A stretch of 64,000 bases of DNA, taken from NCBI GenBank assembly GCA_021904315.1, contig CM038917.1, forward strand, positions 10,152,041-10,216,040, given 5' to 3'. The DNA comes from Sphagnum magellanicum. Its lineage: Eukaryota; Streptophyta; Sphagnopsida; Sphagnales; Sphagnaceae. Position 1 is the stretch's first letter; the number at the start of each line of letters is the position of its first letter. Made by a program: the position numbers and the translations under genes. Positions 1 to 64,000 of this stretch are shown here, piece by piece. A model generated the notes under the pieces. It did no database searches and was not told the origin of the DNA. It saw only the letters and a program-made list of their open reading frames with translations.

Positions 1-1032
1 TGGGTTTCTAAACCTTGAAGGATGAGAAAAATTGTCAAAAAGTAAATTGCACCAAATGCTTACAGAACATAGTTCAGTACTTTGTGTAAAAAACTGGGTA
101 CTTATTAGCCTAGACATGACATCTGAACTCCAGTGGGTGAGGGAGTCCAAACTCCAAACTATGTTCTCCAATATTGTCATGTCTTGCTGAGCAAAGTGGA
201 CAATACCCGGTGATTACCAACCCGTGTGAACTAGTTCCAGCCTCCAAAAGGGGTTTTTCTTTTGTTTTTGTTTTCTTCAATTTTTCTATGTAGCTGAAAT
301 GGCAATCATCCATGTGATGATTTAGCTAGATTTCACATTACGAAAATGCGAAAATTTTAAAACACATCTGGAATCTTCTATACTTTTGGCTACTTTTTGA
401 AACTTTGGATAGAATCTAGTGATTTCTCTATAAAAATTTTAAAAAATTAATTTGGCAACTTAAAAGCTCACAAAACATTAAAATTTCACAAATTTGAAAA
501 AATAATCCAGCATTTGACAAAACTCGCCCAGAAAAACCCCTGGCCTTCACCTTAGTGAATTGGCAACCTCTTCAGTGTCACTTCATTGATTGCCAATGGT
601 TCCACCTTCAAGGACCGGGCGGCCAAAAACATCAATATTACTTTTGCCATAGAGGAAAACTGGCCACACAACAATCATTATTATAGAAAAAATTAAAATG
701 CACATGTAATATGTTAGATTGTCAATGATTATTTCCCTCAACAATTAATCTACATTTGTTTTCCATGCAGCTTCAATGTTCATGTTAAGCCTTTTTTTTC
801 TCTTATTTTTTCATAATTGAATTTTTTTTTCTAAGATCACATACTTTGAAAAAATATTCATATTAACACATGTATTGCACTACAATTTAATACAAAGTTT
901 TGAATTTTAGTCTCAAGCCATCATTTTTCAACACATCATCATTTTTTACTAACATATGCCTCTCATGGTTTTGGGATCGACTGTATCATTTGACAATTCA
1001 TCGAATGGTTTAAGACTATGTTCTTTAATTCA
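1..1032. other. AT-rich intergenic DNA, no gene seen
   Basis: Only short open frames occur on either strand, none with recognisable motifs. The sequence is AT-rich with many A and T runs. I see no clear repeat structure before the degenerate LTR that starts near 1033. Confidence 0.5.
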
Positions 1033-1902
1033 TGGCCCTAACCTTAAGCTTGTGACCAAAACAAGGGGCATAGAAAGGTGCAGGCCAAAAATGCAACCCA
1101 AGAATCACATTCACACTTTTAAGAGTGCGAGAGAATATGAAGGAATGAATCACACACTCCCAAGTGGATTCCCACTTTGGGAGTTGAAGTCCCAATGGAC
1201 TTTTGAATTTCCGCAAAGCAATTGGAGGGTCAAAATTCATTAAATTGAAAAGTTCTTTACACCATTAAAAAGCTCTTGAGATGTAAATGTCTGAAATGGG
1301 CTCGCATGACTCATTTGAATACTTACAACACAAGTTATGCCTAAAAGAAATGTCAAGAGTCAAAATGTCAATTTGATTCCCATTGACCACTAAAAGTTGA
1401 AAATCGTCCTGAATTACGTGCGTGCAGGTGGTGTGCCATGTATCATTACAAAGTTCTTGACAAAGGCTACAACTTTTCTTGATACCTCATCTCAATTGAA
1501 AATATGCACAAAAAGTTATGGGCATCCAAAGTGGCGAAAATCCCAAGAAAAATGACATTTAGGTGTAGCACCCATAGCTAATCACAAATAATACTAAAGA
1601 AGAAAGGTGGTGGCTTCCCCTAAGTCTAGGCCATGATGAGTCTTGTGAATTCATGTATGTTTATGGCTCGTCCATGCACCAAAAGTGTTCCAACTATGCA
1701 TTAACTAACTTGTTTGATTTGTGTAAATCCATATGAATAATTGACATGTTTATCACTGATCCTAATCCTCATCCCAAAACTCCAACGCATCCTTTTTACC
1801 TCCAAAATGTTGTGAGCGAAAGAACATACCCCAACTCCTTATTCCATTCTGTTCATTTTAATATTTGCATTTGAATCTTTCAAGGAGTTTGGGGGTGTGT
1901 CA
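1033..1902 (+). repeat. Degenerate LTR copy A
   Basis: This stretch matches the solo LTR at 3207-4201 along its length in the same orientation. Shared landmarks in order are the opening CTTGTGACCAAA-type segment, the CCCACTTTGGGAGTTG block, the AAGTTATG block, GGTGGTGGCTTCCCC near 1607, and a terminal GGAGTTTGGGGGTGTGTCA ending at 1902. It is about 125 bp shorter than copy B, partly because it lacks the local AAGGAAGCCCGGGAGT expansion. The first bases are diverged, and I find no matching target duplication, so it is an older or truncated copy. No retrotransposon coding region adjoins it. Confidence 0.7.
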
Positions 1903-2433
1903 CCCAAACTCACTTACTTGGAGCTACATAGAATCATTTTTTGGGTTTCATGAATTTTGTTGATAGCAAGCTAAAGGTTACCAAATTTTTTATTGACAAA
2001 TCGCTTAGTAAGTTTGTGAAAAAATGTTCTAGAATTAGATTCTTCAAATTTGCGTGTTCTTTGAAGAAATCCATGGCATGTGTAAACATTACCAAATTGT
2101 AATCTTCCATATCTTCCTTGGAAATGTGTACCGTTTGTTTGAAAAATGAAAAACTTTCTTTGTTTATCTTCGCATTAGCCCGTCACCATGTTGTCCATTC
2201 ATTTGTTTTGTCAATTACCCTTTTTCCATTTTATTCCTAATGTTTTAATTTTGAGCAAATGTCGTAGGGGGTCTAGTTTGGTATCATCTTTTGAATATTC
2301 CAATGGTTTTTTCATCATTTCACAAATTTTATTTAATATGCTTGAAATTAATGTGTATTCAATCATTAATTCTAAAATGTTTGGTGTGATATTTGGTGTC
2401 AATTTTTTTCTTCCCATTGTAGTAAAAGCTTCA

Positions 2434-2547
2434 AGATTGCAAACACGTGGTAGAGGTAGAAAGAATTTAGTTAGGTAGTAAGAGTGGAGTAAATGTAAAT
2501 ATGTGGTAAAGGTAGAAAGGATTCAACTAGGCAATAAGGGTGAGTAA
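2434..2547. repeat. Imperfect tandem dimer, about 57-bp unit
   Basis: Two adjacent units share the pattern ACGTGGTAGAGGTAGAAAG...TAGTAAGAGTGGAGTAAATG, with scattered substitutions. The second unit begins near 2491. Confidence 0.65.
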
Positions 2548-2708
2548 ATGAAAGTTTAGGCATAATTTTAAAAATTAGTAGTAGAGGGGGGAAGTGCAAT
2601 TTGATTATACAAGTTGCAAAAATGGTGATAGATGGAAAAGGTTGAAAATGTGAATGAAATAACAAATAACTTGAAATGGTATAAATAATGTAAAATGTCA
2701 ATGGCTAC

Positions 2709-2900
2709 CTAGTATTGTCTCAATTCCTAATGGGCACATGCTTCTTCATGGTGAATGGGTAATGTATGGATCGACACATATTTTTTAATGGGTCACTAAA
2801 TTTATAGCTAGACATTGTCTCAATTCCTAATGGACACATGCCTCTTGGTGGTGAATGGGTAAAATATGGATTAGCAAATACCTATTGGTCGTTCAACAAG
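2709..2900. repeat. Imperfect tandem dimer, about 102-bp unit
   Basis: The string TTGTCTCAATTCCTAATGG followed by ACACATGC and GGTGAATGGGTAA occurs near 2713 and again near 2815 in direct orientation, which gives a diverged tandem duplication. Confidence 0.7.
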
Positions 2901-3206
2901 TTTCTATGCCACTAATTTGGATTTAGTTTAAAATTTTAAATGGTTTAAATGCTACAAAAATTCATATTAAAAAAATACAAAATATAACTTGAAATATTAC
3001 ATTAGCATTTTGTGTGTTATATGTTTCAAAATAAGCCAACATGAAATTATTCCATGTTGTTTATTTTGTTCAATTTTTCGCAACAATTTTGTTGCCAACG
3101 TTCGTCTGAAAGTTCATCCATTTTTTCATCATTCATCCATGACATGTGGCAAAATATTCCTCCACATCACCTGGAAATATTTTGTTTTATGTGTCAAATA
3201 ATATTC

Positions 3207-4201
3207 TGTTGCAACCCTAGCTTTGGGCTCGCGACCAAAGCAAAGGGAATTGCAAGGGTGCGGGCCGAAAGGAAGCCCGGGAGTTAAGCCAAAAGGAAGC
3301 CCGGGAATTAAGGCAAAGGCATTGCAAGAATTAAGGCAAGAGGAAGCCCGGGAGTCACATAACATACTCCCGGGAGTGTGAGAAAGTGTTAGAAAGTGTG
3401 AGGGAGTGAACCCTCACACTCCCAAGGCAACTCCCACTTTGGGAGATGGACTCCCGGTGGACTTCCAAAACTTCAGAGAGCGATTGCAGGGGTCAAACCT
3501 CAATGGATTGTGGCGTTCTTTATATCAATGGAAAGCTCTTGAAGTGTAGATGTCTAAAATGGGCTCGAATTGCTCATTCAGACATCTGAAACACAAGTTA
3601 TGGCCAAAGGAAGGGTCGGGAGTCTAATTGCCAGTTTGACTCCCGACCACTAAAAGTCGGGAATCGACCTCTTCCCGATGTCCGATTCGGGAGTGCGACA
3701 CGGCGTTGAAAAGCTCTCGACGAGAGCTACAACTTTGCTTCATACTGCATCGCGATTGGAGGTCTGCTCCTAAAGTTATGGGGCTCCAAAGTCCCGAGAG
3801 TCCCATTTGGCGCGATTTCGGGACTCCCACTCGGGAGTCCCGGGAAAAATAGCCATTTGGATGTGGGCTCCGTGGAGAGTCACAAAGTATACTATAAGGG
3901 GGAAGGTGGTGGCTTCCCCCAAGTACGGGCCGTGGTGAGTCTTGTGTGTCCGTGTTGCCCGTGGCTCGTCCTAGCACCAAGGGTGCTCCAACTTTGCACT
4001 AACCACTTTGTGTGGGTTGTGTGCAGGCCTGTGTGAGTGACTAAAGCTTGTCAACTCTTCCTAGTCCCATCCCGGAGCTCCAACCCGCCCCTCTACCCCT
4101 CAAAGGGTTGTGAGCTAGGGAGCGTGCTTCGACTCCTCCTTATTCCGCTGCTTTCTATTTGGGCTCACATTTGAGCCCTTTAAGGAGTTAGGAGTGCGTC
4201 A
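3207..4201 (+). mobile_element. Solo LTR (copy B) with 5-bp target duplication
   Basis: The element runs from TGTTGCAACCC to GAGTGCGTCA, so it has TG...CA ends. It is flanked by the direct repeat TATTC (3202-3206 and 4202-4206). There is no internal region or second LTR, so it is a solo LTR left by recombination between the LTRs of a complete retrotransposon. At 995 bp it is the longest copy here; copies at 1033-1902 and 53127-53818 are relatives. A TATAAGG motif near 3893, just upstream of the conserved GGTGGTGGCTTCCCCC block, could be the LTR promoter. Near 3268-3355 it contains a local expansion of AAGGAAGCCCGGGAGT units that the other copies lack. The superfamily cannot be assigned from an LTR alone. 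Confidence 0.88.
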
Positions 4202-4206
4202 TATTC

Positions 4207-4505
4207 CATCGATGTCAATAAAATATTCCTAAAAAGATTCCCTTGGGTTCACTTGTTCACATTCACGTGCTCATTATTCACGTTCATGCACTCACAAGAT
4301 AGCATCCCTATTCTCTATTCCTTTGTACCATTCATCATGCAAATGTTTTTTCATAAACACATCCCCACCATCTAAACAAGCATTTGTACTAAAATCAAAT
4401 ATTAACAACTATAAAACCTCCCTCCTAAATCTAAAGACATTTAACTATGTTTAATCATTGACAAGTACATGAATCGTCCATCATCATACATAAATTTTTC
4501 TTTGA
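4207..4505. other. Non-coding sequence 5' of the Helentron relic
   Basis: This stretch is rich in TTCACATTCACG-type repeats. It resembles, in inverted orientation, the sequence at about 16560-16760, with shared AATATTCC, TTGTTCA and CACATTCAC segments. It may be the edge of an interspersed repeat family, possibly linked to the helicase relic that follows. No Rep/HUH-endonuclease coding sequence is visible here. Confidence 0.35.
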
Positions 4506-6204
4506 ATGAATTTGCTACATATTATTCTTTTACAAACCAAAAAGAAAAAAAAACATCATACACTTCAAATTATTTGTTTTGTTCACTATAACAAACATAA
4601 TGACCCAAAAAATTATTATCAAAAACAACTTTTGATCTTTCATCCATTTATAGACTCAAAAGATTCTCAACTAGATGGTCATCCCACATGGCATTATGCA
4701 TACATGACCCATGAAAAATCCATCATACAAACAAGATCAAAGTTCACATATCAATTTCCAAATTTGAACAAAAACCTAAACAAATGTTCTTGCTTAGAAA
4801 TTGAAGCTCATGATTTAGCTTGTGTCAACAATGAAAACATATGGATAGGCAAATTTCTTTTTGTAAATGATCAAACAACATTAACACCACCTACAAATAA
4901 TTCCAATGTTGAAGCTTATGCTATAACACTAGACACACATATTCAACCACAAACAATTTTATCCACTATTCCAAACACCTTTGAAAAAAATAATGATATC
5001 ATCCTAGATAAATAATTTTATTCTCTTGTTCAAAAACTAAATTCAAAATAACAAGCAATCTTTGATGATTACATGTACTTTTAAAGGACACAACTTGATA
5101 AACCAATTCATTTGTTCTTGACAAGTGGAGTTGGTACTAGCAAAACATTTACGTTACTCCTCATTATACAAGGCCTATTGCATCATTATAACAAATAATT
5201 GCATGTTGATCCACCAAAACAAAAAGCACTACTCATGGCCTACACTAGTAAAGCAACTTTCAATATAGATGGCACCACAATCCATTCATCATTAAGTATT
5301 CCCCGAAATTGCAAACATTTACTATCTTGGACATTTGAACATTTAGACATTTTATCAAAAACATATAGTGATTTCAATTTATTGGTCCTTAATGAAATTT
5401 TCCTCATTATAATAGAATATTCTTTTATAGATTACAAACTTAGAGCCATTAAACAAACAAACCACCATTTCTTTGGTAACTTAGATGTCATTATTATTGG
5501 CGACTTACATCAAGTACCTCTAGTTTGTGACTCTTGGGTCTTTAAATCAAAACAAAACTCCCTAGATTCTTTAACACAAAACTTTTGATTCAGTCATATT
5601 TGATGTTACAAATTGCATCAAGTTATGCGACAAACATATGAACAATTTGTAAACATTTAAAATAGATTTTGTACTTCCACACACATGTCCTTTGCACTTT
5701 AAACTACAAGATCCCAATCATACTATAGGTTTACATTGTCAAATACGTTCAAAATTGGGAATGTTTGTTGAATTATGTGTTGGAAATTGTGCCACACATG
5801 ATGGACTTTTCAATGGTGCTAATGGTATATTTAAATTTGTAACATCACTCCCTAATAATGAATATCTTATATCGATTCAATTTTCAAACTCAAAAAGAAA
5901 TATTAATACACAAGCTAAAAATCAACATTTATATTTAGCAAGAATTGAACACACTTGGACACCTATCCAACTCATCTCCAAAGAAATCCAAATAGTTGTT
6001 AATTCAAGCCACTTGATCAATTGTATACAATTTCCTATACAAACTACTACTACTCGCACAATTCATAAATCACAAGGTCTCACATTAGATTATGTGGCAT
6101 TTGACTCAATTGGAACAACATGTCACGGCCTTACATACACATCATTATTTCAAATTTGTACCAAAAAAAACCCTATATTCATTAGCTCCCTTGCAAAACA
6201 ATAG
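4506..6204 (+). pseudogene. Helitron-type Pif1 helicase pseudogene
   Basis: Frame 4506-5588 begins in the Helitron linker with VHYNKHNDPKNYYQKQLL. It continues through LTSGVGTSKTFT (5128-5163, a Walker A in which the usual GKT glycine is Ser), LLVLNEIFLI (near 5380, Walker B with Asp replaced by Asn) and IIIGDLHQVPLV (near 5497, motif III). MRQTYEQFVNI follows near 5630. After a frame change near 5690 it resumes with DGLFNGANGIF and RTIHKSQGLTLDYVAFD (near 6056-6106), the motif V/VI region of Pif1-like helicases. In-frame stops lie at 5013, near 5050, 5085 and 5188, at 5586 and beyond. An active protein would unwind DNA during rolling-circle transposition, but this copy cannot. The substituted Walker residues and frame breaks indicate long decay. 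Confidence 0.8.
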
Positions 6205-6330
6205 TTTGAAGGTTGATATTTGTGTAATGGAAGAAATGCATTAGTTTCGCACAAAAGTTGTATGGAAATTAACAATAACAAGATTGTCATTACTTTGTAA
6301 AACACATATTGTAATCCCAGCATTTTCATT

Positions 6331-6960
6331 AGGTCTCTACCACTTCATGTTGCCGATATTGATAATGATCACAACCTAAAATCATCCCACATTATATGTC
6401 TCAATGAAACAAGACTAAAGTCCAAAGATTTTAACATCATCCACTCTCTACCACATACAAAAAACGATCAATCACTTATGGTGCATAATAATATGGGTAC
6501 CATGTTAATATACAATAAACATATGAATTTGTATTCAACAAGTACAAATGCTTACCTAGGTGTAGAAATAATTACAACTTTCAACAACCAAATTCGACGC
6601 GCAATTCATGTTATTGTTATATAGAAACCCCATGCATTAACATTAACACATTTTTTCAATGCACTAAAACAAACCATGTTCACTCTTCCCCAAAGTTGTC
6701 CAACTATTGTCTTAGGAGATTTCAATGTGAATATGTTAGAAAACAAAAATAAAAATACACAAAATTTAATCCAATTCATGTCACAATACAAAATGGTATT
6801 TCAATTTCAACAAAGCACTACAATTTGTGGTTCACAGCTTGATCATGTTTGGTGTAATGCTCCTAATTCCCAATGTCTTTCAGGAACAATAAAAGCCTAT
6901 TGATCAAATCACAAACCTATTTACTTTGCATACAAATTGCCAAACCATGTCACCAATTTC
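6331..6960 (+). pseudogene. Endonuclease (EEP) domain remnant of the Helentron
   Basis: The frame is the same as the second half of the helicase. It reads HIICLNETRL (near 6391), a motif with the metal-binding Glu of exonuclease/endonuclease/phosphatase domains. It then reads VIVI*KPH (near 6612, one stop), TIVLGDFNVNM (near 6706, the GDFN motif), STTICGSQLDHVWCN (near 6814, the LDH motif) and SNHKPIYF (near 6904, the terminal SDHKP-like motif with its catalytic His). These motifs stand in the correct order over about 200 residues. Continuity of frame with the helicase supports one original polyprotein rather than two chance neighbours. An independent LINE endonuclease is possible but less likely, because no reverse transcriptase follows. 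Confidence 0.72.
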
Positions 6961-7640
6961 ACTTTACATTAGGGTAACAAAACTTTTGTATAAAAAAATT
7001 AGTTTTAACAACTATGGTCAATAGATTATGCCAATTAGTCCGAATCATAAGACTAGAATGAACCATCAAGTCTACATTACTACTTTCACCATGATAAAAG
7101 CCACAAAATGTTACAAACATAAAGGACAGAGCCCTTGTGCCACAAGCTCTGCTTGTTTTGAAGAGTTAACTTCACTATGACACCAACACTTAAATGTTAT
7201 AAATAGCCTCACAGGCTTGTACTTAGGTTGCAAAACAAAAGATTTGAAACCAATGAGATTGTTCAAATCAATGCCTTGAATTGGGTTAGCCTCAATGGAC
7301 TAGCCTAGTACATTACATGAAGTAGTAGGGGTTTAGGGTTCTCAAGAAGTACATGCTTGTATGAACTCTCAGTACATAATAGTACATACATGTTGTGTGG
7401 CATGACATGTGCAAAATTGGCAAAGAGCTTTTTACAAAGAATTTGGAGCTTTCTAACAACCATATCATTCAATGCTTTTCAATAATGTGTGTGCACAAAC
7501 CCTAACGATTCGCTTATGTATATTTGGAGCTTGCAACTTGCTCCCTGTCCTAACTAACAGACCAGGGGTCTGACACATTTTACATTGCGCTTTTTGTTTT
7601 GTTTTTTGTTTGTCTAGGGTTGAATTTCCTGTCGTGATCT
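6961..7640. other. Upstream region of PIGV, likely promoter
   Basis: No gene is seen here. Base composition changes from the AT-rich Helentron relic to more balanced DNA towards 7500. The PIGV promoter is expected in this interval, but I cannot place a TATA box or start site with confidence. Confidence 0.4.
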
Positions 7641-7647
7641 GCGTCGT

Positions 7648-7673
7648 GCTGCTGCAGCAGCAGCAGCAGCTGC
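7648..7673. repeat. CTG/CAG trinucleotide tract upstream of PIGV
   Basis: Two GCTG units run into about five CAG units and CTGCC. This makes a small palindromic CTG/CAG tract 5' of the PIGV coding region, matched by a second CAG run inside exon 1. Confidence 0.75.
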
Positions 7674-7701
7674 CACAGTAGCTTCTCGCAGGAAACTGGG
7701 G

Positions 7702-7791
7702 ATGGCGGAATTCCCTTGGGTGTTTCGCTCGCTGTTGTTTCCTGAGAAAATTCCTAGGCACTGGAGTCGCGGATCGGGAAAGAAAGAGTGA
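7702..7791 (+). other. Candidate upstream ORF in the PIGV leader
   Basis: ATG at 7702 opens a 29-codon frame (MAEFPWVFRSL...) that ends at TGA 7789-7791, about 330 bp before the PIGV start. Further short ATG frames begin at 7985, 7995 and 8029 and end before 8118. If the transcript starts upstream of them, they would limit ribosome access to the main start. The transcription start is unknown, so this is an inference. Confidence 0.35.
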
Positions 7792-7792
7792 T

Positions 7793-7824
<32 letters not shown>

Positions 7825-7857
7825 CTCTCTCTCTCTCTCTCTCTCTCTGTGTCTCTG
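7792..7857. repeat. GT/CT dinucleotide microsatellite in PIGV leader
   Basis: A (GT)n run of about 13 units passes directly into a (CT)n run of about 12 units and ends with GTGTCTCTGGG. It lies between the candidate upstream ORF and the coding start. CT-rich leaders are common in plant genes. Confidence 0.9.
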
Positions 7858-8117
7858 GGTGTGGATGCAATTGCGTGAAAAACTCTTTCTGATCTGGTAT
7901 AGGAAACAGTGTTTTGTGAGAAAGTAAATAAGAGTCTAGTCTTTCTTAGTGTTGATCCTGTTGCTGCTGTTGCTGTTTTCTCCCATGTGTTTAGATGATG
8001 CGGTTTCCAGACATCTAGGAGCAGCTGATGAAGAAGAACAGGAATTCTTTTTTCTTCTTCTCTGATTCGATGTGTGTCAACTCTTGATCGCCATTGCCTG
8101 CCTGCTTCAGTGGAGGC

Positions 8118-11100
8118 ATGGCGGTTCGGGAATTTGGGAACAAGATGATGGAGATAAATGCAAGAAGAATAGGGGAAGAGAAGAAGAAGAAGAAGAGAGG
8201 ACTAGAACAGCAGCAGCAGCAGCAGCAGCAGAAGAAGAAGAAGAAGACAATCAAGAGAAGTGTGTCTTCAAGTCGTGTATATGTTGTCACGCTAGCAATC
8301 TTCTCTCGTTTTGTTATACTCGCACTTTTTGTGTTCTGGAGGATTCTCGCGCGTCCTTACGACACATCGGCAGGGCTAACCCGGCCTTGCCTCTCTCCCA
8401 ACCAAAATGGTATGCCGCCTCTCTGTCTCTCTCTATCTCTCTGTCTCTCTGAGTATTCTATTTTTCCTGTTCGCGGTAATAATTGGATTTCTTCCATAGC
8501 TTTCTTTCCACCTACCACACTGTTAGTTGAGCCTGGCTTCTCTCTGGATTCTCAAGCTGTCATCACTAGTCCTGGGATTCTCAAACTGACAATGAAACCT
8601 GAGAATTCCAAACCCTAAGGTGAAGGATCGGTGACAACCCTTATTAGGTTGTCATCACTAGCCCTGGGATTCTCCAACTGAGAATCGAACCTGAGAATGC
8701 CTAAACCCTAAGTGAAGGACCCTTGTTGTCATCACTAGCCCTGTTGTCATCACTATCATCTCAAACTGAGAATGAAACCCTATCATCTGAGTTTGAGCAT
8801 TTCAAGGTGTTCAACCCTAAACCCTAAGGTGAAAGATAGGGGACAAGAAAACGCTGCGCAGCCTTCATTATGAATCCAAGCTATTTTGAGTACCTTTGTG
8901 CTTAGCTGGTAAATATTCTGTCATTTGCTGCTAACTCTGGATTCACAGGCTTTCTTTCACCTATGTTGAAAGACTAGTCAGTGGCATTCCAAGCTTCTCA
9001 TCTCAGGTTAATTGAGTTGTCAAGCTTGAGGCTAATTGTTTAGCTAACCAGGTTCATGGGGTTGAATAGTCTGGTTGTCCTATCAGATGACATCTCCAAC
9101 TTGTCCCCATCATCTTCCATGGGTTGCAGAGAGACCTCATTGTTGATGAATTTCAGGTTTGGTTCTCTTCATTAACTGACTCAAGTTGGTTTTCTGTGCA
9201 TTGTGCGGGGGTGCTGGCTGGCTCAGATCATCAGGTGAATGTGAAGTGGAAAACTGTAGGTAGTGTTATCGAAAATAGTGTAGTGTGGGATTCAGTATAT
9301 TATGTACAAATTGCACAGTGTGGGTATGAATATGAGCAGACACATGCATTCCTACCTGTATTACCCCTCACCATGCGATTTTTGGCCAATACTGGTAGGT
9401 CACTTATCCCCCCTTTATCTTGTTCTGTCTCCAAATCTGCTTTTCCAACTTCTTCACTAGTCATTGATTACTGATGGACTGATAGCCTTCAAGAACTGAA
9501 TTGTGAAGGTCTACAGATTAAGATCAATGTAGCATGGTAACTTTTGCCCCCCCTTGGTTGTCCTTTTCTCTCTTCATCTTGTAGCATGATAGAACATCCT
9601 TTTGTGCATGTTGAGTCTGAAAGAGTGCCTACTGAACAAAGATACAATTTGGATCCCTTGTTGAATCCTAGAGATGCAGTGAGCAATCTGTCCAGTACCT
9701 TCATGTCAGGTGTAGCATTTGTGACAGTCTTCAACTTCCTGTTAGGGAAATACTAAAATTATGTGGGACTGCCAGTGTTAAACAGATTGGTACCAAGGGT
9801 GGGCTACCGAGCAACTCTGGCCATCGCGGGATATCTCATTTCCAACGTGGCTTTTGTCTATGCGGCACTGTACTTATATAAGTTGACACTGTATGTTGTG
9901 GAGGATGAATGGCAGGCATGGCGTGCAACAGCCCTTTTCTGCTTTAACCCTGCCTCTGTCTTTTACTCATCCATGTATCCTCTTTGGTGATTGATATTAA
10001 GGCACTCTTTGGTCGTGGTGAGTAAGATCATTTGGAAGCTCCTCAAAGCCAAACATTCCTTGCATGATATCCTGTATCATGTTGTTTGTTATGACTCCAG
10101 TTACTCCTATTTGTGTTTCACTGAGAAACTTTATGTTGGGTTGGTTACTTATATCTTTCTCCTGTGCTCCTGTCCTGTATTCCCCTCCTCTTTCCCAGAT
10201 GCCTTTCTTTGGTGGCATGCTTCCTTGCTCAGTACAATTGGGGAAAGAGGTCTATGTGGCAAGCCATGCCTTATGAATAGTATGTTTTGTCTGGATCTTC
10301 AAGCAGCAGATTTGTAGAAAGTCATTTAGAGATGCTGTTGTGTTCATCCCACATGCCCTGCTGCTTGAGCCATGTGAATTATACTGAGAGAATACATTTC
10401 AGTACAATAACACACTCTTCTTTAGGTGTCTGCCTTAATATCACAACCAGATACTCAGAGAGCCTGTTTGCATTCTGCTCCTTTGCTGGCCTTTGGAACT
10501 TTGTGAAAGGGTCAAAGTGGATGGCCATTGTTCTCTGGGGACTGTCAAGTGGGGTGCGGTCCAATGGAGTTCTACATGCAGGATTTTTCCTTTTTCAATC
10601 TATGCACCACTGCCATCAGGCAGCTTTTAGCCAGCAGCAGCGCCTGGTAAGAATATGTGCCTCAATGCAACTGTCAGCATAGACCATGTTAGTCGATCCA
10701 CAGGAAAACCTTGCTTTAAGTTGTAGTCTAACCTAAGGTCTCTTTTTAGTGAGGTTTTTGTTATGATTTTCTATTCCAAGAAATCCATTTGAGAAGCATG
10801 TTAGTTGTGTTTGACCAGAGAGTCGGTGTAGCTTTGAAACTCAGTATGATGCTAACCATGCCAAGAGCAGAGGGTTGTTCTTGCAGTGGTCACAGCTATA
10901 ATGCAAAGTGGGGCAGTGGTGACACCATTTGTTGCTTTCCAGTTCTATGGTTACTACCAACATTGTGACCCATCTGTCGGAAGTGTGGAGGAGCTACGTC
11001 CCTGGTGTACTGCAAGACTGCCCTACCTTTATGGTTTTGTTCAGAAGCACTACTGGTGGGTTTTGGTTGCCAATTGGGGTTTCTATCCTTCTAATGAGAG

Positions 11101-12785
11101 ATCTGACATAATATTTGAAAAACTTATTATTAGGTCATCTCTCAGTTGTTTTGTTCACTTGAATCTTAAGAATGGAGAAACTCTCAGTACGTATGGAGAT
11201 CCAGCATCCTTTTCAAGATTTTGCTTTTGACTGTGGACAAGGTGATGCTATAGAAAGATATTAAATCTTTTTGGCTTTCTAATTGAAGTATCTCTTCTTG
11301 CAGGAATGTTGGTTTCCTCCGGTATTTTGAAATAAAGCAGATTCCCAATTTCATGCTTGCATCACCCATGCTCGGCCTTGCCATCTGTTCACTCATCTCA
11401 TATGGGAAGCAACAGTCACGCCTGCTTCTTTCCCTTGGGTTCCGTGCAACTCGTATGGAATGGGGAAAACTGGTCTTGTCTCCAACTTTGGAGCAGAAAC
11501 ATGTGAAGTACATTGATGACAATTGCTCAGCAGATAATGGTGGTGGATCTGGGTTGTCTGCTCTTTCTCCAGAGGTTATCCATGGTAGGTTTGGAAAGGA
11601 ACCTCTACCAGATCAGCTTCTGATGCAGTCCTAAGTTCCATTTTGCCTCTTGTCAGTTCATCATTTGTATGGTCCTAGTACAAAGATGTACTGTACAATG
11701 TGTCCATATGCCCAAGAAGAGTACAAAGAACCTAGTTTAGGCAAAAGCCTGTTTGCTTTGCATTCTATTTGCTTCTGGTCTAAGGAGTTGTTAAGTGTTG
11801 TAAATCATCTGAAATTTAACACAAGTTTATTAAAGTGATGCAAATGGCCTTATGGCTCTGCAGTCATTGATATCTATCTATTTTGTAGGATAGGAAGTCT
11901 GTGCCAGTTCTGAGGGCAGAAGTTATGAATTTTTGGTTGCTTAAGAACAGCTGCAAATTGCAAGAATTATGACTAGATATGATTCTGGTTTGATCCTACA
12001 GAACTGCGGCAAAGACAGCAGACAAAGATTGAACCCACCATTGCTGAAGAACATGGATTGGTCAACCCTGATGGCTTGGGGAGTTTTTTCTCCCCTGCAG
12101 CTGTGTGCTTCTTGGTACAATTGGCAGTCATGACATCAGTAGCATGTCTCATCATGCATGTGCAGGTCAGTGGTGAACTCATTTCAATACTGAGTGAATT
12201 TGAGTTTCTTATTCTGCATTTCAGCACATGATTGACAGCCTCTCCCATGTGGATAAAGCTCTCTTCAGAATTTTCACTCAGCTGAGTGATCTTTAACTCA
12301 GCCTGGAACTTGCTTGACCTAATTTGGCACACAAGAAAGATGGAGTTATGGTTTGGATGATGGTCTAAAAGGAATGAGTTCAAGATAATATGTGCAGATA
12401 GGAACATCACTCTTAAGCTTTCTTCAGTCAGTCAATAAGAAAGTTTAGAATCAGTTCTATGATATGATAGGCAACATCAGTTCCCTTTTGAACATGGGTA
12501 TTCCTGTTTTTCTGTCAGGGTTGCACCTATTTGTGTAGATGCACACTGAAGATGCAAGAAGCTATATGATGTTTTCTCTGTATATGCTGTGGATTGACCA
12601 TGATGTTATGTGCACAGGTTGCAACAAGGTTTCTGTCAGTAAGCCCCCCCATCTATTGGTATGCTGCACATGTCATGGATCCCTCTGTGAGTGGGCGTCC
12701 TATGGGACGTCTCATATGGGCAGTATTTTTTAGCTACTTGGGCCTTGGCTCACTTCTGTTTATCAATTTCTATCCTTTCACTTGA
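8118..12785 (+). CDS. PIGV: GPI mannosyltransferase 2 (PIG-V), 8 exons
   Basis: The product adds the second mannose to the GPI anchor precursor in the endoplasmic reticulum (PIG-V/Gpi18 family). Exons are 8118-8409, 9260-9394, 9776-9974, 10451-10646, 10871-11055, 11304-11584, 12002-12165 and 12618-12785. All introns are GT-AG and the joined frame encodes 539 residues. Family landmarks: the first membrane segment and RILARPYDTSAGL (residues 76-87), VVWDSVYYVQIAQCGYEYEQ (105-124, with the conserved Trp-Asp), FCFNPASVFYSSIYSESLF across exons 3/4, GVRSNG in exon 4, PFVAFQFYGYY in exon 5, HYWNVGFLRYFEIKQIPNF across exons 5/6, MHVQVATRFLS across exons 7/8 and the C-terminal NFYPFT. The start at 8118 is the first ATG after an in-frame TGA at 8085. 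The protein is longer than the roughly 490 residues usual for the family, mainly through a Lys/Gln-rich N-terminal tail (Q31-38, K39-43). No frame breaks are seen. Confidence 0.93.
8206..8247 (+). repeat. CAG and AAG runs encoding polyGln and polyLys
   Basis: Within PIGV exon 1, eight CAG codons are followed directly by five AAG codons. They encode Q8K5 in the predicted cytosolic tail ahead of the first membrane segment. Pure codon runs suggest a length-variable tract. Confidence 0.85.
8559..8850. repeat. Intron 1 tandem repeat with telo-box motifs
   Basis: GTCATCACTAG-CCTGGGATTCTC...GAGAAT...AAACCCTAAG-TGAAGGA units begin at 8559 and 8651 (92-bp period), with partial units at 8728 and 8745. 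AAACCCTAA occurs at 8610, 8703 and 8819. This is the plant telo-box/telomeric-unit motif. All of it lies inside the first PIGV intron (8410-9259). Confidence 0.7.
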
Positions 12786-13990
12786 TGGTTTAATCAGGGG
12801 ATGCTCCACCTGCACACTTTCTGGAAGGAAATTTGCTCCTTCATATTTGTTCTTCATTTATGGTGCATAATGCACCTTGCATTGAGACACTTGTGAAACA
12901 GTGCATTTCACTTTTTGGTTGATTACAGGTTGTTAGGGTCGAAAGTTTTCATGGAAGAACTGGACCTAAATTATGAGTCTAGATTTGGTAAGATCAAAAT
13001 AGGTGAGTAGCTTGATCATTTGGTTGGGCAGACAGGAGGAACTTGTTGCAAGATTTGCCACTATTTGAAAGATTAATGGAATGGGAGAAAGCACCATCTC
13101 CCCAAACTTTTTGCAGAACTGAGCTTCTTCACATTGTCTGGATGATTTGACTGCCTGTTTTGATTACAAGTATGGTAGTTGAAGTTGAAGATATTTTAGA
13201 GCAAATTGTTTAGAGTGAGCAGCATTGTGCTGTAGGGCATATTCCAATAAGAAGGAAGTGGATTGTGGAAAAATCTTTAGGCACAGCACTTCTTGTTTCA
13301 TGGTTCTGTGGTTTTGGGAGTATGTAACACAGCAGAGTCCTGCAGTCACACTAGGATGTACAGGCACGGGACACAGAATGCATAATATACTATATGGGGG
13401 ACCTGAATTTCAGCAGGTGGAGAATGCTGGCTTGGAGGCCTTCTTGTACTGTTTGGCTTGAATCATTTCTTTGACTTGTGGTCTGCAAAGGTACAAGGTT
13501 GTTGCTCTGACTTTAGGTGGACACAGGGATTGGTATGAAGGTGTTTTCTCATTTAACCCCAGGGGCAACATGCTGGCAAAATAGCAAATCCTATCTTCAC
13601 CAGTGAGACTGAAAGATATGTGATGGTCAGGGAGTGTACTTCTGTGACCAGTAATTGCTCTTAGAATGTATTGGCTCATGATGATAGCATGAACAGATGT
13701 GCTGAGTTTGTACTTCACAATCTTATGTGTAAATTTGATGTTCTGCCTGATTATGCATATGACTCAGAGCTAGGAATATCACTTTGGATCCACATGGTTT
13801 TTATAACCTCTGTGTTATGAAAAAATCATCTTGTTAGGCAACATGTATGTACCTATTTTCAAGTAATTCAATTGCAAATTGAACTGTGGCACTGGTCATT
13901 TCTACCTTCTATCAATTACCACCAATTGTTCAACCCTTTGTTATTGAAATCCCAAGAAAAAAATGAGGATTTAAGGTAAGATCCTCACTA
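12786..13990. other. 3' flank of PIGV
   Basis: After the TGA at 12783-12785 the composition stays gene-like for about a kilobase, which fits a 3' untranslated region and flank. A TTGATTACAG/G acceptor-like site near 12929 and a G/GTAAGATC donor-like site near 12988 could bound a spliced 3' UTR segment. I cannot place a polyadenylation site. Short frames here show no family motifs. Confidence 0.4.
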
Positions 13991-16900
13991 AAAATGCCAT
14001 GAGCATTGTAAAGACAATTGATAAATGAGAGTGAGAGCACACATCATTTAGGTATTTGAATTCTAGTTGGTGTGTTATAGGCACCTTCTTTATCCCCCCC
14101 TTCAATTATCACAAATATACATTTTGTGAATCCATTAGCATATTTTATGTTTACTGCCATTGCCAAATTGTTGGTAATTTTGTGTAATATCTTTTGAATT
14201 TGGGTTTGTTTCTTTTCTTTACATATGTTAATGATCTTCATGGCTAATCAATCTTCATAGCAAATGCAACCCATATTTGGTTTGTTACCATGCACACATC
14301 AAGCAAGCTAGTTGCATACAATTTGTAGTATAATCACAACATTCATCAGATTGAGAAGATTGATTGTTGTGACAAACTGATCAAACTAGATTGCATTTTC
14401 AATTCCATTTCAAGTAGCAATTGGTGAATCCTCACAATATTTCTACAAATTTCACCACTTACTATTTAAAATTTCCACTCTTGTTGATGTTAGTAACAAA
14501 TTTCCATTCTTGTTGCTACTATAAACCTTGGGTTTCATCATCTCTTATGAGCTTTCTTCCCTTGCATGATCGACTTGGAAATCTATTTCTAGAGTGCACT
14601 AGTATTTTGGGATTTTGAATTTGAAGCTTTATGTGTGTGAGCCTGTAGGAAGTTTTGATCATCCCATTCAAAGAAACAAGTACAAACCAAGAACTGATAA
14701 GAGCACCATGACATTTGTGCAACGTTCATGGATTAGAAATGCACCCTTTAATTTACACACCCCCCTTCAATCATATCTTTATCTATGTACATGTGAAAGG
14801 AACTTTTCACTTTGCCACTCCTCCAACCTCATTAGGTTCTAAAAATAGAACATCTCTTGTTTGCACACAAAGTCATGAAAATCCCCTTGCATTTAATCCA
14901 TCTCCAAGATCTTCAAAAGTCATCAATGACCCAATCACTTGCTCTGCAATCATTTGTGCATCAATGTATAACAAATAGAATGAAATGAAGTGTGACAATA
15001 TCCCGCCTTTGTGAATACAAAAAAAATAAACATGTTTCAATGTCCTTCTTCATGTAAATTACATACAATTTGAGACCTTCATTTCTTTCATATAACACAT
15101 CAAACAATGTGATTGAACAATTTATGTGGCAAAGTATTATGGCACCTTACCTATGTAAGCACCAATTACATTAAATAGAAAAGTAATGAACATACCAATG
15201 TTCCCTTTGCCGGTGATGGTGTAGGTTTTACTATTGGTGCTACCTCTGGTTTTGTTGCTAGTGCTCCCAATTTTGATGGCTTATTCACTTTCTCTTTTTG
15301 TGCCCAATTTGACATAAACTCCAATGCATCTACCCCCAAGCCTTACGGAAGGTTACTTTTTTCTTCATCCGAACAAAATAAAATAAGAACAAATGTGGAT
15401 TCTTCGATCTAATAATAATAGTAACAATAATAATAAATTCTCTCAATAAGCAAAACCATTCGTACAATCTTTCAAGAAAACAAGAACCACAAAATAAACC
15501 ATTTTAGTTTGGATTCAAAATTAAGGTGTTGAACATAAGTGTGTCAAAACATCACTAGTTACAACACCATATGTTTTGAAAGTTCTTGAAACCAACATGA
15601 AAAACCAATAGATTGTAAATTGGGTAGCATGTCTAGGTTGCACCTTTGAATATGATCTTCACAATCTAGAGAATGGCTACATTAATCAATGCACACAAAC
15701 ACTCTTCACAAAAGTCCTTTACATTATGGATCTATTGGATCATAAGAAAGAGGCATGTTTTGTGGCTTTCCAATTTTAAGGTTGTTTGACACAATCAACA
15801 AAGTGTAATTTGTAAGGTATATAATTTGTCAAATTGGCATTTGTAAAACTTTAGGTTTCCAAGATAAGAGAAAAAACCATCAGGTTGTGCACACAACAAA
15901 TCTGTCATGAACCGAGACAACAAATCATGTACATCAAGTCGTGCTCCATAATTTTCCATTGCTACCCTCCTTGGGTTAGCTTTTGGACCCTCCTCCATTA
16001 GTTGAACCCTCTTCCTTTCCTCTGTCTTGCACGACATCTTTCTTTTTTTCAATTATCACTTCAAGATTCAAAATTAAGGTCACTTTTGTTAATATTTGAG
16101 CACCACAAGATTCAAGAACATTGTTTCTAGCACATCGACTTCTGAAAGTATAACCCTTATGAAATTTTGAATGAAAGGCGATTCAAGGCATTGATAATGG
16201 AATTGCCATCAATTTAACAATAGTAAGGATGCAAAATTAAACAAAGTTTCATGTGGGATGTTCCAACATTTAAATGGTAAAGAATGTGGATGGAAAAATT
16301 GTGCATGTTGGAGATTGGTCGTTGGTTTATTTGTTTCATATCAATCTATCTACTTGCTTCAACACCAAGAAAAGAAGAACATGCCAAATTTTACAACAAA
16401 AGTGCTTAAGTGCCTTTTTACCATATGCATTACTCAAGGTGTGAAACTACCTAATAATGGAAATAGGGGACCCATTTTCCTCTAAAAATTGGTTAGATTG
16501 ACTACCATTTTTCTAAGGATACAAAGAAAATAAATTTTATAATTAAGGTTTGTGACAAGAATGTTATTCCATGAGTGTGTGAATGTGAACATGAACAAAT
16601 GAACATGAAAAGGGATTAAGAATATTCTTTAAAATATCCATGGGAATATTTTCTAAGATGTTCACTTGATGTGAAACGATTATTCTTTCACTTGTCCCAT
16701 GATGTCACCATGTCAAAATAATATTCAAATATTCCCTAACATATGCCAATATTTTAACACATTAACCACATCAAAATGTACACATGGAAGGTTCAAACTA
16801 CTTGCATAATCAAAGAAAATTTTGTTTGTTTTAAAGTGTGTTTAAATGAGAAGGAAATGACACAAAAAATAGGAATTCATTCTTACAACATAAGCCTTGA

Positions 16901-19170
16901 ATAACATTAAACATTTATGCTTGAAAGTTGTTGTGAGGACATATTTCAATTCGTAATTAAAAAATAAATCTAAATGACATGTCGTGATCATTTCAAAAGA
17001 TAAATGAATGTCATCACATGTAGGATCTTGCTTTAAATAGAGTTTGACATGAATGAAGTCAAAAAATCTAGTGGTGAAGAATTGTTATGATAAAATCTAT
17101 CATAACCCCAATTAATAGAAAAAAACACTCATGCATATTATATTCTTGGAGGATTATTTTAACTAACAACAAAAATTTTGTAATTTAACACATTTAAGGG
17201 ACCCTATAGTGGAGGTGACTTATGATCATTAGTTGTAATCAAAATCAAATGGGCGAATGAAAGGACTCAACCGCAAATGGGCCCTTTGTGGTCATTTTGA
17301 CTTTTTCATATAAAAGATGTTTTGAAGGATTTTTTTTGCAAAATGTTTTTTTAAATATTTTAAATTCCCCCAATAAATTACATGATTTGTGTTAACTCTT
17401 TTTGAGTAAATACAAATTATCTAAAAATGTACAAATTTTGTTAAATTTTACTTTTTTTCTTGAAAAATGACCATAATTTCAAATTAAATTAAAATATGTT
17501 AACTACTTTAAACTTTCATTTTTTGTATCATAAGCCTCAACTTTTTTCATATTTCATACACATTATGACCCATTTACATCTAGCAAATGACTTTTGAAAT
17601 TTGAACATTCTAAAATTATATTTTGAATTTCTAAAAATTTCAACTACCACAATTTTTAAATTATGAATGTTTTTCATATGTGCATTACAAATGGTAGGTT
17701 GTCATCATTTCAATTTTTCCCCATCAAAATTTCTTTATTTAAAAAGTCCTTAGCATAGTGCTAATTTTGGGGTATTAAAGTTCAAAAGTCCTTTATTAAA
17801 ATCAAAATTCAATTTATGATTTTTTTTTTAAAAATTCAACACTCATATAAATTATTTAACACAAATTTCCTTGATCAACGTGACCTTTAAGTGGCATTAC
17901 ATAAATATCTTTGAAAAATTAACAATTTTTTGATTGCCTAACATGGTTTTTTTGTTCATTTATTTGTGATCGCACCTTGTTGGCTATCCACATCAAATCC
18001 ATCATGTTCCCACATTCAATAAATTCACCATAATGTTGTGGCAAAAAAGAAACATACCATTTGAACACATCTAATTCCAACATTTAATAAATCCACCATA
18101 ATGTTGTGGCAAAAAAATAAACATATTATTTGAACACATTGACTTTTAAGAACCAAATTTTTTTTATTGATGAAAGTCTTGAAGTAATAATGGGGGAAAT
18201 GTTTTTAGCTAATCTAACTTCATTAATTCTGAAATGGTTGAGAGAGGTGGAAATGTGTAAAATAATAATGATATTTCTTCTTAATGAATGTCGTTGATAT
18301 GGAATGAAAAAAGAACTTTTAATTGATCTAACGCTAATAAATTTGAAACAATTGTGGGAGGCAAAAAAGTTTAAAATAATAGTGGTGCACTTAATAATAT
18401 TATTATCATATTTTTAGTCCTTTTATTGTGAGCCTCCAAAGGGGCAAACAAAACTATCACAACCCAAGATAACAAAAATAATAATTCCATAAGGTGATTT
18501 TTTTTGACACCATATTGTAATGAACATGATTTTGGACCAACATATAATTAACATCCATGAAAAAAATTTCAACATATTGCACTAAATTTTTCTACATTAC
18601 TTACATAAATAGATAAGTTATAGGTAGGTTAGCTTAAGTAGATAGGAGGTACCTATTAATAATTGCATATACTTAGGTAACATGTAGGTTATAATCTACT
18701 ATGTTTGCTTTTTCAATGTAGGAGGTTTCCCCCTTAAATTTCCATTTATTTATTTTTAATGAATTATTTGCTTTGGGATAGATTTCACCTAGGGGCCCAT
18801 GAACAACCTTTATCGATCAACACCAACTTAAGGACCAAGTACCCCCAATGATGATATCAAACCAAGGGTGGGGAACACCCAACAATCAATATTGTCCAAG
18901 AGGTTAATGCCTATCATCCAACCTTAGCCTAAAGAAAATTCCCCCCTCAATCGACATTGACCAAAGGGGTCCTCAACATGATTGAAAAAAAATCAAATGT
19001 GGTTAAAGAGAGCACATTATTTATGCAAAATGCATTTCACCGCCTCTATTGCACCATTTTGTGACTCCCATGGTTTTCCTCGCATGATACCTCCCTTTTG
19101 CCTAAACTCTTGAAAAAATCTAACCTCTAACCTCCATTTGTGAATTTAGTTAGTTAGTAAAATAACATGG
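13991..19170. other. AT-rich intergenic DNA, no gene supported
   Basis: Short frames on both strands lack recognisable motifs. About 16560-16760 resembles the sequence at 4207-4340 in inverted orientation. A tandem dimer at 18012-18147 is listed separately. Otherwise I see only AT-rich low-complexity sequence. Confidence 0.5.
18012..18147. repeat. Tandem dimer, 68-bp unit
   Basis: ACATTCAATAAATTCACC followed by ATAATGTTGTGGCAAAAAA and ATTTGAACACAT starts at 18012. It repeats with few changes from 18080. Confidence 0.75.
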
Positions 19171-19175
19171 ACTAA

Positions 19176-20650
19176 CTAGTCAATAGAGATAAGGTCTTGA
19201 ACAATGGAATCCATGGGCTTCTTGGCCTCAATCTCCATCTGCAAAAATGAAACACCAAACCTAATCAATATCATGGGATCCTCCAATAATTTCAAGGTAT
19301 TTTTAGAAGATTGAATATTGAGGAATTTTAATTTAGTGTTTGAAACTAGGTGCCAAAAAGTGGTCTTATGAAACCACTTATCATTTAAATCAAGTCCAAG
19401 AAACCATGTACTTGGGAAATTTGTTGCCAACCTCATGAAAAACACTAGATTAATTCCACTACTTGAACCAATGAACTTTCTGTTTATTATTCACACAAGT
19501 AGACACCAACATCTAGAGCTATTTTATGAACATTTCAAACTAAGGGTTCATATATTAATGAACTTGAACTTGCTACACATGAACTTTGGGCCCAAAGCTA
19601 GCTCACACACAAGTAATTGTTTATGGAACCTTGTCATATGTTCCTTTCAAACAACTTCCATTACCTTCATGTTGAAGGACTCTAAGTGGTCGGTGTTTCT
19701 TTCACTTGGATAAATCACATCAGCAAAATAATGTTAATGGACAATATAAACTACAACAACAAGCTCCTGCTACACATTGGAATCCCCACACTTGTGAATT
19801 GGACAGAAATCTTTTTCGTGTTAAAATTGAAAAAAATTGATGAAAATTTCTTGCCTTGTACATATAATTGAAAAAAACCTCCTACTTGAGGTTGTATCAT
19901 GTCTTTTGGGTCTTCACTTTGCATTTCTTATTTAGTATTCAAGGATGACATCTTTGAACTACTTGAAAGGTATCGTGTTCAAAAGATGGCTTCACATGAT
20001 CCAATTATACTAATTTGCATGGCGAGGAGTCATTACCATAATTCTTGTGAAGTTAATTTTAGAACAATTCTTGAAACATTGTGGATTGATGTTGGGATTA
20101 AAGATACCCCATTGTTGAGATTCATCGTTGTTGTGAACATTTCCACCCACCCACTATTGGTGTCCAAAATGAAATTGTCGATGCAAATGTGCCACTCCTC
20201 TTGGTTTGAGTGCACCCTATTTATGTATGGCAACCACACTTGAAGTTTGTGGTTGGCATACTAGAGGTGAAACATCTTGCAAAACAATCTTGAGAAATCT
20301 AGGTCCCCCCTCAAAAAATCTTTGATCTTGTCGTTCTTCTCCCTCCCTAAAGAACTCCAAAAGTCCTCAAAGTTAGATACAATCTTCTTGTCACCTTGCC
20401 AATTCATTGGTGAAACAAAGAAAAGATTCTTGCCCTATCGATACCCATTTGAAATATCTTTTCCATTTTTCAAAATGTCAATCTTGAAAGCATGGCACAT
20501 TATTAGCATTGAAATCATATAGCAGAGTGGAATGCACATTTGCACCTTCCTCCTTGGATTCATCTTGAACCGCCCCAAGACTTCATTGGTGTTGAACTTG
20601 TTCCTCTTTTGGATACCCTCAATGGTCATCTCACATGACCCCATACCCTA
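19176..20650 (-). pseudogene. Possible decayed coding region, family unknown
   Basis: Read on the minus strand, several adjacent frames have a protein-like composition. These include a Met-start frame 20644-20435 (MGSCEMTIEGIQKRNKF...), a stretch with DKKIVSNFEDFWSSLGREKN near 20375-20320, 20239-20033 (HICIDNFILDTNSGWVEM) and 19445-19176 (WFLGLDLNDKWFHKTTFW). Stops and small frame changes interrupt them. Together they suggest an old gene or transposon fragment of about 1.4 kb. I do not recognise a family, and chance open frames in AT-rich DNA remain possible. Confidence 0.3.
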
Positions 20651-20990
20651 TAGGAATGCAAAAAGTTCAATAAGGCAAGCAATAGAGAAATTACAAAACT
20701 TGATCGTTTTGGGTTTTGGGTATAGGAAAAGGAATTTGACTTGACAAATCTAGTTTGAATTTTTTTTAAATCAAAAGTTATGACAATGTTTAATAATCAA
20801 GGTCCTTTGAGATTATAAGAAAAAAACCTAGCAAAAAGCTAATGGCCAATGTTGATTGAAATTTTCAAGATGTTCAAGGATAGGAGAATTAAACCATCAA
20901 TTGATGTATACAAGCTATGAGATATCAAAATTATTCCTCAATAAGATCATTATGCACCTACAACTTGGGTATTTCATATATCGAATGGGA
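20651..20990. other. AT-rich spacer
   Basis: Nothing recognisable lies between the possible decayed coding stretch and the tandem repeat array. Confidence 0.5.
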
Positions 20991-21950
20991 CATCCAAGAA
21001 TAGATTGAACATTTTTAGGTTCAATGGAAAATAGAAGTGAACATTTGCCTATGGTCAATACCAACTAAGGTCAATACCAACTAAGAGTATCTATAGAATT
21101 AAATAGGAGGTTGGAGGTTATTTAGCCCAAAAAGATTGAATCAAGGAGGTGGGTTCCAAGGAGAAAACCATATTATTTTACCTTATAGTCAGCATCCATT
21201 GAAATACATATGACACTTGAAAAGTATAAAAAAGACTAAATCTTTTTAATTCAATGAAAAATGGATTTGAACACTACCCATGGTCAATAGTAATTGAAAG
21301 TAATTGGAGAATTATATTGGAGGTTGGAGGAAGCTAGAGGATATTCAACCTAAGAATTATTGGTTCCCACTTGGATTGTAAGGAGAAAACCATGTGACTT
21401 TACTTTATAGTTGGCATGAATTGAGGTACATGTGACATTTTTTAAACTTAGAAAAGAATGAAATTATTGGGTTCAATGAAAAATGGATTTGAACACTCCC
21501 CTATGGTTGGTACCAATTGAAAGTATATGTGGAATTAGATTAGATTTTTGGTGGAATCAAGGAAATGGGTGGTTAGTTACCACTTGCATTCCAAGAAACA
21601 CCCATGTGAATCTACCATGTATTTGGCACAAATTGAAGAGCTTTTGAAATATAAATTTTTTAGGAAATGGAAATGAGCATTTCCCTATGATCAATACCGA
21701 TTAAGAGTATTTTTAGAATTAGACTAGGGATTGGAAGAGGATGGAGGTTATTCAACCTAATTGGAATTAAGGAAATGAGGTGTTGGTCAATACTTGCATT
21801 CCAACCCATTTAAATTTCCAATCAAACTTACAAGAAAAATTCAAGATAATATGTAAGGTATTGATTATGTTCAAAGGACAATGAAATGATCACTCCCCAA
21901 ATTATCAACACCAATTGAGAGTTTTTGACACTCCTAAGGAAGTTGGACAT
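20991..21950. repeat. Diverged tandem array, unit about 190-230 bp
   Basis: A unit with GGTTCAATGGAAAATAGA, GAACA-TTCCCTATGGTCAATACC, AATTGAAAGTAT, AGGTTGGAGG and a GGAGAAAACCATGTGA-type segment recurs at about 21019, 21251, 21471 and 21660. A partial copy lies near 21876. Spacing varies between 190 and 232 bp, and the units are substantially diverged. Confidence 0.7.
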
Positions 21951-22690
21951 GATAATTCCATAAAAAAATGACACAAATGCCAATACTAAAGTCCTATTTA
22001 TTAATGTAATTTTTGCGAAAGTTTATATTTTTTTCAATAAACCATTTCATCTATATTGGATTCTTACTAAAAATACACAAGGCACAATTTCAATATCACA
22101 AAGCTCCAAGGAATTCCAAGAAAACTTTAATTGGAAAACCATTGGGACTCAACATATAAGTGAGTAACATTACACAAACTTATTAAGCTTCATAGGTTTG
22201 TACAAATTTTGTGTAAAATTCAATTTTTGTGGGTTAATACAAAGATTGCATGAATTTCATGTTATGGTTTATATGAATGATATTTGTACATATTCAATAT
22301 CTTAAATATTCAAATAGATAAGACATTTTTTTTGAATGACATGTATGAGTGTTCATGTTTAATACACAAAAATTACATAGTTTTATGCAAAATTACATCA
22401 CGATAATTGCACATATTTAGTTAAAATGTAACTTGTATGTATTTCACATCAAGGCATCATAAGTAGAAAAGACGCATCATTTAAATGGAAGTAAACAATA
22501 TATTTTTCGTGTCATTTTTACACTTTGAAGCCCATGGATTTTGCATGGACATATTGTTTTATGATTTTTGCACAAATCCTATAAAAAAAAGTGATATTGG
22601 AAATTTTTGATTATGTACATAATCAATCAACCACCCCATATATGTTGATAATTTTTTTTTCAATTTATTCATTTGACATGTTTATTCCAA
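21951..22690. other. AT-rich intergenic DNA
   Basis: No gene or repeat structure that I can support. Confidence 0.5.
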
Positions 22691-23050
22691 ATTTTGATAC
22701 ATTATGATGGTAAGTAATAGGTAGAAAGGTTGGAGGTAGGTAATATATATGTAGGTAGGTAGGTATAAATATAAAGTAAGCTAGTGGTAGGTAAATGTAT
22801 TAGTCATGATCTACATACAAGTATTACATTTAGTTACTTTTTTATCTAGCCTAGACCTAGCCTACCTAGCCTAGTTTAACCTAACCTACCCACTTACCTA
22901 CTATGTAGGTAGTTAGGCTAGCCTAATACTTGTAATTTAGCCTCCTAACTTACCTGCTTAACCTAAAGTAGATAACCCACAAGCTAGGCCAGGGCTATAT
23001 AGTCAAGTTAATTAAATATCTTACTAACTATGCCAAGGCTTAGGCTATAG
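22691..23050. repeat. TAGG/CCTA-rich low-complexity block 1
   Basis: GTAGGTAGG-type runs on one side (about 22710-22790) face CCTAGCCTACCTAGCC-type runs on the other (about 22850-22950). This leaves a block dominated by the TAGG tetranucleotide and its complement. Confidence 0.7.
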
Positions 23051-24440
23051 GGATATTAGTACACCTCCAGATCCTTTTTTTTGTCAAAGCCAAGAATATG
23101 TCTAATTGTTTGTGACCTATTTGATAATGATGTTGTTGTCCCTTCAAACTTGCTTTGAAAAATGTAAATTCAAAGGAAAATCCCAACATCCATACACCAT
23201 CACCTCTATCACCACAACCCCAAAAATAATTATTGCTTCAACCTTTGATCCTCAAATGCTCAAATCTTCAAACCATTCCATGTTTTCATTTGTCAAAGTC
23301 AATCATAACCACTAATTATCACAACCCTGTTAACTTTGAAGTAGGAATAAAATTAAAGTAGAAAGCTCTTCAACATAGTTCCTTCCATGCAATAATAGAA
23401 ATTAGAATAACTTTTTTTGTCTCCTCCCTTGTCCCCTTCTCGATTTTTATCAAGGGTTAATAACGATTTAAAAAATAATTAGCAAGGATTTTAAAAAATC
23501 AATTCTCAATATTGCAAGTCTTAGGACCTTATTCAAGTAACATGGTAGGGTGGGGCAAAAACATGGTAAAATATACCAAGAAAGTAGTCTACCTAAAATC
23601 TAGTTTATAATTGAAGCAATTTTTAACATATGCATAAAAAAGTAGATAAAAAAGTTTTGTAAGTAGAAATATAAAACCATTAGGACCTCCATTGCGTTTG
23701 TGGTAAGTTGAATACAAAATTTCAATAACTTTTGTATAATAAAAGTAGGTAACAAGTATGTTTGAAACTAACTTGTCAATATGATGTTCAAATTAACTTT
23801 TACATAGAAAGTTTGATATGTTATGACTATAAATTGTATAATTTGAAAGCACATAAGTATATTCTAAGTCTCTATTAACTTTAAAATACAAAAAAATCAA
23901 TATTTGATATACTTGCAACCAATTTTGTAAAACCCTAAACCCTGAACCCAATCTATGCAAGTATGTTCATTTTTTTGAAATCTACTTAGATGCATATTAA
24001 AATTGCGGTTCTTGAACTTTATTACGATAAAGTAAAGTAATATATTTATTTTAGAACATAAGAATATTTCTACTTTCAATACATCAAAACCTACTTATGT
24101 ATATTTGTCATTTTTTGTGACAAGGATCACCAACTATCTACTTTACCATGCTTTTATTCGGTGAAAATGCTTGAAGGTGTACCATTCAAAATGAAAAGGA
24201 CTTAATCTTTAACAAATTCTTTTTTCCTTTTAATTCCCCATCAATATTAATGAGTCAAAAGATGTTAAATAATTTATAATATAATATCTTAAACCATCAC
24301 AATTTTAGATTCCATCAATATCATCCACTTTGTGTCATAAGTATGGTAAAATAGGACGAGGTAAAAGAGTATAGAAAAGGGTGATGCTATGACAAAATTT
24401 TGGTACACCTTAAAGAATTTGGATTTGATAACCCAATTTC
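23051..24440. other. AT-rich intergenic DNA
   Basis: No coding sequence is supported. Short frames lack motifs. Confidence 0.5.
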
Positions 24441-25090
24441 AAATCCTACCACCTATCTAATTTAGTTAATTAACCTACTAGTTAGGCCTAAGCTACCTAC
24501 TTAACTTAATTTAACAACATACAAAACTAGCTAGCAAGGACTTTGTAAAATCAATTATAATATTACAAGTTTTAGGAATTACTTGTTCTTGATGTGGTAA
24601 CCCAATTTCAAATCCTACCACCTATGACAAACCTAGGCTAGCTAGCTAGCCTAAGTTATGCTTAAACCAAATCTACCTATTTAATTTAACTTAACTTAGC
24701 AAAATTACTTAGTCTATTAGCTAGGTATAGGCTACCTACATAGCTTATAGTAATTTGCTAGCCTATTAACTAAACCTAGGTGATCTATTTAACTTAGTTT
24801 AACTAGCCTACTAAGTCTAGGTAAATAGACTAGGCCTAGTAAGTAAGGCTAACATAACTAGCTTACTAGGCCTATGCCTTTTGAAAAGATGAGATTCTTT
24901 GTGATGAAGGTAGGTAATAACTACATTGTAGGTTGGAAGTAGGTCTAGGTAGGTTGTAGGTAGGTAGTTGTATTGGCCATCTATTTATTTACTACAAATA
25001 CCTACCTACATGTAGTCAAAACCTACCTTGCCTTAGCCTACCCACTTATTTACCTTGTTGCCTACCTATGGCTCAATTACTTAACTAGGA
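24441..25090. repeat. TAGG/CCTA-rich low-complexity block 2
   Basis: The block is dominated by CCTA, CTAGGC, TAGCTAGC and GTAGGTAGGT strings on both strands. It includes a duplicated AACCCAATTTCAAATCCTAC segment near 24431 and 24599. It is related in composition to the blocks at 22691 and 50530. Confidence 0.65.
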
Positions 25091-28065
25091 TATATTAATA
25101 TATTATAGTTTTCATATTATAATATTTTTATAATTATCATCTAGGCTAGCTATATTTATTTTATAATTAAATTATAATTATTACTTATATAACTATTATT
25201 TTCATATATATAATAAAATTGTAAACTGGGCTAGGTATTTCTTGGTAGGCATGGTTGATTTGACTAAGTGTCAACTCAATATGGCCAATTCAATGTTGAC
25301 CTACCTATGTCTAACTTACAATGTGTATGGCAATCTTGATTTTTTTTTGGTCACTTTTGATGAATGTTTGGATTGACACATGGTCAAAAGGTCACCTTAC
25401 TCAAAATTACCAATTGAAAAAGCGATGTGTTTTTCATGCCCAATGTTAGAGTCAATGTGAACATTCCTTTTAGTCATTGCATGCATTTTAATCAAGTTGA
25501 GCATTTTGAAAAGTCATGATTTATTAAAATGTTAACACATGAAATCTTTCAACAATGAAAAAAACGTACCAAAATAATGATTGGTCAATCCTAGAAACTT
25601 TAATATGGACTATCACAATCCATGTAAATTGAATGTGGATTTTTTTTCACAACATGTTAATACAATGTTTTTGAAACTTTGGGACATAACACTTTGAAAG
25701 TTGATAACATTTAAGATTTTAAAATCGACTATTGAATTATTTTAACCGCAAAAATATTAAATCATATTTGATTTTAAAATTTTAAAAATGACAAAATCCA
25801 TTTTGATGTTAAGATTGATCTTTTCAAGACCAATGTTTTCTTTAAAAGGTGTTTAAAAGGAGTTTAAAATGCAATTTGAATGCAAATATGGAAAAATATG
25901 TTAACTCTATCATTTGAATCAATTTGAAGATAAACCCCAATCACTAAGCTTTAAAAACACTCAAAATACAAATAATAAAAACTTTAAAAAAAGACTATGA
26001 GATTCCATTTTTGGTCCACCCTAACATGCTTTTACTTAGGGGTTAATGATTTTTTTAATGAAAGGAATGACACCTATGATATACATGTTGGTAACATTCA
26101 TGGTTTCCAACCTACCCCCCCCCCCCCCCCAAATTCTTTTCTCTTCTTTTGTTTGGTATTCACTTAAAGGTGTGATAACATCTTGCGAAAGGTTCTCCTT
26201 TTGAAAGAAATTCATCAACCTAAAGGACCACCATTATAATTAGTGTTTCCCTTTAGGATACAACTATTTTTGGGCATGCTAACATGATTTTTGCTTAGCA
26301 ACTTTGATTTAGATTAGAAGGAAGATAGTTTATGTTAGTGAGATAAATCCTAGACTATCTTTACTACGGCAACCCAATAATTTATTATTATTGGTAGTCT
26401 AGGTAGAATAAGTATTACCTCCATTGTTTGTGGATGTGATGCCAAGTTTAGCTAGTGTTCTAGAAAGAATTAGTGACTTTATTAGTACCATTACCTTAGG
26501 ATCTAGTGGAGTGATTTGGACAAGATAGTGAACAATTGACAATTTTATAGGAGGTAGTTTGTTATTGTTGCAAGAAATTTAGGTTGGAAGGAGGGGAGCT
26601 CTCTTTTGCCTTTAAGAGCATGATGTGTGTGATGTGTGTGTCTGGAGAAGCAATAACATGTGTTGTTGTTGAGACTTGTGTGTGTATTTACATATGCCTT
26701 TGTTATAGGTGGTAGAATTGTCCTTAGGCAATTTGGTACAATTTTTTCCTCGTTTGTTTGAGTCCCTAAACGTAGTGCACTTACCTTCCATTTCCCTCTT
26801 GTATTATAGGGGCTATTGGTGATTGTGTTGGAACTCCAAGGAGTTTGGATTCCTTTGAGTTCTTAAGTGCCCTCCAACGAGGGATTTTTGCATTCCTCTT
26901 TATTATTCTTTCTTCATGGTGCTTCTGTATGGACTAGCCACTAGCCACTACCAACAAAGGTAGTTAAGATAAGTTCCATGGTGTGAATGTTGTTTGTTTA
27001 GATTAACTCTAATATTTTGATGTTTGTAGCTTGTTCCAAAGGGTAATCATCCCTGCCAAGTGGCTACATATATTACCAAGCCTACTTTTGTAGTTTGGAA
27101 CTCTCCTAGTTTGTCTAAGGCCAATTGTGTCTTCTATCTCTCAAGTTGTATCAGCCATGATTTTGTTGCTTTAAGCCTCCTTCTCTATGCACGAGCAGCT
27201 TTTGTCTCCTAAAGCTATTTGACCTTGACTAAGATAGACCTTCCTTCACAAGCAAGAACTAGAGGCTAGACAAACTCATGTAATAGTTCTTTTGTGTGTT
27301 GTCAACCAGCTAATTTTTGGGTTGTGGTTTCAAACTTGCTTCGCATTGTTTCATTGTATGCTCATGTTGATGTGTTGATGATCTATATGACCCAGAAGCC
27401 CAGATTGCGCTGATGATGCCACGGTTTAGAGTATTTAGCTAGGTATTTAGTATTTACCCATCACCACAACCCAGAAATGAACTGCAATGCACTGTGGTAA
27501 AGCTAGTAAGATTGGCCCACTATAACGCACCATTTGCCTTCTCCTTATGGGGCTATGTATCTGACCTGATAAAGAAACTCTGGACCTTCATGCAGGTGGA
27601 GAGTCAAAACTTGCACTAGATAGCAGTGTTTAGTTGAGGACTAGTGAATGACCTGCTTTTGTAGCAATGAGAAGTGCTAAGGTAGTTGAGAAATAGATTG
27701 ACAATTGATATACCTTTGCCTCCCTCCCCAGAGTTACACTGTTCCTTTTGACACAAAAAGTTGCAAACTGCAAGTTGGTATGCAGTTGGTATTCTGCAAC
27801 TGGAAAACGCTTAGGAAGTAATCATTGATGCATTCAGCTTGACCAAGGAAAGTTGCTTAATGGGTCGTTCGAGACAAAGTAAAAAGCATGTAAGCTTAGG
27901 TATTGTAAAGGAGTAGAGTTCACCAAGAATTCAAAGAACTATTACAGTTCTTCCTGCACATGTTGTTAGTAGTACAGAGTTGTTAAAAAAAGGGGGGCAG
28001 ACAGAAAGCCTCAGCCAACTGGATTTGGAATGGGTTGTTTATTTATCATAGGTAATGAGTCTTAT
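25091..28065. other. Intergenic DNA with homopolymer, no gene supported
   Basis: About 25100-26400 is AT-rich. About 26550-28060 is more balanced in composition, resembling gene-flanking or LTR sequence, but I found no coding motifs on either strand. A run of 16 C bases occupies 26115-26130. Confidence 0.5.
26115..26130. repeat. C16 homopolymer
   Basis: Sixteen consecutive C bases lie in otherwise AT-rich DNA. Its exact length may be affected by sequencing error. Confidence 0.9.
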
Positions 28066-28276
28066 GGTGCATTCACACTTGGTGTTAAATCAATGTCAAA
28101 TGAAAATCTAGGTGGCATCCTAGGTGGCACCTAATGTTAAATGGGTGATGGCTTAATGCTAAGTGAATGTTAGCTTAATATAAAATCTTCATGATAAATA
28201 AGTTAAGTCCTAAATGACTCGCATGGTGTTTAGGGGACTCAAAACTTGAGTCCCTAACACCAAGTGTGAATGCACC
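28066..28276. mobile_element. 211-bp MITE-like element, 22-bp perfect TIRs
   Basis: Positions 28066-28087 (GGTGCATTCACACTTGGTGT plus TA) are exactly inverted at 28255-28276. The interior has no coding sequence but holds a palindrome near 28235-28253 (GGACTCAAAACTTGAGTCC). Size and structure fit a non-autonomous inverted-repeat element. No clean target duplication is evident; AGTCTT occurs two to three bases outside both ends. The superfamily is therefore left open. Confidence 0.75.
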
Positions 28277-31200
28277 TTTAGTCTTGATCCCTTTGAATTG
28301 AATTTTTGGTAAGCAGGATCAAGGGTATTCTCTATGTAGTCAGGAGAAATGGGTGGTAGTTCTTTCTTTAGAAGAAAAAAAGATATCTGTTCAATTGTTG
28401 CCATAATGGTGGGCTTTTTTGCGGTAAATTGCATTTGGGGGACAAAGCATATATTTAGGCTCAGATCTATGACAATTTGAGGAAAGGAGCAAGCAAACAA
28501 CAATTATTGGACCAAAAGGTGCAGCCACAATGGATCCATAATATGTAACCTTTTGTTTGGGAATGGGCTTTCAAGTTTCACTCTAAGTGTTGGGTGTAAT
28601 AACTTGGGTATTCTGCTTTCATGATATTATTTATTCATATAATCATGCTGTTCTATATATAGTGTTATTGGAGAATATGTTTTTTTCTAGACAGATAGAG
28701 TTTTCTTTAATGCATGTTAGGACTTGAAGCTGCTTGTAAGGTAGCTGTTGAATGAATGCCTTTAATTTGTATGGACATGCAAGTGTTGAACCTGCATGTA
28801 GAGAGAACTGGAGCAATTCCTCTAGGTACACCACCTCTAAGTACTAAACCCACCACTCATTCATTTAATCAGACTAGCTAATATCCTTTTTTGACATTAC
28901 CTGAAGTTGTTAATCACCCTTTAACCAGAATTTGATCCCAGTTCTCAAGGGAATAAAATATTTTTGTGTTCATACCCATAGGTAAATCAATGCATACTCC
29001 AACCACTTGAAGACATTTATTGACCCCTTCTGTTGTACATAGCTAACCACTGTGGTTAGTGACTGTGGTTAGCTATGGAACAGGAATACAATGAGAAAGT
29101 GTTTCCTGTCCACATACCATCCATCCTGCATTGTGAGCTAATAATAGGTGCTGGTTCATTTCACTCTTGCCCCCATTTTAGGGCTTTGTACAAGCTATAA
29201 ATATTTGCATTCCAACTTTTATATATATACCACTCCACCCAAAAAGAAGGATAATTTGTGCTTTTCCAAGTATGATAGAATTGTGAGTAGGTTTATTTCA
29301 GTGTGTCTACATGAAAGTTGTCCTAGTCCATTCCTTCATTCAAGGAAGGTTGATGCTATTCCCTTATTTTTGCATGCCTTGGCACATTGGTACCATTTTT
29401 AAAACTAAAATCCCCCATTCTTTTAGGTTGCTTCTACTTGTTGTAAATATCCCACCCTAAGACTAAATTAGGTTCACCTTCTTGAGGGAATCCTCTTAGT
29501 GACTACATTTAACCTGGGAAATGTTGTTTTGGTTTACTGTAGCAAAAGAGAAAAACCTTGTATAGAATGGTTGGGAATCCATCCACATGAAGCACAAGGC
29601 AAATAAAAGCACGAGAACACATGTCACTAAAGAACATAACAATCAGGACACCACTAATTCACTAATAAAATACAAGACCGCAAACTCTAGTACTGGTTTC
29701 CATAGTAGGGTGGGATTTTCCTTGGCACCTTCTTACAGATTTTTCTTTTGGCATCATTTCTTGCAAAATAACGCATTACCCAAAGATAGAAAACTAATTC
29801 AACTTATAAGTGTAGGGCAAAGCCCCAAGATAGGGGCATTCCCAAAATAAGGGGCCTAGGATGAGGCCATAGTTGAGTCTAGACTGCATTTAAGGAATAC
29901 CTGATGGTGTTTTACACTAACCTAAAGTATGAGGCAAACATTATTATGAACCTTAAAAACATATTTATATCATAAGACATAAGAAAATTTTATGGTTTGC
30001 ACTAAATATAATAGTTTGTCTTGTTTGGTGAATGGTTATGAACACTGATAGATGTAAGTGTTGACATGATAGTATACAACAAAAGTCCATATTCCTACTC
30101 CTTAACAAGGAGAGACATTTTGTGCTTAAGATTTTATACCTATGGGTAAGCTATATAGACATAAGATCCCTCCTAGAAAGCGAAAGGATACTTACTAAGA
30201 GAACATGTGCTCCAAATACACTTAGGAAATTTCTCCAATTACTTGATAACAATAAACTATCATGTCTTGGTCCTATCTAAGTAACAAGTTACCGAATGTC
30301 CTATTATTGTCTCAAAACTTGGATGACACTAATGTTGCATAAAGCAACTTGTGACATTCGTCCTCCATAATTCCACTTAGTGAGTAAAATCCAAATAACT
30401 ACCAACCTTTCTAAAATTTGCCCATTGAGATGGTTGTCCATGCCTGATATTGTTATATTTGTCAATGTTGCTTCATTGAAATCAAAGCCTAATACCAATT
30501 TCCCAGTTATCTAGATTTTGTATATTATTCAATCCAAGTCAGTAGAAAAAAAATTCACAAAGAAAGAAGTGGTCTCCACCTCAATGTTCAATACAACAAC
30601 AAAACGCTGTTGTATGGAACGACGTCCTATGAAGCAATTTGTTAATCTTACCACCTCCTTGGTAGCCTTTCTAACAACTTAATCTTAATCCTATATGAAA
30701 GTTATACTCCTCACTTTGAACTTACTAGAAACCAGTAGTCTCATAAGTGTTTCAATTTACCTAAGGCCCCAAGGGGAGGGTCTTACTAGAATATATGGGC
30801 TACTCTTACCGCACATAAAGCTTTTGCTGTTTTTAGATTAAAATTGTGATACCTAACAGGTAGGAACTTTTAAATTAAAAACAAATATATCACACATCAC
30901 AAAGGAACTATTACAAATTATAATTTATAACATGCCTTACCTACCTCAACACTAGAAACTGTCATTGTTCAATAGAGGTGGACTAGTATGGTTAATTCAT
31001 TAGTTGAGTAATTAGTTGGGGTATATGGGAACCATAAGGTTTTTAAAGTGTTAAACGGATCCACTTGTGATGAAACTTTTTGTATAAACTTTTATCCATA
31101 TAAATTAGGTTTTGATGTCACAAAATTGTACCACAAAATCCACTAGGCATGAAATGTACAAGGTTGCTTGCACATGGACAAATTGATTGTTGGTACCTTT

Positions 31201-33370
31201 GTAGTGTGTCCATCTTCATGAGCCCTATAAGTAAACTTGATTTTAGAATCAATGTTGGTGATGTTTGCACATTTAGCATCTCCATTTATGCCACCTCCTC
31301 AACCATTGTTGCGAAGTTTACAATGAAGTTATCTAGCTAATAATTTGATGATCTATGCATTAGGCTATAATTATGTTTGAAAAATGAATTGGGGCATTAC
31401 TCGTTAGCATGTATATTGCAATTGTCATAACCTCGTTAGGTTGACAATAATATCTGAATTTCATTCGCTTTGCACAAAGAGAAGAGATTTGCACTTTTGT
31501 ATGATTTTGAGATATAATTTTGGCTTGAATTGCAAACCAATTTGGGGGTGGGACCTAAAGATTTACTGTACTGTCTTCACTACTTTTTAATCAATTCATT
31601 TTCTACTCAATTGTCAAAGCATGTTGCCTGCACAATTTCATCATCTCTCATGAGTTTTGTTTGAACCTGCCATAAAGGGAAGAGCCATTACATGATGAAC
31701 TACTCAGTTCCTTTGCTAGCCATCAATATGGTGGTTATCACACAAATTGCTAGCTAAATATTTCAGCAAATTACTATTAATGATCTTGAAAACTCTTGTT
31801 AAGGTTTGGTAAATGAGATTTGAATCACTCTGATTACAAATAATGAGAGACTTTAGCTTTCAGGCTTCAACATCTAATGTCTTCATGACAAACGTTCATA
31901 GCAAATCAAGAACGGAATATTTCAAGCATCAATTGCTTATAACCTTCACAACAAGGAAAGACTTAAAGTGATTGTAAATTCACTATGTGCGGCAACAAAC
32001 ACCTTCTTTTAGAACAACTATGGAAGGTGATTACTAATTACAAATATTGAACACATGGAGACATTAAAAAAAGATGGGTTTGGCAAGGTGGTTTATTGGT
32101 CACACATGATGCCTTTTCTACTATACCAAGGACTCACTATGACTCTTACTAACTCTATTGAAGGGACAACATTTGGGGAACAAGAGTGTCGAGTTAGTAA
32201 GAGGGTAAAACTAACCTCTTGTTTTTTGAATGCACCACTCACTCACTCACATCGCCTTCCTGACAACTTATCACAAGCATTCTAAAATTCCGTGAAGGCA
32301 AATCTTTGAACAAACAATAAACCTAACAACACCTACTGGTCAACCTAGACCTAACTAAAGTGCTAGACATATCTTCCCAAAGTAACTATATTGTATTTCT
32401 CCCTTCCTTGCCACCCTAAGAAAGAAAAAGTTAAGAAGAGAAGGAAAACACCCAAAAAAAAAACGACCCAAAATTTAAAAAATGGAGCCAAAGAAGGGTT
32501 GAAAAAAAGAAAAGAGAAAGAAAGAATAAAGACAAAAAAGGAGTTATAGAAAGAAATGAAGAAAAATGTTACACTAACATTAAAAAAGTGAAAATAACAA
32601 TAATGATAGTAATTATAATTTAATAATATTGATAATAATTGTAATTTCTCACACTAAACAGGTATTTTCATAAGTTATGAAGCAATGTCCTCCAACCATT
32701 TCCTTTACTAAGTTTTTAAATGCCCAATTGAGATATATATATCTACATTTGAGGATCTATTAAAAAATAAATTTAATTTCCATTTAAATTATTCCTCTCT
32801 TGTAGTTTTCTCCCTTTTGTGTTTTGTGTTGTTGGGTATATTTATTTTATGCAAAAAAATTCAACCAAAGTTTTGACTCAGAAAAAACAAGTCCAAAATA
32901 CAAAGAAGAAGAGCAAACTAGGGAAAGATTTGAAGTCAGCAGTCAGTCTTTGAAGTATGGGGGGTAAAGACTAAAGACCTAAGGTGGGGAGCGTTCCCAA
33001 AATAAGAGGCTTAGGACAAGGTGTTGGCCCAAGTCAGGCCCCACATTTTGGGAACCTCCTGAACCGTGGCCTTTACCCACTTTAAGGCACAATGAGAATT
33101 TTATATAACCTATACTTATGTGAATCACAAGGTGTAGGAAGAGGAGGGTTCTTATATCTACTCTTTGTTTTTTTTTTAAATCTTAGAGGGCTATTGACAA
33201 AAATATGGTGACTCCAAATGCAAGCATTAAACATGTGTAAGGAGTCAAATGTGGCACCAAGCTCAATGCAATTGCAGGCTACCATCCAACAAGCTTTTGA
33301 AATTTGTGCCCAACAAGTTTAGAATCCCCCTTCAGTCAAAAGGTCTAGGGTTCAATTTTTTTTCTTTTTT
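28277..33370. other. AT-rich intergenic DNA, no gene supported
   Basis: Only short frames without motifs occur. Small features include a hairpin of 13-bp arms CATAGCTAACCAC/GTGGTTAGCTATG at 29038-29077. A segment at about 29815-29870 (CATTCCCAAAATAAGGGGCC) recurs in diverged form at about 32980-33020. Confidence 0.5.
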
Positions 33371-33559
33371 TACAAATGAATGTAGTAGTCCTTAGTCAAT
33401 TTTCTCAAGCAAGTTGCCTCCATAAGATGGGGGACTTGCAACTTCCTTCAGGAGAAAGGACTTAACCAAGTTTCCCCAAACTCCCTGGGGGGGAGAAAGG
33501 CACTTGACCAAGATTTTCTAGGCAATTTTCTCAAGTTACAAGAAGAGCATGGGGAAAAT

Positions 33560-34065
33560 TATGTTCATTCAAAAGAACTTGGGCCAATTTGCTCCTAAGA
33601 AATCATGTTTCCTTGGAAATTTGGGCTGCCTTAAGGAATCATGTTCCTCTGTGAACTTGGGCCCTTGTGCCCCAGGGAACGATGTTTTCTCAGGGTACTT
33701 GAGCCCATTTGCCTTAGGCAACTATGTTTACACAAGGAAATTGGGTCCATCTGCCCTAGGCAACTATGTTTCTCAGAGGAACTTAGGCCCATTTCCCTCA
33801 AGCAACTACATTTCCCTGGGGAACTTGAACCCATTTGCCCTGGGAAACAATGTTTTCTCAAGGAACTTGGGCCCGTTTGCCTCAGGCAATTGTATTTCCA
33901 TAAGGAATTTGGGCCTAATTGACCATTGCAACCAATATTATAAGGAACATAGCCCCTTTCTCTTGGGCAGCCAAGTTGCCCTAGGAAAGTTGGGCCTATT
34001 TGCCCGACTGAGGCAACCATGGTTTCTCTAAGAAATTTACACATATTTGCCTCAAGGAACCATGT
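33560..34065. repeat. Diverged minisatellite, about 42-bp unit, 12 copies
   Basis: The unit is close to AACTTGGGCCCATTTGCCCT followed by AGGCAACTATGTTT-CTCAAGG. About twelve copies of 36-47 bp lie in direct tandem. Because 42 is divisible by three, reading frames stay open on both strands (for example a 160-codon frame at 33549-34031 with repeated LGPFALGN). These are by-products of the repeat rather than genes. Degenerate related segments extend upstream to about 33390. Confidence 0.85.
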
Positions 34066-34083
34066 TTCACCTAAAGAAAAACA

Positions 34084-34521
34084 CTAACCCATATCACTAA
34101 ATTTACAAAAATATAAATTCTTGACCATACTTAACACAATCATCATAATAGAGGGATCATAAAAATATAAAAAATTGAAGATATGAGTAATGCATGCTTT
34201 GCACATTGCAGATTGAGCTGCATTGAATTCATTACGCCTATTTAGTACTTTGTTGCCTTCAAATACAATAGAAAAAATCTGTGGGATTGCGTCACAAGAA
34301 TCCAGTCTGCAGTTGCCATCACTGACCTTACCCACCCATTTGCAGCGATGTCTTCCAGCCAATGAAGAAAGTGTGTCTTCTTCTTCAACTACTTGTGTTA
34401 CTTGTGTACAGAGCTTTACCAGTTTGATATAAGTACCATTCCGTATGTTGGATATATTGGACAAAGATTTTTTTAGATATGTATCATTCATAACTGCATC
34501 AATGGCAGATAAGTTTTGCAT
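34084..34521 (-). CDS. Unrecognised open frame, possible exon
   Basis: A 145-codon minus-strand frame starts MQNLSAIDAVMNDTYLKK and includes HRCKWVGKVSDGNCRLDSCD and SAMCKACITHIFNF. Its composition is less AT-driven than that of neighbouring frames. No family is recognised and no partner exons were identified. It abuts the minisatellite. It could be a captured gene fragment, an exon of an unannotated gene, or chance. Confidence 0.25.
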   Translation of the reverse strand: MQNLSAIDAVMNDTYLKKSLSNISNIRNGTYIKLVKLCTQVTQVVEEEDTLSSLAGRHRCKWVGKVSDGNCRLDSCDAIPQIFSIVFEGNKVLNRRNEFNAAQSAMCKACITHIFNFLYFYDPSIMMIVLSMVKNLYFCKFSDMG

Positions 34522-36747
34522 GGAGATCTAAAACTCTTCCCCAGATCAATATAGATGTGTTCTCCAGGACTAATGTGTGTGTGTACTCTGGTTCCTTTTT
34601 TTCTTTTCCCTTTGCAAGCAAGCAAGCAATAGCATTTGGCAGATTTCAAGCATGCTAAACACTGAAGCTGTTTGCACCATGGATTTTGCACAGACTTTTG
34701 ATAGATTTCTCAAGCTCAAAAAAAAGTTGATCATCTTAATGAATAAAAAAGCTGACATAAGTTGGGACAGAAGTTGTTACCCCATCATTTGCCAACACTG
34801 AAGCAAATGTGACCTGGCACTTCTATCTCAAACCTTGATTGAAGATAAAGAGTGTACCATAAAAGCCTGTGCACAAATTGAGTATGTTGGGTTCTCGGGA
34901 CTTGGTTGGCCATAGCTGAATTCTCTCTTCAATAGCGTGTGTCTGTCCCTCTGCGGCAGTGTCATCACATCTGAACCAATTTCTTCAAGCACTTGGGGGG
35001 CCAAACTAGCCTAACAGAAGCCCCACAGGAAGCAGCAAAGTTGGGTTCTTTGGCCCCCAAGTGTCAGTATTGAAATTGAAACACTTTTTGCAGCAATTGC
35101 AATCACTTCTACTCGGAGTGCAAAGCAGGTTAAGGGATTAAAATTGAATTAAATATGTTAATATGTTGTTCCCAAGTTGTACAAGAGGGAAGCAAAGAGT
35201 TTGAAAATTGTACAAGGCTTTCCTGGTGACAAAGATCAGATTATTGCAAACTGCAATATGAATATCATGTGCGAAAGAGTCCTGTTGCTGCAGGACATGG
35301 TACCAAGTGGAAAAGTTCTTTTATAGAGAAGAGGAACTTTTTGTTGTTCAAAAAGTTCATACCCTACAGGTATTTTAGAATGTTCTTATGCGTGGTAATG
35401 CCTCAGGGGATGGCACTAACAGAATGAGGGCTGCGCTTAGCTTAGCTTTGCCTTGCACACACGCCCCTTATTCTCATAATGCCCTCTTCCTAGAACCTTA
35501 CCTACCACGCACATAGTGTACATATGTGCCTTATGTAGTGCAACATGGGAAGGCTCTTTGACAAAACTCATGAAGTTGATGGCAATAGTTTTGTTCATGG
35601 ACGTTGGAAATCACATCATAAAATCCCATACTCTATGCATCATACAATTATTTTTTTGAGTACAGAACACATTTGTACATAGTTATCAGATGATGATTTG
35701 TGTGGTGTTTAAACTCAGTAAAAACTCATGGCCTGAGGCTTCACCCTACACCCAAAAACATGACCTAAATTGCCCCTTCATATTTGCAGGTACTTTACAA
35801 AAGCATAATCTTCCTCTTACTTAGCCTTGGAGGCACATTACAAAGCTAAGGTTTAGGGTTAAGGTGTCTCAAGATTGCATATTCAACTCATGTCAGTCTT
35901 TATTGGCTCTGCCCAAAAGGGAAGAGTTGACACATTGGTGTAAGATTTGGGCTGAAAATTTTGGCTCGAACTTGACCAAATGTGTGGGTGACATTTAGAA
36001 GTACTATGTGTGCAGATGATGAATGAGCAGAGATGGCAATGTTCCATACAAGTGCATGCATCTAGATGAAATCTTTTATATATGATAACTTGTAAGGGAA
36101 GCTTTTAATTTGAAGTACAAACCTGCCATAAAGGGCAGAGTGGTTACCATATGAGGGGCCAGTTTAAGGCCAAATCACACCTTAAGCTATTTTGTTATGG
36201 GGCTACTACCCTGGCCCCTCATTTCTATGGAGGAAAATAACATAACCCACATTTGGACCTACCCTTCCCCGGGGCACCAAATCTATGCAACATGCACATG
36301 TGGATCAAGAGTTGGGTAACACCAATATTGATCACCAAATCACCAAATACAAGGGCCAATGTGGAGCCCAATGTTTCCAAGAACACGAAGCAGAGGTCCC
36401 TCCAGTGGCAACAATATTCCTGCTCCCTTGACTGGGCTAAGGAATCCTACAATCTGACTCCTCAACAAATTGTTATGTTGCCGTACATAGGAAGTTAGCA
36501 AGATATAATGTAAAGTAGTATTCCTTCTTGCAAAGAGCAATGACAACGTATTGTTGTTGAGGGTACTTATTCACTTTGGGGGTCACCTATTGTTGTTTCT
36601 ATTAATTAGTTGGGGTGGCACCACAAGGATTTTTAAATTTTTTTTTGGAAGGAGCCACTTTGATTGACCCCATCACAATTTTTTGAAGCATTGGGCACTC
36701 CCCAAAATAGAAGCATAGAGTTGCTTCCTTTGGCCCCCTTTGTAATT

Positions 36748-36768
36748 TATATATATATATATATATAT
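36748..36768. repeat. (TA)n microsatellite
   Basis: An uninterrupted alternating TA run of 21 bases. Confidence 0.9.
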
Positions 36769-37302
36769 GAAAGTTCAACTTTAAGCAAAATGTATTGGAT
36801 AAAAGTGTGATACTATTGAGAACATCTTGGGGAACACTTTGAGAACCCATTGGTAATTTATTGGGAACACATTATGGACATCAAAGAAAATCCCCCCGAA
36901 AGTAGAAGACCAATCAATTTAGGTAACATTTACTAAATTGTGGAGTTGAAAGAGTTGAGAGAGTGAATGATGATGGATGAAAATTTTCAAGTGATTTTCA
37001 AGTAAACTTTTTTAATTTTCAAATTTTAATTTTTTGGAAAATATTTTCTGACTCTCATCAGATGTAGGGTATATTGCCTCTTATCAAGATGTAGGTATGG
37101 TATTATTGGACTCTGGTAAGCTGGAGCTTTGTAATATCTAGTCGAGTGTTTGCTTCAGTGGGACCTCACAAGTTCTTCTTGAGAAACGAGAAGAAGTGAT
37201 AAGAGTTCCGAGTACTGAGAGCTTAAGTTCTGGATGACAACCATACTTACCTGTTAGCTGCCCCTATTCCAGGCAGATTCTTCAATGAGCTCTTGTGGGT
37301 CA

Positions 37303-37436
37303 CCCTTCACTAGTATAAAAATTTGTGTTCCCTTATAAACCTAAACCTAAGCCCCTATGCAATTCCACAACCCTTCACTAGTATAAAAATTTGAGTTCCA
37401 GTAAAACCTAAACCTAAACCCCTATGGAATTGGGCT
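37303..37436. repeat. 68-bp tandem duplication
   Basis: CCCTTCACTAGTATAAAAAT followed by AAACCTAAACCTAA-CCCCTATG occurs at 37303 and 37371 with few differences. Confidence 0.85.
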
Positions 37437-38269
37437 AAGCAATTGGGCAACTGAACAAGCTATACGAATATTACTTGTATTAGTCATACATTATCCTGCA
37501 AACCCATTTGACAAGGTTTGCAATTGGCCAGTGTCAGGATGTGCAGAGAGTTCAATCCATGTATGTAACTAATGCCAAATTAGAAAACTTCGAGTTCTGC
37601 TTTGGCTGTTGAGTGACCAACTGGGCACTAGTAAGAGCTGGGTGGGCCCTAGGAAGATCATCAGTTCAGAATCTGTTCCAGCAAGCAACCAACAACAAGC
37701 CAGGTGAGCCCAAATCGATACTCCACACAAACAGATGTCATGTATACAATTCCCATATCTCTCTCACTTTGGACTCACTTTGGATTACGAGATCGAGTAT
37801 GGCAAAAATTCTTGGTGGGGTCATCATGCTTCTCTCTTTTGTCTCTCTTCTCCTCTTATATTTGCAGATACCTTCCTCCTTAAACATCTGTCCTGTGGAT
37901 CCGCGACATTCAGTTCAAGCTTTTTGAGATACATAACTCTAGAGTCTAGAGTTCCACACCCTTCTGAAATTTATCCAAAGTTCATTTTTAGTATAGCCAG
38001 CTGTTCCATTTGTGAAGAGTAGGCAAAGAATGAAGAATGAACTAGGCAATATAAAGTTAGTCATTTGAAGTTTTGCCTTTTTTTATAGCCACTTTCGGAC
38101 TGTAAACTATGGACCCAAGAAGAAGACTTCAGAAATAACCAAGAAAGGTTGAAGTGGGTGGTTTTGCTTTGTAGGGTTTAATAATCAATTGGTGGTCCCT
38201 ACAAATGGTAACTTCAAACTGATATGAGATTCACTTAGCATATCATTGGAATCCTTAGAAAGTAGGTAG

Positions 38270-38960
38270 TGTGTTCATAGGAAGGGCTATTATTCCAGGC
38301 CAAAAATAGTGGCAGCCAATCTTAGAAATTGAATTTCCATGCAACCAATGAGAAGTTGTGTCATCGAGTAAAGGGGCCTCCCTTTTTTTTATTGTGGGTG
38401 TAGGAAGAGATAGAGGGTTTTTTCTTGTAGTTGTGTTTGGTGTGGAGAGTGGACTGTACACTGTTCACTTGCCACTTGGGTTGGGGGGGGGTTCAAAGCA
38501 AAGAGTTCCCATGTTCCCCAAAGAGTTCCCAATAGCACCTCACTTTTATCTCATATACTTTGGCAAATGTTGCCTTCTTTCACCTATATAGGTGGGTCAA
38601 TGGGAGGAACTCCATACTTCAAAATAGAACCTTCTATTTTGGGAAGCTTCAATAGCTTCAGATTTTTGAGTGATGGGCCAATCAAATTGGTTCATTGCAA
38701 AAAATAATAATAATAATAATAACAAAATTTGAACTTGGGAGGCACCTCATCTAATTAATGTGAAGCACAATAGGCACTATAGCTCACAATTTGTGCCCCT
38801 GCCATTAGCCCAAGCCAAAAATGGTGACAAACAATTTTTAAAATAAAAGTTCGATGCAACCAATGAGAAGGCTCAACATGCACTTTTGAGGGGTCTCGTA
38901 ATTTTTTTTCTTTGAGAAGGGGTGGAAGGGCAAGTGGAGGGACTTTTTGGTTCCCCAAGT
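38270..38960. repeat. Diverged direct repeat pair, about 200 bp each
   Basis: GGCCAAAAATAGTGGCAGCC...CATGCAACCAATGAGAAG (about 38297-38352) recurs as AGCCAAAAATGGTGACAAAC...GATGCAACCAATGAGAAG (about 38812-38870). Similar T-runs and GGGTGTAGGAAG-like or GGGGTGGAAGG segments follow each. Confidence 0.6.
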
Positions 38961-40205
38961 TCCCAATGAATTACAAAGTTCAAACTTTCAAAAATTTACC
39001 TTTTCAAATAATTTCTCATCTTCCTTGCCCTTTTCATTTTTATATTGACTTGATACAAGTGGATGGCCACTAACCAAGAACTTGAGATCTAAACGGATGG
39101 TTGCAATATTCGACCAATAACATGAAACCCGAACACCAATCAGGGCAAATTGTTCGTTTGTTGGTGTGTGTAACTAAAAACCTCTATGGCAAGGGGAAGA
39201 AACACATTCATCAAATGCTAATCATGGTAAAGTCCTTTTTTTAAACCACCACCATCATGGTCACCCTTTGAAATGAAACAACATGTGAAACCAAATATGT
39301 TCAAGTGGGATTGGTAATGATAATTTTAGCAAAAGGGTGAAACACACACTGAGGTGTAATACTTTCTAGCATATGTGTAATCTATACTAGTGTTAAAATA
39401 AAAGTACATACACAATGTAGTAGAATACATTATATTGCACAAGTCATATGACAAAACTAAACAATTTTTTTTTTACTTCTAGATTTTATCAATGATAAAT
39501 AATTACATTTTAAAAATGAGAAGTTGTATTATTAGTTCAAATGAATAAAGGACTTTATTTTTAAAATCCATATTTCATTGTATATCTCAATTTATGGTTT
39601 TCAAAATCTTTCAAAATTGTCTTCCTTTGTATCAATGGCATCGCACTATTTTCCATGTCGAAAAAAATCACACAACTAAGCATTTTAGTAAATATAATGA
39701 ATCCATAATCATATGATATGGACTATGATGCAAATTTTTTTAATTTCAAAAGTCCAATATGTTATGGTAATTAAAAATCCATTCTTGATATTCATACGAT
39801 GTGATCATTTCATATAATATATTATTTTGTTGAATCGTTTTCACATCTTATTAATTTAATTTTTGTTCCATGGCCAATAATCAGATTGTAACATAATTGT
39901 GTATTACATCTTAGTGTGTTTTCACCCAAAGGTGCAAATGCCATCAGCTAATAGCATGATGTCAACCCATTGGCAAGAATAAAAAAAGGAAGGTGGCAAA
40001 AGAACATGAGTTTTTTCACACAAAACATGGAACTTCACATTTTTCGCAATGGAAGTGAAGGCATCCCAAATGATATTGTGGGATGTATGTTATTCCCACC
40101 ATATGAACAACAAAGAAGGTGGGTCCCCTTTGGATTTAAATGTTGGTCATAAATGCAATGAATCAACCCAAAAACTAAAGGATGGGGGTGGCCCAACCTA
40201 GTGCA

Positions 40206-40760
40206 CACTACTACATATTGTGCCTTTTTGCAAAGGGAAAAACAAAAAACCGGAAGGGTTTGCGAAACAAAAACAACCTACCATATTTGCGATGTGACAT
40301 GCATCGCACCTTGTGGTTCACCAACCATCGCTAATATATAATGTACCTTAAATCATCGCAACACTTTTGCGACATATACCACAACCAAAACTTTGCGACC
40401 CTCTCAGTCTCCGTGCACGCTAGCGATATTCCACAGTTCGCACCTCTTAATCATACTCACAACATCACAAATTTTAAAATACACAAATTATCGCAAAACA
40501 CTTTGAAACTCACAAGAAATCACAATCTTGCGTTAATTGGCGCATCGCATTTTGCGTTTGAATATGTATTGCAAACCTCATCACAAATTTTTACAAAAGT
40601 TTCCGATGTTGGACGTATCGCAAGTTGCAATGTGTGTTAGTTCGCAAAGTAGTAAAAAGGATCTTGGAGAAGGAAGTTTCGCAAAAGGTTACGCAATGTC
40701 ATCTAATTTATCACGACCTTTTTTAAATCGCATAAAATCTCGGTGACATTGAGGTAGTAC
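40206..40760. repeat. Left subterminal repeat region of the CACTA element
   Basis: TTTGCGA/TCGCAA and one-base variants occur about every 30 bp in both orientations, for example near 40259, 40290, 40354, 40369, 40396, 40489, 40617, 40641 and 40678. In En/Spm the analogous subterminal repeats bind the TnpA protein. Here the motif is seen, while binding is inferred. Confidence 0.8.
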
Positions 40761-40921
40761 ATGTAGTAGTGCAAAGGAGAGTAGTACAAAGTTCCTAAAG
40801 GGCCTACTCCCGAAACTATAAAGGCTGAAATTCGCTAAAGACTTTGACACAATGAACATTATGGAGTAATATAGAACCACAAGCCTTAATGGCAATTTGC
40901 ATAAAAATAATGAGTAGTACA

Positions 40922-43900
40922 TTATACGTGGTCATCATCCACCTCAGAGGTTGTAAGCACAACCTCTGGTTTCTCACCTAGAATAGAACGGGACCGTGGC
41001 ACATATGTGACAACAAGTGACCACTCCTCTGGGTTTGGGGGATAAAGAAGATAAAAGCATTGTTCTACATGACTAGGAAAAGTAAATGGCTCTAAAGTTT
41101 GCCAATGAGATGGCTGATAATTGGTGGCAGATGTCTTTAACCGTGTGTGTCCGCACTCATCCTGAACTACAGTGCAATTTGCACCAACAAGGTTCACTTT
41201 AAACCACTTACACATAAACACATACTCTTCAAACTTTGAATGTGCATCATAAGACACCACCAAGATCTTTTCCAGCTTTCCATAATGTGGCATAATATCT
41301 CGAACAATATTCCTGTCATGCCAACTGCTTCTAGAATCCTGAATGAATTGCCCTTGAACTCCACAGTCAAAGGTGCGGCCCCTCTTTTCATCCAAAGTGG
41401 AAATCCTGAAATTAATATTGTGTTAGGCATTGTGAGTCAACAACTTATATGATAATAGAAACTTCATGCCCATAAAAATCATCCTAGAAACTAACTCATC
41501 TAAAAAACTTGTCTGGAATGTGAAGATGAGTTAATATGCCTAATGAAATAGAAAAAATAAATACCTGAAATGTTTTCCTTGTGTCCACATTGTTGAACGT
41601 GTTGTCACAACTCTCTGTGGTCCATGAACAATGGTGCGAACATCATCTGTGATCTCTGGAAAACATGATATACTTTCTCCTTGTGCCAACAATTGATCCA
41701 CTTCAGCCAACTTCTCTTTCATGTACTTATGTAACATAGGAAAAATCCTTGATCTCCCACTCATACTTTTGGCATTCTCATAGAAGTTCCTCCACTCTTC
41801 CATGACATTGCTATTATTCAACATGAATGTGGTCAGCTGAATTAACTCTGTAGGTAATAACAAACATGTTTGGATGACACCAGTCAAACGGTCTTCCTCC
41901 TCTTCTCTTTCCTCCATCCAAACATGAGGACATGATGGATCTATAGTGGCCAAGATGTTGGTGCAATAAAACATGCTCTCTGCTGCCAAGTGTCCTGTTG
42001 CCATGCTTCCCTCCACTCGTGCATGGTTACGGACATAACCCTTTAATACTGCCATATATCTTTCAAGCCAATACATCCACCGACAATGCACATGACCAGC
42101 AATGGCTATCTCATCCATAAGGTGAACTAGTAAATGCACTTGACAATCAAAAAATGATGGAGGGAAGGCCTTTCCCAACTTGCATACCACCTCTGCTGCT
42201 ATTACCTTCATTCTTGGAATCTCCTCTACAAATAACTCCTTTGAGCATACCCATCTCAACAGATATCCCAATGACCAAAGAACATCTTGTACTTCTGCAC
42301 TGGCTAAGCCTATTATTGCCACAGGCAATATGTGCTGTAGTAAACGATGATAATCATGTGTCTTCAGATACCTTGGCCACTTGTGGTCATCGTCCCTACC
42401 AAAAGCTTTTTGAAGATTAGCTCCATAACCTACAACAAGGATCCATAAAATTATACAAAAGTATTCTAGACATCCAACAAATAGTCGACTATATTTCAAA
42501 CTCTTTTTCTAGTATAAGGCATACAGATTTAAATATAAATAAAAGCAACAGAGTATTTCTAAATTCAACCCTTGCCATCAAAGTTCAAACCTGTAGGGAA
42601 TCGCATCTCTCCTATGCGATTTCGAAAGTCTTTTCTTTCCTGTGTAGTAAGTGTCCATGGAGCTAATGGTCGCTGCTCAATACATGTGTTAGGATCAACA
42701 ATAATCCACACATCGGGATGCCTCTCAAAATCCTCACAGGCCTCCCTAAAGTTACTATCCTTCTCTCCATAGAACTATTTTATGATAGCCTTGCCCACAT
42801 TTCCCTCAATGTGCATGGGGTCCAAGAGATGACGTATTTTCAACTCACCCTAATAGGGCAAGCTGTTGAGTATACCCCACCTTGTCAATCCACTACCCTC
42901 AAACACCATAGAATCATTTGGGTCAATAACTCTATTGGCCACATCCCTCCAATATGCAAAAGTGGTAGCTTTTGGAATATCACGCTCATCACCATAAGGC
43001 ATGTCAAAAGATGAAAATAAAAGTGGGTCTGATCTCATATCATGTCCCAGTGGAAGAAACTTTGTATGGCCAAGGTAAACAATTTTGTGAAGATGGCTTG
43101 AGTATTTAGCCATGTCCTCCAAACTTGGGCCACATGTAGAGCAGGCCTTATAGCCTTGAGTTTGCAGCCCACTTACAAAACCAAACCCTGATTGTAGAAG
43201 AGCTGAATATTAGAATAACAAATAATCACAAAACAGAATAATAAAAAAAAATATAGAGGCATGTGCATGATTTCTTACTAGGATAATCATGCATTGTCCA
43301 CATGCAGATTGCCCTCAACTTGAATACACGTGGTATTCCTCCAGTGGTCTTCCTCCCATCATATGCCCATACTCCATCCCACAGCGTTTTGAACTCATCG
43401 ACCACTAGTGCTAAGTAGGTGTCTAGGTTTTTCACCTTACTTGGCCCTGGGATAATAAGAGAAAGCAACAAAAATCCTTTTCTCATAGACAACCATGGAG
43501 GAAGGTTGTAATTCATGACAACAATTGGCCAAACAGAGGTAGGTCGTCCCTTTCCTACAAGTGAATGTGGACTAACACCATTTGATGCTAACCCCAACCT
43601 CACATGCCTAGGGTCACGTTCAAACTCTGGCCATGTTGACTCCACATGCTTGTGAGCAAGAGAGTCAATCGGTAACCTCATAACACCAGGCTCTGATCAA
43701 TGTTTCTTATGCCAAACCAAACTTGGCCAAGTCTATACATCGATGCATGTGCAGCAAGCGAGGAATAATGGGAAACCACCTTACTGATTTCATGGGCACC
43801 TTTTCTGTAAGCATGTGAGGATCATATCGAGCCTCTTCACATGTACTGCACTCCGTTAAATGGGCATTGTTCCCATGAAATAGCATGCAGTCATTAACAC

Positions 43901-44456
43901 GTGCATGGACAATTTGATACTCCATGCCTATGGAGGATAAGATCTTTTTAGCCTCCTTCCAAGATCCTAGCAAAACATTTTCCACAGGCAACAAGAAGCT
44001 ATGAAAATACTGGAAAATGTCTGACAACATAGTATTATTTGCCTTGTGTTTTGCTTGGATGTTTAACAACCCGAGTATGGCTGCTAAACGACTTAACCTT
44101 GCACCTTGAAAAATAGGTGTTCAAGCATGTGCCTCCGCCTCTTGCCGTTGCCGTTGTCCCTGGGCAATATGTTGATGATGTGGAACATCTACATTGGCTC
44201 CTTCATCATGTGGGTTGCCAGACATATCATCAATTATGTCAAGTCCAAACCAGTCAACCATGAAGTCATCCATCGTTTGTTCTTGGTTTGCAGGCAGTGG
44301 TGCTTCCTAAACTGGTTGAGAGACACCTTCATCATGAGCAGACAAGTCATTTGATGAAGAATGAGTTGATGAAGAGTCTGATTTGTGTGGCATGCCCATT
44401 TCTCGATATGTTGCTCTCAACCTCCGTGGCAGCATGTCTTCAAAAGGCCGAATATT
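40922..44456 (-). pseudogene. Tnp2-family CACTA transposase, defective
   Basis: This is the catalytic transposase. Exons 44456-43279, 43202-42591, 42429-41565 and 41405-40922 join through GT-AG introns. Order of domains: an upstream segment with SRLAAILGLLN, then the Transposase_21 core. The core includes EAKKILSSIGMEY, HLTECSTCEEARYD, HVRLGLASNGVSP, NLPPWLSMRKGF, SLIIPGPSKVKNLDTYLA, QGYKACSTCG and IRHLLDPMHIEGN. The DUF4218 region follows (YLKTHDYHRLLQHILPVA, FPPSFFDCQVHLLVHL, RWMYWLERYMAVLKGYVRN). The DUF4216 region (KILVVSYDAHSKFEEYVFMC) ends at the stop at 40922-40924. Premature stops lie at 44307, 44121, 43697, 42850 and 42775, and a one-base frameshift near 43722, so the copy is inactive. 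The neighbouring SET-like and zinc-finger-like frames may have belonged to the same transcription unit. Confidence 0.9.
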
Positions 44457-44602
44457 CTATGCAATACCAAATCTAGAAGATCTTAACTATATACCAAGCA
44501 TAGTTGCATATTACATTATAAACAAAAAATGCCAAAATGCATGTATATAGATATGGTATGTTATGTCTTAAACAAAGTACATAGTTCAGAAATGGTGGAA
44601 TC

Positions 44603-45393
44603 CTAACTCCACTCATAGTGTGTAAACAACTCATCTCCTGATCTGATGGTCCTAGTAACTATAACCAGGCAATGGTCTTCATGATAAGTCTGGCCATATG
44701 GTGCTGGAGAAGGTCCCTCAACAAAAACCCACTCACAATTAGCCCTACGCTTAAGATGAATCCCCACTGTACTGTTGATGAAACCAGCAATGTTTCCAGA
44801 ACATATGGGGTCTCCATCTATCACCCTCACATCACTATGCCTCCTAGTGCTACCAGCAAAGGTGTCCATCTCAAGAGCAAAGGTCTTCCACTCAGGATGT
44901 TGTGTGAGGATCTTGTTCCAATGTCTTCTCTTATAGATAGGCCCACCATAAGGGAACAAAATAGGACCCTCTCTACGACATCTAGCTGAATCCTCTACAA
45001 TGATGTCCTCACAAGCATATACTCCATAGCCATGCCTCTCTCCAAGTGTAAAGGTCTTAACAATCCATCGTCTACCCCAAACCACAACCTCCTCATCATA
45101 GGCAAATTATCAAGCAACCCAAGAACTATAGGGTTCCATGATTAGATAATATTGGCACATTTGCCAGTGAACTCACACATACCCCATCTGCCTTCAACAA
45201 TAGTCCTAGCATGACCCTCACTTGGACGTTGTGCTTTGGATCGCTGTCTAATGAAGGGCACACGTGGCCTTGCCTCATGCTGTGGCTTATTGGCTTCATG
45301 AGAGGTACTAATCCCTACAGCAAATGCCTACGAAAGTGCATTTCCTATGTCAGCTAAAACCCCTTGTGATAGAACATAGGGTGGTGGTTTCAT
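44603..45393 (-). pseudogene. SET-domain protein frame inside the CACTA element
   Basis: The frame opens at ATG 45393-45391 (MKPPPYVLSQGVLADIGNAL), runs through stops at 45330 and 45144 and a one-base frameshift near 45095, then stays open to the stop at 44603-44605. The C-terminal 160 residues have SET features in order. RHGYGVYACEDI resembles the SET-N Gly-x-Gly strand, and ILFPYGGPIYK lies in the central part. SGNIAGFINSTVG followed by ANCEW resembles the RFINHSCxPN region, with the His-Ser-Cys replaced, and IRSGDELFTHYEW resembles the C-terminal GEELTFDY motif. SET domains transfer methyl groups from S-adenosylmethionine to lysine. The altered His-Ser-Cys makes activity uncertain. It sits between the zinc-finger-like exon and the transposase on the same strand. 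Whether it was fused to the transposase or separate is unclear, because exon phases do not join cleanly. Confidence 0.72.
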
Positions 45394-45518
45394 ACGAGAA
45401 CCTTATTACATTCAAAAAACCACAACAAACCATGGAAATGAAAATAGTTTCAAAGAGGATTTCATGAAAAATAACATGTATCAAAAAGGAAAAAATGACA
45501 ATGGTAAATGACACTTAC

Positions 45519-45749
45519 CACATGAGATGAAGAAGTTCTTGGAGTAAGACCACGATGACGCCCAAATCGCTGAATGTGTTGAGCACAAACATATGACTTT
45601 TGTGAAATCTGACCAACACACTTGGTGCATTGGCAAAGCTACCGAGGTGGACCACGAGGAGAATGAGACACCTCTACCTGCGTATGAGCTGATGTGCCCT
45701 CATTTGAGAAGGATGAGTCATTAGTGGACACAACGGAGGAGGAAGACAT
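45519..45749 (-). pseudogene. Zinc-finger-like first exon of the CACTA unit
   Basis: ATG at 45749-45747 opens a Ser-rich stretch (MSSSSVVSTNDSSFSNEG). It is followed by LCQCTKCVGQISQKSYVCAQ then HIQRFGRHRG, a CxCxxC...CxxH arrangement like the N-terminal zinc-binding segment of many Tnp2-type transposases. The exon ends at a GTAAGT donor at 45518. A TAG at 45639-45641 interrupts it just before the Cys motif. It probably starts the minus-strand transcription unit. Confidence 0.55.
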
Positions 45750-46382
45750 ATCATCTGTCACATTAATACAGCACAAGTGTAAGGCAAAGACCAGATTAGA
45801 CTTTCAAAAATCATGTCGTACAACAATATAAACCCTTGACTACTCATAAATTGAGACAACCTAAAAAAAAAGAAATGCATACTTGCATCCAATGTGGACT
45901 CAACAATGCCTATAGGACTGGTTGCTCAAATAATCCCAACACCAATTTCGAAGTAGGGGGCAATATTGTAAAAACCCTTTGGCATATGCAAAAAAAAAAA
46001 CAAAATGTTAAAGCCAGAATAAATTAAAACTTTGCGAACCCCTTGTGAACCCCCCACCATCGCATCCCTCTTCACACCAAAGCCCTAAACCCTAAAACTT
46101 CCACTTACATTAGCGAAGTCTTGACTTCGTAACCCTCCAACGTTGTGAAAGTAACAACATTACACGACCTTTGCGATAAAACTCGTATCACAAGTTTCGA
46201 TGTGAGTTACATCGCAAGCCCTGAATTGCAGAAAGTCCCTAAGGTGGAGTGAAATGGAATCCCTTGAAGCTAGTGTAGTGAAATCTTTCTAGGGTCTTAG
46301 AGTGAAACGACATCGAAATTTGAATTCATTCTCGGCATTGTTCGAGAATTGTCGAAGGAAAGCTTGGGCATAGCGGATTGCA
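45750..46382. promoter_or_regulatory. Divergent promoter gap of the CACTA element
   Basis: This lies between the minus-strand zinc-finger-like exon and the plus-strand gene. It holds further copies of the terminal motif: TTTGCGAA near 46031, ATCGCAT near 46062, AGCGAAG near 46113, TTTGCGATA near 46170 and ACATCGCAAG near 46209. Both genes must start here, so the motif clusters sit in their shared promoter region. That suggests, but does not prove, that the same DNA-binding protein acts on the ends and on transcription. Confidence 0.55.
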
Positions 46383-48212
46383 ATGGCTGGGACTAATGCA
46401 AGGGGTTCTGGGTCTGGAGGAGGTGACAACAATGAGGAAAGGTTGAGGAAGATGATTGCTGATCACTTGAGAGCTTCAGAGCTCTTTGCAATTGATACTA
46501 AGACACCTGAAGGGTTGGCATCCTTGATAGCCATTTTAGGTCAAGCACTGCAAGCAGGGCTGATTGCTGGGGAAGCACAAGGAGATGAGGAGGCAAGGAA
46601 GGCTGCAGAAGCCAAGGTAGTAGAGAAGAAGAGAAAGAAAGATGAGAGAGCAACAACAGGAGCTCTCTCACCTAGAACTCTCGAGAAGAAAAGGAGGAAG
46701 GATGAGAGGGATGCCATCAGAAAAGAGAAGCTCGACCTGAAGAAGAAGGAGGAGGAGAGGAAGAAGCTCCCTCTGATAACATTGGCAGAGGAGGGAATTC
46801 CAACCGAGCTGGCATACACTGGGGCGAAGAGCACCATTAGGCACATTGTCTCCACCAACTTTGCACGAGGAGTTGAGTGGGGCACTTTCTCAAAGGCAGA
46901 GCAAAAGAGAGTGATAAATCAGGTCAAGGGAGCATTTCGAAATGGAGGAGAGCTTGATTCACAGTGGATTGCAGACAAGATCTCCAATTCAATGTCTCAA
47001 GTAAGATACCATGACAGGATGAAGATTCGTGCTCACCTGAGAGACTTGAATGTGTACAGGAACTTGGAGAGGCCGCTTTAGTTCTCAGAAGACATCTGGA
47101 ATGCCTTCTACTAGTCTAAGGTGCAGTTGAAAGTAACAAGGCAGCTGAAGGAGATCACAGAGCAGCTAGCCAAGGCCAAGAAGGCAAGAGAGTTTGGGAG
47201 GTCAGACCGTGACCTGAAGGCACTGGAGCTGAAGCTTGTTGAATGCCAATCAGTGGTGGACGAGGTTGGTGATCCACCATTGAAGTTCCTCAAGGCAGCA
47301 GAGCGAGTGAAAATGGTTCCAAACACCACCCACAGGCTAGGGCAAGGTGGCATTCCTGGCCTCAACGTAGCATTTGTAAGTACCCTAAACCCTCTCCTCC
47401 ATTTCTTTCCTGCAAAGACTCACATGCTTGTGAGTTTTTGTCCAGTCAAATTGGACTGTTTGCGATACCTTTGCGATGCGATACCTTTGTGATACCTTTG
47501 CGATGCGAATTGCATCGCAAAGACAAGTATATGGAGTTTTGGCCTTTTAGGTTGCGATAGTAGATACGATGCGATTTGTTTCGCAAGCTATTTCACAAGT
47601 GTCAGTATGCGAAGGTCTACGCTTCGCAAAAGTGGTCGGAGACTTGAATAGATTCTTTATGCGTTTTTTTTACCTATTGTATTATGGGGACAGTTTAAGA
47701 GGTACAAAAGGAAGATCACAGCTACATAAATGAATATGGGCCAAGAGCATGGCAAGGAGCATCTTTTTCAACATGTTGATGCACTATTGGTGAATGGGTT
47801 TGGTTGGGATTCCATTTTTGTTTATGTTGAAATTATTTTCATTTGAATCAAGATTTTCATTTATGGTGTTGACTAAGCTTTGCATGTTGAAATGCAAGCA
47901 TCTGAGGGTGAGAGTGAGAGCTCCGAGGGCAGCAGTGATGAGGAGGAGAGAGCAGGTAGCACTGCTCCCAGTGTGCTACCTGCTCCCAGTGCTACCACTA
48001 GCAGTGGACCCAGTTCATTTGCTAGTCGAAATGAAGGTTGTGCAGGGGGCAAAGATAAAGAGATTAATAGGGAGGAGGAGGAGGGGCAGGGGGATGATGA
48101 AGAGAGGGAGGAGGATGAGCAGCCTCCCCCTCCACAGAGAACACTAGGAAGAAAGATTCAAGGAAGAAATCCAAGAGGGGAAGGAAGTCTAGATAGACAG
48201 CTAGTGTGTTAG
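46383..48212 (+). pseudogene. Second CACTA gene, basic coiled-coil protein, function unknown
   Basis: ATG 46383 starts MAGTNARGSGSGGGDNNEER, then TPEGLASLIAILGQALQAGL, and a long Lys/Arg/Glu-rich segment (residues about 80-140, e.g. EKKRKKDER repeated), likely coiled coil. It then reads STNFARGVEWGTFSKAEQKR. Two TAG codons (47079 and 47112) interrupt it, but the frame continues through KVTRQLKEITEQLAKAKKAR and NTTHRLGQGGIPGLNVAF to a GTAAGT donor at 47376. A downstream acidic frame (about 47878-48212, ASEGESESSEGSSDEEE) is a probable later exon, although its phase does not join directly. Its position opposite the transposase recalls the second protein (TnpA) of En/Spm elements, which binds terminal repeats. 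No TnpA sequence similarity is claimed. Confidence 0.6.
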
Positions 48213-48936
48213 ATACCCAAGGGTTGCAAACCCTTTTACATTGTAAAATTTGAAATTTTGATATAGATTTTTTTTTTGTGGCCCAAAGTGACCCAAATAA
48301 ACCCTACTTCCAAAATAAGAATAAAGTGCCATGCTCTTGCGATACACAGTGCATCTCAAAACTATTTGCGAGTCATAATTCTTTGCAACACTGCAAAAGC
48401 CAAAAGACCAATAATACCATGTCACAGACATCGCTACATTCTTGGGGGTAAAATCATTCCAGAACACGTTTGCGAAATCATAGATTTCGCAAACTTTTAG
48501 CGGCATTCTGAGAATCCCAAAAAGTTTGCGTGAGATCTTAAAAGCCTATCGATTTCCGATATAAGATCTAACGCAAACTTTTTGGGATTCTCAAAATGCC
48601 GTTAAGGGTTTGCGATAGACCTTATTACGGAAACTGATAGACTTTTGAGTCGATTTGCTAAGTCGTTGCGGCGATGGGTTTGTTGCAAATAATTTCCGAT
48701 GTAATGTTAATCGCAAACGGTATATAGAAGCAGTATAAATCGTAAAAGTTTTATGATTGTATCAAGTTCAGGAGTTGTGAAGGACTTGTGATTGTACGGG
48801 TGCGAATGTTATGGTATCGCAAAGGCTTAACAATTTGCAAGGAGTTATGGTTCGCAAATGCAGGTTTTTGGAAACTTCTTTCTTTGTTGTTTGCGATGAT
48901 ATGTGGATCACAAAATAGCCCCCTGTTGTTGTAGTG
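47455..48936. repeat. Right subterminal repeat region of the CACTA element
   Basis: TTTGCGAT and ATCGCAAA-type motifs recur densely: near 47459, 47470, 47497, 47514, 47552, 47579, 47608, 47623, 48338, 48366, 48468, 48616, 48711, 48816, 48851 and 48890. The array mirrors that at the left end. The acidic second-gene exon (47878-48212) lies in the middle of the interval, where the motif is sparse. Confidence 0.75.
48497..48605. repeat. Near-perfect 44-bp inverted repeat (hairpin)
   Basis: The left arm 48497-48540 (starting TTAGCGGCATTCTGAGAATC) pairs with the right arm 48562-48605 with three mismatches over 44 bases, separated by a 21-base loop. It lies in the right subterminal part of the CACTA element, and each arm contains one TTTGCG motif. 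Confidence 0.88.
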
Positions 48937-48939
48937 GCA

Positions 48940-49352
48940 CAATGCAAAGGAAAAAACATTTAAGGCTAAATAAAAAGATGAAATGAATAGGCAAATGCAT
49001 GCCATCCATTTGTTCCCAAGCCCGCACAAAACCTTAAGCATGCATGATGTGAATCAAAAATGATGTTAGAATGTGGGAAAATGAATAATCATGCAATCCA
49101 TTTCAAATGTTATATTGAAATTAATTTATTCCCCTTTCTGCAAACTACATGAAAGGGTGGACACATGCCACCATATGCAAGGGAAAAAATTCACATGCCA
49201 ACTTCAATTGGTCTTAGAAAGGGAATAGACCAAAACTATTGGCACTTATCACCTCCAATAATAACAATATGATGGGAATCAAACAATGATAATAGGTGCA
49301 ACAAGTGCCCAATTCCCCAAATAGGTCACCAATGCAATGAACTTTGCGGAAA
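48940..49352. other. Spacer between the two CACTA elements
   Basis: AT-rich DNA with no gene. A stray CTTTGCGG lies just outside the mini-element. Confidence 0.5.
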
Positions 49353-49505
49353 CACTACTACAAAATGTGGGTGCAATTCACTAGTCCCCATTCATTAAAC
49401 TAGTGAATTCATTACTTTCCAATTAATCCCCATTTATTAAAACAAGTGAATTCACTCAAATCTAGTGGAATCACCTGGCATACATGGACACCTTTTGTTG
49501 TAGTG
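49353..49505. mobile_element. 153-bp mini-CACTA (MITE) with AAA target duplication
   Basis: The left end is CACTACTACAAAATGTG and the inverted right end is CACTACAACAAAAGGTG (15 of 17 match). AAA flanks both sides (49350-49352 and 49506-49508). The interior is non-coding and contains two related segments (GTCCCCATTCATTAAACTAG and ATCCCCATTTATTAAAACAA). Its left end matches that of the large CACTA element at 15 of 17 bases, so a transposase of that family could have moved it. Confidence 0.85.
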
Positions 49506-49687
49506 AAACAAGGCCAATCCCCCCATGAGAAATGGGGAGAAAAGCATGTCGACACACCAAGGGGGCCTCTAAGCAATCCATAAAACTCATCATAAACTTA
49601 GCATTTCACAATTTAGAAATGGAAACTGTGTAACATTAGTTCATTCATAATTTGTATGTATCATGCATTGATATTGTGCATTGAAAA

Positions 49688-49892
49688 CACATTTAACACA
49701 CAGATTTATTGGAAAATGAAAAATTCGTGTGACATTCATTCATTCATAGGTTTGTACTTTATTCGTCAACACATTTATCTATGTGTCAAACGTGTTTTCG
49801 ATGTATGATATTCATGTGTAAAATGTATGAACCTATGAATGAACAAACTTCGCACAATTTTCATTATTAATTCATCACATGTTAAATTTGTG
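49688..49892. mobile_element. Foldback (long inverted repeat) element, about 200 bp
   Basis: The segment from ACATTTAACACACAGATTTA through CATTCATTCATAGGTTTGTAC (49688-49757) is roughly inverted at 49824-49892 (TGTATGAACCTATGAATGAA through CACATGTTAAATTTGTG). The arms are imperfect, about 65-70 bp each, around a loop of about 65 bp. No coding sequence or clear target duplication is present. Confidence 0.6.
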
Positions 49893-50204
49893 ATGGGCCT
49901 AGGCCTAAAAATCTTCCAAAAATAAAACAAATAGGAAGGTCTATAAGTGAAACATTGAAAAAAAGGATCCCAAAAGCTATTTGGAAATGCATTCACATGG
50001 GGAACATCCTCATCAACACATTTTGCAAAAATAAATAAATAAAATCAACAAATCCTAACATGATGCCCAAAACCTTAAAACAATTTGAAAGGCAACAAAA
50101 ATCAACAAGATGATAAAAACTAGAAGGAAAAACATAAGGTGACCAAGCCATGCACTTATAAGGTTAGCTTCTTGAAAACTTTCTTAACTAGAAGAGTTGA
50201 TTAT
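49893..50204. other. AT-rich spacer
   Basis: No gene is seen in this A-rich stretch. Confidence 0.5.
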
Positions 50205-50468
50205 GAATTAACTAAAATTTAACTGATAGTTAATTGGGATTTAACTCAAAGTTAATTGGGAATTAATTGGGAATTAACTATGACTTAATTAAGAATTAAT
50301 TGGGAGTTAATTAGGAGTTAACTCATACTTAATTATAATTTAATTTGGATTTAACTCGGACTTAACTGAAAATGAATTAAGAGTGAATTTAAAATTAGTT
50401 AAGAATTAATTAGAAATGAACTATAACTTAACTGAAAGTGAACTAACATAAAACTAAGAGTTAAGTAC
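50205..50468. repeat. 11-bp minisatellite, 24 units without indels
   Basis: The sequence divides exactly into 24 consecutive 11-base units of the form (G/A)A(A/G/C/T)TTAA(C/T)T(x)(x), for example GAATTAACTAA, AATTTAACTGA, TAGTTAATTGG, GATTTAACTCA, GAATTAATTGG. Units differ by substitution, but the 11-base phase is never broken across 264 bases. Related degenerate units may continue a little on both sides. Confidence 0.88.
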
Positions 50469-50529
50469 AAGTTCATTACAAATCATGAATGAACATTCAA
50501 ATGAATGAACCCCATGGCATTGCCATCCG

Positions 50530-51730
50530 TGACACTAGGTACCTCCTACATATTTACCTACCTAAAGGTGAATAGGTTAGGTAGGTAAATATTCCTATTT
50601 TATTTTCAATTTAACTTTTGAAGTCAAACCTCTTTGATTAACTCATCCCAAATGAGATTTAAAAAAAATGTTTTTAGCGTTTTTCCAATGTTTGTAATTT
50701 TTTTTCATGTTTTTTATTTGAGTGCACCTATTTATATTCAAGTTACAAAATTGAAATGGAAGACAAAGCATATGCATGGCATAAAATTTCTAATCACAAC
50801 CTAATGGCCACCTAATCACAAGTATTACATACAATTACCTACTAGCATCTATGACCTACTATTTACAAACAACTACCTACCTACCTACCTACCTCCATTA
50901 CCTACCTAATTGACTATTTGTTGAGTTTGTACAATAACCAATGTAACTTAATATACCTTTAATATAATTGTTAAAGGAAAATTGTAATTCCTATTACCCT
51001 ATTACACAATGCCATATTGCATTTTTCATGACTAGCACATTTTGCGATTATGTCCTCGTTTAATCATGTAATCATATCTTCTTAATCATATTACCTTTAG
51101 TCATATTTGCAACTACATTGTGATTGCATTATGATTACATGATTAATGTACCTAGGTTAGTAACTTACCCATGTATTAGCTACTAACTACCTATTAGCTA
51201 CTTAGGCACCTATGAAGCAAGTATTTACTAGGTACTACCTATTCTTTCTTATCTAGGTAGTTGTTATGTAGGTACTTACTATCTACGTAGTTATTGCACA
51301 TAAGTACAAAGTAGTAGGTACTTATTTTAAGAATGTACCTACTACTTACATAACTATTATGTAGTTAATTGGTCATAGGTACGTAACAAGTAGCCAATAC
51401 ATATTTACTACCTAGGTAGTTATGTAACTATTAGGTTGTAGGTACATACTTTAGATACATACTAGCTATTACCTACCTTGGTACATACTAAGTAGGTAGG
51501 TATATATAGGTAATTACCTATTAATTCCTATCTATGTAGTTATTAGGTATGTACCTATTCCTTATTAAATAGGTACCTATTAATATGTACCTACCTTACT
51601 AGGTACTTAACTATTAATAGGTGCCTACGCAATTACTAACTAACTATTAGTACATACCTAAGTATGTACCAAGGGCATGTAGGTTAAGTTTTTAACATAA
51701 CATATTTTAGGTTTACCTAGCCTAGGCTAG
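50530..51730. repeat. TAGG/CCTA-rich low-complexity block 3
   Basis: GTAGGTA, TACCTACC and TTACCTA strings dominate both strands for about 1.2 kb, with a pure (CTAC)n-type run near 50875-50895. It is the largest of three such blocks in the window. No coding sequence is present. Confidence 0.75.
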
Positions 51731-53126
51731 TAGGCTAAAAGAATTTTATTTTTTTCAATGTATTTCAAAATTGTGGTCACAAAAGTCATAGTTGTAAAAA
51801 ATGTTGTCCTTCATGATTATTTACTTGCAAAATACATCTAAAATACAACATGTCTTATTTGACTACATAGTCATGTAGCCATGAATGTCCTAAATGACTA
51901 GCAAGCCAATCATGGATGTAGTCATGGATTGGGAATTTTGGTGTTGTGATAATTATTGTAGTGATTAAGTAAGTAAACATTGACCCAAGTAAGGTAAAGT
52001 GGACTTGCCTACCTACTAGTAGTTGTAGAAGGGATTAATGTAATAATTTAAGAGGATAAGGGTCGGAAGCAAAAAAATAGGATTTGGCTTAAGGTAAATT
52101 CCATTTATTGTGATAAGGGGGAGCTATCTACTTAAAGTAAACAAGGGGGGAGAAGGTAAAGTTTTTTGTATTTAGTAGAGTAGTCGAGAAGAAAGGACTA
52201 CTCAAATTGCCCATGAAACATTTGTATTTGGTTTTTATTTTAAGTTTTTATTTTTTTCTTTTGAGTACGAAAATTGGCATGAAAGTTGTCATTGACTCTT
52301 GTACTATACCTTGCTAGTTGTGTTTTGCATTTTTCCATTTTTTTCATTTTTTGTTAATTACTAGTGCAATAATCATGTTTGGTGTATTTCTTGTTTGTTT
52401 CCTTTAATTTCTAAGTTAACTAAGTTTCATGCATTAATGTAATAATGGAACAATGTCTTACAATGTTCATATGAACTATTGTAAAACAAAATCAACCTTA
52501 TAGCAATTATTTTTCATGCAAATCATCCCCCATAGAACTGCAATAACTTTAGAATTCTACAAGTCTTGAAAAAGGGGATTTTTCCAATAACCTTAATAGA
52601 CCTTTAACGTTATACCCTTAAACATATTCCCAAGATTTTAATAATATTCCAAATATAACCATAATAAAACCTTTATACACCATTGGATATATATTATGTT
52701 TCTAGATATACTTTAATGTATTCTTAATGTACCTTAATGTACACCCAGGGGCTACGTCCATGTCATAGTTATCTAGGTTCACATCATAATGGCAACCAAA
52801 TCATGGTAATATACTATTGAAACTATATTGCAATTGTTGGAACATACAAGGTTATTTTTGGATGAAAAATTCATAAGACTATCTATATTTGAAGGACATA
52901 TAACCTAATAGTTGTAGCATAATCAAAAAGTGGTTACAATTGAAAAATAATTATAAAGTTCAAATCTAATTGCAAAAATGATTACAAATAGTTGCATGTA
53001 ATCACAAACTAATGGGTTACAAAATACAAAATTTCTTTTAATGTGAGATGTTAAATATCCACTTCCTTTTTCCCAAGTATGAGATTATGGAAAAAAACAA
53101 CAAATAGCAAAGACATTAAGAACTAT
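51731..53126. other. AT-rich intergenic DNA
   Basis: No gene or structured repeat that I can support. Confidence 0.5.
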
Positions 53127-53818
53127 TGTTGTCGCAACCCTTGCTTTAGGCTTGCGACCAAGGTAAAGGCTTGCAAAGGTGTGAGCCAAGAGTGAGCTTG
53201 GGAATCACATTTCATACTCCCGAAAGTGCAAGAGAGTGTGAGGGAATGAACCCCACACTCCTAAATGAACTCCCACTTTGGGAGTTGGAGTCCAAATGGA
53301 CTCCCAAATTTTCAGAAAGCAATTTCAAGGGTCAAAATTCATTGCATTGAGAGTTTTTTATATCATTGGAAAGCTCTTGGAACTTAGATGTCTAAAATGG
53401 GCTTGCATGACCCATTTGGGCACTTAAAGCACAAGTTATGGCCAAAAGAAATGTCAGGAGTCAAATTGACAATTTGACTCCCGACCACTAAAAGTCTAGA
53501 ATCGTCCTGATTTCCTTATGTGTAGGTGGCGTGCCACATATCATTGGAAAGCTCTCAACGAGGGTTACAACTTTGTTTTACACCTCACCTCAATTGGAGG
53601 TCTACACACAAAGTTACGGGCCCACAAAGTTGTGGAAGTCCCAACTTTGAGAATTTCGGGACTCCCATTTGGGAGTCCCAAGACAAAATGACATTTGGGT
53701 GCTAGTCCCATGGCCAGGCACATAGTATATTATAAGGGGGAAGGTGGTGGCTTCCCCCAAGTTCGGGTTGAGATGAGTTTTGTGAGTTTATGTTTACCCG
53801 TGATTCGTCCGTGCACCC
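53127..53818 (+). repeat. 3'-truncated LTR copy C
   Basis: It begins TGTTGTCGCAACCC and follows the solo LTR at 3207-4201 through the CCCACTTTGGGAGTTGGA block, AAGTTATGGCCAAA, CTCCCGACCACTAAAAGTC, TATTATAAGGGGGAAGG and GGTGGCTTCCCCCAAGT. It stops near 53818 (CGTCCGTGCACC). The last 230 bases or so of the full LTR are missing. It lacks the AAGGAAGCCCGGG expansion of copy B, so the expansion is specific to copy B. Confidence 0.82.
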
Positions 53819-54430
53819 TTTGCACCATAATCAAAATAGTTACATAAAGACAAGCACATGAAATGAAACAAAAAGAGAACAAATTACACAATAATTTGCA
53901 AGAGATAACAATGAAAGACATACCTTAAAGGCTTGATGACAAACTCTTGAAGGAGATGTAAAATTAGATGTCAATGACAACATGCAAATCACAATGGTGG
54001 TGTAAGGCAAACACACCATGTGTAGATGCCCAATTTCTTAATTTTTTTAGGGGTAGAAATACACGAGATGCCATTGTTTGGTGCAGATAGGGTAAGCTGA
54101 TGTTATGTTGATGATGTTAAGGCTTTTAATTGTACAATTTGAACAACTTATTAAAATTCATATTTAATTAAATGTGTCATTATCATATGAATGATTTTGG
54201 AAAATGAGACTTGTGCAACAAAGACATCAACACATTGAATGTTTTATTTTCCACAAATAGTTCAATGATAATGATTCATAATCTATCATGACCTTAATTT
54301 GGGAGTGCGATGATCAATTGCTAAATGGGAAAAGAAATTTCCTTCCAAAGATGAATCAAAGTTGAATGTTTTTTCCTACATAATTGGGCCAAGCATAGAT
54401 TCAAGGCATGATGTGAATATGATGAAGTGA
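53819..54430. other. AT-rich intergenic DNA
   Basis: Nothing recognisable between LTR relatives. Confidence 0.5.
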
Positions 54431-54670
54431 AACTTACTTCCAAACAAGGTGTGAAGTGTGTGAGAGTCATGGGGAAACACTCCTAGCACTCCCAAGCTAA
54501 ATTTTCACTTTGGGATTTGAGGTTCTTCAATAATCCTAAATGTTTAAAAGAGGATTTGGGGATCAAAGTTGTCAAAATTGAATAATCTTGAGCTTGTTAG
54601 AAAGGTTTCAACATGCAATGCAATGTGGTCAATTCTCTACTAATTGGATAGGAGTAATGGCCATAGATTG
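54431..54670 (+). repeat. Highly degenerate LTR relative D
   Basis: GTGTGAGAGTCATGGGGAAA, CACTCCCAAG...TTTCACTTTGGGATTTGAGG, GGGGATCAAAG and GTAATGGCCATAG follow the order of the LTR family with many substitutions. The relationship is an inference from this order. Confidence 0.45.
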
Positions 54671-55165
54671 GAAATTCATGAAAAAAAGTCTCAAATGTTT
54701 CCAAATGTCTTCAAAGTGACCCCACATATATAATGAAAAGTAGAAGAATAAATTATGTCTACATAGGAATACTATTTTTTCAATGGAAAGATCTTTCAAA
54801 AGGTTATAAGAAAATGTCCCATTTGGTTGCATTTTGAGGGAGTTATTGATGTTTGAAATTTTAGAACATCATTTGTTTCAAAATCAAAGCTAAGTATCAT
54901 AAATCTTGAAAATTTTGCCACTCTAATTCAAGTTTCATTGCAACCTACAAAACATATCATGAAGAAAATAATTTATCCTCCAAGTTTGGTCATGATGAAT
55001 TTAATTTGTGTAAGTTTACCAATGTCCATTTTTGCTAAGACTTCCCAAGACAAGACACCAACTTCCAAGATGCTTCAAATTTGGGTGTCCTTAATAAAAT
55101 TTAGGTTCAAATATGAATTATAATTGGTTTGGGGAATGTTCCATCCAAGTTCAAAAAATAACATG
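54671..55165. other. AT-rich intergenic DNA
   Basis: No gene or repeat structure that I can support. Confidence 0.5.
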
Positions 55166-55580
55166 TGACTAGGGCACCATGGATGATGTTAGGGAACAAC
55201 AATGGCATTCGGAGGGACACTAAGGGATGCTAGAAAAACTTTTTTTAATTATTTTTTTAGGTGCTAGAAAGGACAACAAACGTCAGATGATGTTAAGGTA
55301 ATGAGAAGTGCATTAGGGCATGTCAAGGGACACTAGGGGGTGCTAAGAAACACAATGGGGAATGTAAAAAAAATTTAAAAAATTAAAGCATCTAGGGACA
55401 ATGGGGGTGCCAAAAAATACATTGAGGGACAATTACAATGCCAAGAAGGATGTTAGGGGACAACATGGGCACGAACAAACACATTGAAAACCATTTAAAA
55501 AGACAAAAAAACATTGGCATTGAAAAGGATGTTGAATGACATTGTGAAGGACACCATGTACATAAAAATAAAATAAAATC
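55166..55580. repeat. Degenerate short tandem repeat
   Basis: GGGACACTAAGGGATGCTAG, GGGACACTAGGGGGTGCTAA, GGGACAATGGGGGTGCCAAA and similar strings recur at irregular spacing of about 25-60 bp. This suggests an old minisatellite. Confidence 0.5.
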
Positions 55581-55724
55581 TAAACCTTTGCCCATACATA
55601 AAAATAACTATAGGTTTAAAAAGGCATTTACAAAATTACCACTACAAGGGACACCAAGAAGGTTCTAGGGATGTCCCTAGATCAAGGACATCCTTTCTCA
55701 CAACCTTGTTAATGTGAATACATG

Positions 55725-55970
55725 ATAAGTTCATGTCCCAATTGTGGCTTCAACTACATTAGCCACCTTCTTTGTTTAGTTTGTTTAATTGATGTGACCA
55801 AGACGTGTTTGTGAAGAGTGTCATTTTGTCTTAATCTTATTTTGAAGCTCCCACATGAACCTTTTGTCCTAGTGCAAGGAGTTAAGGATCACATTTAAGG
55901 TTCAAAAGTTTTCTATAACACATTACATTAGAAACCTCAATATGATGCATTATGAAATACTCTTTAACCT
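55725..55970 (+). repeat. Diverged direct repeat, left copy
   Basis: CAAGTCCCAATT-like start, then CTTAATCTTATTTTGAAGCTC, TTTTGTCCTAGTGCAAGGAG and TTCAAAAGTTTTCTATAACA. The same order recurs at 57765-57985 in the same orientation with clear divergence. The two copies are about 2 kb apart and may be old LTRs of one element or a duplication. Confidence 0.55.
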
Positions 55971-56160
55971 TTGGGTATGCATTACAAACACTAGTATGGA
56001 AACTTGGATTTAAGGATAAATTCATTTTCATAACCTTAAATTGGATGCACAACCAACTCTTGATAAGGACAACAAAATGTCTTTATTGAAATGAAGGAAA
56101 TTATATGTTCCAAGTGGAATTAAATTAAGTAGGAGACAAAAACTCAATGTGATAGCAAGA
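55971..56160. other. AT-rich spacer
   Basis: No gene seen. Confidence 0.5.
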
Positions 56161-56570
56161 AAATGAAAATGTGCTTACACATGAAGTGGAAGTGTGCAAG
56201 TCAAAGCAAGCATTCCCAAATGCATCTTCATTCTTGGAATCTCATGATGTTTCACACATTTAGAGCAATGTTTGGGGGATGAAACCTTGTCCAAATTGGA
56301 CCCTCTTTAAACTATTAGAAAGGCTTTGTAAAATTAAATTACTTTTGTGAGCTCACATTGCAAAAACAAGGATCTACATAAGAGTTATGGCCATTTAAAG
56401 GTTTTGGGAATCAATTTGACAATTGACTCCCAATCATTTATTTGACCTTTTGAACCATCAAATCATTTCTAATTGAAAAGTCCAATAGGTTATTTGAAAT
56501 ATATTTTCAAGGCATACAACTTTGCCCTTGCAAGCTTCTAACTTGGAATCATACGAAGAACTTGCAAAAT
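56161..56570 (+). repeat. Highly degenerate LTR relative E
   Basis: TTGGAATCTCATGATG, AGAAAGGCTTTGT, AAGAGTTATGGCCATTTAAA and GGGAATCAATTTGACAATTG followed by ACTCCCAATCA follow the order of the LTR family, with heavy divergence. Confidence 0.45.
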
Positions 56571-57490
56571 AATGGGATTCATAATTTAACAATTTTGAAG
56601 CCACTTGGGAGTTTTAGGAATTTTTATCATTTCAATGTAATCTTTGTCACCATAAATAAAAAATATATTGTGATTCATATTAATTATTTCTCCCTTGTTA
56701 GCAGGGACCCCCAAAGTTCTTTTTTATTAAAGTATTGTAGTTTGATTAACTAATCACAAAAAAATTAATCAAAATTTGGACAATCCCAAAATATATATGT
56801 TGTAATTTTCTCACTTGTGCTACTTATATAAGTTACAATAATAGAACTTAGGAAAATGGATATGGGATCAAATGAGCAAATTATTATAGTTATTTTATGT
56901 TTTTGGACATGCAAGGAACATCTTTGACTAGACATGTTAGCAATTACTTTGACTAGTTGAAATCAAACTCTTTCCCATATCCTACACCCACCCCTAACCC
57001 ATGGGAGGTGCATTGTTGATGATTCAATATGATGGCTTGTGAAAATTAAAAATAATATGGCAAGGGTAGCATTGATTAAACCTATTAGTGAGGAATCTTA
57101 TGATGACCATGGGACTCAAATTGAATGGGATCCTAGGATAATAAAAAATGACCACGAGAAGTTCTCTCACTAACATGCAAATGATGATGGTACAAAAATG
57201 CATGTACAAGCTTTTTTTGACGGTGGACAACTAACACTAGCTTTTGATGTGCATGAATCCTAATTTCACTAAGTTTACTAGTGTTGTGAAGGTTGTGATG
57301 CCAAAAGGGATTGGGTTCAAGTTAATTAAACTTTAGGGTATTTGATGGCACTCATAATTGCAAGGTTGTGGATGCATGATTTTTAAAAATGGAAGATCAC
57401 ATCCACATTATGAAGTTGATTGAGATATTGCAATGGAGTTGACATAGACCTATTTGAAACATTTATTCCCAAACTTGGTGAAAGCAATTG
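56571..57490. other. AT-rich intergenic DNA with a weak open stretch
   Basis: A plus-strand stretch near 57057-57170 reads MARVALIKPISEESYDDHGT with a protein-like run. It is broken after about 40 codons and belongs to no family I recognise. Confidence 0.35.
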
Positions 57491-57519
57491 TGCCATGAGG
57501 TGGCCAAAGGATGTATGGA

Positions 57520-57775
57520 TATTCAGGGGAGGAGTTCAAAGCTTGAATGGAAGACTAGTTCATCTTGAACAATTTTGATTACACATGTCAAGGTGTAAGG
57601 TTTGGACCTTGTGTTAAATAGTTCAAATGATGACATGCACCAATATGTCAAGGCATTCAATGTGATAATGCTAAAATAACAAGGATGTATGAATTCAATA
57701 AAAAATGCCTTTTTGTGAAAGGACTCCCAACTTGGGTTAAGTGCAAGATGTAGGAGAATTGGCAAGTCTTCAAGT
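57520..57775 (+). pseudogene. Possible retrotransposon gag fragment
   Basis: One plus-strand frame, with several stops, reads in part FNKKCLFVKGLPTWVKCKM then ENWQV near 57690-57770. This resembles the FxxGLxxxVKxxM pattern of plant retrotransposon gag domains. It lies just before the right copy of the 57765 direct repeat. The match is short, so the call is tentative. Confidence 0.25.
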
Positions 57776-57985
57776 CCCAATTATGGTTCCAACCATTTTT
57801 ATTTTTTATGTGTATAGTTGATGTTATTAAAAGATGTTTTTTTTAAAGGAACACCTTGTCCTAATCTCATCTCATAGATCCCACACAACATTTTTGTCCA
57901 AATGCAAGGAGCTAGGTAGTGCAACTAAAATTCAAAAGTCTTCTACAACATTGTGTATTGGATAGTTCACTTTGATACCTTATGG
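57765..57985 (+). repeat. Diverged direct repeat, right copy
   Basis: This is the partner of 55725-55970: CAAGTCCCAATTATGGTTCC, CTTGTCCTAATCTCATCTCA, TTTTGTCCAAATGCAAGGAG and TTCAAAAGTCTTCTACAACA occur in the same order. Confidence 0.55.
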
Positions 57986-60900
57986 TTAACCTTAGGGGCA
58001 TGAAGGGTTTTTTTTATATATTTTTAGATTATTAAATATTGTTTTTATGTGCATGATACAAGGTAAAAATGGATACACCTGCTTTTTGTGTCTTTACCAT
58101 GCTTCCACCCATGAATGGTTAACCACGTTTTGCACCAAAAGATATAAGAATGCAAAGGCATGGAACCCCAACATCTTTCCATAAATTGAATGATTGTTTT
58201 ATGAATTTCTTTTAGTTGGACCAATTCTTGGCAAAATGAGTCAAACAATGCCAATTGAGATACAAGTTTGTTATTATGCAAGTTTGATAAATGAAAAATT
58301 AATAAATTTGTAAAAAAATTGGATTTTAGTGATAAAGCTTTGACCTTTCCAAATCCTTGGTTTTTAGAATTCCAAAATTGTCCTAAGTTTACATTACAAA
58401 GTTTGCACAAGGAGTGGACAACGTAATTATTCAATCAACATTACTTGCAATTCATAATTCTCAATGTTCAAGACATGTAGAACATGGATGAAACCATATT
58501 TTTATTGTATGGCTTATGATATATAAAACCACTATTGCATGCACCAAATTGAAGGTCAAAGAAGCAAAAAAATACACATTATTTGGACTAACAATTTAGA
58601 AGTAGTTATCATTGAATGTATTCTCAAATCATGTGTTTAAAAAAAAAGATTATTTGGGTTTTTATTATTGTTAAAAAAAGTGAATACTATTGTGCAAATG
58701 TCAAAACTTGGATGGTCAAATTCTTCTTTTGTGAATGCTTTCAAAACTTGGAAAACTTGGTGCATTGGAAAATTGAATTATACATTTATATTTTGTTCAA
58801 CAACCTTCATATACATTAGATAACCACTAGTTTACCAATGTCAAGCTTATTATGTTACTACTATTCACATAACTTTGAAGGCATAATAAACATGTATGTA
58901 AGATCAATTGGTTTTTAAAAAAAGGGTTATTGGATGCATCTAACAAATATGATTACCATGAAATGATGTAAGTTTCCATGGTTATACATTTCAATAACTA
59001 AAATAACCAAAAGTTTTACATACAATGGACATTTTGATGAACCTAGCATGGTGGGTACATTTTCAATGGTGTAAATATTATTGAAATAAATAATTGACAA
59101 AAAGTAGAAAAACATGCTTGAGGAGCTTGAAAAACCTTATGATTGGATAGTCATTGTTAATATATTAAGACCAATTAAAGAACTAAATAGATTACATGCT
59201 TGAATAAGTAATAAATGCAAGATTATTATTGCTATTTAAGAAAAAATGACCAAAATGAGAATAAATTGTGAGAGGATATGACAAAAATGATAAATTAGCT
59301 TGTCTATCACAAACTCTCCACTTGCTTGATTTCGAAAAGTCAAAACATGTAGTCATTCACAAGAAGTTTTTGTTTCAACATGCCATTTGCATTGAATGTT
59401 GGACAAGCATTTCCTAACCACCCATCATTAATAGAATCCACCAAAACACATTACATATTGAAAATATTAATCTTAATGTCATGTTACACATTCAATTCCA
59501 AGTAAAAAAATAAAATTGGGAGGGTGTTGATTATTTGTTATAATTTAGTATAAGTTTTATAACATTCCATTGAGATATTAATTTATTTATTTTTAGTTTT
59601 CCAAATCACTGCATTATGATTTACATGATGTTAAATCCATGTTATCCTTAACCTTACACTTATAAACCCTATAGTTGCATTAACACTTGAATATCACCTT
59701 TTTGCTTACATTTAATACTTATTTTGTCGACACAAAATCGATTTTCACATTGTTACACAAACTTGAACTAACACATGTGAACTCATTTGAATTTTATTTA
59801 ATTAATGATATCTAGATATAAATGTAATATATATTTTTAAAACAAATGTAACCATTGCTTAGTTTAACATGTGTTAGGGTAAAAAAATTAAACTAATGTT
59901 AAAATGTTTAATATGTTTATGAAACGATGTTTTTAATAGTTTCAAGGATCTTTTGAAATAATAATTTGAAATGAAATTAATATGAGAAAATATTACTCAA
60001 AAAAATCTTTAAATAGTGTTAAAAAATATTTGAATATTAAAAAAACCCTATCCAAATATTTGAAAATGTCACAATCATGAACAATAATTGAAATGATCTT
60101 TACATAATGATAAAGTGTGACTTGTTTTTTTGTCATGTGGGAAGTTTTTGGTCACTATGAAAATTATAGCAACTATTTTTCAATGTCCACATACTTGGCA
60201 ATGCCTTAATGTTGGTTGAGTGTTAGAATCCAAATTGGAGATACTTAATGATTCACATTTTTCAAACATAGGTGCTTATGCTAATCAATTTTCCTCATCA
60301 TTCAACAACATGGACACCATGTGAATTTGGTGCATGTCACACATTATTTTGTCATTGTTGGTTTACAAAAACCAGAGTAAATCCAAGTTAGATGTTGGGT
60401 AAGCTTTGGTTAATGTACTATTGAGAAGTTATTATTTGGCTATACAACCACTTCACCATTTACAATTTTGGACAAGTTGAAGCTAACTATAAATGCAATT
60501 TGAAATTAATAAGCTTGGATAAGAAATCATATTTTTTCAATTTACTTGTAGTTTTTAATTTGAACACTAAGAGATGGCATTTTAATCAAATGGAACCTTG
60601 TTATGATGGGTATATGTTTCATTGTTCAAACAACCAAATAGGTAGTTAAGTTAATAATCGCTCATGAATAGTACACATGGTGAAATATAAATATATATTT
60701 CATTTTTGTTGAATTGATATAGAGTTTAGAATTTAATGTTTTTCCTTTGGGGGTTTTTGCTTAATTTGTTCATTTTCATTAATTAGTTTGGTTTCAAGAT
60801 CATTCTACATATATATAGGTATTGACCTCATTGTTTCATGCCTTATGTTATCTAAAAAATAATTCAACTTATCTTTTTAATAAAGTAATTTGAATGATAC

Positions 60901-63250
60901 TGTGTTTTTATATAATACATTCATTCACAAAGTAAGAAATTTATTTATAATTTCAAAATTTTAAATAAAAAATAACCATACATAGTTTTTGGATGTTCAA
61001 CATTGATATTTGTTCTATTTCAAAAAGTGTTCTTGTATCTTTTAAGCAAATTATGAGTTACTTTAAAGTAGGTCACCAAATTTACTTTTAGCAAACAAAT
61101 TTTCAAGACCTTGAATTGATGTTTTGGGTCTAAAATATTATTACCAAGTTGTGTTTTCATGGACATTTTGACATTCTTAAAAGTATTAAGAGGATTTCAA
61201 CTCCAAGTTAATAACCAAAAGAAAGAAAGACCCAAAGTTGGTGAGAAATACAATAATTTGGTTGCCTAACTTTGACATATTTTGTGTTGATTATTTTTTC
61301 AAATCTTATAAGAAAGCAAAATGGGTATAACTTTGCAAAAGATATGTGTACCAACCAAAATACAATTTTAATGGAAATGATCCATCATATGTGCTACTTT
61401 TGCAAAGTAACTTTGGCACTTTGTTGTGGGCATGAATGCCCATAGAATTAGTTTACATTTGAATTATGCAAATGTGATTTAAAGTAAATATTTAAAGGTT
61501 CAAAATTCCTTATGGTCTTTCTTTCCCTGATGGTTGAATAATTTTTTTTGGTGAGACAATTCTAGAAATAGTGTGAAACTTTTTGTTTTTCCTTGTTTTT
61601 AACATAAAAAAACTCCCCCTATTTCACTCATAAGGAGGAGGAAATGCATGTTACAAAACAATAATGATTCTTTTCAAATATGAATATATCTACATCATCA
61701 TTGTAAACCAAGTTTAGAGAACCAATGCTCTAATCGAAACTAGTAAAAAGAATATTCTCAAATCCATAGTTTTATTGCATTCTATGGTGTGCAAGTGTTG
61801 GGAAAGACAAATCTAAAAAAAAACATTCAAGAGATTGAGAATATGCTAACAAAAGAAAAAAATAGGTTCAAGTTCAAAGTGATATAAACAAACAAATTGA
61901 AAATCCAATTATTGGGTAGCAAAATTATTGCAACCTAATTTTCTAATCTTTATTGATATGAAACGAGTTGCAAGAAAGAAAGAAAAAGAAATGAGTTCCA
62001 CTTCTTGATTGTGATTTTTTACATTGAGAAAATAGATTATCATTTCAAAATGCCATTTTTTCAAATTTAGCCTTTACTAAACATGACATATCTTGTTATA
62101 TAAGATCAAAGAACTTCAAAAAAGTCCTCATAACTCTTAATTTTGCTATTGTTTAGGTGAACATAGAATTTGCTTAATGCAAACCTATCAAATGCTATTG
62201 CACTTAACAATAAGGAGGAAATGAAAGTTAAAAAAATGAAAAATATTGAGAGGTCCTCCACATCTTATCAAAATTCAACCTAATCCTTAATTCCAACACC
62301 AAAAATCAATAACACTATTAATCAACTACCAACAAGAAGAGTAACAAACAACCCATTGCATAATGACTTTGCTAAGCTTTATAGCAAGTTCAAAGTTCAA
62401 ACTAGAAACCTCCATCCCTATACATAAACACTCATATAGAGGCATGCAATTTTATGGCACATGGTTGTACATGAGATGCACACCTAATATTTTAAGTGTC
62501 ATTCATACATTAGAGATATTTTTAAAATGAAAGAAACACAATATCCATATCCTCTCTTTGGTCATTCAAGGGGTGAAATTTAAAAAAAAATAGTAAAAAT
62601 ATACATTGCCTTTAAATGAGGAGTGAAAATTAAGTGAAACTTAGAGTACATTGAATTTTGTGATAATTTGAGTTTCACGTTCTCTTCCTTTTTGTCTCCC
62701 CTAAATAAATACTTTCAGCATTTTTATGCTTATTGGTATGATAATTATTTCAAATCTTATGCATAAAACAATATGATATTAAATTTCATCCCTATTTTGA
62801 TAATTTTCATTTTTGTTTTCCAAGTAACAAGATTTGAAGTTGAAATAAAGGAAAAGGGGGGGGTGAAACAAGGACTCAAAGAAAAGGTCATTTCAAGATC
62901 TTCTCTAATGAGTCAAGTTTGAGGCAAAATTCTATGCCCAATTTTTGCACCAACCTATAATCTCTTGTTTCCTATGGAGTGCAAAACCAACAAATCAGAA
63001 GTGAGAATGGGAGGAGGAGGGTCCACAAAGAGGGTTAGTTTGTTCACAAAGGAATTTGCAAACAAAACCCTCTCTCTTTTGAAAGGGGAGAACTACCTCT
63101 TCTTCCTTGCAAGGGATCCACAAAGGAAGTGTAACTGAAGTTGAGCAAATTCTTGTTATAGTAAACTTGGCGTTAACCATGCCTAAATTGCAGAGACAGC
63201 CAAGCCCAAAACCCCTCAAATCCCCATTAAAAAAAACAATTACAACAACA
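57986..63250. other. AT-rich intergenic DNA, no gene supported
   Basis: Mostly low-GC sequence with short frames. The longest, on the minus strand at 58434-58045 (129 codons), has no recognisable motif and could be chance or a transposon remnant. No RNA gene, repeat array or intact element is seen. Confidence 0.5.
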
Positions 63251-63259
63251 ACCACAATA

Positions 63260-63395
63260 ATAATATTGCACCACCACTCAATTCCAATTCTTTACAATAA
63301 TAATAAAAAATAAAAATAAAAATCATATTCCACCAACACCCAATTCCAATTCTTTATAATCAAATTACACCACCACCCAAATTCCAATTGTTTAC

Positions 63396-63427
<32 letters not shown>

Positions 63428-63480
63428 GATTATAGTAATATTTATGCCACCACCCAATTCCGATTCGTCACCACCCCATC
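63260..63480. repeat. Tandem repeat with AAT microsatellite
   Basis: CACCACCCAATTCCAATT followed by CTTTACAATAATAAT recurs about four times (near 63271, 63332, 63370 and 63448) with spacing of 40-80 bp. One unit carries an (AAT)n run at about 63396-63426. Confidence 0.75.
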
Positions 63481-64000
63481 CACCGCCCAACAATGTGGTA
63501 CCACCTATTTCAAGCTGGTAGGTACCTTCTTCCCCTCTATCCTCCCCTCTCCCTCTCCCTTCTTACTATATTCCCTCTCTCTTGGCTCCCAGGAATTTCT
63601 CTCAATTTGGCCCCTACAATTCTCATAATGGCCGGCCATGGATGCGGCGCAACGTTCTGCCACTTCCCCCAAATTAACCACCCTCATTATCAATTAACCA
63701 TCATACTCTACTAGAGGTTGATCTAGCCTATTCATTGTTTTTTCTCATTGTTTGCCCTTGGTTGGCCCAATGTAACTTAAAAAGATGGACAATGCCCATT
63801 GCCCGGTCAATCCCGGGTCAATCTACCTCCAATGACCCAAAAAGGCTGTTGGGGAACTGGATCGGATGAGGATCTTCATCCACCATGGATGGGATGTAAC
63901 TCCCAATGTGGTTGATTAATTAACCCCAGATGTTAAGCATCTCTTATGAAATTGGTGGGTACTAACTATTCACCAAGATGGAGATTTGTAGTATTCCCAG
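63481..64000. other. Pyrimidine-rich edge region
   Basis: A CCCTCTCCCTCTCCC-type tract near 63520-63590 and less AT-rich sequence resemble the leader or promoter of a gene. No coding exon is recognisable before the window ends. Confidence 0.4.

Follow-up and report, generated by a model that had tools for sequence, protein, structure and literature searches.

Few transposons are known to carry chromatin enzymes of their own. Plant CACTA (EnSpm) elements encode Tnp2 and TnpA, and VANDAL elements belong to a superfamily other than CACTA. SET-domain proteins are recognised by the motifs GxG, NHSC and a final tyrosine; a SET domain fused to one mariner copy forms the primate host gene SETMAR, and a minimal SET protein without pre-SET and post-SET regions, vSET, serves chlorella viruses as an H3K27 methyltransferase. 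Within transposons, SET genes have been reported from HarbingerS and MuDR elements of Phytophthora (Kojima and Jurka 2014, as cited in PMC12730594), and TET/JBP genes from fungal EnSpm and other transposons, for which the account in PMC12730594 mentions a proposed anti-silencing role. The VANDAL elements of plants encode VANC, described as sequence-specific anti-silencing proteins (PMC5735166, PMC10398659). A literature search at the level of titles and abstracts, covering few subscription papers, returned no report of SET in a CACTA element or in a plant transposon. The preliminary description of the DNA analysed here had regarded SET as non-standard CACTA cargo; SET in transposons as such has a precedent in the HarbingerS and MuDR elements of Phytophthora.

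The CACTA element and its genes

The window, by which we mean the whole 64-kb stretch of DNA analysed, contains an element that begins with CACTACAACA at 48936 on the minus strand and ends with CACTACTACA at 40206 on the plus strand, with TGC/TGC flanks when read on the minus strand. The terminal pattern CACTACWACA occurs five times in the window, against 0.31 matches expected from shuffling. The element displays the hallmarks of CACTA/EnSpm transposons, namely CACTA...TAGTG termini, a 3-bp duplication, Tnp2 with DUF4218/DUF4216, and subterminal repeats; repeats of the TTTGCGATG type lie near both element ends and also between the divergent genes. On the minus strand the gene order is zinc-finger exon (45749-45519), SET exon (45402-44603) and Tnp2 gene (44456-40922). 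The features are as follows:

40206..48936, minus strand: CACTA (EnSpm) element, copy of family A, 8,731 bp, recognised by its ends, the TGC/TGC duplication and full-length sister copies
48927..48936, minus strand: 5' terminal inverted repeat CACTACAACA
40206..40215, plus strand: 3' terminal inverted repeat CACTACTACA
48937..48939: target site duplication, first copy, GCA on the plus strand
40203..40205: target site duplication, second copy, GCA on the plus strand
48468..48915: 5' subterminal repeats around TTTGCGATG, including a 73-nt inverted repeat
46166..46218: internal copies of the TTTGCGATG-type repeat between the two divergent genes, with more at 47459-47521
40286..40640: 3' subterminal repeats with the TTTGCGATG-type motif
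46383..47492, plus strand: basic, apparently coiled-coil-like divergent ORFs (from the ORF list), possible TnpA-type gene
45519..45749, minus strand: zinc-finger exon (Transpos_assoc-like), 77 codons, donor GTAAGT from 45518
44603..45402, minus strand: SET exon, ATG at 45393, SET domain 45106-44606, stop codon TAG 44605-44603
40922..44456, minus strand: Tnp2 gene, exon start 44456 (AG acceptor, phase 0), ATG 44435, core 43696-42850
42508-41540 and 41422-40922, minus strand: DUF4218 exon and DUF4216-like part, respectively, of the Tnp2 gene 40922..44456

The Tnp2 gene of the window matches PF02992 (E=1.4e-38) and DUF4218 (E=4.3e-30), as well as DUF4216 with a score under its cut-off (E=3.1e-5). 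A Pfam search with 46374-47081 returned no family above cut-off for the divergent ORFs; the plus-strand gene (about 46383-47492) may have a TnpA role. Just outside the main element, at 49353-49505, lies a 153-bp CACTA-type miniature element, CACTACTACA...TGTTGTAGTG, with AAA/AAA flanks.

Compared with its sister copies, the window copy is damaged. Its zinc-finger exon has one internal stop, its SET exon has a 1-base gap and two stops, and its SET acceptor reads AA in place of AG.

The SET domain

The SET ORF extends from the ATG at 45393 to the end of the stop codon at 44603, which are the limits given by the preliminary description. Its frame 45106-44606 on the minus strand (167 residues) matches the SET profile PF00856 with E=2.1e-5 and 25.3 bits, only slightly over the curated cut-off of 22.4. 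The profile search that the preliminary description proposed is therefore significant, and the SET-like frame does lie where it was placed: between a zinc-finger-like exon and the Tnp2 core, on the same strand, inside an element with both ends and a target duplication (40206-48936, TGC/TGC). PF00856 was also matched by all 13 aligned family-A copies (best E=4.6e-6), and by the SET of a second lineage, called B and described below, which reaches 30.5 bits (E=5.2e-7) and covers positions 1-104 of the 105 in the profile. In less damaged copies, the SET ORF has 263 residues (MKPPPYVLSQ...ELFTHYEWS), and the product of the exon consists of about 97 N-terminal residues followed by a minimal SET domain.

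An alignment of nine SETs from both lineages has 25 invariant columns, among them G.G, N..G...S, NC and F.HY, the last with the final tyrosine. The position of NHSC reads NST or NSS, and KST in the family-A copy L009, where N is replaced by K, so that the catalytic activity of the domain is not assured. Two AlphaFold models made from shallow alignments have pLDDT values of 29.9 and 37.5 and are unusable, and the assignment of the SET fold therefore rests on sequence. PDB sequence searches with the SET gave no significant match; for lineage B, the highest-ranking SET chains were those of ASH1L and EZH2, from E=0.18 upward, too weak for naming a subclass. Viral contigs gave no relative of the SET (in one search, 96 stretches fitted a pattern and none was confirmed), and bacterial and archaeal genomes yielded 108 such stretches and no confirmed relative. 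Tnp2, searched in phages, had no match, and an NCBIfam search returned nothing useful.

Copies and linkage to Tnp2 in the genome

We searched the 438,994,042-base assembly from which the window comes. At E≤10, the 263-residue SET query gave 131 matches over the whole genome, of which 127 belong to family A, one to lineage B, and three are weak and short; this query recovered no other SET gene of the genome, within the reach of a BLAST-type search that may miss distant relatives. Residues 1-263 are covered without a stop in 32 of the 127 family-A matches, and these uninterrupted ORFs make expression and assay of the protein feasible. For Tnp2, the best 150 of 446 candidates were scored and those with at least 74% identity were assigned to family A, so that totals are minimum values. 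On this basis, a SET lies within 4 kb at 96 of the 103 listed Tnp2-A places and, conversely, a Tnp2 from the same best 150 of 446 lies within 4 kb at 97 of the 106 merged SET-A places; the partner is absent within 4 kb at seven listed Tnp2-A places and nine SET-A places. Family A thus comprises about a hundred places at which the SET exon is kept. The same-genome search suggested by the preliminary description therefore shows that the SET is not unique to the window copy.

Twenty fetched copies and the window copy (21 in all) were examined. The 3-bp duplication matches in 13 of the 15 copies with both ends readable, the exceptions being L026 and L028, and pairwise differences range from 3.2 to 5.2% with a mean of 4.3% (L027 left out).

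Contig C20 (4.7 Mb) has a size that fits the reported sex chromosome; Sphagnum chromosome 20 is given as about 5 Mb across the genus in PMC9946827. This contig carries six of the 106 merged SET-A places against 1.1 expected from its length. Two of the six are 2.3 kb apart and perhaps belong to one element (Poisson P for at least five, about 0.006).

Two further loci, L030 and L031, were rejected as SET-transposon loci, having no match to the SET, Tnp2 or DUF4218 of either lineage and no exact CACTACWACA terminus. Positions 3255-3605 of L030 and six similar SET matches, L031 included, represent a repeated host-like SET fragment with frames of 117-126 aa; in L030 and L031, the two places opened, a cupin/germin-like ORF lies 2-3 kb from the fragment (Pfam run on L030 only).

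A second SET lineage and Tnp2 lineages without a SET match

The distant match of the 263-residue query, L029 (29% identical, E=9.8e-4), defines lineage B. Here too, Tnp2 and DUF4218 lie beside the SET on one strand. A search with the lineage-B SET gave five copies, three of them with stops, and in all five the SET precedes Tnp2 and DUF4218 in collinear order. No CACTA terminus was recognised in the fetched lineage-B stretches, which may end short of the element ends. The SETs of the two lineages are about 29% identical; when the best 150 of 499 candidates were scored, the lineage-B Tnp2 (L041) reached 58% identity with Tnp2s lacking a SET match and only 42-46% with that of family A.

At the 98 other listed Tnp2 places (from the best-scored 150 of 446 and of 499 candidates), no SET match was found within 6 kb. 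Forty-seven of these 98 places have a zinc-finger (PF13963) match within 5 kb upstream of Tnp2 (48 pairs), and at the remaining 51 none was detected over that distance. The starts of zinc finger and Tnp2 are less than 1.5 kb apart in 44 of the 47, typically about 1 kb. In four of the 44, the two matches lie in frames of equal length (811, 674, 674 and 665 aa), with about 1 kb between them in 40 more; the equal frame lengths indicate that zinc finger and core are most likely one exon. Since the two are near neighbours in other lineages, the SET exon, which lies between zinc finger and Tnp2 core in the SET lineages, sits between two parts of a transposase. The sensitivity of the SET searches was low, the Pfam genome search having listed one of the five lineage-B SETs and the family-A query having found one of the five, and the statement that SET is missing elsewhere therefore rests mainly on the spacing of zinc finger and Tnp2.

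Five Transpos_assoc matches in open frames of an equal 77 aa (C13:7332451, C2:6016074, C1:4990206, C13:8203330 and C1:5347919) have no Tnp2 within 6 kb among the 98 places listed for other lineages.

Gene structure

The zinc finger of lineage B matches PF13963 (Transpos_assoc) with E=7.2e-5, under the curated cut-off, and the lineage-A exon has no meaningful Pfam match (best E=0.094, to an unrelated family). For the exon that the preliminary description called zinc-finger-like, the label can be refined: it is probably a Transpos_assoc domain, of the kind found near Tnp2 in other lineages.

Splice signals were read in 20 family-A copies (L027 left out). The donor of the zinc-finger exon is GTAAGT in 19 and GTAAAT in one, the SET acceptor is AG in 18 and AA in two (the window copy being one of these), and the Tnp2 acceptor is AG in 19 and AA in one. 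The zinc-finger exon is open in six of the 20 and the SET exon in nine. A stop codon ends the SET frame in 20 of 20 copies, which rules out that SET is a domain within one long transposase protein. As read from the sequence of L014, the end of the zinc-finger exon, the start of SET and the start of Tnp2 are all in phase 0 in family A, suggesting one gene with the alternative ends zinc finger-SET and zinc finger-Tnp2; in lineage B (L029), the junction of zinc finger and SET is also in phase 0. Besides the possible splice from the zinc finger, Tnp2 has an ATG of its own at 44435.

Mutation spectrum and selection

Among family-A copies, C>T (and G>A) changes at CpG and CHG dominate, with 0.80-0.87 mutation classes per site compared with 0.26-0.28 at CHH, the pattern that CG and CHG methylation of the DNA would leave. 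The strong CHG and CpG decay in the 20 copies constitutes, in itself, a mutational record of CHG methylation.

Nonsynonymous-to-synonymous ratios (N/S) were computed against an expectation corrected for this spectrum. The SET exon has a ratio of 0.74 (112 N, 45 S, P=0.06). In the 340-codon Tnp2 exon the ratio is 0.73 (P=0.016), in the 214 codons that follow it is 0.63 (P=0.009), and the DUF4218 exon and the zinc-finger frame have 0.82 (P=0.12) and 0.70 (58 N, 26 S), respectively. Frames outside the gene models range from 0.71 to 1.67, and with this noise the family-A ratios are weak evidence. In lineage B, the SETs of L038-L041 have omega values of 1.50, 0.96, 0.57 and 1.44 against L029. DUF4218 resembles them (1.03, 0.99, 0.46 and 1.81), unlike the two Tnp2 parts (0.26-0.65). 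The comparison of dN/dS among copies that the preliminary description proposed thus has a weak or mixed outcome (SET N/S 0.74, P=0.06; lineage-B omega 0.57-1.50), with weak or no sign of recent purifying selection on SET. Long-term constraint is implied by the fact that, at about 70% protein divergence, the frame is open and motifs are shared.

Origin and possible role of the SET gene

Taken together, these data make it almost certain that SET is a resident gene of a CACTA transposon lineage. The preliminary description left two origins side by side, capture of a host gene and genuine membership in a transposon lineage; the latter is supported by the 96 of 103 listed Tnp2-A places and the five of five lineage-B copies. 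We rejected recent capture from the host in view of lineage B, the co-occurrence with Tnp2, and the lack of a close host relative among the matches listed at E≤10. CACTA elements are known to capture genes, and the weak or unseen purifying selection in recent copies is what one would find if a host SET gene had been amplified as a passenger without a role for the element, in the manner of Pack-CACTA. We nevertheless consider this very improbable: lineages with SETs about 29% identical keep the gene in the same place, with the zinc finger/SET junction in phase 0 in both; the 263-residue query matched no other SET gene of the genome at E≤10 in a BLAST-type search in which misses are possible; and SET is kept at 96 of 103 listed Tnp2-A places (best 150 of 446 scored). 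The close host parent and sporadic presence that mark Pack-CACTA elements are not what family A displays in these searches. A chance SET-like frame or an artefact would fit a single-copy Pfam score barely over cut-off and AlphaFold pLDDT values of 29.9 and 37.5, but is scarcely credible when 13 of 13 copies match SET, lineage B matches it independently (E=5.2e-7), and 32 of 127 family-A matches span residues 1-263 stop-free.

What the resident SET does is a matter of graded likelihood. SET proteins with non-histone substrates exist, and the protein might target the transposition machinery instead of silencing chromatin, either by methylation of Tnp2 or TnpA or by limiting copy number; gene location and splice evidence would be the same and sequence does not fix the substrate, but the decay spectrum points to strong pressure on the element from DNA methylation, and we judge this alternative unlikely. 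Less likely still is a catalytically dead SET fold used by a zinc-finger protein for dimerisation or binding. The replacement of NHSC by NST/NSS speaks for it, as do SET omega values that are close to 1 or higher in all but one of the four lineage-B pairs; G.G and F.HY with its final tyrosine, invariant in nine A and B sequences, speak against it.

Our preferred reading is that of a transposon-encoded, element-targeted methyltransferase, probably anti-silencing, and because NHSC is altered we place the methyltransferase and anti-silencing reading at moderate odds, with about an even chance of being correct as a whole. Going by splice signals and phase, one pre-mRNA would give rise to a zinc finger-SET protein ending at the SET stop codon, or, with the SET exon skipped, to zinc finger-Tnp2. 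That a zinc finger-SET product is made appears quite probable; whether SET is alternatively spliced with Tnp2 could equally go either way. From the functions of the domains, the zinc finger would guide not only the transposase but also the SET protein to the element, where the SET protein would methylate histones, or else the transposase or TnpA. The SET is somewhat more likely active than inactive as an enzyme, and its action in an anti-silencing direction is a tentative proposal; the most likely benefit would be to counter silencing of the CG/CHG-methylation type, whose mutational footprint is seen in family A. It is tempting to speculate further that the element is a self-targeting epigenome editor, in which alternative splicing would yield either zinc finger-SET, keeping the chromatin of the element open, or zinc finger-Tnp2, and we hold this most specific version to be rather doubtful. 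A plant DNA transposon whose transposase gene includes a domain of the histone-methyltransferase type would be a chromatin editor from nature, targeted by sequence, and would allow escape from CHG methylation and H3K9 silencing to be tested directly, with the Tnp2 lineages without a SET match as built-in controls.

Comparison with known systems

SETMAR, like family A, combines SET with transposase sequence, yet is not a transposon lineage, and vSET shares with family A the minimal SET without pre-SET and post-SET regions, but is viral. VANDAL elements resemble the proposed role of zinc finger-SET in that a plant transposon encodes an anti-silencing protein; in the portions of PMC5735166 and PMC10398659 concerned with VANC, it is not described as a SET enzyme. 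The fungal TET/JBP transposons are, like family A, DNA transposons with an enzyme for an epigenetic mark, EnSpm included, but their enzyme is a dioxygenase acting on DNA, whereas that of family A is a SET protein (fungal elements as outlined in PMC12730594). HarbingerS and the SET-bearing MuDR elements share with family A the combination of a DNA transposon and a SET histone-methyltransferase gene; by their description in PMC12730594, they are set apart from it as members of other superfamilies in oomycete hosts. The window element does not belong to HarbingerS, its transposase being Tnp2. With plant CACTA/EnSpm elements, finally, family A shares termini, the 3-bp duplication, subterminal repeats, the Tnp2-DUF4218-DUF4216 arrangement and a possible TnpA-type gene, and to this plan it adds a SET exon that separates the Transpos_assoc-like exon from the Tnp2 core.
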